From positions 1 through 60,199 of the forward strand of contig JABDMU010000086.1 in the NCBI GenBank assembly GCA_013001285.1: a stretch of DNA of 60,199 nucleotides, read 5' to 3'. The stretch's first letter is position 1. Each line of letters begins with the position of its first letter. Positions 1 to 60,199 of this stretch are shown one piece after another. Both the position numbers and the translations under genes were made by a program. The notes beneath the pieces were generated by a model. It was given only the letters and a program-made list of their open reading frames with translations. It was not told the origin of the DNA and did no database searches. Origin of the DNA: Flavobacteriaceae bacterium. GTDB taxonomy: Bacteria; Bacteroidota; Bacteroidia; Flavobacteriales; Flavobacteriaceae.

Positions 1-2524
1 TATCTTCTATGATCATTCCCAGTTGCGTATGAGACTTGTCTGTGGTCACATTACTGTTAATACGTACTATACTCCAGTCTTTGTTACTTGAGCTGTCTTC
101 GATGTCCCAAACATCACCATGTTTCCAAGTATTTGTGTTATTCCATGCACCATCTGTATCTGACTCATATGGCATTGGTGCCGTTTGTTCCTGAACAGAA
201 GTAATATTCCATAAGGTCACATGTCTGTTATTCCCTGAGTAATCCAGTGTTCTACTACTTACAATATCGGTCATGGGGTAATATGCTATTAGATCATTCC
301 AAAGAACTTTTGTATTTGAACTCATATCAACAACATCTTTGCCTATAACAGTTCCTTGTACATTCCCAGAATTAGCCTGGATCTCTTGATATACCATACG
401 CTGGATCTGATCATCTGTTAGAACTGTATCAAATACGCGTACTTCATCTATAGCGCCTTTAAAGTACTCTTTATTAGACAGCGTACTTGACGCTCGTCCT
501 ATTTCGAAAGTATTTGTACCCGATGCAGCAGATTCAATTGGAAAACCTGTACTTCCAGTAATGTTATGTGTAGATAACACACCATCTACATAAATTTTTA
601 ATTTTCCGGTTACATTTGAATAACTACCTGTAAGGTGATGCCATTCATTTTTTGTTATGCTATTTGCTAAAACTGATGATGTCGTATTATCTGAAGTCCT
701 TATTGTAAACCAGGGTCTATCTCCATTTTTTAACCATAGCTTACAACCGTAATCCTCACCAGCAATAACCATTGTGCCAGTAGCACTATTGTCTATCTTG
801 ACCCAAGCCATCAAGGTCACATCTGTCAAGCCTTCTATAAACTCAGGTGTTGATAAATAATCATCTACACCATCAAAATCTAAAAGTGCGCTCGATGGCG
901 GGTTCGTATTAAATAAATCTCTGTAATCTACATCTCCTCCACTGAAAACATCACCATCTAAATCCGGTAAAATAGAGGCTGAAGGCGTGTCTATCTCGTC
1001 ATTAACGTCTAATGGATCTGTTACATTAGAACCTTCGAATAAAACATCAAGACCATCATTATCACTATCTGAGAATACGGTAATAGCATCGGCCATCCCA
1101 TTCTCTTCTATATCTAACAATCCATCATTATCTGAATCCAGGTCTAATACATCTGGAGTATTATCTGTATCGGTATCAATAACGCTAAGACCATCAGTGC
1201 CATAGTTAAGATCAATTCCTGTTTTACCGTGAACAGAATAACTCGGTGCAATATATCCAATTGTTGGTTGAGCTTCCACGTTATCTGGAATACCATCATT
1301 ATCGCTATCAAGATCTAAATGGTTGTATTTTCCGTCGCCGTCAAAATCTTCTCCGGTGATGATGATCAATGAATTGGCATTAAAATCTAAAAACTCACAT
1401 TGCGTAAAAGACATTCCAAATTGTCTTAAGTTCGATCCAGAGGTGGTCTTGTTTTTAAGTTGCATACGCATTTCAAAAGAATTCCCAATAAACTGGTAGT
1501 ATGCTCTTAAGATCATCAAATTTGAAAATCCAGGTCCTTCCTGCTCTCCATTGGCTGTTATTTCTATATTATTTCCACCAAGATCAGCAACTTCTAAAGC
1601 TGTTGGATTCTCTGTTCCATAGGCTGCAACATCATAATAAACGTGAGATTCCTGATATGATGATCCACCATCAACGTCCCATGAGATACCATTAATTCTA
1701 TAAACCTCAACAGAGGGTGTCGTTGTTCCAGCATCGACTATTGTAAATTTAAATCGGGCGCCAGGTGTTCCCGTTCCGGTCATTACTAACTGAGTTTGAA
1801 GGAAAGTAGGATTATCAACCGTATCCACATCAATATTGTCTATGGTGGTATTATCAAGCTCCAAAACTTCCATTAGGACGTCCTTGCCTTCAATAGCATT
1901 ACCAAATCGGTATACTGCTCCAACGGTACCAATAGCCGAACTACTAGCGGCAGCATCATATGCGCCATTTTCAAAAACTAATGGCGGTAAAGTACACTCA
2001 AATCTGTCTTCACCCATATTTTCTGCACCATCAGTGATCCCATCACCATCATCATCATAATCAAGATAATCGGCTATCCCGTCCTGATCCATATCAGGCT
2101 CAGAACTACATTCAGCGTTCCCGCCTGAAACGTTAAAATAAATCGTTTGACCAGCTGAAGTCGCTCCTGATCCGTCATCATTGATAACTTCTACACCGGC
2201 AACATTAACCTTGACTTGGCTATTGTCCCAACCGTTGTTATCGTAATCGTATAATTTTATATAGTAATTGTTACCATCAGCAACGCAGCCTAGGTTGTAT
2301 TTAACAACATAAACGTCTGTACCACCTATCTGAGTACCAGTATAACATTGGGTATCATCACAAATGCTTAAAACCAAATCATTGGCAGCATTATAAAGTT
2401 CTAGTTTATGATCATACGATTTATCCTTCCATTTTACCTTTAAGAATACTTTCGAATTCTGACCTAAAGTAAGGTTGAATGAAAATATGGTAATAAGGAT
2501 ACCATAAAGTAGTTTTGTTTTCAT
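1..2524 (-). CDS. Secreted LamG-domain protein with thrombospondin type 3 repeats (3' end missing)
   Basis: This open frame reads from an ATG at 2524 down to the left edge without a stop, giving 841 visible residues; the C-terminus lies outside the window. The N-terminus (MKTKLLYGILITIFSFNLTLGQ) is a signal peptide. Residues around 135-165 and 395-525 carry Asp-rich calcium-binding thrombospondin type 3 repeats (DxDxDGxxD style, e.g. LDLDSDNDGIPD). About residues 545-705 form a laminin-G/concanavalin-like jelly roll (Laminin_G_3 type) with its usual ALLDFDGVDDY start and AIDEVRVFD end. Such Bacteroidetes proteins are normally exported, often by type IX secretion using a C-terminal domain that would be beyond this window, and serve as adhesins or glycan-binding surface proteins. 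The function here is inferred from domains only; no catalytic domain is visible in the part present. Confidence 0.88.
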   Translation of the reverse strand, partial: MKTKLLYGILITIFSFNLTLGQNSKVFLKVKWKDKSYDHKLELYNAANDLVLSICDDTQCYTGTQIGGTDVYVVKYNLGCVADGNNYYIKLYDYDNNGWDNSQVKVNVAGVEVINDDGSGATSAGQTIYFNVSGGNAECSSEPDMDQDGIADYLDYDDDGDGITDGAENMGEDRFECTLPPLVFENGAYDAAASSSAIGTVGAVYRFGNAIEGKDVLMEVLELDNTTIDNIDVDTVDNPTFLQTQLVMTGTGTPGARFKFTIVDAGTTTPSVEVYRINGISWDVDGGSSYQESHVYYDVAAYGTENPTALEVADLGGNNIEITANGEQEGPGFSNLMILRAYYQFIGNSFEMRMQLKNKTTSGSNLRQFGMSFTQCEFLDFNANSLIIITGEDFDGDGKYNHLDLDSDNDGIPDNVEAQPTIGYIAPSYSVHGKTGIDLNYGTDGLSVIDTDTDNTPDVLDLDSDNDGLLDIEENGMADAITVFSDSDNDGLDVLFEGSNVTDPLDVNDEIDTPSASILPDLDGDVFSGGDVDYRDLFNTNPPSSALLDFDGVDDYLSTPEFIEGLTDVTLMAWVKIDNSATGTMVIAGEDYGCKLWLKNGDRPWFTIRTSDNTTSSVLANSITKNEWHHLTGSYSNVTGKLKIYVDGVLSTHNITGSTGFPIESAASGTNTFEIGRASSTLSNKEYFKGAIDEVRVFDTVLTDDQIQRMVYQEIQANSGNVQGTVIGKDVVDMSSNTKVLWNDLIAYYPMTDIVSSRTLDYSGNNRHVTLWNITSVQEQTAPMPYESDTDGAWNNTNTWKHGDVWDIEDSSSNKDWSIVRINSNVTTDKSHTQLGMIIED

Positions 2525-2620
2525 AAGTAGGTGTATTAATAGTTTGGGACTATTAAATTAACGTGGTAAAACTAACTCTATCTCAACTATTTATAAGTTA
2601 AAACCGATAAACTGTAAGAT

Positions 2621-2653
2621 TATTCGATGTTCATATTATCTACTCGATGTTCA
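2621..2653. repeat. Pair of 13-bp direct repeats upstream of the LamG gene
   Basis: TATTCGATGTTCA (2621-2633) and TACTCGATGTTCA (2641-2653) differ at one base and are exactly 20 bp apart, about two helical turns, roughly 100-130 bp upstream of the LamG start. The spacing is what a dimeric regulator binding direct repeats would use. The 253-base gap 2525-2777 holds no gene and no clear TAnnTTTG element. Confidence 0.5.
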
Positions 2654-2777
2654 GTTCAAAATCATCGATAATCTACTATGAGTTAATTTGTTTAGTCTCC
2701 TCTATTTAGACACAGAAATATAATCAGGTCACTTTTCGTCTAAAAAATTGATAATGTGATGGTTAGTATTTTAATTA

Positions 2778-4136
2778 CTAAAACAGTTCTTGAAGTAAAT
2801 CTTCAATTTTTGAGATCATTCGTATGTTGATCTTCGGATTCTTTAAAGAAATTTTGTTGAATTTTGAAACATAAATGGTTGTAAACCCTAATTTTTCGGC
2901 CTCAGAAATGCGTTGATCGATTCGTTGAACAGGTCTTATTTCGCCAGAAAGTCCAATTTCTCCCGCAAAGCAAATACGTTCTTGAAGTGCTTCGTCTTCA
3001 TTAGAAGACAAAATCGCTGCCATTACAGCTAAGTCAATAGCTGGATCGTCAACGTTAATGCCTCCGGTTATGTTGAGAAATACATCTTTCATTCCTAATT
3101 TGAAGCCTGCACGCTTTTCTAGCACGGCCAAAAGCATATTCAATCGCTTGGCATTAAAACCTGTAGCGCTGCGTTGTGGTGTGCCGTAAACAGCCGAACT
3201 TACTAAGGCCTGAACTTCAATCAGCAATGGTCTAATGCCTTCTAAAGTAACAGCTATGGCATTACCACTGAGATTACTGTCTTTTTTTGAGATCAAGATC
3301 TCCGACGGGTTTGACACCTCTCTTAAGCCAGAGCCCATCATTTCATATATACCGATCTCGTTGGTAGACCCGAATCTGTTTTTGTGCGCCCGAAGTATAC
3401 GAAACACATGATTTCGATCTCCTTCAAATTGCAAGACCGTATCAACCATGTGCTCAAGTATCTTTGGACCTGCAATATGTCCGTCCTTGGTGATGTGACC
3501 AATAAGTAATACCGGAATGTTGGTTTCTTTAGCAAATTTAATAAGCTCACTCGTTGATTCCTTTATTTGACTTATGCTGCCTGCGGAAGATTCAATATGA
3601 TCACTATGCAATGTTTGGATGGAATCTATGATTACAATTTCAGGCGCAATACTCTCGATCTGTTTAAAGATATTTTGAGTTTTGGTTTCTGCAAGGACGA
3701 AACAGTTGTCGTTTTCTGGAAATATGCGAAGCGCACGCATTTTTATTTGTTTTTGACTTTCCTCCCCTGAAACATATAGGGTTCTGAATGGCAATTTAAG
3801 CGCAATTTGAAGTAAAAGTGTGCTTTTTCCAATCCCTGGTTCACCACCTAAGAGCACAAGTGATCCTGGAACAATACCTCCACCTAAGACCCTGTTGAAT
3901 TCTGAGTCGGACGTTTTTAACCGAGCTTCTTGAGAGGCGTCTATGTCTTTAATAGTAAGGGGTTTTGAGGTGCGTTGCTTGCTCGTGCCATTGACCTTCC
4001 AGTCTTTTTTGTCCGGTTTTTGAACCAATTCCTCAACTATGGTGTTCCATGATTTACAAGCTGTACATTGCCCTTGCCATTTGGGGTATTGATTGCCACA
4101 ATTCTGGCAAAAAAAAGAGGTTTTTACTTTTGTCAT
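2778..4136 (-). CDS. radA: DNA repair protein RadA
   Basis: RadA is a RecA-like ATPase that helps process branched recombination intermediates. All parts of the family are visible in 452 residues, the usual length. There is an N-terminal zinc finger (C10, C13, C24, C27), a Walker A motif GGEPGIGKST with Lys104, the RadA-specific KNRFG motif (AHKNRFGSTNEIG), and a C-terminal Lon-like domain. The start codon directly follows the stop of the upstream esterase-like gene (TAG then ATG, no gap), so the two are co-transcribed and probably translationally coupled at the end of a panC-flippase-esterase-radA operon. Its position after unrelated metabolic genes is an arrangement I recall in flavobacteria. 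Identification is secure. Confidence 0.97.
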   Translation of the reverse strand: MTKVKTSFFCQNCGNQYPKWQGQCTACKSWNTIVEELVQKPDKKDWKVNGTSKQRTSKPLTIKDIDASQEARLKTSDSEFNRVLGGGIVPGSLVLLGGEPGIGKSTLLLQIALKLPFRTLYVSGEESQKQIKMRALRIFPENDNCFVLAETKTQNIFKQIESIAPEIVIIDSIQTLHSDHIESSAGSISQIKESTSELIKFAKETNIPVLLIGHITKDGHIAGPKILEHMVDTVLQFEGDRNHVFRILRAHKNRFGSTNEIGIYEMMGSGLREVSNPSEILISKKDSNLSGNAIAVTLEGIRPLLIEVQALVSSAVYGTPQRSATGFNAKRLNMLLAVLEKRAGFKLGMKDVFLNITGGINVDDPAIDLAVMAAILSSNEDEALQERICFAGEIGLSGEIRPVQRIDQRISEAEKLGFTTIYVSKFNKISLKNPKINIRMISKIEDLLQELF

Positions 4137-5291
4137 CTAGAACCCAAAATCTGCTTTAATCTCATCTGCTTTTTCAAGCATAAGATCTTTGGTTAATCCT
4201 GCAATTTCTTCAAGAATATAAGCTGATCTATAGGTTCGCATGGCTTTCTTTGGTTCGCCTGTTTCTTCATAAAATCTAGCCAAATAATAACTTCCTAAGA
4301 TCGTATCTGGATAATGTTTCCGAGCCAATTTGCCAAGAGCTTCATAATATTCAAAAGTTTCGTTCTTTTCTATGGCTGCTGAGATGGCCTTAAAATCGTT
4401 GATCAGGATTTGTTTTTCTAATCCGAATAACTGATCTATCATCTCGTATTTTTCCTGTAAATAATCTACTGGAGATGTCTTTAATGTGAGAATTTCTTCT
4501 TTATATTCAGTTCTACTAATAGGTTGAAAAACAAAAAATATACTTTCAAGTGCGCGAGGTAAGGCATAGGCCGGATTGGTATAATGCGTAGCCCCTTCAA
4601 AGCTATTGAAATTATATAATAAATTCTTGTTTTCAATCCCTGAAAGCGATGTATTCAAGGCCTCAGCGTCTTCCTTAACGGCATTGATGTCATTATCGCC
4701 TGCAGCTAAATAATAAAAAGTTTTTGATTGAATTTTACTTAGACGCTCTGGAATATAAGTTAATAGATCAGGTGCGAAGAACGGACTTATAGAAATATAG
4801 GCTCGAAATATGGGTTGATCCTTCAACAAATAATAATTGATAAAACTAGCGGTCTCACCGTGACCAACGGCAACCTTGAAATTTGCTATTCTATAAGTGC
4901 TAATCATGTACGGAATAAGTTCCATGCCGATGAATTCAAAAAATTTCGCGCCGGTTTCAATGGGCAATGAATTTTGGCCAGAATACAAATTATCTGCATC
5001 TCTGGTTTCCACTTGATTCACACCAACAATAATGGCCTCGGGCATATCTTCCCAATAGGAATAATAATCGACATTTCCAGCAACGGCCTCAAATAAATAA
5101 TCGCCATCAAATACTACGAATAAAGGATATAATTTATCCTCATTATCTTCATAATTACGCGGTAATTGAATTTTGATCTGACGATTTTCACCTAATTTAT
5201 AGGAATCAAATTCTTCATAAATCGTTTGGGCATTAACCCCATTGGAAAGCAATAAAATAAAGGCAATTAGGAAGTTTACTTTAGTTTTCAT
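4137..5291 (-). CDS. Secreted esterase-D-fold protein lacking the nucleophilic serine
   Basis: The 384-residue protein starts with a signal peptide (MKTKVNFLIAFILLLSNGVNA) and has the layout of the esterase D/enterochelin esterase alpha/beta-hydrolase family (PF00756 type). The nucleophile elbow, GHSxGG in active members, reads GHGET (143-147), so the catalytic Ser is a Gly at 145. A candidate acid (GDND, 199-201) and a His (H236 in GATHY) remain. Residues about 330-375 look like a TPR-like helical repeat, common as a C-terminal extension in Bacteroidetes homologues. It sits 45 bp after the flippase-like gene and abuts radA. It may be a non-catalytic binding protein or use another residue; its substrate is unknown. 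Confidence 0.8.
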   Translation of the reverse strand: MKTKVNFLIAFILLLSNGVNAQTIYEEFDSYKLGENRQIKIQLPRNYEDNEDKLYPLFVVFDGDYLFEAVAGNVDYYSYWEDMPEAIIVGVNQVETRDADNLYSGQNSLPIETGAKFFEFIGMELIPYMISTYRIANFKVAVGHGETASFINYYLLKDQPIFRAYISISPFFAPDLLTYIPERLSKIQSKTFYYLAAGDNDINAVKEDAEALNTSLSGIENKNLLYNFNSFEGATHYTNPAYALPRALESIFFVFQPISRTEYKEEILTLKTSPVDYLQEKYEMIDQLFGLEKQILINDFKAISAAIEKNETFEYYEALGKLARKHYPDTILGSYYLARFYEETGEPKKAMRTYRSAYILEEIAGLTKDLMLEKADEIKADFGF

Positions 5292-5336
5292 ACTAATTAG
5301 ATTTGAGCTGACAAGTTAAGTAAATAAGACCATAAA

Positions 5337-6326
5337 TTAAAGTTGGTCTGGAGATTGTTTTACAGTATTTTTTGGGTTTAATCGATTATAAATTGGCAGA
5401 TAGATCAATGAAAGCCCACCAAAAATAATGATCATTATTGTTTGCGAAGACCACATGATCCAACCAAAGGCGATACTGGGTTCTTTTGCAATTCCAAAAA
5501 TTGAAAAAGCAGCATAAACTGCAACTGGATAAGAACCAATGCCTCCATTGGTTGCGGCGATACTGAAACTTGCAGAAATAAATCCTATCAGTACAGCAGC
5601 CATTGGAATTCCCGTGGTCTCTTCTAAAGCAAATGTGGTGATATAAAACATAAGTACATACATCCCCCAAATGAACAAAGTATGACCTATGAAGGCCCAT
5701 TTTTGTTTCATTTTAAAAATACTTAAAACCCCTTCTATCAAACCATTTAAGAATCCTTTTATTTTCGTTGCAATTTTGGAATGGCTTTTTCGAAAATATA
5801 GTATTAATCCTATCAATAATCCCGTAATTATAGCAAGTGCTAAAATGATATTTAAACTGTCAAATCGATCCGAAAAAAACTGATAAATAAAATCAAATTC
5901 AAGAAATAAGGTGACCAGAATGATCCCTAACATGACCACCAAATCGGCTACACGTTCGGCAACTATAGTTCCAAAGCCCTTTTCAAAGGGAACGCCTTCA
6001 TAATTAGTAATTATAGATGCTCTTGTAATCTCACCTGCTCGAGGTATGGTATAATTCACCAAATAGGTTGCAAAAACTGCCATCATACTATTGGGAAACC
6101 GCAGTTTATAACCCAATGGTTCTATCATATATTTCCATCTGTAAGCTCGAGATAAATGGCTTAAAAAGCCAAAAAATACACCCAACCCAATCCATGCATA
6201 ATTAGCATTTTTAAAATATTGAACCAATTCAGAAATGGAGATCTTCGACAAAGAATACCACACAAGGACGATACCTAATACTAAAGGAAGACTAATTTTT
6301 AGAACCGTTTTAAACTTGGTATTCAA
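5337..6326 (-). CDS. Flippase-like integral membrane protein (lysylphosphatidylglycerol synthase TM region/UPF0104)
   Basis: The 329 residues contain about eight hydrophobic segments and match the lysylphosphatidylglycerol synthetase transmembrane-region family, including the arginine-rich SHLSRAYRWKYM loop after TM2, the PRAGEITRASII segment, and the GGIGSYPVAVYAAF motif near the end. Family members (MprF N-domain relatives, AglD-like proteins) are proposed lipid or lipid-linked flippases in the cytoplasmic membrane. The MprF catalytic aminoacyl-transfer domain is absent, so this is the membrane part only. It lies between panC (59 bp upstream) and the esterase-like gene (45 bp downstream), in one minus-strand operon. 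The actual lipid substrate cannot be read from sequence. Confidence 0.88.
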   Translation of the reverse strand: MNTKFKTVLKISLPLVLGIVLVWYSLSKISISELVQYFKNANYAWIGLGVFFGFLSHLSRAYRWKYMIEPLGYKLRFPNSMMAVFATYLVNYTIPRAGEITRASIITNYEGVPFEKGFGTIVAERVADLVVMLGIILVTLFLEFDFIYQFFSDRFDSLNIILALAIITGLLIGLILYFRKSHSKIATKIKGFLNGLIEGVLSIFKMKQKWAFIGHTLFIWGMYVLMFYITTFALEETTGIPMAAVLIGFISASFSIAATNGGIGSYPVAVYAAFSIFGIAKEPSIAFGWIMWSSQTIMIIIFGGLSLIYLPIYNRLNPKNTVKQSPDQL

Positions 6327-6385
6327 TAGGAATATTTAAGGATTTAGTAAAATACAGGGATTGCTTATTAAAGTTCTAAAGTTAA

Positions 6386-7237
6386 TTAATTTAGAGCGAT
6401 ATTATCTATTAATCTGATGTCGTCAGCAAAAACGGCAATAAATGCTCTATATTTTTGCTTAGGTGATTTTCTTTTTAACGTTTTTAAGGACTTAACATTG
6501 GCGATATTAAAATATTCTAACTTTAAAAGTTCATGTTTTGCAAATTGTGCTTCAACCCATTTGGTCACTTTTTGAGCGCTCATTTTTCTAAACTTTTTCT
6601 TGGCTTCATTTAAGGTTTTATAAATGAAGGGAGCCGCTTCTAAATATTCCTTTTTTAGCCTTGAATTCCTGGAACTCATAGCTAAACCGCTAGCCTCTCT
6701 GTGAATTTTACAGCCTATGATCTTCACGTTTAAATGCTGCTTTTCGACAAGTTTCCTAATGATCTGAAGCTGCTGAAAATCCTTCTCTCCAAAATAAGCA
6801 AATTCAGGTTGTACAATTTCAAAGAGGCGTTTCACGATGGTCCCAACACCATCAAAATGACCCTTTCTGAATTTCCCCTCCATTTCGTTTTCTAATCCAT
6901 CAAAAGAAAATGAAACCGATGAAACAGAAGCGCCATAGATATCCTCAACTGTGGGTGCATAAACAATGATCTTATCTTTTGAGACTTTTTTTAGCAATTT
7001 AATATCGCTTTCTAAATTGCGCGGATATTTATCAAGATCCTTCTTATTATCAAATTGAGTAGGGTTGACAAAAATGCTTACCACCATAATAGAATTATCC
7101 TTGAAACCACGTTCTACCAGAGAAAGATGCCCATCATGAAGCGCACCCATTGTTGGGACGAAACCAATTGAATTTTTCTTTGCTTTCAACTGATCTATGA
7201 TCTCTGTTAAATCTTCTTTTGAGCTTACAACTTTCAC
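6386..7237 (-). CDS. panC: Pantothenate synthetase
   Basis: PanC condenses D-pantoate and beta-alanine using ATP, the last step of pantothenate (vitamin B5) synthesis. The 283 residues are the normal length. The nucleotidyltransferase HIGH-type motif appears as MGALHDGHLSLV (His34, His37), followed by FVNPTQF, the GEKDFQQLQIIRKLV segment that binds pantoate, and MSSRNSRL (KMSKS-equivalent region). It is the first gene of the panC-flippase-esterase-radA operon and is transcribed divergently from the GlgA-like gene; a TAAGTTTG element sits 22 bases upstream of the ATG. The panD gene that often follows panC in flavobacteria is not in this cluster. Confidence 0.97.
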   Translation of the reverse strand: MKVVSSKEDLTEIIDQLKAKKNSIGFVPTMGALHDGHLSLVERGFKDNSIMVVSIFVNPTQFDNKKDLDKYPRNLESDIKLLKKVSKDKIIVYAPTVEDIYGASVSSVSFSFDGLENEMEGKFRKGHFDGVGTIVKRLFEIVQPEFAYFGEKDFQQLQIIRKLVEKQHLNVKIIGCKIHREASGLAMSSRNSRLKKEYLEAAPFIYKTLNEAKKKFRKMSAQKVTKWVEAQFAKHELLKLEYFNIANVKSLKTLKRKSPKQKYRAFIAVFADDIRLIDNIALN

Positions 7238-7259
7238 TTTAGTAAAAAATTAACGCGTG

Positions 7260-7306
7260 CAAACTTAATTATAATACTGTTAATCTGCATAATTTTTGTA
7301 ATTTTG
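7260..7306. promoter_or_regulatory. Divergent -7 elements between panC and the glgA-like gene
   Basis: The 105-base intergenic region holds a Bacteroidetes -7 element on each strand: TAAGTTTG on the minus strand (CAAACTTA at 7260-7267) for panC, and TAATTTTG on the plus strand (7299-7306) for the glgA-like gene. No convincing TTG at -33 accompanies either, so they are motif matches only. Confidence 0.5.
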
Positions 7307-7342
7307 CATGTTTTTTATTCTAAAATAAAAGCATAATCGTTT

Positions 7343-8152
7343 ATGAAAGATAAGAGAATATTATATGTGTCTTCTGAAGTAGTTCCGTATTTGCCAGAGA
7401 CTGAAATATCATCAATGTCATTTGAAGCTCCGCGAATGGTGAACAAACAAGGAGGACAGATACGAATATTCATGCCTCGTTATGGCAATATAAATGAGCG
7501 AAGACATCAATTGCATGAGGTCATCAGACTTTCGGGAATTAATTTGGTCATAAACGATCTTGATATGCCCTTGATCATCAAGGTAGCGTCTATTCCAAAA
7601 GAAAGAATTCAGGTCTATTTTATTGATAACGAAGAGTATTTTAAAAGAAAGGCAACCTTAACCGATGAAGAAGGAAATTTGTTTCCTGACAACGATGAGC
7701 GCGCCATCTTTTTTGCTAAAGGTGTTATTGAAACCGTCAAGAAACTGAACTGGGCTCCTGATATTATTCATGTGCACGGATGGTTAGCAAGTTTACTCCC
7801 GCTTTATTTGAAAGCGTATTATAAAGATGAGCCCTTATTTTCAAGTAGTAAAATTGTGACCTCTGTATACAATCAAAGCTTTGATGATACGTTAAACAAG
7901 GACATGGTGAAAAAGATACAATTTGATAATATTGATCAAGATGCCATTAAAGGGTTGAGTGACCCTTCATATAATAATATTATGAAAGTGGCTATTGATT
8001 ATTCAGATGCGCTCATCATAGGTTCAGAAGATATTCCGAAGGAATTACAAGACCATTTGAAAAATTGCAAGAAACCAGTATTAGATTACTACGATCTGGA
8101 TTCGTTCGCCGAAGCCTACACCGAATTTTACAACTCCCAAGTTTTAAGTTAA
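7343..8152 (+). CDS. Stand-alone glycogen/starch synthase N-terminal domain protein
   Basis: The 269 residues match only the N-terminal (GT5, ADP-glucose acceptor side) Rossmann domain of GlgA: KRILYVSSEVVPY at the start, RIFMPRYGNI, and PDIIHVHGWLASLLPLYLK in the middle. The C-terminal nucleotide-sugar-binding domain is wholly absent, and the KxGGL motif of true synthases is replaced by PETEIS. Full GlgA is about 470-480 residues, so this cannot be a normal glycogen synthase. The short form occurs in many Bacteroidetes next to DUF4270 and glmS, as here: only 5 bases separate it from the DUF4270 gene. A role linked to envelope sugar metabolism is an inference from these neighbours; no activity can be assigned. 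Confidence 0.85.
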   Translation: MKDKRILYVSSEVVPYLPETEISSMSFEAPRMVNKQGGQIRIFMPRYGNINERRHQLHEVIRLSGINLVINDLDMPLIIKVASIPKERIQVYFIDNEEYFKRKATLTDEEGNLFPDNDERAIFFAKGVIETVKKLNWAPDIIHVHGWLASLLPLYLKAYYKDEPLFSSSKIVTSVYNQSFDDTLNKDMVKKIQFDNIDQDAIKGLSDPSYNNIMKVAIDYSDALIIGSEDIPKELQDHLKNCKKPVLDYYDLDSFAEAYTEFYNSQVLS

Positions 8153-8157
8153 AATAA

Positions 8158-9891
8158 ATGAAGAACATTAAAATTACCATTAGTCATATTGCATTCTTAT
8201 CAATTATAAGTATCGGATTCTACGCATGTGAAAATGACTTCGCAACCATTGGTTCAGGTATTGTTGGAAATGCAAATTTCTCAACCAACAGCCAAGCGTT
8301 TCCAGTGATCACCTATAATCATGACATTGGGGCGGTTCAATCTAATGCGCTTCCTGTTAGCATATTCGGATTTAATAACGATCCTTTATACGGTTCTTAT
8401 TCCGCTAGTATAGTGTCTCAAATGTCGGCAGCAGTGTACGATCCCGTATTCGGAGAAAATATTGTCCTGGATTCTGTTGTGCTTACAATTCCTTATTTCA
8501 GCCGAAATATTGAAACCGATGAGGATGGAAATAGCACCTATGAGCTCGATTCTATTTTTGGAAATACACCGATTAAAATTTCGGTTTTTGAAAATAAATT
8601 TTTCCTAAGAGATTTCAATCCAAATCTTGAATTCAATGACGCTTTAAAGTATTACTCTGATCGAACCACTTCAGATGGCACCATGATCATGACATCCGAC
8701 CTTGAGGGACAACTGCTTTATGAAGATGAAGCTTTTCTACCTAGCAATGAACAAATTAATCTTGAAGGTGAAGATGACGAAGGCGAAACAATTGTAACGG
8801 CAAAACTAGCGCCAGCATTGAGAGTAAAATTGGATAACCCAGGGGGAACTTACTGGCAAGATCTAATATTAAACCGTGAAGATCAACCCGAACTCAGTAA
8901 TGAAAGTAATTTTCAAAATCACTTTCGCGGACTTTATCTTAAAGCAGAAGCTATGGATGTAGACGGAACTATGCTATTGTTTGGTTTGACTGGAAATGCT
9001 AATGTTACCTTATATTACTCCAACGAATTTGATGATGGTGATGAAGATGGCGATGGTATTCCAAATCACGCCGATGTTGATATTGATGGTGATGGCACAG
9101 ATGATAACGGAACAGATACGGATTTGGATGGTATTAATGACGCCAATGACGTAGATCAAACGGGAGGCATAGATGAAGATGGTGATGGAATTGATGACGC
9201 ACTCATTTCGGGAGATGGCACTTATGTGCTTAATTTCTCTGGTAACACAGTCAATTTTATTGACGACACCTTTATAGATATCCCAGATGGAAATCAATTA
9301 GATGGTGATGAAAAATTGTACTTAAAAGGTGGCCAAGGTGCCATGGCAGTGATCAATTTATTCAATGGCGACGAAGATGGAAATTCTGCTGAGTTAGAAG
9401 ATTTTAAATCTAAGAATTGGTTGATCAATCAAGCGCAATTGACATTTTTTGTAGATCAAGAATCAATTCTTGGTGAAGAACCAGATCGGGTGTTTTTATA
9501 CGATTTAAATAACAACACACCACTGTTTGATTACTTTATAGATCAATCGGTAAGTGACACTCAGGTTAATGCAAAAATTGACCATTTACAACCGTTAGTG
9601 CGTGTAGACGAAGACCCTGATGGTGCTGGAATAAAATATAAAATCGAAATTACAGAACATATCAATAATATCTTTTTAAGAGATTCAACAAATGTGAAAC
9701 TTGGTTTGGTTGTTACCACAAATGTTAATGCTATTGGAGCCTATGATCTGAAAGATAGTACTGAAGACGTGGAGCAAGTTGTTTCGGGTTCAATCCTTTC
9801 AACTCGAGGTACCGTACTCTATGGAAACAACACCCCAGTTGAAGAGAAAAAAGTAAAATTTGAAATATTTTATACCGAACCAGATAATTAA
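8158..9891 (+). CDS. DUF4270 family lipoprotein with Asp-rich calcium-binding insertion
   Basis: The 577-residue protein starts with a lipoprotein signal (IGFYAC, Cys24), so it is probably anchored in the outer membrane. The overall layout, with two halves rich in beta strands (VLDSVVLTIPY early, then QAQLTFFVDQ late), fits the Bacteroidetes DUF4270 family of unknown function. Residues about 291-351 are a run of thrombospondin-3-like Asp repeats (DGDEDGDGIPNHADVDIDGD and on), which should bind calcium. The insertion is flanked by normal DUF4270 sequence and appears to be a family-atypical addition. It lies between the GlgA N-domain gene (5 bp) and glmS (6 bp), clearly one operon. Function unknown. 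Confidence 0.85.
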   Translation: MKNIKITISHIAFLSIISIGFYACENDFATIGSGIVGNANFSTNSQAFPVITYNHDIGAVQSNALPVSIFGFNNDPLYGSYSASIVSQMSAAVYDPVFGENIVLDSVVLTIPYFSRNIETDEDGNSTYELDSIFGNTPIKISVFENKFFLRDFNPNLEFNDALKYYSDRTTSDGTMIMTSDLEGQLLYEDEAFLPSNEQINLEGEDDEGETIVTAKLAPALRVKLDNPGGTYWQDLILNREDQPELSNESNFQNHFRGLYLKAEAMDVDGTMLLFGLTGNANVTLYYSNEFDDGDEDGDGIPNHADVDIDGDGTDDNGTDTDLDGINDANDVDQTGGIDEDGDGIDDALISGDGTYVLNFSGNTVNFIDDTFIDIPDGNQLDGDEKLYLKGGQGAMAVINLFNGDEDGNSAELEDFKSKNWLINQAQLTFFVDQESILGEEPDRVFLYDLNNNTPLFDYFIDQSVSDTQVNAKIDHLQPLVRVDEDPDGAGIKYKIEITEHINNIFLRDSTNVKLGLVVTTNVNAIGAYDLKDSTEDVEQVVSGSILSTRGTVLYGNNTPVEEKKVKFEIFYTEPDN

Positions 9892-9897
9892 AATCCT

Positions 9898-11745
9898 ATG
9901 TGTGGAATAGTTGGATATATCGGCCATCGTGAAGCTTACCCTATCATCTTAAAAGGCTTAAAACGCCTTGAGTACAGAGGTTATGATAGCGCAGGTATTG
10001 CCCTCTTTGATGGTAACGATATCAAACTATGTAAAACAAAAGGAAAGGTAGATGATCTTGAAAAAAAGATCACAAAAGAGATCAGTACAACTGGTAGTTT
10101 AGGCATTGGTCACACACGATGGGCAACCCATGGTGTTCCAAATGATGTTAATTCTCACCCTCATTACTCTAACTCGGGAAATTTAGTGATCATTCACAAT
10201 GGGATTATCGAAAATTATGAGCCTTTAAAAAAAGAGCTGTTAAAGCGAGGTTATAAATTTACTTCTGATACTGATACCGAAGTGTTAGTAAACTTAATTG
10301 AAGACATTAAGGATAATGAAAATATCAAACTAGGAAAAGCGGTTCAAATTGCACTTAATCAGGTTGTTGGTGCTTATGCTATTGCTGTTTTCGATAAGAA
10401 CAAACCTAATGAGATCGTGGTTGCACGCTTAGGTAGTCCACTAGCAATTGGTATTGGTGATGATGAATTTTTTATTGCAAGCGATGCTTCACCATTTATA
10501 GAATATACTAATAATGCCATTTATTTGGAAGATGAAGAAATGGCTATTGTTAGACGCCATAAAGAAGTGAATATCCGAAAGATCAAAGATGATTCTTTGG
10601 TCAATCCATACGTTCAAGAACTACAGATAAATTTAGAGCAAATTGAGAAAGGTGGTTACGACCACTTTATGCTAAAGGAGATCTATGAGCAGCCTCACGC
10701 TATAAAGGACACCTATCGTGGCCGTTTATTAACTGATAAGGCCATAATTAAAATGGCCGGCATCGAGGATAATATGAAAAAATTTCTCAATGCTAACCGC
10801 ATTGTTGTTGTAGCTTGTGGTACCTCCTGGCATGCAGGATTGGTCTCAGAATATATTTTTGAAGACCTGGCAAGAATTCCTGTGGAAGTTGAATATGCCT
10901 CTGAATTTAGATATCGAAATCCTGTCATTACTGAAAATGATGTGGTTATTGCTATTTCACAATCAGGTGAAACTGCCGATACTCTAGCTGCAATTAAATT
11001 GGCCAAATCAAAAGGTGCTTTTGTCTTTGGAGTTTGTAATGTTGTTGGCTCATCTATAGCTCGGGAAACTGATGCTGGAGCTTATACACATGCTGGCCCA
11101 GAAATTGGAGTGGCCTCAACCAAAGCGTTCACTACGCAAATTACTGTTCTTACACTTATTGCACTTCGATTAGCAAGAGCTAAGGGAACCATATCAAGTT
11201 CTGACTATAGGCATCATTTATTGGAGCTCGAGATGATCCCTGATAAAGTTGCAAAAGCTTTAAAATCTGACGAAAAGGTTAAGGAAATTGCTAATATTTA
11301 TAAGGATGCCAAAAACTTCCTTTATTTAGGTCGAGGTTATAATTTCCCTGTGGCCCTAGAAGGTGCATTAAAGTTAAAAGAGATTTCTTATATCCATGCC
11401 GAAGGGTATCCTGCTGCCGAAATGAAACATGGTCCTATTGCCTTGATCGATGAAAATATGCCCATCGTAGTCATTGCGACCAAAAAAGGTCACTATGATA
11501 AAATTGTCAGTAATATACAAGAGATCAAATCTCGTAAAGGTATTATCATTGGTATTGTGACCAAAGGTGATACAATGGTAAAGGCATTGGCAGATCACGT
11601 TATTGAAGTTCCTGAAACAATGGAATCTCTTAGTCCACTAGTCACTACAATACCGTTGCAATTACTGTCATATCACATCGCTGTGATGTTGAATAAAAAT
11701 GTTGATCAACCTAGAAATTTGGCCAAATCAGTGACGGTTGAATAG
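9898..11745 (+). CDS. glmS: Glutamine--fructose-6-phosphate aminotransferase (isomerizing)
   Basis: GlmS makes glucosamine-6-phosphate from fructose-6-phosphate and glutamine, the entry point to peptidoglycan and lipopolysaccharide amino sugars. All 615 residues are present. The N-terminal glutaminase begins MCGIVGYIG with the catalytic Cys2, followed by RLEYRGYDSAG and GHTRWATHG. Two SIS isomerase domains follow (VVVACGTSWHAG near 303; LYLGRGYNFPVALEG near 479), and the C-terminus ends in DQPRNLAKSVTVE, as required for the isomerase site. It is the third gene of the GlgA-N/DUF4270/glmS operon. There is no room for a glmS ribozyme upstream. Confidence 0.98.
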   Translation: MCGIVGYIGHREAYPIILKGLKRLEYRGYDSAGIALFDGNDIKLCKTKGKVDDLEKKITKEISTTGSLGIGHTRWATHGVPNDVNSHPHYSNSGNLVIIHNGIIENYEPLKKELLKRGYKFTSDTDTEVLVNLIEDIKDNENIKLGKAVQIALNQVVGAYAIAVFDKNKPNEIVVARLGSPLAIGIGDDEFFIASDASPFIEYTNNAIYLEDEEMAIVRRHKEVNIRKIKDDSLVNPYVQELQINLEQIEKGGYDHFMLKEIYEQPHAIKDTYRGRLLTDKAIIKMAGIEDNMKKFLNANRIVVVACGTSWHAGLVSEYIFEDLARIPVEVEYASEFRYRNPVITENDVVIAISQSGETADTLAAIKLAKSKGAFVFGVCNVVGSSIARETDAGAYTHAGPEIGVASTKAFTTQITVLTLIALRLARAKGTISSSDYRHHLLELEMIPDKVAKALKSDEKVKEIANIYKDAKNFLYLGRGYNFPVALEGALKLKEISYIHAEGYPAAEMKHGPIALIDENMPIVVIATKKGHYDKIVSNIQEIKSRKGIIIGIVTKGDTMVKALADHVIEVPETMESLSPLVTTIPLQLLSYHIAVMLNKNVDQPRNLAKSVTVE

Positions 11746-11951
11746 TCAAGAACTTATTGGTTTTCAGGATAATATTGACTACTATCATTAAATAATTCAT
11801 AATTATTCTTTGTATTTTTAGCCTTTATTTAATTTTTCGATACGAATTTTGTTAATTGTTTGTTATGCATGCATATTTTAACACTTAATATATTCCTGTC
11901 TTTTCATATATTTATTTATATTGCTCACCAATAAAATTAACTAATCCTAAT

Positions 11952-14702
11952 ATGAGAACTATTCTAAAGATTTTTTTAATGTTTTTTTGCGTGTATTCCT
12001 ATGCGCAAACAACAGTAAAGGGAACCGTTAAAGATGACACAGGTCTGTCTATGCCAGGTGCTAATGTTATAGTTGAAGGTACATCTACAGGCGTATCTAC
12101 AGATTTTGACGGTAGCTTTGAACTAACAGTTGATCTGAGTCCTCCGTTTACATTAATAATTAGTAGTATCGGGTTTGAAACTGTTAGACAAGAAGTAACA
12201 GCAAACAATCAAACTTTTGATATTGTTTTAAATTATGGATCCGAATTAGATGAAGTGGTTATTTCGGCTTCAAGAACGCCCGAGCGTATCTTTGAATCGC
12301 CCGTAACCGTAGAACGCTTCGGATTGAAAGAAATTAAAAATACGGCTTCTGCTGATTTTTACGACGGACTAGAAAACCTTAAAGGTGTTGATATCAACAC
12401 CAACAGTTTAACCTTTAAGTCGATCAACACAAGAGGTTTTGCCACATTTTCCAACACGCGTTTCATGCAGTTGGTAGATGGAATGGACAACTCGGCTCCA
12501 GCACTTAACTTTCCACTAGGTAACCTTTTGGGAATGATCGAGACCGACATTCAAAGCGTAGAATTGCTGCCAGGTGCAGCATCTGCACTTTATGGGGCAA
12601 ACGCCTTTAACGGTATTTTATTTATGAGAAGTAAAAGTCCGTTTGACCACGCAGGAATTAGTGGTTATTATAAACAAGGCATTACGTCACAAGAGGCTGC
12701 AGGCGATAATAATTATACCGATTTTGGTATGCGAGCAGCCTATAAATTTAGTGAGTATTTTGCGGCAAAAATTAACTTCGGTTACCTAAGAGGTACGGAT
12801 TGGGCCGCAACTAGTGAAGTTGATAAGAACTCAAATGGAGGCACGCGCCAATCAAACATCAATTATAATGGTGTTAATGTTTATGGTGATCTTGTGTCAA
12901 CGAATATTCGAGCTGCTTCTGGCGGATTAGGAATTATTCCTGACGTAAATGTAAGTAGAACGGGATATTTAGAAAGTGACCTTACCGATTATAAAGCCGA
13001 AAGTATTAAAGCTGACTGGGGTCTTTACTTTCGACCGTGGGCTAATGATTTTGAAATTCAATATGTTGGTAAATACGGAACTGGTAATACTATTTACCAA
13101 GGTACGAACAGATATAATATAGATCACTTCAATATGCAACAGCATAAATTAGAAGTCAGAAGTGATAATTTCTTTGTACGAGGATATATGACTGTCGATC
13201 AGGCCGGTGATTCCTATGATATGGTATTTACTGCTGTAAACATTAATCGTAAATGGAAATCAGACGAAGACTGGTTTGGAGAATACATTAACACTTATGC
13301 AGGTGCTACATTGAGTGGGGCTACAGATGCCGAAGCTCATGCTGCCGCAAGAGCACAGGCCGAATCTGGACGCTACGTGCCAGGAACGCCTGAATTTCAA
13401 AATGCATTTAATCAAGTAATTAACGATCCAGATCTCTTAACAGGATCGAAATTCCAAGATAATTCAAAGATCTATCACGCCGATGCTAATTACAATTTCA
13501 GTCATTTGACCGATTTTGCCGAAATTCAGGTTGGTGGATCATTCAGACGTTATGAATTGAATTCTTTTGGAACGATCTATACTGATGCAGATGGCCCAAT
13601 TGATTATTCTGAAGTTGGTGTTTACACGCAAATACAAAAATCATTTGACCTAAGTGAATCTGTAGATATGAAATTAACAGGATCTGTTCGTTATGACAAA
13701 TCTGAATTATTCGATGGCTTTTTCTCTCCAAGAATTTCCGCAGGTTTTACTGTAAATGAAACACATAATATTAGAGGATCTTTCCAAACTGGTTTTAGAA
13801 ACCCAACGACACAAGATCTTTATATTGGGTTAAATGCTGGTCCAGCTGTACTTGTTGGTTCTGCACCTGACAACCCAGAACGCTATTCAAGAGTATACCC
13901 TGTAAGTGCTTCAGGACAATTATTAGGAGCACCTTCAAATGTGACTCAAACAGGAGCTGCTGCTTATACTAATTCGTATTCTGCGCAATCGGTATTGGCA
14001 TTTTCTCAATCAGGAAATCCAGCCGACTTAGTTGAAGGAAATTCTTCTATTGTAAAACCAGAACAAGTGACTTCTTTTGAAGTTGGATATAGAGGAAAAC
14101 TAGACAGAACAATTGTTGACATGAGTGTGTACTACAATAAGTATAGTGACTTCTTAGCAAATGAGCAGGTAATCGCACCTCTTTATGGAACAGTTGGTGA
14201 TAACTCACTTTCGGTTGCTGCATTAGCAAATGGAGATAGAGTCACTTATCAAACCTATACAAATTCTGAAGTAGACGTGAATTCTTATGGTGGATCAATT
14301 GGTGTTTCAACCAAGGTATTGGGTGATTTTGATTTAAGTGCAAACTACACCTACACTAAAGAAGATTTTGATAAGGCTGCATTCCCTGATTTTAGAACTA
14401 ATTTCAATACACCAGAGCACAAAGTAAAAGCGAGTTTTGGCAATACAGATTTGTTCCAGAATTTCGGATTCAATGTGTCATGGAGATGGAGTGATACCTA
14501 TTTCTGGCAAGCTGCTTTTGGCGACGGACAAGTCCCTGCCTTTAATGTGGTTGATGCTCAGATCAATTTAAGAGTTCCTAGTGTGAAGTCAACGTTTAAG
14601 GTTGGTGCCACTAACATTCTTGGAGATGAGTATTTCACTGCATTTGGAACTGGATTTATCGGATCGATGTATTATGCATCAATTGTTATCAATAATTTAT
14701 AA
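11952..14702 (+). CDS. TonB-dependent receptor with carboxypeptidase-regulatory N-domain
   Basis: This 916-residue outer-membrane active transporter has a signal peptide (MRTILKIFLMFFCVYSYAQ), a CarboxypepD_reg-like domain at about 20-100 (TTVKGTVKDDTGLSMPGANV), then a plug (EVVISASRTPERIFESPVTV to about 225, with LPGAASALYGANAFNGILFM), and a 22-strand-type beta barrel to the C-terminus. It belongs to the Bacteroidetes receptors related to SusC/FecA, but no SusD partner follows. Instead an SGNH-hydrolase lipoprotein gene starts 25 bases downstream, so the two probably form a receptor/lipoprotein pair. The substrate is not readable; an ester or lipid is a guess from the partner. The 206-base gap upstream has no gene and no canonical promoter motif that I could find. 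Confidence 0.92.
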   Translation: MRTILKIFLMFFCVYSYAQTTVKGTVKDDTGLSMPGANVIVEGTSTGVSTDFDGSFELTVDLSPPFTLIISSIGFETVRQEVTANNQTFDIVLNYGSELDEVVISASRTPERIFESPVTVERFGLKEIKNTASADFYDGLENLKGVDINTNSLTFKSINTRGFATFSNTRFMQLVDGMDNSAPALNFPLGNLLGMIETDIQSVELLPGAASALYGANAFNGILFMRSKSPFDHAGISGYYKQGITSQEAAGDNNYTDFGMRAAYKFSEYFAAKINFGYLRGTDWAATSEVDKNSNGGTRQSNINYNGVNVYGDLVSTNIRAASGGLGIIPDVNVSRTGYLESDLTDYKAESIKADWGLYFRPWANDFEIQYVGKYGTGNTIYQGTNRYNIDHFNMQQHKLEVRSDNFFVRGYMTVDQAGDSYDMVFTAVNINRKWKSDEDWFGEYINTYAGATLSGATDAEAHAAARAQAESGRYVPGTPEFQNAFNQVINDPDLLTGSKFQDNSKIYHADANYNFSHLTDFAEIQVGGSFRRYELNSFGTIYTDADGPIDYSEVGVYTQIQKSFDLSESVDMKLTGSVRYDKSELFDGFFSPRISAGFTVNETHNIRGSFQTGFRNPTTQDLYIGLNAGPAVLVGSAPDNPERYSRVYPVSASGQLLGAPSNVTQTGAAAYTNSYSAQSVLAFSQSGNPADLVEGNSSIVKPEQVTSFEVGYRGKLDRTIVDMSVYYNKYSDFLANEQVIAPLYGTVGDNSLSVAALANGDRVTYQTYTNSEVDVNSYGGSIGVSTKVLGDFDLSANYTYTKEDFDKAAFPDFRTNFNTPEHKVKASFGNTDLFQNFGFNVSWRWSDTYFWQAAFGDGQVPAFNVVDAQINLRVPSVKSTFKVGATNILGDEYFTAFGTGFIGSMYYASIVINNL

Positions 14703-14727
14703 AAACAACACTAATTAACTAATAGTT

Positions 14728-16167
14728 ATGAAAATTAAATATATATGGATATTGTTACTTTTTATAGGCTTCACCGCTTGTCAAAATGACGATGATTCAA
14801 CACCTATGCAACCCGCTGTTGAACTTACAGCAGGCTCTGCCAATTTTACAAAATTTGTTTCCATTGGAAATTCATTAACAGCTGGATTTACTGACAATGC
14901 CCTGTTCATTGCTGGGCAAGAAAATTCATTCCCTAATTTATTATCACAGAAATTCGGACTTGTAGGTGGTGGTGCATTCACCCAGCCTTTGATGAACGAT
15001 AATGTTGGTGGACTTCTATTTGGAGGACAACAAGATCCTTTGGGACGTTTTGGCCCAAGATTGTATTTTGATGGTTCAGGACCTGCGCAATTACCAGGAG
15101 TGCCAACCACAGAAGTTTTTGGACCTACAACTGGGGCGACAAATAATATGGCTGTTCCAGGTGCTGCTAGTTTTCACTTATTATTTGACGGTTATGGAAA
15201 TCCAGCAAATTTACCTGCTGGCTTAGCTAACCCTTATTATGTCCGTATGGCGTCTGCACCTAATGCAACTGTTTTAGGAGATGCATTATCCCAGGCACCT
15301 ACATTTGTATCACTATGGATTGGAAATAACGATGTACTAGGTTATGCCACATCTGGTGGAGATACAAACTTAGGTGCAATTACACCTCAGGCAACTTTCG
15401 ATTTCTCTATTAATACGATCATGAGTTCTTTACAAAATGCAGGCGTGCAAGGTGTTATGGCTAACGTTCCTTATGTAACATCTATACCTCATTTTACAAC
15501 GATTCCTTATAACCCAATACCCTTAGATGGATCTACAGCAGGATTACTAAATGGAGCGTATGCTCAATATAATGGCGGATTACAATTAGCTTTAGCAGGA
15601 GGATTTATCTCTGCTGAAGAAGCTGAGGCAAGAACGATTTCTTTTGAAGCTTCTGAAACAAATACTATGGTATTGGTAGATGAGACACTTACAGATTTAT
15701 CTGGTTTAGGCTTGCCTAGTTATAGACAGTCTACAGCTGATGATCTTTTTGTATTGCCTTTACTTCCTTTACTGTCAGCTGGATATGGAACTCAAATACC
15801 ATTAGAAGATAAATGGGTTTTATTACCTAGTGAACAAATGGAAATTCGAAATGCAATAGATGCCTTTAATGTAACTCTAGAGGCTGCAGCTACATCTGCA
15901 GGATTTGCTTTTGTTGACGCTAATGCATTGCTGATACAATTAGATGCTGGTAGTTTTTCTGATGGCAATTTCACTTTGACTTCTGAACTCGTCCTAGGCG
16001 GTGCCTTTTCTCTAGATGGTGTTCACCCTACCTCAAGAGGTTATGCCTTGATAGCAAATGAATTTTTAAGAGCGATTGATGCGACTTACGGTTCAACGTT
16101 TATCGAGTCTGGAAACACCTTTGATATTGGTGCTTATCCAACAAATTTTTCTCCTTTTTTACAATAA
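14728..16167 (+). CDS. SGNH/GDSL hydrolase lipoprotein paired with a TonB receptor
   Basis: The 479-residue protein has a lipoprotein signal with lipobox FTAC (Cys18). The SGNH esterase/lipase blocks are present: block I is SIGNSLTAGF (nucleophile Ser49; Asn replaces the usual Asp of GDS), block III is WIGNNDVLGYA (GNxD, Asn200-Asp202), and block V is LDGVHPTSRGY with Asp430 and His433. The protein is longer than simple SGNH hydrolases (about 200-250) because of large insertions between blocks. It is co-transcribed with the preceding TonB receptor and followed by a strong terminator. I infer a surface ester hydrolase that may hand its product to the receptor; the substrate is unknown. Confidence 0.88.
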   Translation: MKIKYIWILLLFIGFTACQNDDDSTPMQPAVELTAGSANFTKFVSIGNSLTAGFTDNALFIAGQENSFPNLLSQKFGLVGGGAFTQPLMNDNVGGLLFGGQQDPLGRFGPRLYFDGSGPAQLPGVPTTEVFGPTTGATNNMAVPGAASFHLLFDGYGNPANLPAGLANPYYVRMASAPNATVLGDALSQAPTFVSLWIGNNDVLGYATSGGDTNLGAITPQATFDFSINTIMSSLQNAGVQGVMANVPYVTSIPHFTTIPYNPIPLDGSTAGLLNGAYAQYNGGLQLALAGGFISAEEAEARTISFEASETNTMVLVDETLTDLSGLGLPSYRQSTADDLFVLPLLPLLSAGYGTQIPLEDKWVLLPSEQMEIRNAIDAFNVTLEAAATSAGFAFVDANALLIQLDAGSFSDGNFTLTSELVLGGAFSLDGVHPTSRGYALIANEFLRAIDATYGSTFIESGNTFDIGAYPTNFSPFLQ

Positions 16168-16189
16168 AAGAAGATCTATAATATAGCTC

Positions 16190-16220
16190 AAAACCCAGAT
16201 TTATATCTGGGTTTTTTGTT
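16190..16220 (+). terminator. Rho-independent terminator after the SGNH lipoprotein gene
   Basis: An 11-bp stem (AAAACCCAGAT with ATCTGGGTTTT, loop TTAT) is followed by a T-rich tract, 22 bases after the stop codon. Confidence 0.9.
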
Positions 16221-16311
16221 TTTTAAAACATTCTCCTTCCTTTGAATTTCGTCTTAAAAAAAACCTCTAATTTTTTGAAGCTATTTATACCTTATTTTTA
16301 ATTAAAAAATA

Positions 16312-16319
16312 TATCTTTG
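16312..16319 (+). promoter_or_regulatory. -7 element upstream of atpD
   Basis: TATCTTTG followed by CAGCG fits the Bacteroidetes TAnnTTTG element, 61 bases before the atpD start. No TTG lies at the expected -33 distance. Confidence 0.5.
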
Positions 16320-16356
16320 CAGCGCGAAAAACAGATTGTTTTTCCATTTTATATAA

Positions 16357-17889
<1,533 letters not shown>

Positions 17890-17906
17890 TTAATTAAAAC
17901 AGAATT

Positions 17907-18185
17907 ATGATTCTAGAGATAGTCAGTCCAGAAGCTACATTATTTAAAGGTGAGGTCACAAGCGTGGCCGTACCTGGTGTAAATGGTGAATTTGAAATGC
18001 TGAAAGATCACGCACCCATAGTTTCATTGCTTAAAGCTGGTCACGTTAAATTATATGGCGAGAACGTTCAATTTGAAGAAGAAGTTGAAGATCGATTTAC
18101 TTCTGAAGATCGTGGCTATTGGTTAGCCATTAATTCAGGGACTATTGAAATGAAAGATAATAAGATCATAGTCCTAGCAGATTAA
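17907..18185 (+). CDS. atpC: F0F1 ATP synthase subunit epsilon (N-terminal domain only)
   Basis: The 92 residues form just the N-terminal beta-sandwich of the epsilon subunit (MILEIVSPEATLFKGEVTSV, PGVNGEFEMLKDHAPIVSLL). The C-terminal two-helix domain, which in E. coli (about 139 residues) can extend into the catalytic head and inhibit ATP hydrolysis, is missing. Short epsilon is common in Bacteroidetes, so this is not a truncation. It starts 17 bases after atpD and ends just before a terminator; the pair is one transcript. Its role is coupling of the rotor; epsilon-type self-inhibition is not expected. Confidence 0.95.
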   Translation: MILEIVSPEATLFKGEVTSVAVPGVNGEFEMLKDHAPIVSLLKAGHVKLYGENVQFEEEVEDRFTSEDRGYWLAINSGTIEMKDNKIIVLAD

Positions 18186-18205
18186 GATCTAATAATATAA
18201 AACAG

Positions 18206-18236
18206 AAACCCGAAGTTATTGCTTCGGGTTTTTTAT
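18206..18236. terminator. Bidirectional terminator between atpC and the symporter gene
   Basis: AAACCCGAAG pairs with CTTCGGGTTT around a 6-base loop, followed by TTTTATTT on the plus strand. The hairpin fills the gap between two convergent genes and could serve both. Confidence 0.88.
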
Positions 18237-20048
18237 TTATAGCACATTCGCCTTGATCTTTTTCCAAAGGTTTCGAAGCACTAGAGCCGAACTTAATGCC
18301 AACCCTGCTAAACCTAAAGCCGAAGTGTATTCGCCATAAATTAATTTTCCAGTAGCAAACATGATGCTATAAATAAGCAAACATCCTACAAGCATGGCTA
18401 AAATACCTGATGGCACACTCCAGCCTTCATTCTGATCAACTAACTCAATATCCTCCCGGTTTGCCTCGCTTATAACTTTAGACCATCCTGGACCTCCTGG
18501 TTGTATCCTCTTATAAAAATTCTGAAGTACATCCTTAGTTTCTGCTTGTGTCATATAAGTAACTGCAATCCAAACAACGGTTGTAATCAGAACAACAAAA
18601 GGGAATTTCGCCCAAGATGGCATAACGCCAGCGTCTCCAAAAAGTGTTTCCCCTAAGGATGTGAAATTTAAAACGATGGAAACAATACCTGAAACAAACA
18701 TGGCCGATATCTCACTCCACGCATTGATGCGCCACCAGAACCATCTTAAGATAAAGATAAGCCCTGTTCCTGCACCAAACATTAAGATGATGTCGAACAA
18801 TTGCAATGCATTGGTGAGAACAAGCGCTAATAAGGCGCTAAATATCATAAGTACTACTGTTGAAATTCGGCCCACATTAACCAATTCCTTTTCAGAGGCA
18901 TTTTTGTTGACTTGCTGTTTATAGAAATCATTCACAATATAGGAAGAGCCCCAATTTAAATGCGTTGATATAGTCGACATATAGGCGGCAACTAGAGATG
19001 CTAGAACTAAACCTAAAAGTCCGTGTGGCAATTTAGTAAGCATGGCCGAATACGCAAGGTCATGTCCTAATTTATCATCGGCTACATTTGGAAAGGTTTC
19101 CTGAATACTTGCAAGGTCTGGAAACACGACAAGAGATGCCAATGCAACAATTATCCAAGGCCAAGGACGCAATGCATAATGCATGATATTGAAAAAGAAG
19201 GTCGCGCCTATAGCATGATTTTCATCCTTTGCAGCCAGCATACGTTGCGCTATGTAGCCGCCACCTCCTGGTTCTGCTCCTGGATACCAGGAGCTCCACC
19301 ATTGTACAGCCAACGGAATTATAAGCAAGGTTATTAAGGCTTCCGTATTACTAAAATCTGGAAGAATATTGAGTTTATCAGCAACGTTTTCATGAGTTAA
19401 TAAAGCTTCCAATCCGCCAACTTCTGGCAATCCAACAAGGTAATAGGCAGCGCCTATTGCTCCTGCCATCGCAGTAAAGAATAAAATGAAATCGGTGTAA
19501 ACCACACCTTTGAATCCGCCTAAGGCACTAAACACAACCGTTATGAAACCCGCATAAATTACGGTTTCCCAAGGTTGTAAGCCTAGCATGATCCCACCTA
19601 TTTTTATAGCAGCTAATGTTACGCCAGCCATGGCTAGAATATTAAAAATGATGCCGAGATATATGGCTCTAAAGCCTCGTAGAAATCGCGCAGGCGCACC
19701 GCCGTAGCGCAATTCATAAAATTCGATATCGGTATTGACTTTCGATTTTCGCCATAGTTTCGCATAGACAAAAACAGTAAGAAGTCCCGTAATTAAAAAG
19801 GCCCACCATACCCAGTTGCCTGAAACACCATTGTTTCTAACGATATCGGTTACTAAATTTGGTGTGTCGGTAGAAAAGGTTGTGGCTACCATTGAAACAC
19901 CCAAGAGCCACCATGGCATATTTCGATTGGACAAAAAATAGGCTGCCGAGCTTTTCCCTGATTGTTTTGAGACATATATTCCGATAAATAAAGTGATGGC
20001 GAAAAAGGCGATAATGAGCACAAAATCGAAGGTGGATAAATCAACCAT
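18237..20048 (-). CDS. Sodium:solute symporter family protein
   Basis: A 603-residue polytopic membrane protein with about 13-14 hydrophobic helices, of the SSS family that couples Na+ influx to uptake of sugars, amino acids or other solutes. Recognisable features are the N-terminal helix LIIAFFAITLFIGIYVSKQS, the SSS-typical AAYFLSNRNMPWWLLGVSM stretch, and GFKGVVYTDFILFFTAMAGA in the core. I chose the ATG at 20048 (MVDLSTFDF); an upstream ATG at 20102 would add 18 hydrophilic residues and overlap the GNAT gene by 31 bases. With the chosen start the gap to the GNAT gene is 23 bases. It is the last gene of the XRE/S24-GNAT-symporter run. The substrate is unknown. Confidence 0.9.
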   Translation of the reverse strand: MVDLSTFDFVLIIAFFAITLFIGIYVSKQSGKSSAAYFLSNRNMPWWLLGVSMVATTFSTDTPNLVTDIVRNNGVSGNWVWWAFLITGLLTVFVYAKLWRKSKVNTDIEFYELRYGGAPARFLRGFRAIYLGIIFNILAMAGVTLAAIKIGGIMLGLQPWETVIYAGFITVVFSALGGFKGVVYTDFILFFTAMAGAIGAAYYLVGLPEVGGLEALLTHENVADKLNILPDFSNTEALITLLIIPLAVQWWSSWYPGAEPGGGGYIAQRMLAAKDENHAIGATFFFNIMHYALRPWPWIIVALASLVVFPDLASIQETFPNVADDKLGHDLAYSAMLTKLPHGLLGLVLASLVAAYMSTISTHLNWGSSYIVNDFYKQQVNKNASEKELVNVGRISTVVLMIFSALLALVLTNALQLFDIILMFGAGTGLIFILRWFWWRINAWSEISAMFVSGIVSIVLNFTSLGETLFGDAGVMPSWAKFPFVVLITTVVWIAVTYMTQAETKDVLQNFYKRIQPGGPGWSKVISEANREDIELVDQNEGWSVPSGILAMLVGCLLIYSIMFATGKLIYGEYTSALGLAGLALSSALVLRNLWKKIKANVL

Positions 20049-20071
20049 TTTAAGATGTTTAGTTGTTGGTA

Positions 20072-20614
20072 TTAGTTCAAGTTCCAATGTACAATTTCCC
20101 AATCGTGGTTTTTAGAACGATATGAATATAAGATTTTAAATCCAATTGCCAGATGTGCATGAAGCGAGCGTTTATTCGATGTATCAACTTCAGTTATGAT
20201 CTGATCATATTGCGATTTAAGTTCTGATCTCATATGTTGGTATAAGCCTCTAAAAACACCTTGTTTTCGAAAATCCTTATCTACACAAACCTGACCCATT
20301 ATCATAAACGAACTGTCTATTGGCAATATCGTATCTAGCTTATCAAACATGGGTTTTAATACTGGGATCACATTTCTAAAGGATTTATCCATACATAGTG
20401 CATAACCAATAACCTTGTGGTCATGAACCGCAATAATATGTGCGCAGGTATCATTAAGTGATTTAAGGGTCTCAAAATTATGATGAACCGTTACAAAACC
20501 TTCTGTTTGTTTTTCTGCTTCGGAAAGCGATGCCGGTAAATTGATGCGTTGGAGTTCAAGAATTTGTTCTAATTCCGTATTGGTTTCAGCGCGTTTGAAG
20601 ACAATGGTACTCAT
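20072..20614 (-). CDS. GNAT family N-acetyltransferase
   Basis: The 180-residue protein has the acetyl-CoA-binding signature of the GNAT fold: MGQVCVDKDFRKQGVFRGLY (beta4 then RxxGxF/G loop), then VDTSNKRSLHAHLAIGFKIL, which fits the final strand. Such enzymes transfer an acetyl group from acetyl-CoA to an amine; the acceptor is not predictable. The gene begins 6 bases after the stop of the XRE/S24 regulator and precedes the symporter, so it is probably transcribed from the regulator's promoter. Confidence 0.85.
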   Translation of the reverse strand: MSTIVFKRAETNTELEQILELQRINLPASLSEAEKQTEGFVTVHHNFETLKSLNDTCAHIIAVHDHKVIGYALCMDKSFRNVIPVLKPMFDKLDTILPIDSSFMIMGQVCVDKDFRKQGVFRGLYQHMRSELKSQYDQIITEVDTSNKRSLHAHLAIGFKILYSYRSKNHDWEIVHWNLN

Positions 20615-20620
20615 GTGATT

Positions 20621-21400
20621 CTAAATTCTATGTTCCAGTTGCTTTATCGATCGCAATTCGACTTTTAGGTCTTGGAACATATTGACAATACTGCTTAGTT
20701 TCAGTTCGCTTTCATCATATTCCTGAGTATTGATGCAACAGGTGAATTCCCAAAGCTCCAGCACGTCTTCCATCTTAACTGAATATGGTTCATATATTTT
20801 ATTATCGGAATGCAACCAGAGGCAACCATCCTCTTCAGTTTTATCATAAACTCGTTTATAAACCAGGCCATCATCTTTGGTCAATACAATATAGGTGCGT
20901 CCATTTTTGATGTCATGACTGTCTTCAACATACTTTGCGACTACAAAAGAACCGTCTTTTACAGGCAGCATAGAATCGCCTTTTATAGGAAACGCGCGAT
21001 GTGTTCCAGTTGGTAAGAAAGGGAGTTTGATCTTTTGCAATTGCTCAATATACTCTGGATCGGCATAGCCTTGTAAATAACCTGCAGATGCTTTTGCAGG
21101 AATGATCTCTATCAGGTCTTCATTAGATTCATTGACCGTAATTGGAAATAATACACGTTTGCTTCCAATTTCAATAAATGAGGTGTCGGTTGCTAAACGA
21201 AGATCATTTTTTACCAATATATCTATAGGAATGTCAAAATAATTAGAGAGATCGATAAGGCGTTCAATAGACGGTTCGGAGCGTCCTTCTTCGTAAGAGC
21301 CAACCACAGAGCGCGTCCAACCCAGTTCTTCTGCAAACTGTTCTTGAGAAAAACCCTTTGCTGTTCTGAGATGCCGAATATTGTTTTGAATATTTCTCAT
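20621..21400 (-). CDS. XRE-family repressor with S24 (LexA/UmuD-like) peptidase domain
   Basis: The 259-residue protein has an N-terminal helix-turn-helix (about residues 3-62, LRTAKGFSQEQFAEELGWTR) and a C-terminal S24 domain. The Ser-Lys dyad is visible: Ser143 in IKGDSMLP and Lys182 in VYKRVY. A candidate self-cleavage site, Ala106-Gly107 in AKASAGYLQG, lies 37 residues before the Ser, close to the 35 in LexA (84/119). Proteins of this build, such as lambda CI, repress until RecA-stimulated autocleavage. It is divergent from dnaE/dinB across a 61-base spacer with a perfect palindrome. A TATATTTG element ends 7 bases before its ATG, so its mRNA may be leaderless. I infer it represses itself and the polymerase genes. 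Confidence 0.9.
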   Translation of the reverse strand: MRNIQNNIRHLRTAKGFSQEQFAEELGWTRSVVGSYEEGRSEPSIERLIDLSNYFDIPIDILVKNDLRLATDTSFIEIGSKRVLFPITVNESNEDLIEIIPAKASAGYLQGYADPEYIEQLQKIKLPFLPTGTHRAFPIKGDSMLPVKDGSFVVAKYVEDSHDIKNGRTYIVLTKDDGLVYKRVYDKTEEDGCLWLHSDNKIYEPYSVKMEDVLELWEFTCCINTQEYDESELKLSSIVNMFQDLKVELRSIKQLEHRI

Positions 21401-21407
21401 ATTGCTA

Positions 21408-21448
21408 CAAATATAAGCAACATGAACTACATATTGTAGTTATTTTTG
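21408..21448. promoter_or_regulatory. Divergent promoter elements of the regulator and dnaE genes
   Basis: TATATTTG on the minus strand (CAAATATA at 21408-21415) serves the XRE/S24 gene and TATTTTTG on the plus strand (21441-21448) serves dnaE. Both fit TAnnTTTG. The palindrome at 21425-21441 lies between them and shares its last base with the dnaE element. Confidence 0.65.
21425..21441. promoter_or_regulatory. Perfect palindrome, probable operator of the mutagenesis cassette
   Basis: AACTACA-TAT-TGTAGTT is a perfect 7-bp inverted repeat with a 3-base centre, in the middle of the 61-base divergent spacer. Binding there would block the dnaE -7 element directly and the region upstream of the repressor's own element. 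A weaker related site (CTACAAAT within an imperfect TTGCT/AGCAA repeat, 21402-21420) covers the repressor's -7 element, 22 bp away half-site to half-site. Confidence 0.7.
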
Positions 21449-21461
21449 TTAAACTTATTTT

Positions 21462-24437
21462 ATGTATCTCAACTGCCACACATATTACAGTCTGCGTTAT
21501 GGCTCTATAAAGCCAGAGCGCCTCCTTGCCATCGCTTCAGAAAATGATGTGCAAACGCTTGCGCTAACCGATATTAATAATACGTCTGCTTGCCTTGATT
21601 TTGTGCGGTTATCACCAAAATACAAAATCAAGCCTGTGCTTGGCGTTGATTTTAGAAATGGCGCAGAGCAGCAATTCATCATCATTGCAAAAAACAACAC
21701 AGGCTTTCATGAGATCAATACCTATTTATCGCAGTTTCTACATGACCACGATCTGAAGATCCCCGAAACTCCAGAGGTCAATTTTAAGGATTGCTTCGTC
21801 ATCTATCCGTATCAGCATCATAAAGATTATACGCTAAAAGCCAATGAATTCTTGGGCATAAAACCTCAGGACCTCAATAAATTGAAGTTCTCTAAATGGA
21901 ATGCCCATCGCTCTAAATTGGTGGTCTTACAAACGGTGTCCTTCGAAAACAAAAAAGGCTTCAATACACACCGTTTGCTTCGTGCCATAGACAACAACAC
22001 CTTATTGAGTAAACTCCCAAAAAGCGAACAAGGTCTGGAGACCGATACCATGCTTCCGTATAACGAGCTTTGCGAGACCTATCAGGAATTCCCGGAACTC
22101 ATCACCAACACCACGCGACTTTTGAAGCATTGCAGTATCGATTTCGACTTTTCGCAGCGCATTCCAAATAACCAAAGGTCCTATACCAATAATGAGATCT
22201 TGGATTATAAACTCTTGGAAAGATTAACCTACCAAGGCTTGAATTACCGTTACAAAGATCCTAATAAGACCGTTTATGATCGCATTAAAAAAGAACTGAA
22301 CATCATTAAAGAAAAAGGCTTTGTCTCTTATTTCTTGATCAACTGGAAAATTTTGAAATATGCCCGAAGCAAAGGTTATTTTTACGTGGGTCGTGGCAGT
22401 GGCGCCAATAGTATCGTGGCTTATTTGCTACGCATTACCGATGTAGATCCGGTTGAGCTTGATCTGTACTTCGAGCGTTTTATAAATTTATACCGCACAA
22501 ATCCACCCGATTTCGATATTGATTTTTCATGGACAGATCGCGATGACATCACCCAATTCATCTTCAAGCGTTTTAAAAATACCGCACTCATTGCTGTGTA
22601 TAACACCTTTAAGTTTAGAGCTTCTATTAGAGAATTGGGAAAGGTATTTGGTTTGCCAAAGTCTGAAATGGATGTACTTACACGAGGAAAATTTGATTTC
22701 AAGCGTTTAGATCAACTCTCACAATTGGTAGTGGTTTACAGTCAGTACATACAAGGTTTTCCTAACTATTTAGGGATCCATGCCGGAGGGATCATCATTT
22801 CCGAAAAACCCATTCATTATTATACAGCTACTTTCATGCCGCCAAAGGGTTTTGCCACAACACAATTTGATATGGTGGTTGCCGAAGATATCGGATTGTA
22901 TAAGTTTGATATTTTAAGTCAGCGTGGCTTGGGCAAAATAAAAGATGCTGTAGACATTGTAACCTACAACCATCCTGAAAAATCGCCTATAGACATTCAT
23001 GACATCAAGCGTTTTAAAGAAGATAAACGCATCAAGTACTTGCTGCGAAATGCAAAGGCCATAGGTTGTTTTTATGTTGAATCGCCAGCCATGCGTATGT
23101 TGCTTAAGAAACTACAGGTCGATAATTATTTGGGCTTAGTTGCTGCCAGCTCAGTAATTCGGCCTGGCGTTTCTAAATCAGGAATGATGCGTGAGTACAT
23201 TATGCGGTACCGTTATCCGGAGCGTCGGAATGATGCGCATCCTGTTTTGTTAAACATTATGCCCGACACTTATGGTGTTATGGTGTATCAGGAAGATGTG
23301 ATCAAGGTAGCGCATCATTTTGGCGGCTTGAACCTGGGAGAAGCCGACATGTTGCGTCGCGGGATGTCAGGGAAATTTAGATCCAGAGCAGAGTTCCTTA
23401 AAGTGAAGGAACAGTTTTTTGAAAATTGCAAACGCGACGGCAAACCCGACGCGCTCACTACAGATATTTGGCGACAAATTGAAAGTTTTGCAGGCTATGC
23501 TTTCGCCAAAGGACACTCAGCATCCTATGCTGTGGAAAGCTATCAAAGTCTTTTTTTGAAAGCCTATTTCCCATTGGAATATATGGTGGCTACCATCAAT
23601 AATTTTGGTGGTTTTTATCGAACCGAACTCTATGTACACGAAGCCAGAATGCATGACGGTATTATTGAAGCGCCTTGTGTAAACAACAGTTTCAACCAAA
23701 CCATCATCAAAGGGAAAACCATTTATTTAGGTTTTATGTTTCTGCATGCCTTTGAATCGAAAACCATTAAAAAATTACTGACTGAACGTGAGCGTGATGG
23801 CGTCTTTAAAAACCTGGATGATTTTATTGAACGCGTGCCTATTTCTATTGAACAAATAGCGACCTTGATCAAGATCAATGCATTTCGGTTTACACAGATC
23901 AACAAGCGTGAATTGCTCTGGGAAGCGCATTTAAAGATCAGTAAAACTGTTGTTCAAGAACATAAGATCACCTTGTTTAAAACCCGACGTATCAATTATA
24001 AAACCCCCAAGTTGCCAAGCACGATTTTAGAAAATGCCTTTGATGAGATCGAGCTGCTAGGTTTCCCTTTATGCAATCCGTTTAGTTTGTTATTAAAACC
24101 TCAGCAAAGCGCCTTAAGAGCTAATGATCTTTTAACCTATAAGAACAAAGTGGTGACCATTGAAGGGTATTTAGTGACCACAAAAACCACCCAAACCTCA
24201 AATCATAAGTCAATGCATTTTGGCACCTTCTTAGATCGGGATGGCGATTTCATTGATACGGTTCATTTCCCACCTGTTGCCGCTAAATTTCCTTTTCGAG
24301 GAAAAGGCATCTACAAAATCACAGGGCGTGTTCTGGAAGAATTTGATTGTGTTAATATTGAAGTCATATCTATGTATAGATTAGCTATTGTTGAAGATCC
24401 TAGATATTCCGAAACCTCAAAACCCTTAACGGCATGA
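21462..24437 (+). CDS. Short DNA polymerase III alpha subunit (error-prone DnaE type)
   Basis: A C-family polymerase of 991 residues, about 170 shorter than E. coli DnaE. The catalytic aspartates are present: Asp352 and Asp354 in PPDFDIDFSW and Asp483 in GLYKFDIL; GRGSGANSIVAYLLRITDVD and MRRGMSGK-like and FAKGHSASYAVESYQ motifs are intact. The PHP domain is degenerate: LNCHTYYSL replaces the HxH motif and LTDINN replaces LTDHGN, so metal-dependent proofreading is unlikely. An OB domain is near the C-terminus (VTIEGYLV), but there is no tau-binding tail. Its stop overlaps the start of the Y-family polymerase by 4 bases. These traits and the neighbours fit a DnaE2-like translesion polymerase rather than the replicative one. 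Confidence 0.92.
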   Translation: MYLNCHTYYSLRYGSIKPERLLAIASENDVQTLALTDINNTSACLDFVRLSPKYKIKPVLGVDFRNGAEQQFIIIAKNNTGFHEINTYLSQFLHDHDLKIPETPEVNFKDCFVIYPYQHHKDYTLKANEFLGIKPQDLNKLKFSKWNAHRSKLVVLQTVSFENKKGFNTHRLLRAIDNNTLLSKLPKSEQGLETDTMLPYNELCETYQEFPELITNTTRLLKHCSIDFDFSQRIPNNQRSYTNNEILDYKLLERLTYQGLNYRYKDPNKTVYDRIKKELNIIKEKGFVSYFLINWKILKYARSKGYFYVGRGSGANSIVAYLLRITDVDPVELDLYFERFINLYRTNPPDFDIDFSWTDRDDITQFIFKRFKNTALIAVYNTFKFRASIRELGKVFGLPKSEMDVLTRGKFDFKRLDQLSQLVVVYSQYIQGFPNYLGIHAGGIIISEKPIHYYTATFMPPKGFATTQFDMVVAEDIGLYKFDILSQRGLGKIKDAVDIVTYNHPEKSPIDIHDIKRFKEDKRIKYLLRNAKAIGCFYVESPAMRMLLKKLQVDNYLGLVAASSVIRPGVSKSGMMREYIMRYRYPERRNDAHPVLLNIMPDTYGVMVYQEDVIKVAHHFGGLNLGEADMLRRGMSGKFRSRAEFLKVKEQFFENCKRDGKPDALTTDIWRQIESFAGYAFAKGHSASYAVESYQSLFLKAYFPLEYMVATINNFGGFYRTELYVHEARMHDGIIEAPCVNNSFNQTIIKGKTIYLGFMFLHAFESKTIKKLLTERERDGVFKNLDDFIERVPISIEQIATLIKINAFRFTQINKRELLWEAHLKISKTVVQEHKITLFKTRRINYKTPKLPSTILENAFDEIELLGFPLCNPFSLLLKPQQSALRANDLLTYKNKVVTIEGYLVTTKTTQTSNHKSMHFGTFLDRDGDFIDTVHFPPVAAKFPFRGKGIYKITGRVLEEFDCVNIEVISMYRLAIVEDPRYSETSKPLTA

Positions 24438-25654
24438 TTCTTAACAACCGCGCTATAGTCCATATGGATCTGGATACCTTTTTTGTGTCCTGTGAACGCT
24501 TGCTTGACAGTCGGCTTTTAGGTAAACCCGTACTTATTGGAGGTACTTCCGATCGTGGCGTGGTGGCTTCCTGCAGTTATGAAGCCCGTAAATTTGGTAT
24601 TCATTCGGCCATGCCTATGCGCATGGCGAAACAGCTTTGTCCTGAAGCCGTTATTTTAAGAGGGAATTCTGGTGTCTATACCAATTTTTCAAAAGACGTT
24701 ACCGATGTCATTAAAGAAAGTGTCCCGCTTTACGAAAAGTCTTCTATAGACGAATTTTATATTGATCTTACCGGAATGGATAAGTTCTTTGGCTGTCATA
24801 AACTGGCTTCCGAATTACGGCAACGCATCATGAAAGAAACCGGTTTGCCCATTTCGTTTGGCTTATCTATAAACAAAACCGTTTCTAAGATCGCCACTGG
24901 GGAAGCCAAACCCAATAACCAGATACAAATCACGAAAGGGACCGAAAAACCTTTTTTAGCGCCTCTATCTGTTCGGAAAATTCCTATGGTTGGGGAAGTG
25001 ACCTATAAATCGCTCTGTGATCTTGGTGTGAAACGCATTCAAACGGTGCAGGACATGCCTATGGAATTGATGCATAAAGTGCTAGGGAAAAATGGCTTGA
25101 GCATTTGGAAAAAAGCCAATGGTATAGACAATACGCCCGTCATTCAATACCATGAACGAAAATCCATTTCTACAGAACGCACTTTTGATAAAGACACGAC
25201 CGATGTGTATAAGCTCAAAAGCATTCTTATGGCTATGGCCGAGAACTTGGCTTATCAGTTGCGTCGTGGCAACAAGCTTACGGCTTGCATCACGTTTAAA
25301 ATTCGCTACTCCGATTTTCAAACCTATACCCAACAGCAACGCATTCCTTATAGTGCCATGGATCATAACATCATTCCTGTGGTCTTAGATCTGTTTAGAA
25401 AACTCTATAATCGACGTTTATTGGTTCGACTCATTGGCGTTAAGTTCAGCCATTTGGTTGAAGGTGGTCATCAGGTAAACCTGTTTGAAGACAACGAAAA
25501 ATTCCTCAACTTAAGTCAGGCTATCGATAAAATGCGTGAGCGTTATGGCGATCGTGTGGTCATTAATGCAGCAGGTATGGATGCCAAAAGCATCAGCAGA
25601 TGGAATCCGTTTACGGGAGAACCCCCACCATTATTGGCGAATAGAAGGCGTTAA
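24434..25654 (+). CDS. dinB: Y-family translesion DNA polymerase (DinB/Pol IV type)
   Basis: The 406-residue protein carries intact Y-family catalytic motifs: VHMDLDTFFVSCE with Asp12 (steric gate Phe17) and SSIDEFYIDL with Asp106-Glu107. Unlike an ImuB, it therefore should be an active polymerase. A beta-clamp-binding motif, QVNLF, is at 347-351, followed by a 55-residue tail (AIDKMRERYG, then a Pro-rich end) similar to the tails of UmuC-type proteins; E. coli DinB has only 351 residues. It is translationally coupled to dnaE by an ATGA overlap. Family knowledge: such enzymes bypass lesions with low fidelity. The pair is probably induced together from the dnaE promoter. Confidence 0.93.
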   Translation: MILNNRAIVHMDLDTFFVSCERLLDSRLLGKPVLIGGTSDRGVVASCSYEARKFGIHSAMPMRMAKQLCPEAVILRGNSGVYTNFSKDVTDVIKESVPLYEKSSIDEFYIDLTGMDKFFGCHKLASELRQRIMKETGLPISFGLSINKTVSKIATGEAKPNNQIQITKGTEKPFLAPLSVRKIPMVGEVTYKSLCDLGVKRIQTVQDMPMELMHKVLGKNGLSIWKKANGIDNTPVIQYHERKSISTERTFDKDTTDVYKLKSILMAMAENLAYQLRRGNKLTACITFKIRYSDFQTYTQQQRIPYSAMDHNIIPVVLDLFRKLYNRRLLVRLIGVKFSHLVEGGHQVNLFEDNEKFLNLSQAIDKMRERYGDRVVINAAGMDAKSISRWNPFTGEPPPLLANRRR

Positions 25655-25665
25655 GATTACTTTCT

Positions 25666-25673
25666 TATCTTTG
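25666..25673 (+). promoter_or_regulatory. -7 element of the small membrane protein gene
   Basis: TATCTTTG ends 6 bases before the ATG at 25680, so the mRNA would start at or next to the start codon. It lies between dinB and the following gene, giving that gene its own promoter. Confidence 0.5.
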
Positions 25674-25679
25674 TAATAC

Positions 25680-26216
25680 ATGCAAGTTGATCTTAACATA
25701 AAAGGTGAAAAACCATCATTATTATCTAAAGTAATGGTTTCAATTCTATTTGCAGGATTTATAGCATATGTTATTTATCTAATTCGTGTTAAGGTTCAAA
25801 TCGAAGAAATGGATGTTATATATATCGTAATATATATCATATTTCTTTTTGCACTTACAATGTTGATTGCTCTATCTAGAATGGCCGTACACCATATTCA
25901 ATTCGATTTTAAAGCCATGAAATTTCGACACACATACGATATTGGAATAATGCATTACAAAAAATCATGGCGACATTTAAATCGTGTAAAATACATTTCC
26001 GTTTTTAAAGTTGCCAACACATACGAACTAAATATGTGGCATGAATATAATAATAGAACAAGTCTCATGGCAGTACTTAATTATAACCACGCCATGCAAA
26101 ATGCGTATGCCATTGCCGAAAAACTAGACACACGCATACTTGACGCCACTAAAAAAGAAGGTCAAAATTGGGTAGATAAAGATGCTTTAGGAAGATCTTT
26201 GGAAGCAAATGAATAA
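25680..26216 (+). CDS. Small membrane protein of unknown function downstream of dinB
   Basis: I do not recognise this 178-residue protein. It has two hydrophobic segments (about 18-36, VMVSILFAGFIAYVIYLI; and 46-66, VIYIVIYIIFLFALTMLIAL) and a hydrophilic C-terminal half with a PH-like look (beta-strand rich, HIQFDFKAMKFRHTYDIGI, then KVANTYELNMWHEYNN). It starts 25 bases after dinB but has its own probable promoter element, so it need not be part of the mutagenesis cassette. It is convergent with the M61 peptidase gene, with 5 bases between stops. Confidence 0.75.
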   Translation: MQVDLNIKGEKPSLLSKVMVSILFAGFIAYVIYLIRVKVQIEEMDVIYIVIYIIFLFALTMLIALSRMAVHHIQFDFKAMKFRHTYDIGIMHYKKSWRHLNRVKYISVFKVANTYELNMWHEYNNRTSLMAVLNYNHAMQNAYAIAEKLDTRILDATKKEGQNWVDKDALGRSLEANE

Positions 26217-26221
26217 TCCAC

Positions 26222-28042
26222 TTATTCTACTACTCTAGGATTCAACCAACTATCTCGAGCAAGTTTTTGAACATCACTCAAGGCTCTTCCGTTTGCTTCA
26301 ACTAAAGCAATACTATATCTAGGATCTTGAGCAAAGGTAATTTCGGTTTCACGCTGTTTCCCCAGGCGTTCGTAAACAACCTTAGCCTTGTCATTAGGTT
26401 TGAATTTCTTTAAGATCTCTTCAAAACTATAGCTCTCAGAAAGGATGTGTTCACCAATAGCGATCACTAGGTCTCCATTTTCTAACCCCGCTTTATAAGC
26501 AGGTGATCCAATTAAGGTGTTTCTGGTGATCATTCCATTACTTGGTGAAGATCCAAACCAAGCCTTTTCTGTATCTCTGGAAAGTTCAACACCAACAGTA
26601 CCTAACAAACGTTGCATGTCTGGCATATTGCTCTCGTAGATGAAATTTTTAAAAAACGCATCGCTAAATTCTTGGCTTGCATATTCGGATAATAAGTTTT
26701 GAAGATCAGTAATCGTATATGGAAGCTCAGATTTTCCGAATTTAGTCCAAACCGATTTCATATAATCATCAAGATTCAATCCTTGTTCTCGTAAGGAGAG
26801 ATCTAAAGCCAATCCGAGGGCGCTTCCATAGGAATAATAAGAGATAAAGGTGTTGTCTCGATTAACAGGGTCAACTGATCGTGCGGCGTCTACAAATGGT
26901 GCCTGGTAGCTCATTTCAATAGGATTGAAAAATTGCCGTCCGGGTGAATTCCAGACATAATTAAGAGTTCCTGACAATCCGGTTATATACTGTTCAGGAG
27001 TACTTATTCCAGCACGACAGAGGATCAATCCCGTATAATAGCTCGTAAATCCTTCAGCAAACCACAATTCCCCACTCATATTAGCTTCTTCAAAATCGAA
27101 TGGTTCTAAAGATTGCGGTCTGATGCGCTCGACATTCCAGGCATGAAAAAATTCATGCGAAACCGTTCCAATATTGCGATCCATGCCACCATCAGCTAAA
27201 GCACGAGTTGAAGTTAAAATGGTTGAATTACGATGTTCCATTCCGTCTCCAGAGGCATTCGGAATATAGCATGCTAAAAAATAATATGCACCATAGTCAA
27301 ACTGTGGTAATTCGCCATAGACCGCTTTTTGTTCATAAACAATGGGTTTTACCTGTTCAAAAAAGGCATCAAATTCGGCGTCTGTGCCATTATGATGGAG
27401 AACAAAATTTATGCTTTGTCCATCAAGCTCAAAAGTTCGAATGGCATGATCACTAATTTCAGTAGGGCTATCCATGAAATACTGTAAGTTAGGTGCATAA
27501 TAAGTATTTCCTTTAAGTGGTTTCAATTGCGTAGCCACTTTCCAGTTAAGATCATCGCGTTTATTAAAAGTAACCTCAATACCTTCATCAGCCAGGATTG
27601 GAGCATACATAAAGGTTGCTGGAATATTTAAATGCGCATGGGTTTCGTCAATTTGTGCATAAGTACCTCCTCCGCGATTTGCAAATAGTGTATACGATAA
27701 ATTTATAGTGCCATCATGCCCACTCACGATCCAAGAGTATGGATCAGCTCTTATTGCTTCAAGAGAGTTTCCCGATCCGTCGGTATAGTTGACATTATAT
27801 ATATTCTTTACAAATTCATGTAATGCATAGCGCCCGGGTGAAGTACGACTCATTCTAATTTCAACTTCCTTTTCGGTTAAATTAGAAAAGGTCACCTTTA
27901 CTGTAGCCTCATGATGAACTGCATTTTCAAAGCTAATATCATACTGTGTAGAAATGCGCTCGGCTATGGCCTTGGCACCTTTATTTTCTTGTTTGCAAGC
28001 AATACTCATTGCTAAAAGAAGAACTAAAATTAATCTGTTCAT
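26222..28042 (-). CDS. M61 family metallopeptidase lipoprotein with PDZ domain
   Basis: With the start at 28042 the 606-residue protein begins with a lipoprotein signal (LAMSIAC, Cys16); an upstream ATG at 28075 would overlap the preceding gene and bury the signal. The zinc site is HEFFH (His296, Glu297, His300) in TVSHEFFHAWNVERI, with a downstream ELWFAEGFTSYY glutamate as third ligand, as in glycyl aminopeptidases. A PDZ domain follows near the C-terminus (SPAYKAGLENGDLVIAIGEH). M61 enzymes are aminopeptidases preferring N-terminal Gly or Ala; here it should act on the periplasmic side of a membrane. It starts 7 bases after the Coa1-like gene, so they form an operon. Confidence 0.92.
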   Translation of the reverse strand: MNRLILVLLLAMSIACKQENKGAKAIAERISTQYDISFENAVHHEATVKVTFSNLTEKEVEIRMSRTSPGRYALHEFVKNIYNVNYTDGSGNSLEAIRADPYSWIVSGHDGTINLSYTLFANRGGGTYAQIDETHAHLNIPATFMYAPILADEGIEVTFNKRDDLNWKVATQLKPLKGNTYYAPNLQYFMDSPTEISDHAIRTFELDGQSINFVLHHNGTDAEFDAFFEQVKPIVYEQKAVYGELPQFDYGAYYFLACYIPNASGDGMEHRNSTILTSTRALADGGMDRNIGTVSHEFFHAWNVERIRPQSLEPFDFEEANMSGELWFAEGFTSYYTGLILCRAGISTPEQYITGLSGTLNYVWNSPGRQFFNPIEMSYQAPFVDAARSVDPVNRDNTFISYYSYGSALGLALDLSLREQGLNLDDYMKSVWTKFGKSELPYTITDLQNLLSEYASQEFSDAFFKNFIYESNMPDMQRLLGTVGVELSRDTEKAWFGSSPSNGMITRNTLIGSPAYKAGLENGDLVIAIGEHILSESYSFEEILKKFKPNDKAKVVYERLGKQRETEITFAQDPRYSIALVEANGRALSDVQKLARDSWLNPRVVE

Positions 28043-28049
28043 AGTTTTG

Positions 28050-28484
28050 TTAATTACCTTCCAATGCTTTATCAAGTAAATTAATAGTTTCTTGAGTATC
28101 CTTTATGGTCACATATAGTTTTTCGTAGGTCCAGATGCCATCTTCTTTTTCGCCTTTCACAAAAACAGTGGCTTCACCATTGGGGCCTTTCAATGGGACT
28201 CTAATATCTACACGTCCTGAATTATTCTTAAAATTGATGGTCCCTTGCATGATCCCATTTGTTTCAATGGGTTCTCCAACTGCAGTAATAAGCGCTTCAT
28301 CTTGAGAGGCCACTTCAATAGCATACTCATAAGGCTCAGAACTTTTTAATGCTTCAGATACTCCAAAAATGGCAGCGCCAATCCCGAAAATAAACAATAA
28401 AATAATGGTCAGACATCCTCCAACAGGAACCACCCAAATCCAATTCCTTCCAAACCAACTTTTCTGATCATTATGTTCTTCCAT
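28050..28484 (-). CDS. Coa1-like membrane protein (cytochrome c oxidase assembly factor 1 family)
   Basis: A 144-residue protein with a hydrophilic N-terminus (MEEHNDQKSWFGRN), one transmembrane helix at about 16-42 (WIWVVPVGGCLTIILLFIFG), and a C-terminal domain. The pattern ALITAVGEPIETNGIMQGTI followed by GRVDIRVPLKGPNGEATVFV fits the Coa1/DUF1783 family, whose bacterial members are uncharacterised while the mitochondrial one assists oxidase assembly. The Coa1 role should not be transferred. It is the first gene of a two-gene operon with the M61 peptidase. The 239-base gap 28485-28723 holds no gene; it contains the divergent promoter region. Confidence 0.8.
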   Translation of the reverse strand: MEEHNDQKSWFGRNWIWVVPVGGCLTIILLFIFGIGAAIFGVSEALKSSEPYEYAIEVASQDEALITAVGEPIETNGIMQGTINFKNNSGRVDIRVPLKGPNGEATVFVKGEKEDGIWTYEKLYVTIKDTQETINLLDKALEGN

Positions 28485-28694
28485 GGGATTTATTTTTTCG
28501 GATTCTTAGGGTAATACTAAGTTGGTATATATGAATTTCATTGAAATAACATTCGTTCTGACATGTTAAAAGCCAACTTACTACTATGATTGTCCCTTAA
28601 AAATAAAGGTATGAAGAATAAATTCTAAAAAAAAAGAAATGTTATAGGTGCTTCAAACCCCATGCTCAATAATTACATATCTCATACGTTTTAT

Positions 28695-28702
28695 TAACTT
28701 TG
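28695..28702 (+). promoter_or_regulatory. -7 element of the cupin-like gene
   Basis: TAACTTTG fits TAnnTTTG, 21 bases before the GTG start. No TTG is at -33. Confidence 0.45.
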
Positions 28703-28723
28703 AATAGCTAAACGATAAAGTTT

Positions 28724-29587
28724 GTGAAATTAAACCTTCAAGAAATTCCTCGAATCGAAACGATCACAAAAAAGGATTTTATAAAGTCCTATTTTGAGCC
28801 ACAGAAGCCTGTGGTCATCACACGATTTATTGAAGATTGGCCGGCGAAAGATAAATGGAGTTTAGATTACATGAAGGCTATTGCGGGTGAAAAGTTAGTC
28901 CCGCTTTATGATGATAGGCCTGTTGATTACAAAGATGGTTTTAATGAACCTCACGCCAAAATGAAAATGAATGATTATGTTGAATTACTCAAGCGTGAGC
29001 CTACAAAATATAGAATTTTTCTGTGGAATATTTTAAAGGAAGTCCCAGAATTACAAAACGACTTTAGGTATCCTGATTTCGGACTCCGCCTTATGAAAGG
29101 CCTTCCAATGTTGTTTTTTGGTGGCCGAGATTCACACACTTTTATGCATTACGATATTGATCTTGCAAACATTTTTCATTTTCATTTTGATGGAAAAAAG
29201 CAATGTATCTTATTTGATCAAAAGCAAAACAAACATTTATATAAAGTACCGCATTCTTTAATTACTAGAGAAGATATTGATTTCGCAGATCCTGATCTTG
29301 AAAAATGGCCAGCTTTAAAAAATGCAAAAGGATGGAAATGTGAACTTGATCATGGGGAAGTACTTTATATGCCAGAAGGCTATTGGCATTATATGCGTTA
29401 TATCACCCCTGGATTTTCAATGAGTTTAAGAGCTATTCCGAGAAATCCTAAAAATTTAGGTAAAGCTATTTACAACGTGTTTATTATGCGAAATATCGAT
29501 AATCTTATGCGTAAGATCAAAGGGCAAAAATGGATCGATTGGAAAAATCAACAAGCCATTAACAAAACGCATAGGGCACTTTCTTAA
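28724..29587 (+). CDS. Cupin-like (JmjC/FIH-type) oxygenase-fold protein
   Basis: The 287 residues resemble the Cupin_8 family of Fe(II)/2-oxoglutarate oxygenases (FIH, JMJD5-like): N-terminal KPVVITRFIEDWPAKDKWSL, then the iron site HYDIDLANIF (H-x-D) and DHGEVLYMPEGYWHYMRY supplying the second His (GYWH). All three iron ligands are plausible. Family members hydroxylate proteins or other substrates; bacterial ones are poorly studied. The best start is the GTG at 28724, preceded by AAAGTTT; no upstream ATG fits. It is monocistronic and convergent with the next gene, whose stop codon overlaps its own (TTAA). Confidence 0.87.
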   Translation: MKLNLQEIPRIETITKKDFIKSYFEPQKPVVITRFIEDWPAKDKWSLDYMKAIAGEKLVPLYDDRPVDYKDGFNEPHAKMKMNDYVELLKREPTKYRIFLWNILKEVPELQNDFRYPDFGLRLMKGLPMLFFGGRDSHTFMHYDIDLANIFHFHFDGKKQCILFDQKQNKHLYKVPHSLITREDIDFADPDLEKWPALKNAKGWKCELDHGEVLYMPEGYWHYMRYITPGFSMSLRAIPRNPKNLGKAIYNVFIMRNIDNLMRKIKGQKWIDWKNQQAINKTHRALS

Positions 29588-30150
29588 TGGTCTGACCAGC
29601 CCCATGGCGGTCCAGGATTTTCAACAGTCTTATTTAAATCAAATACAACTTTAAAGACACGATCTGTTCCTAGACGTCTTAAATTATAAGTAAACTGTTT
29701 TTCATTTAAAGTGATCCACCAAACGTTTGTTGAGGCTGCTGGAATTAAGAGTTTGGTCTCTTCATCTGCGGGAAACATTTGAATGGTTGCTTGTCCTGCA
29801 TTGCTAGAGGTGCCGCCGTACATTGTAATCTCATCATCTGTTCCATCCTTATGCCTATGATCATGTTTGAGTTCTATGCGATCATTTTCTAAGGTCAGCA
29901 CCCATGTGCGTGATCTATCATCACCCACAAAAAATGGAATTTTAATTATTGAATCATTGCAGGACCTGACGTGCATGACTAATTTTTTACCACCAAAATC
30001 TTCATCATTTTTGGGTAGTTCAAGTCGACCTTCATAAGCATTACCGCAAAGGGATTGAAGTTGGTTCCAGAACTTCTGGGCTTCGCTTTTTTCCTGAGAA
30101 AAAGAAAAGCTTAGGCAAAAGATGGCGAATAATAAGATGTAATTTTTCAT
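29584..30150 (-). CDS. Secreted protein of unknown function
   Basis: The 188 residues start with a signal peptide (MKNYILLFAIFCLSFSFSQ). Mature sequence is mixed beta, with two Cys (CGNAYEG; RSCNDSI), a charged HDHRHKDGTDDEI stretch, and a Trp/Pro-rich end (PGPPWGWSDH). I cannot name a family with confidence; it resembles secreted proteins with a beta-sandwich in Bacteroidetes. It begins 26 bases after recX ends and may share that transcript. Its stop overlaps the stop of the convergent cupin-like gene by 4 bases. Confidence 0.75.
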   Translation of the reverse strand: MKNYILLFAIFCLSFSFSQEKSEAQKFWNQLQSLCGNAYEGRLELPKNDEDFGGKKLVMHVRSCNDSIIKIPFFVGDDRSRTWVLTLENDRIELKHDHRHKDGTDDEITMYGGTSSNAGQATIQMFPADEETKLLIPAASTNVWWITLNEKQFTYNLRRLGTDRVFKVVFDLNKTVENPGPPWGWSDH

Positions 30151-30176
30151 AGCGTAGTTTTAGAAAAAGAAGATAG

Positions 30177-30650
30177 TTATTTAATCAGTTCATTGACCTT
30201 TTTATAGACCAAATCTGATTCCCAACCGCGATAAAGTAAATAATCGGCAAATTTCCTTTTTTTCTTCAGGAGATTGGGTTCTTTTAGCACACTTGCCTTT
30301 TTTTCGGCTAAATCATTGAAAACTTCAATATATTCAATATCCGAAATTTCACTAAGTGCCTGATTTATATTATATTTATTTATGCCTTTTTTGGTCAATT
30401 CCATTTTAAGGCGATGTTTACCCCACTTCTTTATTCTGAACTTACCACGTACGAATGTTTTGGCAAAACGTGTTTCATTGAGATAATTGTCTTGGATCAA
30501 AGACACTATAATTGTGTCAATGGCCTGCGGAATCATACGCATGCCTTTTAATTTCTGGGTTACTTCCTGATGAGATCGTTCTTGATATGAACAATAGTGT
30601 TGCAGCTTTTTTAAAGCTTCATCAAGGGTGTATGTTTTATTAGAAATCAT
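30177..30650 (-). CDS. recX: Regulatory protein RecX
   Basis: RecX caps or inhibits RecA filaments. The 157-residue protein has the family's repeating helical motifs: ALKKLQHYCSYQERSHQEV, DTIIVSLIQDNYLNETRFAK (the LxxxxxLDDxRFA-like motif), GKHRLKMELTKKGI, and a C-terminal RKFADYLLYRGWESDLV. I chose the ATG at 30650 (MISNKTYTL); a TTG at 30668 would add six residues with no family support. It is far from recA, which is not in the window. With recO and radA it is one of three separate recombination genes here. Confidence 0.93.
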   Translation of the reverse strand: MISNKTYTLDEALKKLQHYCSYQERSHQEVTQKLKGMRMIPQAIDTIIVSLIQDNYLNETRFAKTFVRGKFRIKKWGKHRLKMELTKKGINKYNINQALSEISDIEYIEVFNDLAEKKASVLKEPNLLKKKRKFADYLLYRGWESDLVYKKVNELIK

Positions 30651-30697
30651 ATGGCAATTTAAGAACAATTTGTTAATAACTGAAACACTCTAACTAA

Positions 30698-30728
30698 TTG
30701 ATTTATAGCTAAATTAAATGTATATTTG
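30698..30728 (+). promoter_or_regulatory. Full -33/-7 promoter of the giant secreted protein gene
   Basis: TTG (30698-30700), then exactly 20 bases, then TATATTTG (30721-30728) is an excellent match to the flavobacterial consensus TTG-N19-21-TAnnTTTG. The start codon is 34 bases downstream. Confidence 0.8.
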
Positions 30729-30762
30729 CAGGGTTTGCTGAAAAAATATTAATTACTCCCTT

Positions 30763-33700
30763 ATGATAAAGAAATACGCCCTCTTCTTAATTGTTTTTCT
30801 ATGTCTTACCAGTATTGGCTATGGTCAGTGTCTAACTGATGATTTTAACTCTGGTTATGGGAATTGGACTGAATCCGGAACCTACCAAAACGGTACTGCC
30901 GGAGTTACTGGAAATGGTACTGGTTTTAATAGTACTGGAGATGAAATAATCACAACAACAGTATTGACCAATCCAGATGTAATTACTTTCTGGTTGGCAC
31001 GATCCTCAAGTACAGAAAACAAAACTTTTAGTATTCAATATTCACTTTCAAATACTGGTCCATGGACAACTGTTCGTGACATACTCAATGGAGAAGTTAC
31101 GACAACTCATCAAGAATTCACGACTAATTTAGGGCTTACTGGAGATTATTACATAAGATTGGCCATGACCCAAAGAACTGGTGGCTCCTATTATTTAGAT
31201 GACATTACCGTTACCTGTTCTGCTGGATGTTCTGATGCTATGGATTATGCTAATATTCAGTTTCCAACTGCATCTCCTCAAAACATTACTGTTGGTGATG
31301 CTTTTGATGTTTACACCCAAGCCGTAGAACCAGGAGTGACAAATGCAAATGCTACAGCACCTGGAATTGGCGTTGAAGCCTGGATTGGTTATAGCACAAC
31401 GAATGACGATCCAGGTTCGGGGACTGGATGGAATTGGATTGTCGCAAATTATAATACCGATGTAGGTGCAAACGATGAATTCGTAGCAGAAATTGGTTCA
31501 GGCCTACCTGTAGGCACCTATTATTATGCTAGCCGATATAGACTAAATGGATGTGACTTCACATATGGAGGAACTGGTGGTAATTGGAGCAACGATTCCG
31601 TTCAACTTAATGTTAATCCGCATGTTTTAGATTGGTGTAATTTACAATCGCCTCCAAATGGAGCTATTACTACAGGTTCGATCTTTGACGTTTATGGGCA
31701 AGTCTATGAGCTGGGAGTAACTGATACCCCTGGAGCACAAGGGGCTAATATTGAAGGATGGATTGGTTATAGTACGGCCGATACCGACCCAAGTGGTGGT
31801 GGATGGACATGGATTGTAGCAGGGTATAATAATTTGTGCGGTGCCAACTGTGGTACCCCTGAAAATAATGACGAGTATTTTGTGGATATCGGTTCCGGGC
31901 TTTCAGCAGGTACCTATTATTATGCCAGCCGATTTAGAATAGATAATGATGTCTTTTATTACGGCGGTTATAACCCTGGCGGTGGTGGATTTTGGGATGG
32001 AATAGCAAATGTAAATGGCGTTTTAACAATTACAGATCCAATAATTGCCGATGTTGTCATAACAGAGATCATGTATAATACCACTGGCATTGATGACGAA
32101 TGGATAGAAATATGTAATATTTCTGGAAGTACTCAAGATATTAGTAATTATATTATAGATGTAGGCGGCACAACTGAATTTACTTTCCCTGCAAGTACAC
32201 TCCTTGCTGATGGTGTTTGTATCACAATTGATATAGGCGACGGCGGCGGGTCTGAATATAATGTTGATTGTCCATTTACTCCTGATTATTCAAGCGGATC
32301 AGGAAATGGTACATTAAGTAATACTAATCCTGAAACCATTACCCTATACGCGGCAAATGGATCAACAGTTGCGGATGTTGTCACCTTTGACGATTCCGAC
32401 GGTGCTGATGGTAATACAGCCTCACTTCACGTGACAGATGCCACTATGGATAATTCAAATGCAAACACGAATTGGCAAGAAGTAATTGATGGAGGAACTC
32501 CGGGCAGTAATACCCTTATTTCTTCTTGTACGCCATTAATTCCAGAAATTAATGTGGAAGGCGTTATTGGTGGATTCCCGGATATTATGGATGAGGATGT
32601 TACGCCTCAAGGAACTGATAACACATTATTCGCCCAACAGATAATTGGAAACTCACAACTTAAATCATATCGCATTCAAAATTTAGGCGCAGTCAACCTA
32701 ATTGTAGATAATATTTATATTAATGGTCCGGGGGGTGAATTGGCCGATTTTACTGTTGGGACATATAGTTACCCAATTACGATTGCTCCTGGCGCAGATT
32801 TTACTTTTGATATCACATTTTCGCCTCTTGGTCAAGGGCCAAGAAATGCTACGCTTTATATTGACAATAATGATGCAGATGAAGACCCCTATAATTTTGC
32901 CATACAAGGTAGCGGTATATGTGCAGCCGGAGCCATCTCGATATCTCCAACTTCAGGCCCAGCCGGAACGATTGTAACTGTGACTGGTTCCAATTTTGGC
33001 ACTGTTAATACATCAGCATCAATTGATGGCTTTGCTGTTGCTGTAACTTATATTTCCCCAACAGTAATTGAGGTGACTATTCCAGCAGGAGCAGATGCTG
33101 ATAATCTCGAAATAACAGATGAATCAAATTGTCTTGCCATTTCATTTTTCACTGTTTTAACCTCTGATGTTACAAACTGTGAAGGTGCAAGTGGTGTCAT
33201 ACCTCCCAATTGGAACGATCTATTAATTACTGGTGTTTATGACAACTCGAGCGGCTCATGTCATTATCTCGAATTATTTAATCCAACTGGCTCACCAATT
33301 GTATTGACAGGTAATTATGAAATAGGGCTTTCTAATAATTTTGCAACAACAACATCTACTCCTTTCACTTTTAATGCAGGACGGGAACCTTTGGATGGAA
33401 CTGTTCAGCCATTTACAACTTATGTGGTTCGATTTGGAAATCAAGGCGACACTTGTAATGATTGTCCTACAATTGTTCCAGATGAAACAATTGAAGATCC
33501 AGGATTTGGTATTAACGGAAATAGCCCAGATGGTGTTGACAGAATTGTTTTGATCAAAAATTTTGTGAATGTGGACCTCTGGGGGAATAATCTTTATGGA
33601 AGTCCAGGATATGTTTATACAAGAAGCCCAGAAGATGGATTAGGAAATCCAGTAACTACGACAGCACCAACAATGTCTTGGGACACTAATGACTGGGCCA

Positions 33701-35940
33701 GCCAAGGAACTGCCGATTGTTTTGCGTTTCAGTATGTACCTGCTTCTCCTCCAATGGTAAACACAAATCCAAGTTATACGCCAGATTGTAATATTTTAAC
33801 CGCAACATTAAGTGTTTCAGCTACAGAAGGTTATAATTTAGGTGATGATACTCAGGAATTAGCTTATCAATGGTATTATAGCATGCCTGGTGATCCAGGT
33901 TGGACTGCAGTTACAAACAATGCTACATATAGTGGCGCAACTACAGTTAACTTAACAATTTCAGATATTCTTAATACTGTGGATTTTCAGTTTTATTGTC
34001 AGATTCGTGAGGATGACAGCAGTTGCTCTACGGCAAGTGATGCCATACGAATAGATGTCCCACGAACAATATGGTATTTCAATGGAACTGTAGTCGATTG
34101 GAGTGATGGTGCTCCTACTACTGGAATGATTGCAGTCATTGATGAAGATTACAATACAGTTACAAATGGCAATATTGACGCTTGTAATTTGGTTGTTTAC
34201 GTTGGGCGTAACTTTAGTGTAGGCAATTCTTCCTATGTCCGCGTCGTCAATAATGTTGTAAATAATGGAACAATTACTGTTGAAACCCAAGGGTCTTTTG
34301 TACAAGATGGAAATGGAGGATTGGCAGGTACTTTTACTAACAACGGTGCTGGAATTGCAAATGTTAGTAAACATACCGCAACATTTGATTCTAATATTTC
34401 TGAAATTAATTACACCTATTGGAGTTCCCCAGTGAATGACCCAAGTAATTCTGGATTTGGAGAGGATATTTCTACCGTATTCCCAACACCAGTTGGAAAT
34501 AGAAAATACTATTTTAGAGCTCAAAATTATATTGACTCTTTTATTGAGACCAATAACAATAATGATGTCACAACCAATCCAGGACAAGATGATATAGATG
34601 ATAATTTTAACGATTGGATGCCTGCAAGTGGAGCGCTAGAAATTGGTAGAGGCTATGCCGTTACTACGAGTGGTCTGCCTCCAACTCCAGGCAATTATTC
34701 AGACAATAGCACCGTTTTTTCTGGTGCTTTTAATACTGGAGATATTACAGTTCCACTTTATAAAAACAATAATGAAGTAAACGATAATAACTGGAATTTT
34801 ATTGGTAATCCTTACCCTTCTGCAATTAGTGTTGACGATTTCTTTAGCGCAAATGTTGCAGATGTACCATTGAATCCTCCGGTAAATACGTTAACTGAAG
34901 GCGCTATATTTTTATGGTCACAGTCACAACCGGCTGATGCTCTCAATAATGGTAATGAAAACTTGAATTTTGCCCAATCTGATTATGCTATTATTAACCG
35001 AGCTACTCAAACTGCTGGGACCAGTGGAACACTCCCACTTAGATTTATTCCTTCTGGTCAAGGATTCTTTGTTGCCTATACCGAAAACCTAGTGACTCCA
35101 GTAAATTCAGTAACATCTGGTAATGTGGTATTTACAAACAGCATGAGAAGAACTTTAAATAATACCCAGTTTTTTGAAGCCTTTGACAATTCTCAAAATT
35201 TTAATCCTATTGCTTCAAACAACGCTAACGAAAAGAATGTCTTATGGCTGAATTTAATATCTGATAATGGTGTTTTTAGTCAAATAGCAATTGCCTACGT
35301 TAACGGTGCCACAAATGAATATGATGGTTGGAGCTATGACACGCCTAGAAATTTATCAACTGGCACATACGCTGCGCTCTTTTCTGTTATAGACTCTTCA
35401 GACAGGCAATTTGCTATTCAAGGTAAAAGCCCTGAAAGTTTAAACTTAAATGAAGTAGTACCGCTCGGTTTTTATACCTCTATTGATGAAGCAACATTAT
35501 ATACTATTTCAATTGCTCAATTAGAAGGTGAATTCTTAGAAACGAACAGCATATTTGTTAAGGATTACCTGATGAATATCACACATAATTTATCTGATTC
35601 AGATTATGTATTTACCTCAGATGTAGGCGATTTTAGAGAACGTTTTGAAATTGTATTTACAGAAGATGCGCTTTCATTAGGAGAAAATGAATTTGATCCA
35701 GATGACCTTTCAATTATAGAGCTTTCTAATGGTGATGTGAAGTTTAAACTTAATGGCAATCACCTGATGCAGCGTATTGAAATTATTGATCTGCTAGGGC
35801 GTTCTTTATATATCCTCGATGCTGAAGATAGCTCTGATAATACCTATAATTTATCTAATCTAAGTCAGGCCGCTTATATCGCCAAAGTAACTCTAGACAA
35901 TGGTTATATCATTACTAAAAAGGCAGTCAAAAGAAAATAA
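30763..35940 (+). CDS. Large secreted multidomain protein with C-terminal sorting domain (T9SS type)
   Basis: A 1725-residue exported protein. It has a signal peptide (MIKKYALFLIVFLCLTSIGYGQ), an N-terminal jelly-roll-like region (about 25-150), and two homologous 130-residue modules (157-285 and 288-427) sharing WIGYSTT.., GxxWIVAxYN and GTYYYASRxR. A lamin-tail domain follows at about 428-545 (VVITEIMYNTTGIDDEWIEI), then a choice-of-anchor-D-type domain (593-720), an IPT/TIG domain (722-790, ISPTSGPAGTIVTVTGSNFG), and a second lamin-tail-like region (about 815-940). The last 75 residues (1651-1725, QRIEIIDLLGRSLYI to KKAVKRK) fit a type A T9SS sorting domain. No enzyme domain was recognised, so an adhesin or matrix role is an inference. 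It has a strong promoter and terminator of its own. Confidence 0.9.
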   Translation: MIKKYALFLIVFLCLTSIGYGQCLTDDFNSGYGNWTESGTYQNGTAGVTGNGTGFNSTGDEIITTTVLTNPDVITFWLARSSSTENKTFSIQYSLSNTGPWTTVRDILNGEVTTTHQEFTTNLGLTGDYYIRLAMTQRTGGSYYLDDITVTCSAGCSDAMDYANIQFPTASPQNITVGDAFDVYTQAVEPGVTNANATAPGIGVEAWIGYSTTNDDPGSGTGWNWIVANYNTDVGANDEFVAEIGSGLPVGTYYYASRYRLNGCDFTYGGTGGNWSNDSVQLNVNPHVLDWCNLQSPPNGAITTGSIFDVYGQVYELGVTDTPGAQGANIEGWIGYSTADTDPSGGGWTWIVAGYNNLCGANCGTPENNDEYFVDIGSGLSAGTYYYASRFRIDNDVFYYGGYNPGGGGFWDGIANVNGVLTITDPIIADVVITEIMYNTTGIDDEWIEICNISGSTQDISNYIIDVGGTTEFTFPASTLLADGVCITIDIGDGGGSEYNVDCPFTPDYSSGSGNGTLSNTNPETITLYAANGSTVADVVTFDDSDGADGNTASLHVTDATMDNSNANTNWQEVIDGGTPGSNTLISSCTPLIPEINVEGVIGGFPDIMDEDVTPQGTDNTLFAQQIIGNSQLKSYRIQNLGAVNLIVDNIYINGPGGELADFTVGTYSYPITIAPGADFTFDITFSPLGQGPRNATLYIDNNDADEDPYNFAIQGSGICAAGAISISPTSGPAGTIVTVTGSNFGTVNTSASIDGFAVAVTYISPTVIEVTIPAGADADNLEITDESNCLAISFFTVLTSDVTNCEGASGVIPPNWNDLLITGVYDNSSGSCHYLELFNPTGSPIVLTGNYEIGLSNNFATTTSTPFTFNAGREPLDGTVQPFTTYVVRFGNQGDTCNDCPTIVPDETIEDPGFGINGNSPDGVDRIVLIKNFVNVDLWGNNLYGSPGYVYTRSPEDGLGNPVTTTAPTMSWDTNDWASQGTADCFAFQYVPASPPMVNTNPSYTPDCNILTATLSVSATEGYNLGDDTQELAYQWYYSMPGDPGWTAVTNNATYSGATTVNLTISDILNTVDFQFYCQIREDDSSCSTASDAIRIDVPRTIWYFNGTVVDWSDGAPTTGMIAVIDEDYNTVTNGNIDACNLVVYVGRNFSVGNSSYVRVVNNVVNNGTITVETQGSFVQDGNGGLAGTFTNNGAGIANVSKHTATFDSNISEINYTYWSSPVNDPSNSGFGEDISTVFPTPVGNRKYYFRAQNYIDSFIETNNNNDVTTNPGQDDIDDNFNDWMPASGALEIGRGYAVTTSGLPPTPGNYSDNSTVFSGAFNTGDITVPLYKNNNEVNDNNWNFIGNPYPSAISVDDFFSANVADVPLNPPVNTLTEGAIFLWSQSQPADALNNGNENLNFAQSDYAIINRATQTAGTSGTLPLRFIPSGQGFFVAYTENLVTPVNSVTSGNVVFTNSMRRTLNNTQFFEAFDNSQNFNPIASNNANEKNVLWLNLISDNGVFSQIAIAYVNGATNEYDGWSYDTPRNLSTGTYAALFSVIDSSDRQFAIQGKSPESLNLNEVVPLGFYTSIDEATLYTISIAQLEGEFLETNSIFVKDYLMNITHNLSDSDYVFTSDVGDFRERFEIVFTEDALSLGENEFDPDDLSIIELSNGDVKFKLNGNHLMQRIEIIDLLGRSLYILDAEDSSDNTYNLSNLSQAAYIAKVTLDNGYIITKKAVKRK

Positions 35941-35967
35941 TTTAAGTTCTTTAAAAAATTAAAAATC

Positions 35968-35995
35968 AAGCCACTTTCTTAGAGTGGCTTTTTTT
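35968..35995. terminator. Bidirectional terminator between the giant gene and the TonB receptor gene
   Basis: AAGCCACT pairs with AGTGGCTT around a 7-base loop and is followed by a run of Ts on the plus strand. On the minus strand it lies directly after the receptor's stop, and the A-rich left side gives T-rich sequence there too. Confidence 0.85.
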
Positions 35996-38402
35996 ATAAA
36001 CTGTATTTTACAGCTACTATTACATTTGTTCCAGGTGCAGAAATACCGGAAGAGTAAGGTCGGTAACGTTGATTGGTTAAGTTTTCAATTGTAGCCGTAA
36101 TCGAAAATGAATCATTTACTTCATATTGTGATCTGAAATTCAAGGTGTACCATGCAGGAGCATATGGATTCCCATTGGAATCTAAAGCGTATAAATAGTC
36201 CTTTTCTGCTTCAGAAGGTGCTAGTTGATCAAAAGACAATTCACTATTATAGATAATAAATCCATCAAGTTTCAACTTTCCCTTGGTCCAGATCAAATGC
36301 ACATTTCCAAACGTTGGAGCAACATGTCTTACAGGAACTTCAATACCATTTAATTCTTCTTCAGAACCGCCAATAACACTAATTTGTGAAGTGAGCTTCA
36401 AATGCTCAGTCAACAATACTTTTGCACCAGCTTCGAATCCATAAATCCAAGCTTTTGAGGCATTTTGTATGGCCTGAACAGTACTCAATTCGCCGTCATA
36501 AATAATTTGGGGCTGCCCATCTAAACTGAAATCACGACGGACTAATGCATTGTCTAAATACGTGTAATAGGTGGAAAAGTCAAAAACCACATTGTTCTCA
36601 AAATTTAAAGTAACCCCAAGTTCTGCGCCATAAGCATGCTCTGGTTTTAAATTAGCATTTGGCACAACGACAGCTCCTGGTTCAGAATCAAATAGTTTAC
36701 CGACATCGTCTATATTAGGCGCTCTAAATGCCGTTGAAGCATTGAACTTCCATTGAATTCTGTCGTTTGGTGCCCAACTTAAGCCAGCCGTTCCGGTCAA
36801 GGCTCCAGTACTTAAATTGGCATTACTGAATGGAAAATTATAATAGGTATTATTCTCTGAAAGATCAGCATTTATTAAAATGTGATTATATCGTATACCA
36901 GATTGAATGGTCAGCTTTTTATTAGGTCTGTATTTATAACTGAAATATGCAGCAGCCGATTGCCATGTGGAACCGTCTGGATATCGGGAAGCAATAGTTT
37001 GGCTTTCATTAGTTGTAATGTTTGTGGTGATTCCAGAAGACCCTACGCGATTGTATAAATACTCAGCACCATAAAATATTTTCGACCGGTCTGATATTGA
37101 TTTTTCAAAATCGATATTCGCTGAAATTGCATCAACATTTTCTTTCCTAGTTCTTCTATCTTCCGAATTCAAGTTTCTATCTATGCGGCCTTCCTTAAAA
37201 TTCTGATAAGCAAGCGTGAATTTTATCTGATCGAACAAATTAGAATTACTATTGCGTACGGTCATTTGTAGATTTCCAAGGAACCAGCGCTGTGGTCCAT
37301 ATGACCATTCAGCAGACCTCAGCAAATCATTTTCATAGCGTATTAATCGGTCATACCTCGGATAATCGGATGTAGATGTATAATGTAATCCTAAATCAAA
37401 GCTCATTTTTTCATCCATTTTATAATGTGCCTTCTGTAAAAAGTTGATCTGATCATATCCAGTAAATCGCTGTATTCTTGGGTCGCTATTAGTGATAATT
37501 TGATCTTCCCCATCAACCGTTTCCACATATTCAGGTCTTAGGTAATCATCTGGGCCAAATTTCCCCATTTTTAGGTCGTCAAAATCGGTATAGCTTATAC
37601 TACTGTAAAAGGCCCATTTTTCATAGCCGAGATTCACATCGACATGAGCTGTCTTTTCCTGGCTTGCTGAAGCGTAACGCGTCAAGACATTAAGATCGAG
37701 CGCAAGCGTATCGGCATCTGAAAGATTTGGTTTCTGAGAATAAAAATTCATGACACCACCAATAGCATCACTTCCATAGATCACTGATCCAGCGCCTAAA
37801 ATAACCTCTGTATTTTGAATTGAAAATGGGTCTATAGAAATAACATTTTGAACATTTCCACCCCGAAAAATAGCATTGTTCATTCTTACGCCGTCCACAG
37901 AAAGTAACAGTCGGTTTGTTGAAAATCCTCTAATCATTGGGCTTCCACCACCTAATTGACTTTTTTGTATAAAGACTTGACCGCTATTTTGCAAAAGATC
38001 TGCACTAGTTTGAGGTGTGGCAAATAAAATATCTTCGGTCTTTAAGCTGATAATCTTTTGAGGTACTTCTTTTTTGCTTTGCTCAAATTTAGAAGCAGAA
38101 ATTACCACCTGATCTAAACTAAACTCTTTCGCATTAAGCCTTAGTATGGAGGGAATATTCCTCTTGATCATTGTTCTAGACACAAAGGCTACATGCTGAA
38201 AAGTAAGGCGTTCATTGTCTTCAAACTTATCTAAAGACAGTTTCCCATCAAAATCTGAAATTTCACTTTTTGTTTTTAAGGCATTAAAGACAGCAACACC
38301 AATTATGGGTTCTTCTGTGGTTGCATCAATTATTGTGATTTCTTGTGCCCAAGCAGTAGATACCAGAAAATATACTAATAAAGTAAATAAATACTTGATC
38401 AT
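35994..38402 (-). CDS. TonB-dependent receptor, heme/hemoglobin-receptor-like
   Basis: An 802-residue outer-membrane receptor with signal peptide (MIKYLFTLLVYFLVSTAWAQ) and carboxypeptidase-regulatory domain (about 22-100, ITIIDATTEEPIIGVAVF). The plug contains GGGSPMIRGFSTNRLLLSVD and NNAIFRGGNVQNVISIDPF, which is the pattern of HmuR/heme-type receptors. The barrel runs to the C-terminus (NVIVAVKYSL). Whether it transports heme or another ligand cannot be decided; no heme utilisation genes lie nearby. It begins 1 base after the recO stop, so it belongs to a porZ-recO-receptor transcript. Confidence 0.9.
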   Translation of the reverse strand: MIKYLFTLLVYFLVSTAWAQEITIIDATTEEPIIGVAVFNALKTKSEISDFDGKLSLDKFEDNERLTFQHVAFVSRTMIKRNIPSILRLNAKEFSLDQVVISASKFEQSKKEVPQKIISLKTEDILFATPQTSADLLQNSGQVFIQKSQLGGGSPMIRGFSTNRLLLSVDGVRMNNAIFRGGNVQNVISIDPFSIQNTEVILGAGSVIYGSDAIGGVMNFYSQKPNLSDADTLALDLNVLTRYASASQEKTAHVDVNLGYEKWAFYSSISYTDFDDLKMGKFGPDDYLRPEYVETVDGEDQIITNSDPRIQRFTGYDQINFLQKAHYKMDEKMSFDLGLHYTSTSDYPRYDRLIRYENDLLRSAEWSYGPQRWFLGNLQMTVRNSNSNLFDQIKFTLAYQNFKEGRIDRNLNSEDRRTRKENVDAISANIDFEKSISDRSKIFYGAEYLYNRVGSSGITTNITTNESQTIASRYPDGSTWQSAAAYFSYKYRPNKKLTIQSGIRYNHILINADLSENNTYYNFPFSNANLSTGALTGTAGLSWAPNDRIQWKFNASTAFRAPNIDDVGKLFDSEPGAVVVPNANLKPEHAYGAELGVTLNFENNVVFDFSTYYTYLDNALVRRDFSLDGQPQIIYDGELSTVQAIQNASKAWIYGFEAGAKVLLTEHLKLTSQISVIGGSEEELNGIEVPVRHVAPTFGNVHLIWTKGKLKLDGFIIYNSELSFDQLAPSEAEKDYLYALDSNGNPYAPAWYTLNFRSQYEVNDSFSITATIENLTNQRYRPYSSGISAPGTNVIVAVKYSL

Positions 38403-38403
38403 T

Positions 38404-39120
38404 TTAATTAAAAACTTGATTTAAAACCACGAGAGATTTGGGCTCTTTAAAACCGTCCAAATGTAATTTAAAATACGTTAAAATCATATCTAAAAAGTCT
38501 CGTTTTTGGTTGGTGTTTAAATTGAGTTTTATATTATCATCAAATTTTATACCTAATAGGGTTTTTAGAAATATTAAATTTTCACCTGATATACAATACA
38601 TATCGGTGTTTGTGCCTTGAAATTTTCCTTCCAGCAAATTGAAATAAGGAGCATCCTGCTTTAATTCAGGATAAAATCCGAGATATTTTGTCAATTCTAT
38701 TAAAAACTGGAAATGAAAGGACCTGTTTGTTTCGTGTGCTTCAAACCATTGAATTGCCGTTGCAATAAAATCGTATAATTCGAAATTTTGTTCCTCCTCT
38801 TTTAATATATTCGAAGTAATTTCGGCCAAGAAAATGACTATCGAGCTTTTAATAATTTGTGTGTGAATGGTTTCAGTTTTATAACCAACTTTGACGTCGC
38901 GAATATATTGCAAAGAACGATTTTCTCTATGGTCAGCTTCAATTTCTAATAAAGAAAATAATTGAAAATAGGCTGGTTTTAAATTGCCTTTTTTAGACTT
39001 CAATATGTTTTTGAGAAGATAACTTTTAATTCCAAAATCTCTAGTGTAACATTTTACGATGAGATCATGATCTTGATATCGAATTTTTGATAATACGATG
39101 GCCTTAGTAGAAACTTGCAT
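38404..39120 (-). CDS. recO: DNA repair protein RecO
   Basis: RecO works with RecR to load RecA on SSB-coated DNA. The 238 residues start with the OB-fold (MQVSTKAIVLSKIRYQDHDLIVKCYTRDFG..), followed by the helical region (FQFLIELTKYLGFYPELK) typical of the family. No four-Cys zinc site is present, as in other Bacteroidetes RecO. Its start codon overlaps the stop codon of the PorZ-like gene by one base (TAATG), so translation is coupled. Confidence 0.92.
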   Translation of the reverse strand: MQVSTKAIVLSKIRYQDHDLIVKCYTRDFGIKSYLLKNILKSKKGNLKPAYFQLFSLLEIEADHRENRSLQYIRDVKVGYKTETIHTQIIKSSIVIFLAEITSNILKEEEQNFELYDFIATAIQWFEAHETNRSFHFQFLIELTKYLGFYPELKQDAPYFNLLEGKFQGTNTDMYCISGENLIFLKTLLGIKFDDNIKLNLNTNQKRDFLDMILTYFKLHLDGFKEPKSLVVLNQVFN

Positions 39121-41471
39121 TACCTCACGACCATTAACTTGAGTACTCTGGTTTCTAAAGTATCTAAATCTGATAACATTATAAGATAGACTCCAGAGGC
39201 GACCGCATTATTGGCCAAATTTCTTCCATTCCAATAAGCTGTTCCACCGTCGATCTCTAGATTGTAGCCTTTATATCTTAAGTTGGTATTAGATTGTGCT
39301 TCTGCAACCAAATTCCCTTCGATATCTGTGATCTTGATATTAACATTCTCGCTAATGTCTTTAATTTTTATTTTTTTATCGAAGTCATTAAAGTTTGGTC
39401 TTACTGGATTTGGATAAATATAGGCATCCGACAAACTTTCTTGAGGTTTAGAGCTCCCAGACTTAAAGGATACTAGGCCTCTTTCTGTACCAATGTAAAT
39501 GATTCCCTTTTCACTATCTATTGACAAATCAGTAACATTATTTGACGGCAAAGGAGAATTATCTTTTGTAAAATGAAAAATGGTTTCTTGACCATCTGAA
39601 GTAAAATAGAAAACTCCTGAACCAATCGTTGCGATCCATTTATTGTTAGCACCATCAACTTTTATATCAGAAATATATTGAAATTGTAGAAGTTCCTTAG
39701 GAATACCATCTTCTAGAATAATAATAGGTTGTGTACGGATAGTTACATTGTCGAAGAAATTACTGGTATTGTAAAGCACCCTCAGCCCTCTAATTGTACC
39801 TATCCATAATTGATTCCTATTATCCATTGCCAATGATTTTACTGCAGGATCTGGAAGGTTTGCTACTTCTTCGTCAAAAATATTCTTTATTAAATGGTTG
39901 CCTCCGTTTTCATTAAATCCAATAACTCCTGAGCGAAGAGCGCCAATCCATTTAGTGCCATTATTATCTGCAACCACATCACTAAAGCCTAATTCATCAA
40001 ACAGACCATCTGGAATAACTTCGCTAAAATCAAAACCTTGCCACTGTCCTGTAGACGGATTATACGATTTTAGAGGGCGATCAACCCTGCAGGTCATTGA
40101 CCATAATAGTCCGTTTGAATCAAAGGTTGATCCTGAGACCCTGATACTGACAAAATTTGGATTATTTGGCAATACAATTGATTCTAGACCGCTATTATTT
40201 TGGTCATATTTAATCGTTGGAATATCATTATTTATCTCTACAATGCCCTGGCCAAATGAACTGATAAATACCTGGTTTGGGTCTAAAGGATTGATCGATA
40301 TTGCGTTTAAGTTTCGACCATTAAGTAAGCTGTCATAGGGAATATTATTCCATTGTTCATCTCTTAAATGACTCACGCCATAGCGGCGTTCGGGTGCAGG
40401 ATTATATGATAGGGTGTAATCTCCGTAGGACACCCATAAATTGCCGGCTTCGGCTTGAAGCGAAAAAGCATCATTTCTGAGTGGGCCATCAGGGAAAATA
40501 TCAACATAATCCAGAGGATTCACAAAATTTGCAGCCAAAATCCCAAATCCTTCTGTACCAATAAACACTTCGTCTTCTGTGCTTACTGCCGAAGTAAAAA
40601 GTGTTTCATAATCAGGGCTAATGCCATGAATAGAAAGTAAATTAAAGGCCTCATCATATATATATACTTCATCTTCAAGGGTAATTACCAGACGATCATT
40701 AGCGCTTTTCATGTCTACAGGTCCGCTTCCGTAATTGCCAACTTGATTAAAAGAATTATTAATGAACTCGAAGATCGAGCCATTGCTCCTTGCGACATAT
40801 AACCTTTCGCCTATCCCTTCTATACCTAAATAATTACCTGGAAATATTTGATTCCATTCCTGAAAATCAATAAGGTCATCACTTGCAACCAAAGCTCTTC
40901 TTATCCCGTTGTTTTCTTGACAAGCCGCATAAATATAATCGCCAAATACTTCAGATTGAACGACTTTGATCTGCTCGCCAGCATTTCCAATAAAATAAGT
41001 GTCTCCAAACTCTAAGCGATCAAGGTCATAAACTGAAATGCCATAATCTGTAGAAATATATATTAAATTATTATACTCATTAAAATGATTGATACGCTTG
41101 GCGTCGGGAGGTATTGTAGGCTTGTCAATTATATCGACTACTGTCGTAACCTCCTGATCAATATTTGAATAGAATTCTAAAAGTCCACTTTCATATCCAA
41201 TAATTAGTAATTCATATGCTTCACTATAAAGGATAGTGGAAATAAAATCGCCAGATAAACCTTCAACGGTGGTTATGGTTTGAATATCATTGGTCATGAT
41301 ATCATAGCTGAACAATACATTTTCTGAAGCCACATAGATCTTTCCATTACCTTCAACCACATCAACTATATTCAAATATGAAAAATGCCCTTGCCACTCA
41401 TTTGAAAAATTCTGAGCGTGAATAAAGCAAGTACATAGGGTAATTATTATTAATCCTAATTTCTTTTTCAT
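39120..41471 (-). CDS. porZ: PorZ-like two-propeller protein of the type IX secretion system
   Basis: The 783-residue protein starts with a signal peptide (MKKKLGLIIITLCTCFIHAQ). An upstream ATG at 41522 would add 17 residues before the signal and is rejected; a TATATTTG element 5 bases before 41471 supports this start. It is filled with seven-to-ten beta-propeller blades (e.g. NKIYIATDYGISVYDLD-like and GTKWIGALRSGVIGFNENGG), followed by a C-terminal domain (YPNPVRPNFNDFDKKIKIKD to ETRVLKLMVV). Two propellers plus a C-terminal sorting-type domain is the design of PorZ, a surface component of the attachment complex that adds anionic LPS to cargo. The recO neighbour also fits what I recall for flavobacteria. 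The gene name is by architecture. Confidence 0.75.
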   Translation of the reverse strand: MKKKLGLIIITLCTCFIHAQNFSNEWQGHFSYLNIVDVVEGNGKIYVASENVLFSYDIMTNDIQTITTVEGLSGDFISTILYSEAYELLIIGYESGLLEFYSNIDQEVTTVVDIIDKPTIPPDAKRINHFNEYNNLIYISTDYGISVYDLDRLEFGDTYFIGNAGEQIKVVQSEVFGDYIYAACQENNGIRRALVASDDLIDFQEWNQIFPGNYLGIEGIGERLYVARSNGSIFEFINNSFNQVGNYGSGPVDMKSANDRLVITLEDEVYIYDEAFNLLSIHGISPDYETLFTSAVSTEDEVFIGTEGFGILAANFVNPLDYVDIFPDGPLRNDAFSLQAEAGNLWVSYGDYTLSYNPAPERRYGVSHLRDEQWNNIPYDSLLNGRNLNAISINPLDPNQVFISSFGQGIVEINNDIPTIKYDQNNSGLESIVLPNNPNFVSIRVSGSTFDSNGLLWSMTCRVDRPLKSYNPSTGQWQGFDFSEVIPDGLFDELGFSDVVADNNGTKWIGALRSGVIGFNENGGNHLIKNIFDEEVANLPDPAVKSLAMDNRNQLWIGTIRGLRVLYNTSNFFDNVTIRTQPIIILEDGIPKELLQFQYISDIKVDGANNKWIATIGSGVFYFTSDGQETIFHFTKDNSPLPSNNVTDLSIDSEKGIIYIGTERGLVSFKSGSSKPQESLSDAYIYPNPVRPNFNDFDKKIKIKDISENVNIKITDIEGNLVAEAQSNTNLRYKGYNLEIDGGTAYWNGRNLANNAVASGVYLIMLSDLDTLETRVLKLMVVR

Positions 41472-41476
41472 CGGTT

Positions 41477-41484
41477 CAAATATA
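41477..41484 (-). promoter_or_regulatory. -7 element of the porZ-recO-receptor operon
   Basis: TATATTTG on the minus strand ends 5 bases before the ATG at 41471, which would give a leaderless or nearly leaderless mRNA. Confidence 0.5.
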
Positions 41485-41523
41485 TTTAATAGTAACGACA
41501 AATACTTTAAAATCATATGCATT

Positions 41524-41556
41524 TAAAAAGAAAAAGCTTCCTTTTAAGGGAAGCTT
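41524..41556 (-). terminator. Terminator after gdhA
   Basis: On the minus strand AAAGCTTCC and GGAAGCTTT pair around a short loop and are followed by TTTTTCTTTTT, just beyond the gdhA stop and upstream of the PorZ-like gene. Confidence 0.85.
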
Positions 41557-41578
41557 TATAACTATGAGATATTTATTT

Positions 41579-42922
41579 TTATACGACTCCTTGTGCTAGC
41601 ATAGCATCGGCCACCTTTACGAAACCAGCGATATTTGCACCTTTCACGTAATCGATATATCCATCATCTTCTTTACCATACTCGATACACGCATCATGTA
41701 TATCTTCCATGATATCTTTTAATTTTGAATCTACTTCTTCACGGCTCCAATTGTATCGTAAGGAATTTTGAGTCATTTCAAGTCCCGAAGTGGCAACGCC
41801 TCCCGCATTGGAAGCCTTTCCGGGAGCAAATAATATTTTTGCCTTATGAAATTCTGAAATAGCCTCTTTTGTAGATGGCATATTTGCCCCTTCACTTACG
41901 CAAATACAGCCGTTTTTTAGTAGGTTTTTTGCGTCTTCACCGTTTAGCTCATTTTGGGTTGCACATGGTAAGGCAACGTCACATTTCTCATTCCAAGGGG
42001 TTTCTCCTTTTACAAATTTGGCATTAGGATATTCATCAACATATTCACTTATGCGTCCGCGTTTGACATTTTTAAGATCCATTATAAATTTCAGTTTGTC
42101 TTCGTCAATTCCATCTTCATCATAAATATATCCAGAAGAATCTGATAAGGTTACGACTTTTCCCTCAAGATGGATTGATTTCTCTGCTGCATACTGCGCT
42201 ACATTACCTGAACCTGATATCACAACAGTTTTGCCTTCTAAGCTATCTCCTTTCGATTCAAGCATCTTTTGGGCGAAATAAACGGTGCCATAACCAGTAG
42301 CTTCAGGTCGAATTTTTGATCCACCCCAACTCATGCCTTTTCCGGTTAGAACGCCTGTGAATTCATTTCTAAGTTTCTTGTACATTCCAAATAAGAATCC
42401 AATTTCTCGACCACCAACACCAATATCCCCTGCAGGAACATCTGTATTTGGCCCTATATGTCTACTCAATTCACTCATAAAAGCATGGCAAAAACGCATG
42501 ATCTCATTATCGCTTTTTCCTTTAGGATCAAAATCACTACCTCCTTTACCTCCACCCATTGGCAAGGTCGTTAAACTGTTTTTAAAGACCTGTTCGAACG
42601 CGAGGAATTTCAAAATACTTAAATTCACAGATGGATGAAATCGCAATCCACCTTTATAAGGGCCAATTGCTGAATTCATTTGAATTCTGTATCCTCTATT
42701 AACTTGAATCTCTCCATCATCATCAACCCAGCACACCCTAAAACTAATTACACGCTCTGGTTCAACCATACGCAATAAAATATTCTTACCATTATATATT
42801 TCATGCTTGGCTATATACGGTAAGACGGTTTCGGCGACTTCTTCTACGGCTTGCATAAATTCCGGTTCGTGGGCGTTTCGCACTTTCACCTGCTCAAGAA
42901 ATGCATCAATTTTTTCTTTCAT
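41579..42922 (-). CDS. gdhA: NADP-type glutamate dehydrogenase
   Basis: GdhA interconverts glutamate with 2-oxoglutarate and ammonia; the 447-residue hexameric type is usually the NADPH-dependent assimilatory form. Visible motifs are PMGGGKGGSDFDPKGK with the catalytic Lys region, RFCHAFMSELSRHIGPNTDV, GVGGREIGFLFGMYKKL, and VVISGSGNVAQYAA of the nucleotide-binding Rossmann fold. It is a single-gene transcript with a TATATTTG promoter element and its own terminator. Assignment to NADP is by family; the cofactor-specific residues were not aligned. Confidence 0.96.
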   Translation of the reverse strand: MKEKIDAFLEQVKVRNAHEPEFMQAVEEVAETVLPYIAKHEIYNGKNILLRMVEPERVISFRVCWVDDDGEIQVNRGYRIQMNSAIGPYKGGLRFHPSVNLSILKFLAFEQVFKNSLTTLPMGGGKGGSDFDPKGKSDNEIMRFCHAFMSELSRHIGPNTDVPAGDIGVGGREIGFLFGMYKKLRNEFTGVLTGKGMSWGGSKIRPEATGYGTVYFAQKMLESKGDSLEGKTVVISGSGNVAQYAAEKSIHLEGKVVTLSDSSGYIYDEDGIDEDKLKFIMDLKNVKRGRISEYVDEYPNAKFVKGETPWNEKCDVALPCATQNELNGEDAKNLLKNGCICVSEGANMPSTKEAISEFHKAKILFAPGKASNAGGVATSGLEMTQNSLRYNWSREEVDSKLKDIMEDIHDACIEYGKEDDGYIDYVKGANIAGFVKVADAMLAQGVV

Positions 42923-42968
42923 AAATTGAATTGTATTAAGATTGTTTTTATTAACGAAATTATGGTCA

Positions 42969-42976
42969 CAAATATA
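42969..42976 (-). promoter_or_regulatory. -7 element of gdhA
   Basis: TATATTTG on the minus strand (CAAATATA on plus), 46 bases before the gdhA ATG. No -33 TTG at the right distance. Confidence 0.5.
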
Positions 42977-43095
42977 CGTTAACTTTAAAAGATTAATCCT
43001 ATTTTTTTTACTTATACAATAGGGATTGAATAATAAATTATTAGATTTAGAGTTATAAGATGATATGTGCTTATAAATGCATTTTATCGGATATA

Positions 43096-43126
43096 TTTGT
43101 TGTTTTATCGAGTTTTTATATATTTG
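43096..43126 (+). promoter_or_regulatory. Promoter of the THC0290_0291-like gene
   Basis: TTTG (43096-43099) then 19 bases then TATATTTG (43119-43126) fits the consensus. The -33 TTTG is itself part of another TATATTTG (43092-43099), so two start sites are possible. The 238-base gap 42923-43160 otherwise holds no gene. Confidence 0.7.
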
Positions 43127-43160
43127 TGGAACATTAAGCTCTAATTACTGAAATCATACC

Positions 43161-43946
43161 ATGCTCAAATTGAAACAATTACCCATTTATGTTGCCTTGT
43201 TTTTAGTGACCAGTTTTAGTTATTCACAACTTGGTTTTTCTCATGAAATCGGTGTTATAGCTGGTCCTGTGGCATTTCAGTCTGATTTTGGAGTACGTTA
43301 TGATTTAGAAACTAATGCAGGAAATACAGGTGTTGGTGTTGGTATTGTTCATTATATCAACTTTTCTTATCGAGCCGATTGTAATTGTTATACTACAGAC
43401 ACCTTCTTTAATGATCATTTTAAATTACGAAGTGAAATTTCTTGGAATAAAACCGTATTAGATCATTTTGGAAAATGGGTAGATCCTGATAGAACTAGCC
43501 CAAATGCAGACCGATTACGCGCACATCACGGAGAAGCGAATAATTTTGATATTGGCATGCAACTTGAATTTTTTCCGAAAAGTATTCGAGCATTTCAGGC
43601 CTTTGCCTATAAATTTGCTCCCTTTATTAGCTTGGGTGTACACTATACATCTTATAATCCCAAGGCTAGCACGGATTATGGCGATGGGAATATATTAAAT
43701 TCGTCTAATTTCTATTCGTATTGGGAACCTGGATCAATCGATCCCTCTAGCGGGTCAACTTGGTCTATTGTTGGCAGTATAGGAACACGTTATAAATTAA
43801 CAGTGCTTTCTGACCTGATGTTAGATCTCAGGTGGCAGTACTTTGGAAACAACTGGATTGATGGCCTCAATCATCAATTAGACTCAAATAAGGCTAACGA
43901 TTGGTTAGTTTGGTTAAATTTTGGGTATATCTACTACCTTGATTAA
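43161..43946 (+). CDS. Secreted envelope protein, THC0290_0291-like family
   Basis: A 261-residue exported protein with a signal peptide (MLKLKQLPIYVALFLVTSFSYSQ) and a mature part rich in alternating aromatic strands ending in a Phe/Tyr-rich tail (NFGYIYYLD), the look of a small outer-membrane barrel. The sequence LGFSHEIGVIAGPVAFQSDF and CNCYTTDTFFNDHFKLRSEI matches what I recall of a flavobacterial family named THC0290_0291, whose function is unknown; that name is from memory. Two Cys sit close together (CNC). It is transcribed from a good promoter, next to gdhA but on the opposite strand, and its stop nearly touches that of the convergent transsulfuration gene. Confidence 0.78.
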   Translation: MLKLKQLPIYVALFLVTSFSYSQLGFSHEIGVIAGPVAFQSDFGVRYDLETNAGNTGVGVGIVHYINFSYRADCNCYTTDTFFNDHFKLRSEISWNKTVLDHFGKWVDPDRTSPNADRLRAHHGEANNFDIGMQLEFFPKSIRAFQAFAYKFAPFISLGVHYTSYNPKASTDYGDGNILNSSNFYSYWEPGSIDPSSGSTWSIVGSIGTRYKLTVLSDLMLDLRWQYFGNNWIDGLNHQLDSNKANDWLVWLNFGYIYYLD

Positions 43947-43947
43947 A

Positions 43948-45087
43948 TTAAGCTAGGGCTTGATTAAGATCTTCTATAAGGTCATCTATATCTTCAATCC
44001 CCACACTCAATCTTATCAGTGAATCTACAACACCGGTCTTCTCTCGTTCTTCTTTTGGAATACTTGCATGAGTCATACTTGCTGGGTGACCCGACAGAGA
44101 TTCTACACCACCTAATGATTCAGCTAAAACAAAAAGCTTTAGCCGCTCTACAATGCGTACAGATTCATCGTAATTATTATCTTTTGTGGTAAACGAAATC
44201 ATGCCTCCAAAATCGCGCATTTGAGATTTTGCTGTATTATGGTTTGGATGATCTTCAAATCCAGGCCAGTAAACGTTTTCAATTTTTGGGTGATTTTTTA
44301 AATATTCGGCTACAACTTTAGCGTTCTCACAATGGCGTTGCATTCTTAAATGTAAGGTCTTAATTCCTCTCAACATTAAAAAACAGTCTTGCGGACCACT
44401 AACAGCGCCACTTGCGTTTTGAAGAAAGCTCAATTTTTCTGCTAATTTCGGACTATTCACAATTAGTGCTCCCATAACTACATCACTATGTCCGCCTAAA
44501 TATTTTGTGGCAGAATGCATGACGATATCCGCTCCTAAATTCAAAGGCTGTTGCAAATAAGGTGTTGCAAATGTGTTATCAACAGCAAGTAGGACATCAT
44601 GTTTTTTAGCAATATTTGCTGTACTTGCGATATCAATAATGTTTAACATTGGATTAGTAGGTGTCTCCACCCATATCAATTTTGTGTTTGCATTGACATA
44701 AGATTCAATATGCTTCGCATTTTCCATTCCTATAAAGTGAAATTTGATTCCAAATTTCTCATAAACCTTTGTAAATAATCGGTAGGTACCTCCATAAAGA
44801 TCATTTGTTGAAATGACCTCATCACCAGGTTTTAAAAGTTTGATAACCGCATCGATCGCTGCCATTCCGGAAGCAAATGCCAATCCATATTTTCCATTCT
44901 CCAGACTTGCGAAAGATTTTTCTAAAGCAGTTCGAGTTGGATTATGTGTACGTGAATATTCATATCCTTTATGACCACCAGGTGTGCTTTGTGCATAGGT
45001 GGATGTTTGATATATAGGAGGCATCACAGCGCCATAAGCAGGATCAATCTCCTGACCGCCATGAATAGTTTTAGTGTTAAATTTCAT
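43948..45087 (-). CDS. Cystathionine gamma-synthase/gamma-lyase type PLP enzyme
   Basis: The 379-residue protein belongs to the Cys/Met metabolism PLP family. The cofactor Lys195 lies in MHSATKYLGGHSDVV; YEYSRTHNPTRTALE and FASGMAAIDAV are the phosphate- and substrate-site segments; LSVGIEDIDDLIEDL ends the protein as usual. Family members make cystathionine from an activated homoserine (MetB) or cleave cystathionine or methionine. Motifs alone do not separate these; MetB or a dual-function enzyme is most likely, so I give no symbol. It has its own full promoter (TTG-N19-TACATTTG) and a 20-base leader, too short for a SAM riboswitch. Confidence 0.9.
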   Translation of the reverse strand: MKFNTKTIHGGQEIDPAYGAVMPPIYQTSTYAQSTPGGHKGYEYSRTHNPTRTALEKSFASLENGKYGLAFASGMAAIDAVIKLLKPGDEVISTNDLYGGTYRLFTKVYEKFGIKFHFIGMENAKHIESYVNANTKLIWVETPTNPMLNIIDIASTANIAKKHDVLLAVDNTFATPYLQQPLNLGADIVMHSATKYLGGHSDVVMGALIVNSPKLAEKLSFLQNASGAVSGPQDCFLMLRGIKTLHLRMQRHCENAKVVAEYLKNHPKIENVYWPGFEDHPNHNTAKSQMRDFGGMISFTTKDNNYDESVRIVERLKLFVLAESLGGVESLSGHPASMTHASIPKEEREKTGVVDSLIRLSVGIEDIDDLIEDLNQALA

Positions 45088-45107
45088 ATTGCTTTGAATT
45101 ATTGCAA

Positions 45108-45137
45108 CAAATGTAGTTTTTAATTCGTTGTATTCAA
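45108..45137 (-). promoter_or_regulatory. Full -33/-7 promoter of the transsulfuration gene
   Basis: On the minus strand TTG (45135-45137), 19 bases, then TACATTTG (45108-45115) matches the flavobacterial consensus; the ATG is 20 bases downstream. Confidence 0.75.
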
Positions 45138-45184
45138 ATGTATTGTGATATCTTTAATTCTACACGCTTAAAATCTCGAAATTC

Positions 45185-45904
45185 ATGAAAAATGTTTTGC
45201 TTTTGTCAGCCATTATGGTCGCTTTTTTTTCTTGTGAGGAAGAACTCCATTTGACATTTTCCGAGGTCAATTCCTTAATTGAAGAAGGGGCTGTAGTTGA
45301 AATCAATATGCCCATAGCTAATGGAGAAGGTGTTGCAAGCAAGTCGATTAATTCAACACTTGATAACCATATAGCTAATATTTTAAATTTCAGCGAAGAT
45401 CAATCAGCATCCCTCACTATGGATGAAGCCATCGCGATCTTCCAAAAGGCATACAGTGATTTTAAAATTGAAATGGATGAAAATTCAATACCGTGGGAGG
45501 CTACTTTTGATGGTGACCTTATTTATCAGTCTTCAGAAATAATATGTATTGCGGTCAACGCCTATACAAACACGGGCGGCGCTCATGGAAATATGAACAT
45601 TACGCTTTTTAATTTCAATGCGCAATCAGGAAAACCCCTTGAATTGAAGGATCTTGTCAATGATGAAGACGAATTCACAAAAATCGTTGAATCACATTTC
45701 AAAAAGGAAATTCAGGGAGAAGATGAAGCCTCAATGAAAGATTATTTCTTTGGTGAAGGGTTTCATCTCCCAGCAAATATAGGATTTAATGATGACGGTG
45801 TTTTAATCCTCTATAATGTGTACGAGATAGCATCTTACGCCAACGGAATTACTGAATTTACCATTCCTTTTGAGGACTTAATATCTGTTTTAAACAGCTA
45901 TTAG
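45185..45904 (+). CDS. DUF4163/DUF3298 lipoprotein (RsiV-like fold)
   Basis: A 239-residue lipoprotein (lipobox AFFSC, Cys17). A DUF4163-like N-terminal part (IEEGAVVEINMPIANGEG) is followed by a DUF3298 part (NTGGAHGNMNITLFNFNAQS, GKPLELKDLVNDEDEFTKIV), ending in the typical YEIASYANGITEFTIPFEDL. The fold is that of the lysozyme-sensing anti-sigma factor RsiV, but there is no sigma factor nearby or transmembrane anti-sigma part. It is convergent with the Na+/H+ antiporter gene with a 4-base overlap of the ends. Function unknown. Confidence 0.85.
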   Translation: MKNVLLLSAIMVAFFSCEEELHLTFSEVNSLIEEGAVVEINMPIANGEGVASKSINSTLDNHIANILNFSEDQSASLTMDEAIAIFQKAYSDFKIEMDENSIPWEATFDGDLIYQSSEIICIAVNAYTNTGGAHGNMNITLFNFNAQSGKPLELKDLVNDEDEFTKIVESHFKKEIQGEDEASMKDYFFGEGFHLPANIGFNDDGVLILYNVYEIASYANGITEFTIPFEDLISVLNSY

Positions 45905-47148
45905 TGATAATTTTTCGTGAGCCGTTTAACAATAGGCTCTACTGTTAACCCTTGGCCAATTATTGAAAAGACTACGATAATATATGTGATGACCAAAAAT
46001 AGCTCGCGATGCATGATTTCAGTTAAACTTAATGCTAAAGCAATTGAAATTCCTCCTCTTAAACCGCCCCAGGTCATTATCAAATTGGTTTTAGGAACAA
46101 AATCAAGTCGTTTTGAAAAAAACTTTATTGGTAACCAAAGTGACATATAACGACAGGCCAAAACTATAGGAACCGCCAACAGACCAGCAATTATGTAGTT
46201 CCCTTCAAAGGTTAGAACCAGTATTTCCATACCAATCATCACAAATAAGATAGTATTTAATAACACATCTATAAGTTCCCAAAACTTATCGACATAAGAC
46301 TCGGTAATTTCAGACATTGCCGAAATTCTTACTGTATCGTTTCCAACCATCAAACCGGCAGTGACCATAGCCAATGGCGCTGATAAATGCCAAGTATGAG
46401 CGAGTATTGTGCCACCCATGACCGCAGCCAAAGTTAAAATGACCTCCACTTCATAATTATCGATTGATCTCATTAGTCTGTAGGTAATCCATCCCAAAAT
46501 AAGCCCTAGAATAATTCCACCAACTACCTCTTGACCAAACAAGGTTAAAATATCAACTGCTTCTATTTTGGAATCGGTTGAGTTCGCTATGGAATAAATG
46601 GTTAAGAAAACTACTACTCCCACACCATCATTGAATAGAGACTCGCCTACGATCTTCGTTTCTAATTTCTTCGGAGCACCTGCTTCTTTTAAAATACCGA
46701 GTACAGCGATAGGATCTGTTGGAGAAATTAAGGCTCCAAATAACAAGCAGTAAATAAAACCCACGTTCAGCCCAAGTATTTGAAGCACATAAAACATGAT
46801 AATTCCAACTAAAAATGTTGACACTAGAACACCAAGTGTCGCGAACATAAGGACAGGCCAGCGTTGAACTTTCAACTGATTAAAATTCGTATGCAACGCC
46901 CCTGCAAAAAGCAGAAAACTCAACATGATGTCAAGAAGTACTGTATGGAAATCTATGTTTCGAATAAATTCCTTCTCAGTAACCAAAAGCGTGTCGTCAA
47001 ATTGAGCGATAGCTATTATTATTAGTGTAAACAGCAAGGTGATGATCATCAATCCAATAGTAATCGGCATTTTTAAAAATCGAACATTGATATAGCCGAA
47101 AATCGCCGATAATACAACCAATACTGTTGCAATTGAGAAGTAATCCAT
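45901..47148 (-). CDS. Na+/H+ (cation:proton) antiporter, CPA1 family
   Basis: A 415-residue inner-membrane protein with about 12-13 helices, of the NhaP/CPA1 family exchanging protons for Na+ or K+. The conserved PTDPIAVLGILKE and GESLFNDGVGVVVFL motifs (ion-binding Asp) are present, as is TWGGLRGGISIALALSL near the end. There is no long cytoplasmic C-terminal domain, unlike the larger members. It stands alone, with the DUF3298 gene tail-to-tail. It would serve pH and salt homeostasis, which is useful in a marine setting, but that is an inference. Confidence 0.93.
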   Translation of the reverse strand: MDYFSIATVLVVLSAIFGYINVRFLKMPITIGLMIITLLFTLIIIAIAQFDDTLLVTEKEFIRNIDFHTVLLDIMLSFLLFAGALHTNFNQLKVQRWPVLMFATLGVLVSTFLVGIIMFYVLQILGLNVGFIYCLLFGALISPTDPIAVLGILKEAGAPKKLETKIVGESLFNDGVGVVVFLTIYSIANSTDSKIEAVDILTLFGQEVVGGIILGLILGWITYRLMRSIDNYEVEVILTLAAVMGGTILAHTWHLSAPLAMVTAGLMVGNDTVRISAMSEITESYVDKFWELIDVLLNTILFVMIGMEILVLTFEGNYIIAGLLAVPIVLACRYMSLWLPIKFFSKRLDFVPKTNLIMTWGGLRGGISIALALSLTEIMHRELFLVITYIIVVFSIIGQGLTVEPIVKRLTKNYH

Positions 47149-47236
47149 AAACTCTAAAATTTACCTAAAAGTACTTATTTTTATATTTAAATGATCTTTA
47201 TTTGTAGAGTAAAAGTAACGATTAGCTTCGAGTGAA

Positions 47237-47593
47237 ATGAAAAAAATATACTATTTAAAAACATGTAATACATGCATGCGTATCTTAAAGGAATTACGTC
47301 CGGATAAGGATTTCGTACTTCAGGATATTAAAGAACAAGAACTTACAGTTCAACAATTAGAACTCATGCACAATTTGGCAGGAAGTTATGAAGCTCTATT
47401 TAGTAGACGTGCAAAATTATATAAAGAAATGGGGCTTAAAGAAATGACCTTAACAGAAGAAGATTATAAGTATTATCTCTTGAAGCACTATACTTTTTTA
47501 CAGCGTCCTGTTGTTATTTTCAACGAAAAAATATTTATTGGAAATTCTAAAAAGTCAGTCTCAGCTGCAAAACAAGCAATAAATAACCTTTAA
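47237..47593 (+). CDS. ArsC/Spx-family thioredoxin-fold protein
   Basis: The 118-residue protein has the small ArsC-like fold with a CxxC at Cys10/Cys13 (KTCNTCMRI), which resembles Spx more than the single-Cys ArsC. SRRAKLYKEMG and FLQRPVVIFNEKIFIG are the family's other conserved regions. It may be a redox protein or arsenate reductase; no other arsenic gene is nearby, so I do not assign arsC. The gene is alone; the 113-base gap after it holds no gene. Confidence 0.85.
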   Translation: MKKIYYLKTCNTCMRILKELRPDKDFVLQDIKEQELTVQQLELMHNLAGSYEALFSRRAKLYKEMGLKEMTLTEEDYKYYLLKHYTFLQRPVVIFNEKIFIGNSKKSVSAAKQAINNL

Positions 47594-47706
47594 ACATGTA
47601 AGGAAGTTGACTTTGTAATGACAAATTCAATAATTTTTGTTAAAAAATTTTCAGGTCATTCTAATATTATTAGCTTGACACATCAAATTCAACCAGAACT
47701 CCAAAA

Positions 47707-48873
47707 ATGAGTGATTTTAAAGCAAAATTCTATACTAATGTTAACGATATTGAATCAAAACATTGGGAGAGTTTAGCATGTGGGTCCAACGTTTATTACA
47801 CGCCTGAATTCCTTAATGCCTTTGAAATTGCAAATTCTGATATTGAATTCAATTATATTCTAATTTTCAAAAATGATGAGCCTGTAGCATTTGCCAATAC
47901 ACAAATAGTGACCATAGGAGTTGAAACCATTACAAAAAACATTAAAATATCGGAAGGTATAAAGGGATTTATCAATAGATCGCTACGTAATAAACATATT
48001 CGGGTATTATTCTGCGGTAATGTCTTCCTTAGTGGCGAATATGGTACCTTCCTCAAACAAGGTGAAGATAAAATTACAACCTTTAAAGCCATAGCAGAAG
48101 CAGTAAAGGAGTTATCCTTAAACACGAAAAGACTAAATGCCATTTTCATCAAGGATTTTGAGGATGATTCCCTTTTTATCACGAATCATCTTCACGACTA
48201 TGATTATTCGTCCATGCATGTTGAACCAAACATGATTATTCATTTAGACCCGTCTTGGCAAAATTTTGATCAATTTAAAAATGATCTTAAGTCAAAATAT
48301 CGTGTAAAAGCGAACAAGGCTGATAGGGATGGTGCTTTATTAGTTACTAAAAGATTTGATAAGAACGACATAATTTACTTCAAAAAAGACTTGCAAGAAT
48401 TATATGAAAACACTATTGCTAATGCTAATTTTAATGCCCAAATTCTTAATCTAAATACCTATATCCATTTGAAATCTCAATATGGAGATCACTTTATTGT
48501 GCAAGGTTATTTTCTTGAGGACAAACTTGTTGGTTTTTTATCGGCCATGCAAAATCAGGATCATTTGGATGCCCATTTTATAGGGTTGGATTATTCCTTA
48601 AATAAGGAATATGCCATCTATCCGCGAATTTTAAATGATTATGTAAGAATTGGCATAGAGTGTAAAGCGACTCAAATTAATTTAGGTAGGACAGCGTCAG
48701 AAATTAAAAGCACACTGGGAGCGGTTCCAGAAGAACTCACTTGTTATATAAGACACAAACGAAAATTTCCAAATAAATTGATGAAGCCATTTATCAAAAA
48801 TGTGAAAATAAAGTCTTTTAAGCAACACAAACCTTTCAAAACAAAAAAAGAGACAGTAAATACCGTCTCTTAA
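47707..48873 (+). CDS. GNAT/FemAB-like acyltransferase (BioF2-like domain)
   Basis: The 388-residue protein has the two-lobed GNAT design of the Acetyltransf_6 (BioF2-like) family, related to FemX-type peptidyl transferases and peptidogalycan biosynthesis proteins. The second lobe contains SKYRVKANKADRDGALLVTK and DKLVGFLSAMQ, then INLGRTASEIKSTLG, which is typical. The acyl donor and acceptor are unknown; envelope modification is a guess. Its last codons lie inside a hairpin that terminates the convergent DUF1761 transcript (48847-48873). No promoter motif was found upstream. Confidence 0.82.
   Translation: MSDFKAKFYTNVNDIESKHWESLACGSNVYYTPEFLNAFEIANSDIEFNYILIFKNDEPVAFANTQIVTIGVETITKNIKISEGIKGFINRSLRNKHIRVLFCGNVFLSGEYGTFLKQGEDKITTFKAIAEAVKELSLNTKRLNAIFIKDFEDDSLFITNHLHDYDYSSMHVEPNMIIHLDPSWQNFDQFKNDLKSKYRVKANKADRDGALLVTKRFDKNDIIYFKKDLQELYENTIANANFNAQILNLNTYIHLKSQYGDHFIVQGYFLEDKLVGFLSAMQNQDHLDAHFIGLDYSLNKEYAIYPRILNDYVRIGIECKATQINLGRTASEIKSTLGAVPEELTCYIRHKRKFPNKLMKPFIKNVKIKSFKQHKPFKTKKETVNTVS
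48847..48873. terminator. Hairpin terminator embedded in the end of a coding region
   Basis: AAGAGAC (48848-48854) pairs with GTCTCTT (48865-48871); on the minus strand the stem is followed by TTTTTTTG, giving a terminator for the DUF1761 gene. It lies within the last codons and stop of the GNAT-like gene. The plus side (AATTTAGTTTATTTTT) is also T-rich. Confidence 0.7.
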
Positions 48874-48893
48874 TTTAGTTTATTTTTATTTTC

Positions 48894-49337
48894 TTAAGTC
48901 CAAGCGTTAATGATTCCACCCATTAAAGCCATTGTAACAATCCAATAACCTGCATTAATTATCACATACTTAAATGATTTTTGTTCAAATAATGCATTGG
49001 TTGCCAAAATAGGTAAGGCAAGAAATACGCCTAATAATGCGCCATGAAAGGCACCGTGCTGAAAGGTCATAAATTCACCTTCAGGTCCATGAGGCATTCC
49101 GGGGCCACCTCCAGTCATCACTTCGGGCCAAATAGCGAAAGCAATTAAAAAAGCCATTACAACCGCTAAACCATAGGTCTTAGCAGGATTCATTTGCTGG
49201 GCTTTTTCCATCGTCATACCAGATTCCTTCATCCAGACAGTACCAAATACTTTTGGATTATACCAGATAAATCCAGTAACAAGAGGCAAGATAGAGGCTG
49301 CAATTATTGCCAGCCAATTAATATCAAATTCTTCCAT
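48894..49337 (-). CDS. DUF1761 membrane protein
   Basis: A 147-residue protein with four hydrophobic helices: about 9-28 (WLAIIAASILPLVTGFIWYN), 51-70, 95-112, and 124-142. The WYNPKVFGTVWMKESG loop after the first helix is the signature of DUF1761, a family of unknown function common in Bacteroidetes. It stands as its own transcript between the GNAT-like gene (convergent) and the thioesterase gene. No biochemical role can be given. Confidence 0.85.
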   Translation of the reverse strand: MEEFDINWLAIIAASILPLVTGFIWYNPKVFGTVWMKESGMTMEKAQQMNPAKTYGLAVVMAFLIAFAIWPEVMTGGGPGMPHGPEGEFMTFQHGAFHGALLGVFLALPILATNALFEQKSFKYVIINAGYWIVTMALMGGIINAWT

Positions 49338-49400
49338 AATTGATTAATTTAAGTTAGTTTATAGTCTCAATGTACAAAATTCTACTAAAAAGGACTTTGG

Positions 49401-49877
49401 TTAATTTAAATCTTGGGGCCTTTTCCCATACTTACGGGTATCTTCTTTTGTAAGTATTTTAAAGTGCGCTGCTTTTGGAAAAGTCTTGATCTTTTCTAAT
49501 AAATTTTCCGAGACATTGCCGAGTTTTCTTGTTTTTAGATCGATCCATGAAAATAGCATTTCGCTATAGGCAAGATTTCTTCCGTTTTGATTATAAAAAT
49601 TATGTTCAAATTTAATGAAGCGTCCATCTTCACTCATGCCAGCGACTTCCAAACTTACCCGAACTGGTTGGCCGAGACGCAACTCTTTGAAATAATAAAT
49701 GTGTTCATAAAATACGATTGGCCCTAATCCCATGGACTTCATAGTGCTTAAATCTAAGCCCATTTCAATTAAAAAAGTCATTCTAGTATGGCTCATGAAA
49801 TCTACATAAGATGAATTGCCGAGGTGCATGTTGGCATCAATGTCTCTCCATCTAATATCAAATTCTTTTAAGTACAT
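49401..49877 (-). CDS. Acyl-CoA thioesterase, 4HBT hot-dog fold
   Basis: A 158-residue hot-dog protein of the 4-hydroxybenzoyl-CoA thioesterase family, which hydrolyses acyl-CoA or acyl-ACP thioesters. The active-site loop WRDIDANMHLGNSSYVDFM contains the conserved Asp (DxD) and His-x-x-N-type residues (HLGN in place of HVNN). It has its own TACCTTTG element 20 bases upstream and is divergent from yicC. The acyl chain specificity is unknown. Confidence 0.88.
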   Translation of the reverse strand: MYLKEFDIRWRDIDANMHLGNSSYVDFMSHTRMTFLIEMGLDLSTMKSMGLGPIVFYEHIYYFKELRLGQPVRVSLEVAGMSEDGRFIKFEHNFYNQNGRNLAYSEMLFSWIDLKTRKLGNVSENLLEKIKTFPKAAHFKILTKEDTRKYGKRPQDLN

Positions 49878-49897
49878 GTCTATTGGTTTTAGGATGC

Positions 49898-49970
49898 CAA
49901 AGGTAATATTTTGATCATTTTAGGTTTCATTATTTATGATTAAATAACTGAGGGGTTTTAATTATCTTTG
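49898..49970. promoter_or_regulatory. Divergent -7 elements of the thioesterase and yicC genes
   Basis: TACCTTTG on the minus strand (CAAAGGTA at 49898-49905) is 20 bases from the thioesterase ATG. TATCTTTG on the plus strand (49963-49970) is 20 bases before the yicC ATG. No -33 TTG was found for either. Confidence 0.5.
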
Positions 49971-49990
49971 TGCAACTTTAAATTTTTCGG

Positions 49991-50848
49991 ATGATACATT
50001 CCATGACCGGTTATGGCAAGACAGTTTTACAGTTGCCAAACAAAAAGATTTCAATCGAGATAAAATCATTAAACAGTAAAAACCTTGACCTGAATGCAAG
50101 AATGCCTTCCATTTATCGGGAGAAAGAGCTCGAAATTCGAAAAATTATGGCTTCAAAATTGGTTAGGGGAAAGGTAGATTTCTCTTTATTTCTTGAAACT
50201 ACTGGTGAGGTCACTTCGTCTCAACTTAATGAGTTAGTCGTTAAGGCCTACATGAAACAATTGAAAAATGTGGTTGACACCGATCCAGTTGAGTTGTTAA
50301 AAATGGCAATTAAAATGCCGGATGCAGTCACAACTGATCGAGATGATATCGATGAGGAGGAATGGCAGGCTATTTTGGAAGGTATACATGCAGCGATTGA
50401 TAAAATTGAGGCCTACAGACTACAAGAAGGTAAAGCCTTAGAGGCCGATTTTAACACCAGAATACAAAATATAGATGCATTGTTAGCTGAGGTCATAGCG
50501 ATGGATCCCGAGCGCATAGAATCAGTTCGTGATAGACTCAACAGAGGCATTGCAGATATTAAAGAAAAGGTTGATGAGAACCGCTTTGAACAAGAACTTG
50601 TGTATTACATTGAAAAATTTGATATCACTGAAGAAAAAGTTCGTCTTCACAATCATTTAGAATATTTTGCAAAATCTTTGAATTCTGGTGATTCAAATGG
50701 GAAAAAATTAGGGTTCATCGGGCAAGAAATAGGTCGCGAGATTAACACAATAGGTTCTAAAGCCAATTATGCGCCAATGCAGAAATTAGTGGTCCAGATG
50801 AAAGATGAACTCGAGAAGATCAAGGAACAATTGTTAAATGTACTATAA
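49991..50848 (+). CDS. YicC family endoribonuclease
   Basis: The 285-residue protein matches the YicC/YloC family, now described as an endoribonuclease family: IHSMTGYGKTVLQLPNKKIS at the start and FIGQEIGREINTIGSKANYA near the end are conserved. It is the first gene of a yicC-gmk-nadD operon; the stop is directly followed by the gmk start with no gap. The yicC-gmk order is widespread in bacteria. Confidence 0.93.
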   Translation: MIHSMTGYGKTVLQLPNKKISIEIKSLNSKNLDLNARMPSIYREKELEIRKIMASKLVRGKVDFSLFLETTGEVTSSQLNELVVKAYMKQLKNVVDTDPVELLKMAIKMPDAVTTDRDDIDEEEWQAILEGIHAAIDKIEAYRLQEGKALEADFNTRIQNIDALLAEVIAMDPERIESVRDRLNRGIADIKEKVDENRFEQELVYYIEKFDITEEKVRLHNHLEYFAKSLNSGDSNGKKLGFIGQEIGREINTIGSKANYAPMQKLVVQMKDELEKIKEQLLNVL

Positions 50849-51436
50849 ATGAATAAGGGAAAACTTATTGTTTTTTCGGCACCTTCCGGATCTGGTAAAA
50901 CAACAATTGTTCGAAATTTATTAGCGAAAGAAGAGCTTAATCTGGAATTTTCCATTTCGGCTACCTCCAGAGCAAAAAGAGGTGAAGAAATTGATGGTCA
51001 GGATTATTATTTTCTGAGTACCCAAGAATTCAAAAATAAAATTAAGGCAGGTGATTTTCTTGAATGGGAAGAAGTCTATAGAGATAATTTTTATGGTACT
51101 TTAAAATCTGAGATCGATCGTATCTGGAAACTTGGGAAGCATGTGATCTTTGACATAGATGTATCTGGAGGTCTTCGAATAAAGCGTAAATACCCTGATG
51201 AAACCTTGGCTGTTTTTGTGAAACCTCCTAGTATTGATGAGTTAAAAATAAGGTTGAAGAAACGCAAGACAGAAAGTGATGATAAGATCAATATGCGTAT
51301 TGCCAAAGCATCCGCAGAATTAGCCACTGCACCATTATTTGATGTAGTTATTGAAAATGACGATCTTGATAAAGCCTTGGTGGAAGCCTATGGATTGGTT
51401 TCGAAATTCGTCCATTTCAAAAAAAAAGAACACTAG
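50849..51436 (+). CDS. gmk: Guanylate kinase
   Basis: Gmk phosphorylates GMP to GDP with ATP. The 195-residue protein has the P-loop FSAPSGSGKTTIVRNLL, the GMP-binding SATSRAKRGEEIDGQDYYF, and the YGTLKSEIDRIWKLGKHVI region. It abuts yicC without a gap and has 2 bases before nadD. Identification is secure. Confidence 0.97.
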   Translation: MNKGKLIVFSAPSGSGKTTIVRNLLAKEELNLEFSISATSRAKRGEEIDGQDYYFLSTQEFKNKIKAGDFLEWEEVYRDNFYGTLKSEIDRIWKLGKHVIFDIDVSGGLRIKRKYPDETLAVFVKPPSIDELKIRLKKRKTESDDKINMRIAKASAELATAPLFDVVIENDDLDKALVEAYGLVSKFVHFKKKEH

Positions 51437-51438
51437 GC

Positions 51439-52026
51439 ATGAAGAAAAAAAAGGTTGGACTCTTTTTTGGCACATTTAATCCTATTCATGTAGGTCATCT
51501 CACTATAGCGAATCATTTAGTTGAATTTAGCACACTAGATCAAGTTTGGTTTGTTGTTACACCACATAGCCCTTTTAAGAAGAAATCATCGCTTCTCGAT
51601 AATAACCACCGCTATCAAATGGTATTTCGAGCTGTAGAGCCCTATTCGAAATTAAAGGCTAGTGATATCGAGTTTAACTTACCTCAGCCCAATTACACAA
51701 TAAACACGCTTGCCTACCTGGAAGAAAAATATCCAGACCTAGAATTTGCACTAATTATGGGTGAGGATAATCTCAAAGGATTTCATAAGTGGAAAAATTA
51801 TGAGTTGATTCTTGAAAATTATGATCTATATATATATCCAAGAATTGGTAATGGTAAAGTTGAATCTCAACTCAAGGATCATCCTAGAATACATAATGTA
51901 GATGCTCCAATAATGGAACTATCAGCTACGTTCATAAGAAAAGCAATTAAGGAAGGTAAAAATATTCGTCCAATGCTTCCTGAGCATGTCTGGACATATC
52001 TTGATGAAATGAATTTTTACAAATAA
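51439..52026 (+). CDS. nadD: Nicotinate-nucleotide adenylyltransferase
   Basis: NadD adenylates nicotinate mononucleotide to deamido-NAD+, a step in NAD synthesis. The 195-residue protein has GLFFGTFNPIHVGHLTIANH (GxFNPxHxGH), FALIMGEDNLKGFHKWKNYE and the C-terminal ELSATFIRKAI motif. It ends the yicC-gmk-nadD operon and is followed by a strong terminator. Confidence 0.97.
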   Translation: MKKKKVGLFFGTFNPIHVGHLTIANHLVEFSTLDQVWFVVTPHSPFKKKSSLLDNNHRYQMVFRAVEPYSKLKASDIEFNLPQPNYTINTLAYLEEKYPDLEFALIMGEDNLKGFHKWKNYELILENYDLYIYPRIGNGKVESQLKDHPRIHNVDAPIMELSATFIRKAIKEGKNIRPMLPEHVWTYLDEMNFYK

Positions 52027-52028
52027 AA

Positions 52029-52056
52029 AAGGCCAGCTTTTGAAGCTGGCCTTGTT
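52029..52056 (+). terminator. Terminator after nadD
   Basis: An 11-bp stem AAGGCCAGCTT with AAGCTGGCCTT around a 3-base loop, followed by GTTTATT, 3 bases after the nadD stop. The A-run on its left side makes it a plausible minus-strand terminator for the lipoprotein gene that ends at 52077 as well. Confidence 0.88.
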
Positions 52057-52076
52057 TATTAAGTTATTCGTATTTA

Positions 52077-52601
52077 CTAGAAGCATTCTTTTAGAAATGA
52101 TTCAATAAAGTTGTCATCATAATTCTGACTTCCCTTCGCAAGGCTAAATACAGCCTCGCTCTGAGTATCATTTGTAATGTTTAAATGAGCAGATATTCCA
52201 AAATCGGATTTAATATCATTTATAGCAAATACATAACTTGCTGTATAAACATTATTTTCAAATGTTTCAAAATACTGATATTTTCCACTTTCAAATAATC
52301 CTGGTTTATCCGAATCTAAGCCGTTTTTAGTACCAATATAAACTTTTGAAGTATTAATTTTCCAATCGATAGTTGTAAACTGAATTATTACAACCTTTTT
52401 ATGATAATCAACAAATGGAATAATCGTTCCTCTAGATTCACCATTAAGGTTCGATAGCTTAACTTCATTACAACCATTGTTGTAAACTGGTCCTTTTGAG
52501 ATAATTTCGTCAAGTAAGATTGAATTTTCATCTTGTAGAGAATCTACGCTGCAAGAAGTTAGAGCGAGAGCAAACGCTGCAATGTAAAGTAGGTTTTTCA
52601 T
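52077..52601 (-). CDS. Small lipoprotein, related to the one at 53407-54030
   Basis: With the ATG at 52601 the protein is 174 residues and starts with a lipoprotein signal (ALALTSC, Cys17); an earlier ATG at 52631 would add ten residues and is rejected. After a short linker, the layout is strands with IDWKINTSKVYIGTKNGL, GKYQYFETFENNVYTASYVF, and FGISAHLNITND. The same order (DWTIDLTHMSIGD.., FEHTEPH.., CFAVHAEVQ) occurs in the lipoprotein gene at 53407-54030, so they are diverged paralogues. No function is known to me. A TACATTTG element is 27 bases upstream. Confidence 0.78.
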   Translation of the reverse strand: MKNLLYIAAFALALTSCSVDSLQDENSILLDEIISKGPVYNNGCNEVKLSNLNGESRGTIIPFVDYHKKVVIIQFTTIDWKINTSKVYIGTKNGLDSDKPGLFESGKYQYFETFENNVYTASYVFAINDIKSDFGISAHLNITNDTQSEAVFSLAKGSQNYDDNFIESFLKECF

Positions 52602-52628
52602 TGTAATATAAATTTGGGGTTTGAAAAA

Positions 52629-52636
52629 CAAATGTA
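52629..52636 (-). promoter_or_regulatory. -7 element of the 174-residue lipoprotein gene
   Basis: TACATTTG on the minus strand (CAAATGTA on plus), 27 bases before the ATG at 52601. Confidence 0.5.
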
Positions 52637-52762
52637 TGTTTGTGATATTACTTAAAATAAATTTTTCGATGAAATGTATGAAATCATCGATAAAGTGTTA
52701 AAAATCGCGTTTAAAAACTGACAAAATCCGTTAAAAAACAGAAAAATCTGATGAAATGTCGT

Positions 52763-52770
52763 TATATTTG
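52763..52770 (+). promoter_or_regulatory. -7 element of the split-barrel flavoprotein gene
   Basis: TATATTTG, 31 bases before the ATG at 52802. The sequence between the divergent lipoprotein gene and this site is A/T rich with several short AAAAA runs. Confidence 0.55.
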
Positions 52771-52801
52771 ATCCATTCACAACCAAAAAAAACCAAGCGA
52801 A

Positions 52802-53347
52802 ATGGGTAAAAGAATAAGCCAATTAACACCCAAACTTATAGATTTTATAAGCCTGCAAAAGGTGTTTTTTGTTGGAACAGCCATGAAAGAGGGCACAATT
52901 AATGTATCTCCTAAAGGCATGGATTCGTTTAGAGTTCTGGATGAAAAGCACATTTTGTGGCTAAATTTAACGGGGAGTGGTAATGAAACTGCTACACATT
53001 TAATAGAAAGTGAACGCATGACCATAATGTTTTGCGCTTTTGAAGGTAATCCGCTTATATTGCGCTTATATGGCCAAGCTAAAGCTTTCCATCCCAGAGA
53101 TGAAGCATATAAAAGATTTGAACATCATTTCCCTAATTACCATGGCAAACGGCAAATTATTAAGATGCAGATAGAATTGGTGCAAACCTCATGCGGTTTT
53201 GGAGTCCCTTTAATGCATTTTGACCAAGAGCGCAACTTACTGAGCACTTGGGCTGAAAAAAAAGGCCCTGAAGGCATTGAAGATTACTGGAAAGAAAAAA
53301 ACACAACCAGCTTAGATGGTCATGAAACACAAATATTAAATCCATAA
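52802..53347 (+). CDS. Pyridoxamine 5'-phosphate oxidase-like FMN-binding protein
   Basis: The 181-residue protein has the FMN-binding split-barrel fold of the PNPOx-like family: LQKVFFVGTAMKEGTINVSP, KGMDSFRVLDEKHILWLNLT, and ERMTIMFCAFEGNPLILRLY, ending with a YWKEKNTTSLDGHE tail. Members range from flavin or heme oxidoreductases to F420 enzymes; this one is too unlike PdxH to be assigned to vitamin B6 synthesis. It stands between two related lipoprotein genes, both on the other strand. Confidence 0.87.
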   Translation: MGKRISQLTPKLIDFISLQKVFFVGTAMKEGTINVSPKGMDSFRVLDEKHILWLNLTGSGNETATHLIESERMTIMFCAFEGNPLILRLYGQAKAFHPRDEAYKRFEHHFPNYHGKRQIIKMQIELVQTSCGFGVPLMHFDQERNLLSTWAEKKGPEGIEDYWKEKNTTSLDGHETQILNP

Positions 53348-53380
53348 AAAAAGAGCTAAATCAATTCTTTAGCTCTTTTT
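53346..53380. terminator. Bidirectional terminator after the flavoprotein gene
   Basis: AAAAGAGCTAAA pairs with TTTAGCTCTTTT around a 7-base loop. It sits between two convergent genes and has T-rich sequence on both sides. Confidence 0.85.
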
Positions 53381-53406
53381 ATTCTTAATTATTTTAATCA
53401 GTGGTC

Positions 53407-54030
53407 TTACTCTTCATCAGATCCGCCACCGCCTTCTTCTTCTTCTTCATTCGGATTACAATCACTTAGCAAGGCTTCAACATACATGGCCCAACTATTA
53501 CCATCAAAACCCGTTCCTTCTCCCCAAGCGGTTTCTCCACCTGTAGGACCTTGAACTTCGGCATGCACTGCAAAGCAATAAGCCTCTGGAATCACTTCTA
53601 AATTTATCATATAAACCACTTCATTTGTTCCTGCTGAATGTGGTTCGGTATGTTCAAAATGCCCTATTTTAGGGTTTCCTGATCCTGTTGTTGGTACCCA
53701 TTGCTCCTCACAATCTCCAATACTCATATGAGTAAGGTCAATGGTCCAATCTTCATTGGTCATATAGGTAAGGATCAAATTTGCGCCATCAGAGGAAACT
53801 GTAACTGTTCCAGCTATATGGTGTTGCCCAGCAATTAAGTTTACTGAAAAGCATTCGTCGCCGATAAGAGCTTTGTCTCCTGTTGTTGTTGAATTTCCGT
53901 CTTTTGGCGATGATTCAAAAACTCGAAAATTTGGGTTCATCCCTGTGTTTTCAATGTTTTCCGAATCAGGACTACAACCAACAATTAATAAAAAAGTAAA
54001 TACAAATAGACTAAGGGTGATTTTTTTCAT
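53407..54030 (-). CDS. Lipoprotein with acidic Gly/Glu-rich tail
   Basis: A 207-residue lipoprotein (LLIVGC, Cys19). The core (IAGTVTVSSDGANLILTYMT, DWTIDLTHMSIGD, CFAVHAEVQGPTGGETAWGE, SWAMYVEALLSDC) is a beta-rich domain also seen, more diverged, in the lipoprotein at 52077-52601. Four Cys are in the mature part, in two places plus the end. The last 15 residues are EEEEEGGGGSDEE-like low complexity. I do not know a function; homologous domains occur in Bacteroidetes lipoproteins. Confidence 0.78.
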   Translation of the reverse strand: MKKITLSLFVFTFLLIVGCSPDSENIENTGMNPNFRVFESSPKDGNSTTTGDKALIGDECFSVNLIAGQHHIAGTVTVSSDGANLILTYMTNEDWTIDLTHMSIGDCEEQWVPTTGSGNPKIGHFEHTEPHSAGTNEVVYMINLEVIPEAYCFAVHAEVQGPTGGETAWGEGTGFDGNSWAMYVEALLSDCNPNEEEEEGGGGSDEE

Positions 54031-54150
54031 GATATTTTATTTAATTAGGTTAATGGTCTAAACATACAATTAAATCGGCATATCAAGATATTTATTCGAT
54101 AAACTGTATATTTGAGTAAGTTTTATCTTACTTTTATTAAAAGAATAAGC

Positions 54151-54176
54151 ATAAAAAAACCTGCAATATGCAGGTT
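54151..54176 (-). terminator. Terminator after the BON-LysM gene
   Basis: AACCTGCA and TGCAGGTT pair around ATA; on the minus strand the stem is followed by TTTTTTTAT, 23 bases past the stop of the LysM gene. Confidence 0.85.
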
Positions 54177-54198
54177 CCTTTGTAATTTTTATATAAAA

Positions 54199-54687
54199 TT
54201 AACCTTCGAGGTGTGGTATTCTTAATACTTGTCCTGGGTAAATCTTGTCAGGGTCGGTAAGCATAGGCTTATTGGCCTCAAAGATCTTCGGGTATTTCAT
54301 AGCATCACCATAATATTTTTTAGCGATCTTACTTAATGAATCACCCCCAACCACAGTATGAAACTGAGCTTCAGGCTCAGTATGTTCAACGGTCATTAAA
54401 TCTTCAACTGAGGCAATGCCTTCAGAATTTCCTACAACCAAAACCACTTTCTCCTTTGTGGCTTGATCATGGGCCATACCACTTATTGTTGCACGATCGT
54501 CATCTATATGTACTTTAAGATTTTCAACATCTAACTGCAAATCTGTTATGGTTTCTTCTAATCTTGCTGCTGCAGCTGCTTCTGCTTTTAATTCGGCAGC
54601 ATTGACCTCAGCGGCTTTTTCTGCTTCAGACTTTTTACCACCAAAAATAGAGGCTCCAGCGGTTTTAATAAATGAAAATAAACTCAT
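54199..54687 (-). CDS. BON and LysM domain protein (Kbp/YgaU-like)
   Basis: The 162-residue protein has an Ala-rich coiled-coil-like N-terminus (ARLEETI), a BON domain (about 48-105, LQLDVENLKVHIDDDRATIS), and a C-terminal LysM (about 112-162, FHTVVGGDSLSKIAKKYYGD to PGQVLRIPHL). The order matches E. coli Kbp (YgaU), a K+-binding cytoplasmic protein; no signal peptide is present here either. Transfer of the K+ role is by architecture only. It is a single transcript with a clear terminator. Confidence 0.92.
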   Translation of the reverse strand: MSLFSFIKTAGASIFGGKKSEAEKAAEVNAAELKAEAAAAARLEETITDLQLDVENLKVHIDDDRATISGMAHDQATKEKVVLVVGNSEGIASVEDLMTVEHTEPEAQFHTVVGGDSLSKIAKKYYGDAMKYPKIFEANKPMLTDPDKIYPGQVLRIPHLEG

Positions 54688-54790
54688 TGTTTTTAATTGT
54701 TTTAAAGGGTTAATGTTTAACTGAGGTTAAAGTTCTCAAAAAATTGAATAACATGCAATTATTGTTAACAACTAATAGTCACGATTTTCA

Positions 54791-54829
54791 TAAAAAAGAA
54801 ACTGCTTAAAGCGAGAGCCTTAAGCAGTT
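54791..54829 (-). terminator. Terminator after the 314-residue lipoprotein gene
   Basis: AACTGCTTAA pairs with TTAAGCAGTT around a 10-base loop; on the minus strand it is followed by TCTTTTTTATG. Confidence 0.8.
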
Positions 54830-54856
54830 GTATAACTAAAATAACCAACCAAAATT

Positions 54857-55801
54857 TTAGTTTCTTGTATTTACCCGTGGGTTATCTTTTGTTTCCGTTT
54901 TTTTCTTTCTCAATTTATCTCCAGATGTTTTACTTTTATCAAAGCTCCCATCAGGCAATCGAACATATTGTATATATCCTCTTCCACTAAACTCATAAAA
55001 CGTTCCTGAAGACGGATGGTAAAGTTCTATTATTTCATCATTTATAACGCTTAACTCAAAATGTTCATTGTCGAAATAATCATAATCTAAGGTTAACGTT
55101 TTTAGATACATATTTCCTTGTACATTCCCAACGCCATAGACGCCAGTATAATCCCAGTAAATATTATCGACATTCGAAATGTTATAATCTTGTGAGCTTC
55201 TGAATACAGAATCATTTCCCCCCGGTAAGAATTGTAAATAATTCTCATTGTCAAATTCATTTAATTCTCCTTCTTCACTTGTATAAATCTTTTCCCATGC
55301 TTCATACTCCTGCAGGAAATAATGAATATTATCATAAAACACATAATCATAATCGAAATTACTTCTCTGATATCCATCTAGAAAATATGATGTATCATTA
55401 AAAGGATTATACAATTCTATGGTATTATTATCAATTTGATAAACATCAAAGGTCTCAAATCCATCAAAGTCGTGGTAAACATCTAAGATCATGTTATAAG
55501 CATCATAGGTGCCTACTGAAATTCCAAAGCCTCCGCCTTGACTACCAAATCCTACGAGATTGTTATTGGCATAAACATTCCCATTTCTAAAGGAAACTGT
55601 AAATGCTTTTTGTAGGAAAGGTGTCTGGCCATTTCCTAATGTTTGGTTTATATCGACATACCATAATTCGTATGAGTTCAACAATTGGTTCAATGTTATT
55701 GATGGGGTATCATCAAAATCATCAACAATGACTTCGGTATAGCACGATGTGAATAATACTGTAACCAAAGCAAATCCTGAAAGTAGTTTAAATGTTTTCA
55801 T
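54857..55801 (-). CDS. Conserved flavobacterial lipoprotein of unknown function
   Basis: A 314-residue lipoprotein (TVLFTSC, Cys20). The mature part is very rich in Tyr, Asp, Asn and Phe (e.g. SELWYVDINQTLGN-like and FDYDYVFYDNIHYFLQEYEA). It has two related halves, each ending in an ELYxPxxxTxYxxxG motif (IELYNPFNDTSYFLDGYQRS and IELYHPSSGTFYEFSGRGYI), and a basic, Lys-rich tail (DKSKTSGDKLRKKKTETKDN). From memory, similar proteins have been labelled as nicotinic acid mononucleotide adenylyltransferases; nothing here supports that, as no HxGH or ISSTxxR motif is present. It lies opposite gpsA. Confidence 0.8.
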   Translation of the reverse strand: MKTFKLLSGFALVTVLFTSCYTEVIVDDFDDTPSITLNQLLNSYELWYVDINQTLGNGQTPFLQKAFTVSFRNGNVYANNNLVGFGSQGGGFGISVGTYDAYNMILDVYHDFDGFETFDVYQIDNNTIELYNPFNDTSYFLDGYQRSNFDYDYVFYDNIHYFLQEYEAWEKIYTSEEGELNEFDNENYLQFLPGGNDSVFRSSQDYNISNVDNIYWDYTGVYGVGNVQGNMYLKTLTLDYDYFDNEHFELSVINDEIIELYHPSSGTFYEFSGRGYIQYVRLPDGSFDKSKTSGDKLRKKKTETKDNPRVNTRN

Positions 55802-55923
55802 CTGTTCGTCTTTTATTGATTTTACAATTCGCTTTATTCGATTGATATTAATCTGGTTTCAAATTGCGTGCCAAAATCTTATACCCCTCGTTTTCAGACA
55901 GATATAAACCACTATATTTTATG

Positions 55924-55931
55924 TATTTTTG
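55924..55931 (+). promoter_or_regulatory. -7 element of gpsA
   Basis: TATTTTTG, 23 bases before the gpsA ATG. No TTG is at -33. Confidence 0.45.
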
Positions 55932-55954
55932 ATAGTCTGATTTAAAAATTCAAT

Positions 55955-56956
55955 ATGTCATTAGATTTAAAATATGCGGTTTTTGGTAGTGGAAGTTGGG
56001 CTACCGCTATCGTAAAAATGCTTTGCGAGAATCAGAATAAGGTAGGTTGGTATATGCGAAGTGTTTATGTAAAAGAGCACTTAATAAAACATCAACATAA
56101 TCCTAGTTATTTGAGTTCTGTAGAGTTTCAGCTTGATCAACTCAACCTTTCAAACGATATCAATAGCATGGTAAACTATGCCGATGTTCTCATATTTGTG
56201 ATCCCTTCGGCATTTATTCACGCGGAATTAGAAAAAATAACGGAAGATATTTCTAACAAGATCGTTGTTTCAGCCGTAAAAGGTATAATTCCTGAATCAG
56301 GCCTTTTGGTTGGCGAGCATTTTCATGACCTTTATAAGATCCCATTCGAAAATATTGCCGTCATTGCTGGTCCTTGTCATGCCGAAGAAGTTGCCCTTGA
56401 GCGCTTATCCTATCTCACGATTTCCTGTGCAGACCCTGGAAAGGCGCAGGCCATTGCTGATGCCTTATCAAGCGATTATATAAAAACTAAAATTAGTGAC
56501 GATATTATCGGAACTGAATACGCAGTTATGCTGAAGAATATTTATGCTATCGCGGCCGGTATCGCGCACGGATTAGGATATGGTGATAACTTTCAAAGTG
56601 TTCTTATGAGTAATGCTATACGAGAAATGAAGCGGTTTATAAAGAAAATGCATAAAATGAAGCGCAATATCAATAACTCGGCTTATCTAGGAGACCTCTT
56701 AGTAACAGGATATTCAGTTTTTTCAAGAAATCGCATGTTTGGAAACATGATTGGTAAAGGATATACCGTGAAATCGGCTCAAATGGAAATGAATATGGTT
56801 GCCGAAGGGTATTATGCTACAAAAAGTGCGCATTTGCTTAATGAAAAAAACGCAAAAAAAACCAGATTGCCTATTATCAATGCTGTTTATGACATTTTGT
56901 ATGAAGGTAAAGATGCTAAAAAGGTATTTAAAAAGTTAACAGAACTGCTAGATTGA
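55955..56956 (+). CDS. gpsA: NAD(P)+-dependent glycerol-3-phosphate dehydrogenase
   Basis: GpsA reduces dihydroxyacetone phosphate to glycerol-3-phosphate for phospholipid synthesis. The 333-residue protein starts with the Rossmann motif FGSGSWATAIVKML and has AVKGIIPESG, VIAGPCHAEEVA (the catalytic Lys comes later in MLKNIYAIAAGIAHGLGYGD), and SAYLGDLLVTGYSVFSRNR. It is convergent with a gene that follows directly (stops adjacent at 56956/56957). Confidence 0.96.
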   Translation: MSLDLKYAVFGSGSWATAIVKMLCENQNKVGWYMRSVYVKEHLIKHQHNPSYLSSVEFQLDQLNLSNDINSMVNYADVLIFVIPSAFIHAELEKITEDISNKIVVSAVKGIIPESGLLVGEHFHDLYKIPFENIAVIAGPCHAEEVALERLSYLTISCADPGKAQAIADALSSDYIKTKISDDIIGTEYAVMLKNIYAIAAGIAHGLGYGDNFQSVLMSNAIREMKRFIKKMHKMKRNINNSAYLGDLLVTGYSVFSRNRMFGNMIGKGYTVKSAQMEMNMVAEGYYATKSAHLLNEKNAKKTRLPIINAVYDILYEGKDAKKVFKKLTELLD

Positions 56957-57352
56957 TCATTGTTTTAAAACACCTTTTATTTTCATTAAAGGGATGGTCT
57001 GAAAAGCCTGTTCATTAATGCTGTTCTTACTAAAAATAAATTTCTTTTCGAACATTTTGTTTGATTCAAAAAAAGTGACATCGAAACTATTGTTCAGTTG
57101 TAGAACATTGTCTTGCATCAGTTCAATTTTAGCGTAACTCTTTGCTGGAAGTTGTTCTAATTTATGACGCATTAAAGAAGTTTCTTTACTTTCGGAATAC
57201 CCTTTCGATACTATGAGAATCATATCAAGGGTTACCTGCTTATCGTTAATGATATAAGCGTTCCAGTCTTTTGTTTTGTAGATCTCATTGAATTCCTGAA
57301 CCACGGCAACATAGACCCCTTCAACAGCTGGAATAGAAATATCCTTTTTCAA
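56957..57352 (-). CDS. Conserved protein of unknown function next to pheS
   Basis: A 131-residue soluble protein with no signal peptide, starting MKKDISIPAVEGVYVAVVQE and rich in beta strands and Lys. I recall such proteins following pheS in flavobacteria and sometimes mislabelled as a phenylalanyl-tRNA synthetase subunit, but nothing in it resembles one. It starts 1 base after the pheS stop, so the two are co-transcribed. Function unknown. Confidence 0.78.
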   Translation of the reverse strand: MKKDISIPAVEGVYVAVVQEFNEIYKTKDWNAYIINDKQVTLDMILIVSKGYSESKETSLMRHKLEQLPAKSYAKIELMQDNVLQLNNSFDVTFFESNKMFEKKFIFSKNSINEQAFQTIPLMKIKGVLKQ

Positions 57353-57353
57353 G

Positions 57354-58373
57354 TTAAAGCGCCGACTTAAATTGTTCTAAAAAGCGGACGTCATTTTCGC
57401 TCAGCAATCTAATATCACTGATCTGATGAAGTAAAAGCGCGATACGATCGATGCCCATCCCAAATGCAAATCCAGAATATGTTTCCGAATCAATACCGCA
57501 GTTATCTAAAACATTAGGATCAACCATTCCACAACCCATGATCTCCAACCATCCGGTTCCTTTGGTCATTTTGTAATCAGTTTCTGTTTCCAATCCCCAA
57601 TACACATCAACCTCAGCACTTGGTTCTGTAAACGGAAAATAGGAAGGTCTGAGTCTTATCTTGGACTTGCCGAACATTTCGGTAGTAAAATACTGCAAGG
57701 TTTGTTTCAGATCGGCAAAACTTACATTCTTATCAATATAAAGCCCTTCCACCTGATGGAAAAAACAATGCGAACGTGCCGATATCGCCTCATTCCTATA
57801 AACACGTCCAGGAGAAATGGTACGAATTGGCGGTTGGTTGTTCTCCATATAACGTACTTGAACAGAACTTGTATGGGTTCTCAATAAAATATCCGGATCT
57901 GTTTGAATGAAAAAAGTATCCTGCATATCTCGAGCAGGATGGTACTCAGGAAGATTTAGTGCCGTAAAATTATGCCAATCATCTTCAATTTCTGGTCCTT
58001 CACTTACATTGAACCCAATTCGAGAGAATATGTCAATAATCTGATTCTTTACTAATGAAATAGGGTGTCTAGCGCCAATCTCAATTGGATGGCCTGGACG
58101 TGAAAGATCACCAAATTTACCTGCAGATACTTCCTTGCTCTCAAGTTCTTCCTTTAAGGCATTGACCTTGTCTTGAGCCGTACTTTTTAATTTATTAATG
58201 GCTTGGCCATAATCTTTCTTTTGATCAGCAGCCACATTTTTAAATTCGGCAAAATACTCATTCAGAAGTCCTTTCTTCCCTAAATACTTGATGCGAAACG
58301 CTTCAATTTCTTCTTTAGATTGCGCGGAAAAAGCTTCTGCTTCTTCTATAAGTTCTTTGATCTTATCTATCAT
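57354..58373 (-). CDS. pheS: Phenylalanine--tRNA ligase subunit alpha
   Basis: The alpha chain of the class II PheRS, 339 residues. An N-terminal coiled coil (about 1-85) precedes the catalytic core: motif 2 FFHQVEGLYIDKN, and motif 3 FAFGMGIDRIALLLHQI, with LEIMGCGMVDPNVL between them. The partner pheT is not in the window. A TAAATTTG element is 22 bases upstream. Identification is secure. Confidence 0.97.
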   Translation of the reverse strand: MIDKIKELIEEAEAFSAQSKEEIEAFRIKYLGKKGLLNEYFAEFKNVAADQKKDYGQAINKLKSTAQDKVNALKEELESKEVSAGKFGDLSRPGHPIEIGARHPISLVKNQIIDIFSRIGFNVSEGPEIEDDWHNFTALNLPEYHPARDMQDTFFIQTDPDILLRTHTSSVQVRYMENNQPPIRTISPGRVYRNEAISARSHCFFHQVEGLYIDKNVSFADLKQTLQYFTTEMFGKSKIRLRPSYFPFTEPSAEVDVYWGLETETDYKMTKGTGWLEIMGCGMVDPNVLDNCGIDSETYSGFAFGMGIDRIALLLHQISDIRLLSENDVRFLEQFKSAL

Positions 58374-58395
58374 GGTTCGCTTTGAAAATAAAGGG

Positions 58396-58403
58396 CAAAT
58401 TTA
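58396..58403 (-). promoter_or_regulatory. -7 element of pheS
   Basis: TAAATTTG on the minus strand (CAAATTTA on plus), 22 bases before the pheS ATG. No -33 TTG. Confidence 0.5.
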
Positions 58404-58410
58404 AGAATTC

Positions 58411-58767
58411 TTATGGGATAAACTCGGTTTGAAGAAAATAGTTTACTATAGCTTCTTTCATTAAAACGCTCTGTTCGCCCGCTTTTAAATGAGGCAGTTC
58501 TTCTTTGGTTTTATAATGAGGCCAGCCTTCTTCATCAACAAAATCAAATTCGTAATAGCCATAAGGTGCCAAAAGCCTGCAAATAGCAATATGCATCAGA
58601 TCAAGTTTAGCATCTTTCTTAAACTTGCGATGCAATTGTCCGAGTTCCTGAACACCGATTAAATAAATAATAGCATCTAGATCTAGGTTTTCACCTTCTC
58701 CAAATTGCTCAGAAAGCTTGGTCACCACCAACTCCCAGTTTTGTTTTAATTGTTCGTCTCTTGCCAT
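58411..58767 (-). CDS. Conserved cytoplasmic protein of unknown function
   Basis: The 118-residue protein (start MARDEQLKQNWELVV at 58767; a TTG at 58779 is an unlikely alternative) is soluble, with an Asp/Leu-rich middle (GENLDLDAIIYLIGVQELGQ) and a C-terminal part YGYYEFDFVDEEGWPHY. It is conserved in Bacteroidetes as far as I recall, but no function is known. It lies 37 bases upstream of pheS and may share its transcript. A TAACTTTG element ends 9 bases before its ATG. Confidence 0.78.
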   Translation of the reverse strand: MARDEQLKQNWELVVTKLSEQFGEGENLDLDAIIYLIGVQELGQLHRKFKKDAKLDLMHIAICRLLAPYGYYEFDFVDEEGWPHYKTKEELPHLKAGEQSVLMKEAIVNYFLQTEFIP

Positions 58768-58776
58768 AATTGCCGA

Positions 58777-58825
58777 CAAAGTTAGGAACTAATAAAATAG
58801 TAATGAAACAAAGTCGTTATATTTG
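58777..58825. promoter_or_regulatory. Divergent -7 elements of the 118-residue protein and cvpA-like genes
   Basis: TAACTTTG on the minus strand (CAAAGTTA at 58777-58784) and TATATTTG on the plus strand (58818-58825). The two promoters share one 75-base spacer (58768-58841). Confidence 0.5.
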
Positions 58826-58841
58826 TTATAAGACCGGAATC

Positions 58842-59360
58842 ATGAACATTATAGATATTCTTTTAGGTGCACTGCTGTTATTTGGACTGATACGTGGCCT
58901 GATGAAAGGATTATTTGTTGAAGTAGCTTCTTTAGTTGCTTTAATAGCAGGTGTTTATGGGGCTATTCATTTCAGCAATTTTGCGGCCGAATTTTTAATT
59001 GAACGTGTAGACTGGAGCGAAAAAACCATAAATTTAACCGCCTTCGCCATAACGTTTGTGATCATTGTTTTGGCCATTTCATTGGCGGGAAAAGCACTAA
59101 CAAAATTAGCTGATTTCGCAGCCTTGGGGTTTTTAAATAAGTTACTAGGTGCTTTATTCGGAGCTTTGAAAATTGGGCTCATCTTGAGCATTGTACTCAT
59201 GGTATTCAGTAAAATGAACAAAACCATTCCTTTACTTTCAGACGAGGATCTTAAAGATTCTGTCCTTTTCGAACCAGTAAAATCACTTGCACCCATGATA
59301 TTTCCGAGTATTCTTAATTCGGAAGTTGAAAACGAAGAAACCGCCAAGTCAGATTCCTGA
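58842..59360 (+). CDS. CvpA family inner-membrane protein
   Basis: A 172-residue protein with four hydrophobic helices starting MNIIDILLGALLLFGLIRGL, then GLFVEVASLVALIAGVYGAI; family members are CvpA/colicin V production-type proteins. The start at 58842 follows the TATATTTG element by 16 bases and puts the first helix at the N-terminus; an upstream in-frame ATG at 58770 would add 24 hydrophilic residues and start before the promoter element. CvpA proteins support envelope integrity in several bacteria; the mechanism is unknown. Its C-terminus is acidic (ENEETAKSDS). Confidence 0.9.
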   Translation: MNIIDILLGALLLFGLIRGLMKGLFVEVASLVALIAGVYGAIHFSNFAAEFLIERVDWSEKTINLTAFAITFVIIVLAISLAGKALTKLADFAALGFLNKLLGALFGALKIGLILSIVLMVFSKMNKTIPLLSDEDLKDSVLFEPVKSLAPMIFPSILNSEVENEETAKSDS

Positions 59361-59362
59361 TA

Positions 59363-60199
59363 TCAGGTCACACTCATAATATACTGCTTTGGTGTGGTGC
59401 CATATTTTTTCTTAAATGCCGAAATAAAATGACTCGCAGTACTGTAACCCACTTGTAAGCTTATTTCAGAAACGTTGTATTTTTTTGACAAGAGTTGTTT
59501 ACGTGCGTACTCTAATTTATAATCTAATAAAAAATGAAATACCGATTCACCATAAATATGCTTAAACCCTTCTTTCAACTTAGGTAAAGACAGACCAATT
59601 TCTGTAGCCAATTCTTGAAGTGATGGTGGCTCAGACATATTAGAGATCACAATTTGTTTTGCTTTTTTGATCTTTTCAACATTTTCTTCGCTATCTAAAA
59701 ACGGACAACTTTGCTGTTGATCTTGACGTTGACCAAAATATAAACTCAATGTTTCGTATGCTTTTCCCCTTACATAAAGCTCCTGCATATTATTATTTCG
59801 TTGCTTATCAAAAATCTGATTTAAAACCAAAATTTCAGATGGTGACAAAAGCTTATCTAAATAATACTTCTTATCTCTATTTTCTTCCTTCAAAAAAGGA
59901 ATAAGATTAGCAACCTGAGAGAAAAATGAATGAAATATTTTAATAGATACAACAAACACCAAATGTTTCCCTTTCGGTCTTAAACTTAAATTAATTGGAA
60001 GCGCTTTAATTGGATTATAAAGTAATACCGAATTATTTTGATCGACACTTAAACTGTAGCTAGGTCCATAATGCAGCTTTGAATCTTTATTAAGACAAAA
60101 ATGCATTTGAATAAAGTTGAAATTAACTGGTTTAGAATAGTTTAATATATCCTTTGTATCATTCTCAATTCTAATAACTGTAAAGCCTTCTTGCACAAC
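59363..60199 (-). CDS. AraC-family transcriptional regulator (5' end probably beyond the window)
   Basis: The visible 277-278 residues include the C-terminal double helix-turn-helix of the AraC family (about 200-275, SLQELATEIGLSLPKLKEGF then NVSEISLQVGYSTASHFISA). The first ~170 residues resemble a cupin-type sensory domain (FIQMHFCLNKDSKLHYGPSY). A GTG at 60196 could start it, but the frame remains open to the window edge, so the true start is likely further upstream. Its ligand and targets are unknown. It is convergent with the CvpA gene (2 bases between stops). Confidence 0.85.
   Translation of the reverse strand, partial: VVQEGFTVIRIENDTKDILNYSKPVNFNFIQMHFCLNKDSKLHYGPSYSLSVDQNNSVLLYNPIKALPINLSLRPKGKHLVFVVSIKIFHSFFSQVANLIPFLKEENRDKKYYLDKLLSPSEILVLNQIFDKQRNNNMQELYVRGKAYETLSLYFGQRQDQQQSCPFLDSEENVEKIKKAKQIVISNMSEPPSLQELATEIGLSLPKLKEGFKHIYGESVFHFLLDYKLEYARKQLLSKKYNVSEISLQVGYSTASHFISAFKKKYGTTPKQYIMSVT

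Follow-up and report, generated by a model that had tools for sequence, protein, structure and literature searches.

The locus raises the question of what an XRE-S24 regulator does when it faces two DNA polymerase genes, and whether it serves this pair of genes or a damage response of the whole genome. The window is the entire stretch of 60,199 nucleotides of Flavobacteriaceae DNA that was analysed; its genome (G000) comprises 2.88 Mb in 88 contigs and is 99.7% complete. The repressor gene (20621-21400, minus strand, 259 aa) is divergent from an accessory dnaE (21462-24437, plus strand, 991 aa), with 61 bp between the two start codons, and the gene of a DinB-type Y-family polymerase follows (24434-25654, plus strand, 406 aa). 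According to the gene coordinates, the dnaE stop and the dinB start overlap as ATGA (24434-24437, plus strand). This layout, with A106-G107, S143 and K182 in the regulator, had been described in an earlier note on the window, and its coordinates and domains were confirmed. The flanking genes scanned with Pfam and NCBIfam were ordinary, and ImuA was not found among them. Rfam and tRNA scans gave no match in the window. The 178-aa protein encoded immediately 3' of dinB (25680-26216, plus strand) had no Pfam or NCBIfam match. The explanation retained here, with a probability of about 0.86, is that the locus is a flavobacterial SOS hub, in which a non-canonical LexA represses itself and dnaE-dinB and is released after damage.

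The regulator was matched by HTH_3 (E = 1e-15) and Peptidase_S24 (E = 1.3e-9) in Pfam. Residues A106, G107, S143 and K182 were identical in 38/38 aligned rows, window included; A106-G107 is probably the cleavage site and S143/K182 the dyad of an S24 autoprotease domain. An AlphaFold2 model (mean pLDDT 69.7, pTM 0.46) was best in the N-terminal HTH_3 part, where the ten-residue blocks of residues 1-60 reached pLDDT 75-92. This part is a five-helix domain (helices 3-15, 19-26, 30-38, 45-55 and 59-64), and its third helix, residues 30-38, was read as the recognition helix. The top Foldseek matches of the model were a lambda-186 hybrid repressor, LexA and lambda CI, among 23 matches at E ≤ 0.001 that also included unrelated epoxidase chains. 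Since whole-chain superposition was poor (rmsd 14-21 Å for the top five matches), likeness at the level of domains alone was used. A sequence search of the PDB gave seven matches, six of which cover the HTH region alone, while the seventh extends to residue 92. The regulator was the only Peptidase_S24 match in its genome. LexA_DNA_bind (PF01726) was absent from the protein and from the genome; a control search found it in 10/14 genomes. By its sequence, the protein fits the non-canonical LexA family of Bacteroidetes described in the available text of PMC8565304.

The possibility, raised by the earlier note, that the DnaE of the window is the only replicative polymerase gene fell away with a second DnaE, a 1460-aa open frame on contig C75 that is 31-36% identical to the first. 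Full PHP, NTPase, finger and HHH_6 matches were obtained for this frame, which by its sequence is a replicative-type DnaE, and the window DnaE, the shorter of the two, was therefore taken as accessory. The latter has PHP, alpha NTPase, finger and HHH_6 domains (Pfam). Its PHP match covers residues 3-91 only (E = 1.9e-11), whereas the other DnaE matches the full profile (E = 1.2e-42). Asparagine 4 is present in 80/81 aligned rows and isoleucine 38 in 77/81; the other DnaE has His at both positions. Loss of PHP histidines is expected of DnaE2-type enzymes (PMC12926913, available text). The NCBIfam scores are not decisive as to type and were counted against the retained explanation: the DnaE1 model PRK05673 (499 bits) scored above the error-prone model PRK05672 (427 bits), both below cut-off. 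The enzyme would be DnaE2B-like, an assignment made by likeness to published descriptions rather than from a tree. The frame on C75 (L119) extends for about 150 residues before its PHP domain, and this extension looked DnaQ-like by eye; a DnaQ fusion was not confirmed, Pfam finding no exonuclease domain in the ATG-started form of 1352 aa.

Both polymerases look catalytically competent, as the earlier note had it. In DnaE, D350, D352, D354 and D483 were invariant in 81/81 rows, and in the DinB-type protein, which carries IMS and IMS_C domains (Pfam), D12, D14, D106 and E107 were invariant in 72/72, the window being included in both counts; judged from these residues, the catalytic site of the Y-family polymerase is intact. 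A second DinB of the genome is 35% identical to it. In its tail, a clamp-binding motif, QVNLF (25472-25486, plus strand), fits the QxxLF form given in PMC12926913, and a tail segment (NEKFLNLSQAIDKMRERYGDRVVI; 25493-25564, plus strand) resembles the N-terminal motif of RecA. Aligned with the genome's own RecA, this segment scored 31, a score reached by 3/1000 shuffles. A QxxLF-type motif followed by a stretch like the RecA N-terminus is described for Bacteroidetes PolY2 and for DnaE2B-PolY-RecA groups in the accessible parts of PMC6511836 and PMC12926913. By analogy, DnaE, the Y-family polymerase, the clamp and RecA probably form one translesion complex.

The spacer contains a palindrome, AACTACA-TAT-TGTAGTT (21425-21441), as candidate main operator, with the core CTAC-N5-GTAG at 21427-21439. 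When up to three mismatches were allowed, six such palindromes were found in the window against 4.1 expected, and only this one was perfect. In the 100 nt before dnaE, CTAC-N5-GTAG was exact in 18/35 sequences (window plus 34) and present with one mismatch in 6/35, compared with frequencies per sequence of 0.00014 (exact) and 0.016 (up to one mismatch) in single-base shuffles. It was absent within one mismatch from 11/35, which was counted against the retained explanation. A candidate second, degenerate operator, GCTAC-AAATA-TAAGC (21404-21418), overlaps the repressor's own -7-like box. Such a degenerate copy lay 22 bp upstream of the main operator in 21/21 sequences, among the 35, in which both elements were recognised; the second site is kept as a candidate with this fixed spacing as its sole support. 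A tandem operator of four half-sites at a 22 bp offset was rejected for the window, where 25/200 shuffles scored as well. With this model no shuffle out of 200 was as good in L013, L047 and L050, most single spacers were not significant, and in several spacers the best-scoring register differed from the operator.

TAnnTTTG is the consensus of the Bacteroidetes -7 box. It is fitted by TATATTTG (21408-21415, minus strand), the putative promoter element of the repressor, and by TATTTTTG (21441-21448, plus strand), the putative element of dnaE, which abuts the main operator; both were read from the sequence. Each operator site touches one of these boxes, a contact suggesting that transcription in either direction can be blocked by bound repressor. 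Other dyads occupy the same spacer position in sister genera: GCTAA-N5-TGAGC, GTTTC-N5-TAAAC and GGTAC-type dyads were seen in L047, L050, L034 and L042, whose spacers were equalled by 0, 0, 3 and 35 of 200 shuffles, respectively. In L050, L034 and L042 the recognition helix is not the same as in the window.

A scan of contigs gave at least 569 DnaE relatives. Analysis was restricted to the loci of the best 80, a sample that favours close relatives and in which contig ends truncate some loci. An S24 gene was divergent within 400 bp in 34 of these loci, at 400-1500 bp in three, elsewhere in the locus in three and not in the locus in 40. The dinB gene followed dnaE in 51 loci and preceded it in 21; seven loci lacked it, and in one it was placed otherwise. 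Conservation of the three-gene block, a point raised in the earlier note, was borne out: the complete block (divergent S24, dnaE and downstream dinB) was present in 33/80 of these best loci, and its linkage is more than chance. In L008 a divergent S24 gene is present and dinB runs off the contig. Boxes were surveyed in the 200 nt before the first polymerase gene of the 80 loci. The 37 loci with an S24 gene within 1500 bp had CTAC-N5-GTAG in 18 cases, CTAA-N5-TTAG in two and GGA-N5-TCC in one. Among the 16 DnaE-first loci lacking an adjacent S24 gene the same boxes were found in one, one and eight cases, respectively. The 14 DinB-first loci had GGA-N5-TCC in 11 and CTAA-N5-TTAG in two, and the 13 other loci had CTAA-N5-TTAG in five and GGA-N5-TCC in one. 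That orthologous operons in loci of other layouts are preceded by published boxes, GGA-N5-TCC above all, was counted for the retained explanation. In genome G030 (locus L055; L154 and L124), the repressor and dnaE-dinB are on different contigs, both with CTAC-N5-GTAG, and the pair would work at a distance if these sites are functional.

Relatives of the repressor were searched in 31 genomes chosen from the 80 DnaE loci and were present in 31/31; the best regulators were read for 30 of them, G001 having no locus. Group names were assigned from operators and identity. Twelve regulators, 28-32% identical to that of the window, had GGA-N5-TCC within 200 nt upstream in 12/12 cases, and L148 had CTAA-N5-TTAG in addition. 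In an unrooted tree, a long split with 100/100 support separated these 12 from the other 18 and the window. The window and 12 other regulators formed one clade (100/100), and exact CTAC-N5-GTAG was found upstream of 8/12 of these relatives. A second match that spans the S24 domain was seen in the genomes of two of these 12 relatives, G021 and G025, and was absent from the other ten. The remaining six regulators (37-44% identity) had exact CTAA-N5-TTAG in 1/6. When 296 genomes were drawn from the phylum, an S24 relative at E ≤ 1e-40, a cut-off that misses the more distant GGA-type regulators, was found in 51 of them, that of the window included.

The number of box sites gave no sign of a large regulon. 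CTAC-N5-GTAG occurred 19 times in the window's genome against 52 times for the reversed pattern; a longer form with two mismatches allowed occurred 79 times against 238 for the reversed control, and the box with an A/T spacer over 11 genomes 50 times against 81. A genome-wide regulon drawn from the box alone was rejected for this lack of excess. The 19 sites were distributed as one in the cassette, one at the promoter of a distant radical-SAM gene, 14 that fell within reading frames (12 of 15 loci and 2 of 3 loci in two readings) and three others, L097 (adjoining a tRNA-like element), L098 and L197 (near a contig end), for which no target was made out. Neither recA nor the second dinB had one of the 19 sites in its vicinity. 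The missing excess, the 14 sites in reading frames and the lack of a box at recA were counted against the retained explanation. An inverted repeat, CTGCTAAAA-N9-TTTTAGCAG, was noticed by eye a few tens of nt ahead of recA (L120, contig C17); it differs from the N5 SOS dyad and may serve either in regulation or to terminate transcription of the preceding gene. The survey of 11 genomes added 17 newly found loci: five cassette promoters, one radical-SAM promoter, ten sites inside genes and one near none.

The distant gene preceded by a non-coding CTAC-N5-GTAG site in the window's genome is of the PA0069 radical-SAM family (NCBIfam), which we take to be SplB/COG1533. It was found in 24/32 genomes, in which a stretch of 700 nt preceding the conserved start region was surveyed for boxes. 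The CTAC box was present in 3/7 genomes of the window clade (the window's, G020 and G023) and in 0/17 others; its absence from 4/7 promoters of the clade was counted against the retained explanation. The GGA box was present in 12/12 genomes of the GGA group and once in the window clade, 670 nt from the gene and probably by chance, and the CTAA box in 2/5 genomes. In G020 (L180), an in-frame stop lies 57 nt before the conserved start region, compared with 177-285 nt in the other 23, and the gene is either shortened or affected by an assembly frameshift. The gene is probably the radical-SAM target (SplB/COG1533) listed for non-canonical LexA in PMC8565304. Because the S24 protein is the genome's only S24 match and a box stands before this distant gene, it is better read as the SOS repressor of the genome; the SOS regulon appears to be small, though more than a local cassette, and to have a shifted operator.

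Three other explanations were weighed. The S24 protein could act on the divergent pair alone, as an autoregulator in an FddR-like unit, instead of being a regulon-wide SOS repressor. The lack of a genome-wide excess of boxes, the location of 14/19 sites inside reading frames and the lack of a listed site at recA and the second dinB speak for this, and divergent regulator-polymerase units are described in Francisella (PMC13148647, available text). Against it stand the box that precedes the radical-SAM gene in two relatives as well as in the window's genome, and the GGA box before the same gene in 12/12 genomes of the other group; we consider it decidedly unlikely. That the protein is the remnant of a phage or mobile-element repressor, lying beside polymerase genes and playing no part in a damage response, is highly improbable. 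Its HTH_3-S24 architecture is that of CI-type repressors and 22 phage records match it, all of them below 60% identity. The best-ranked of these has 32.5% identity over 81% coverage (short HTH-only matches reach 50.8%), whereas the full-length S24 genes of bacterial loci that lie divergent within 400 bp are 61-82% identical to the regulator. The divergent order kept in 34/80 loci, the invariant autoproteolysis residues and the ordinary neighbouring genes also argue against a remnant. A phage origin of the gene was rejected on the weakness of the phage matches.

The third explanation concerns the polymerases, which might be independent enzymes merely sharing a promoter. The varied placement of dinB among the 80 loci speaks for it; the persistence of the linkage, the RecA-like tail with its clamp motif, and the AlphaFold support that the available text of PMC12926913 gives for the general class of modules based on DnaE2 and PolY speak for one complex, and we consider independence rather unlikely. 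With the SOS hub as the retained explanation, an XRE-S24 dimer would sit on CTAC-N5-GTAG in the shared spacer, cover the start regions of its own gene and of the dnaE-dinB operon, and so repress both. After DNA damage, RecA filaments would trigger cleavage at A106-G107 and repression would be lifted. The error-prone DnaE and the active Y-family polymerase would then be made together, and would probably act as a clamp- and RecA-bound translesion complex of the DnaE2B-PolY-RecA type. The repressor probably also controls the distant radical-SAM gene. Binding, repression, RecA-stimulated cleavage, induction, complex formation and mutagenesis are what we infer for this organism; binding and mitomycin C induction are published for relatives (PMC8565304). 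The proposal of an S24 repressor over two competent polymerases agrees with the residues, the palindrome and these published tests on relatives, and the notion of an isolated, self-contained cassette is probably wrong, given the sole S24 match and the box before the radical-SAM gene.

The CTAC-N5-GTAG palindrome looks like a shifted operator, conserved in sister genera, and appears to be new. It is somewhat better than an even chance that in a clade of Flavobacteriaceae (Winogradskyella, Lacinutrix, Gelidibacter and kin) SOS is run by this third operator code, the spacer forming a series of repressor-operator co-evolution. The change of operator at the repressor, the polymerase operon and some radical-SAM promoters, together with the dyads of the sister genera, leads to this view of the spacer as a natural series. 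If it holds, genomes with the third code often have a single such repressor, and the series would run mostly without an obvious paralog. Among the matches listed, no mention of Winogradskyella was found in the related literature. The window's genome combines a single S24 match with a changed motif and with one or more distant candidate targets that follow this motif; together with its sister genera, the locus offers a compact test case for joint change in an SOS repressor and its sites.

The locus differs from several known systems. The repressor lacks the winged HTH of canonical LexA, LexA_DNA_bind (PF01726). The ImuA-ImuB-DnaE2 cassette has a dead imuB, whereas here the Y-family protein is intact and the scanned flanking genes lack ImuA. 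UmuD has no HTH, unlike the S24 protein of the window, which is moreover the sole S24 match of its genome. The contrast with known cassettes drawn in the earlier note is wrong, and with it the claim of novelty fails: non-canonical LexA, its dinB-dnaE target and the module of two active polymerases are all published, and the system is well conserved and already published in kind. In FddR of Francisella, a phage-like S24 repressor is divergent from a translesion polymerase in some species, as here, and belongs to a separate S24 clade (PMC13148647). The DnaE2B-PolY-RecA module of Bacteroidetes, exemplified by Cellulophaga algicola (PMC6511836), has two active polymerases (PMC6511836, PMC12926913). 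As in the window, its accessory DnaE has a degenerate PHP domain and lies next to an active Y-family polymerase bearing a RecA-like motif, and the locus lacks ImuA and ImuB; no difference was found relative to the available descriptions, the assignment being by likeness and not by tree.

The non-canonical LexA family was established in Bacteroidetes by motif discovery, EMSA and mitomycin C RT-qPCR (PMC8565304, available text), and its targets include DinB with DnaE. Its CTAA-N5-TTAG group shares with the window the HTH_3 and S24 domains, the Ala-Gly and Ser-Lys residues, a dyad-N5-dyad operator in its own promoter, and error-prone polymerase and radical-SAM (COG1533) targets. The operator of the window, CTAC-N5-GTAG, is outside the two main published motifs; CTAC and GTAG are absent from the main text of PMC8565304, and its Supplementary Table S10, of diverged palindromes, may list them. 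In Elizabethkingia anophelis, a diverged regulator with TTAC-AAATT-GTAA faces an error-prone polymerase gene, and both are induced by mitomycin C (PMC8565304). The window likewise has a regulator facing a polymerase gene and a diverged dyad with an N5 spacer; it differs by its dnaE-dinB pair and by C instead of T as the outer operator base. E. anophelis belongs to the Weeksellaceae, in which PMC8565304 reports paralogs, whereas the window's genome has a single S24 gene; PMC8565304 ties the change of motif to gene duplication, and here the change is seen with one S24 match. The comparison corrects the idea of a new arrangement and places the flavobacterial locus within an established damage response, and it adds, usefully, a third operator specificity of a phage-like SOS repressor that can be put to the test.
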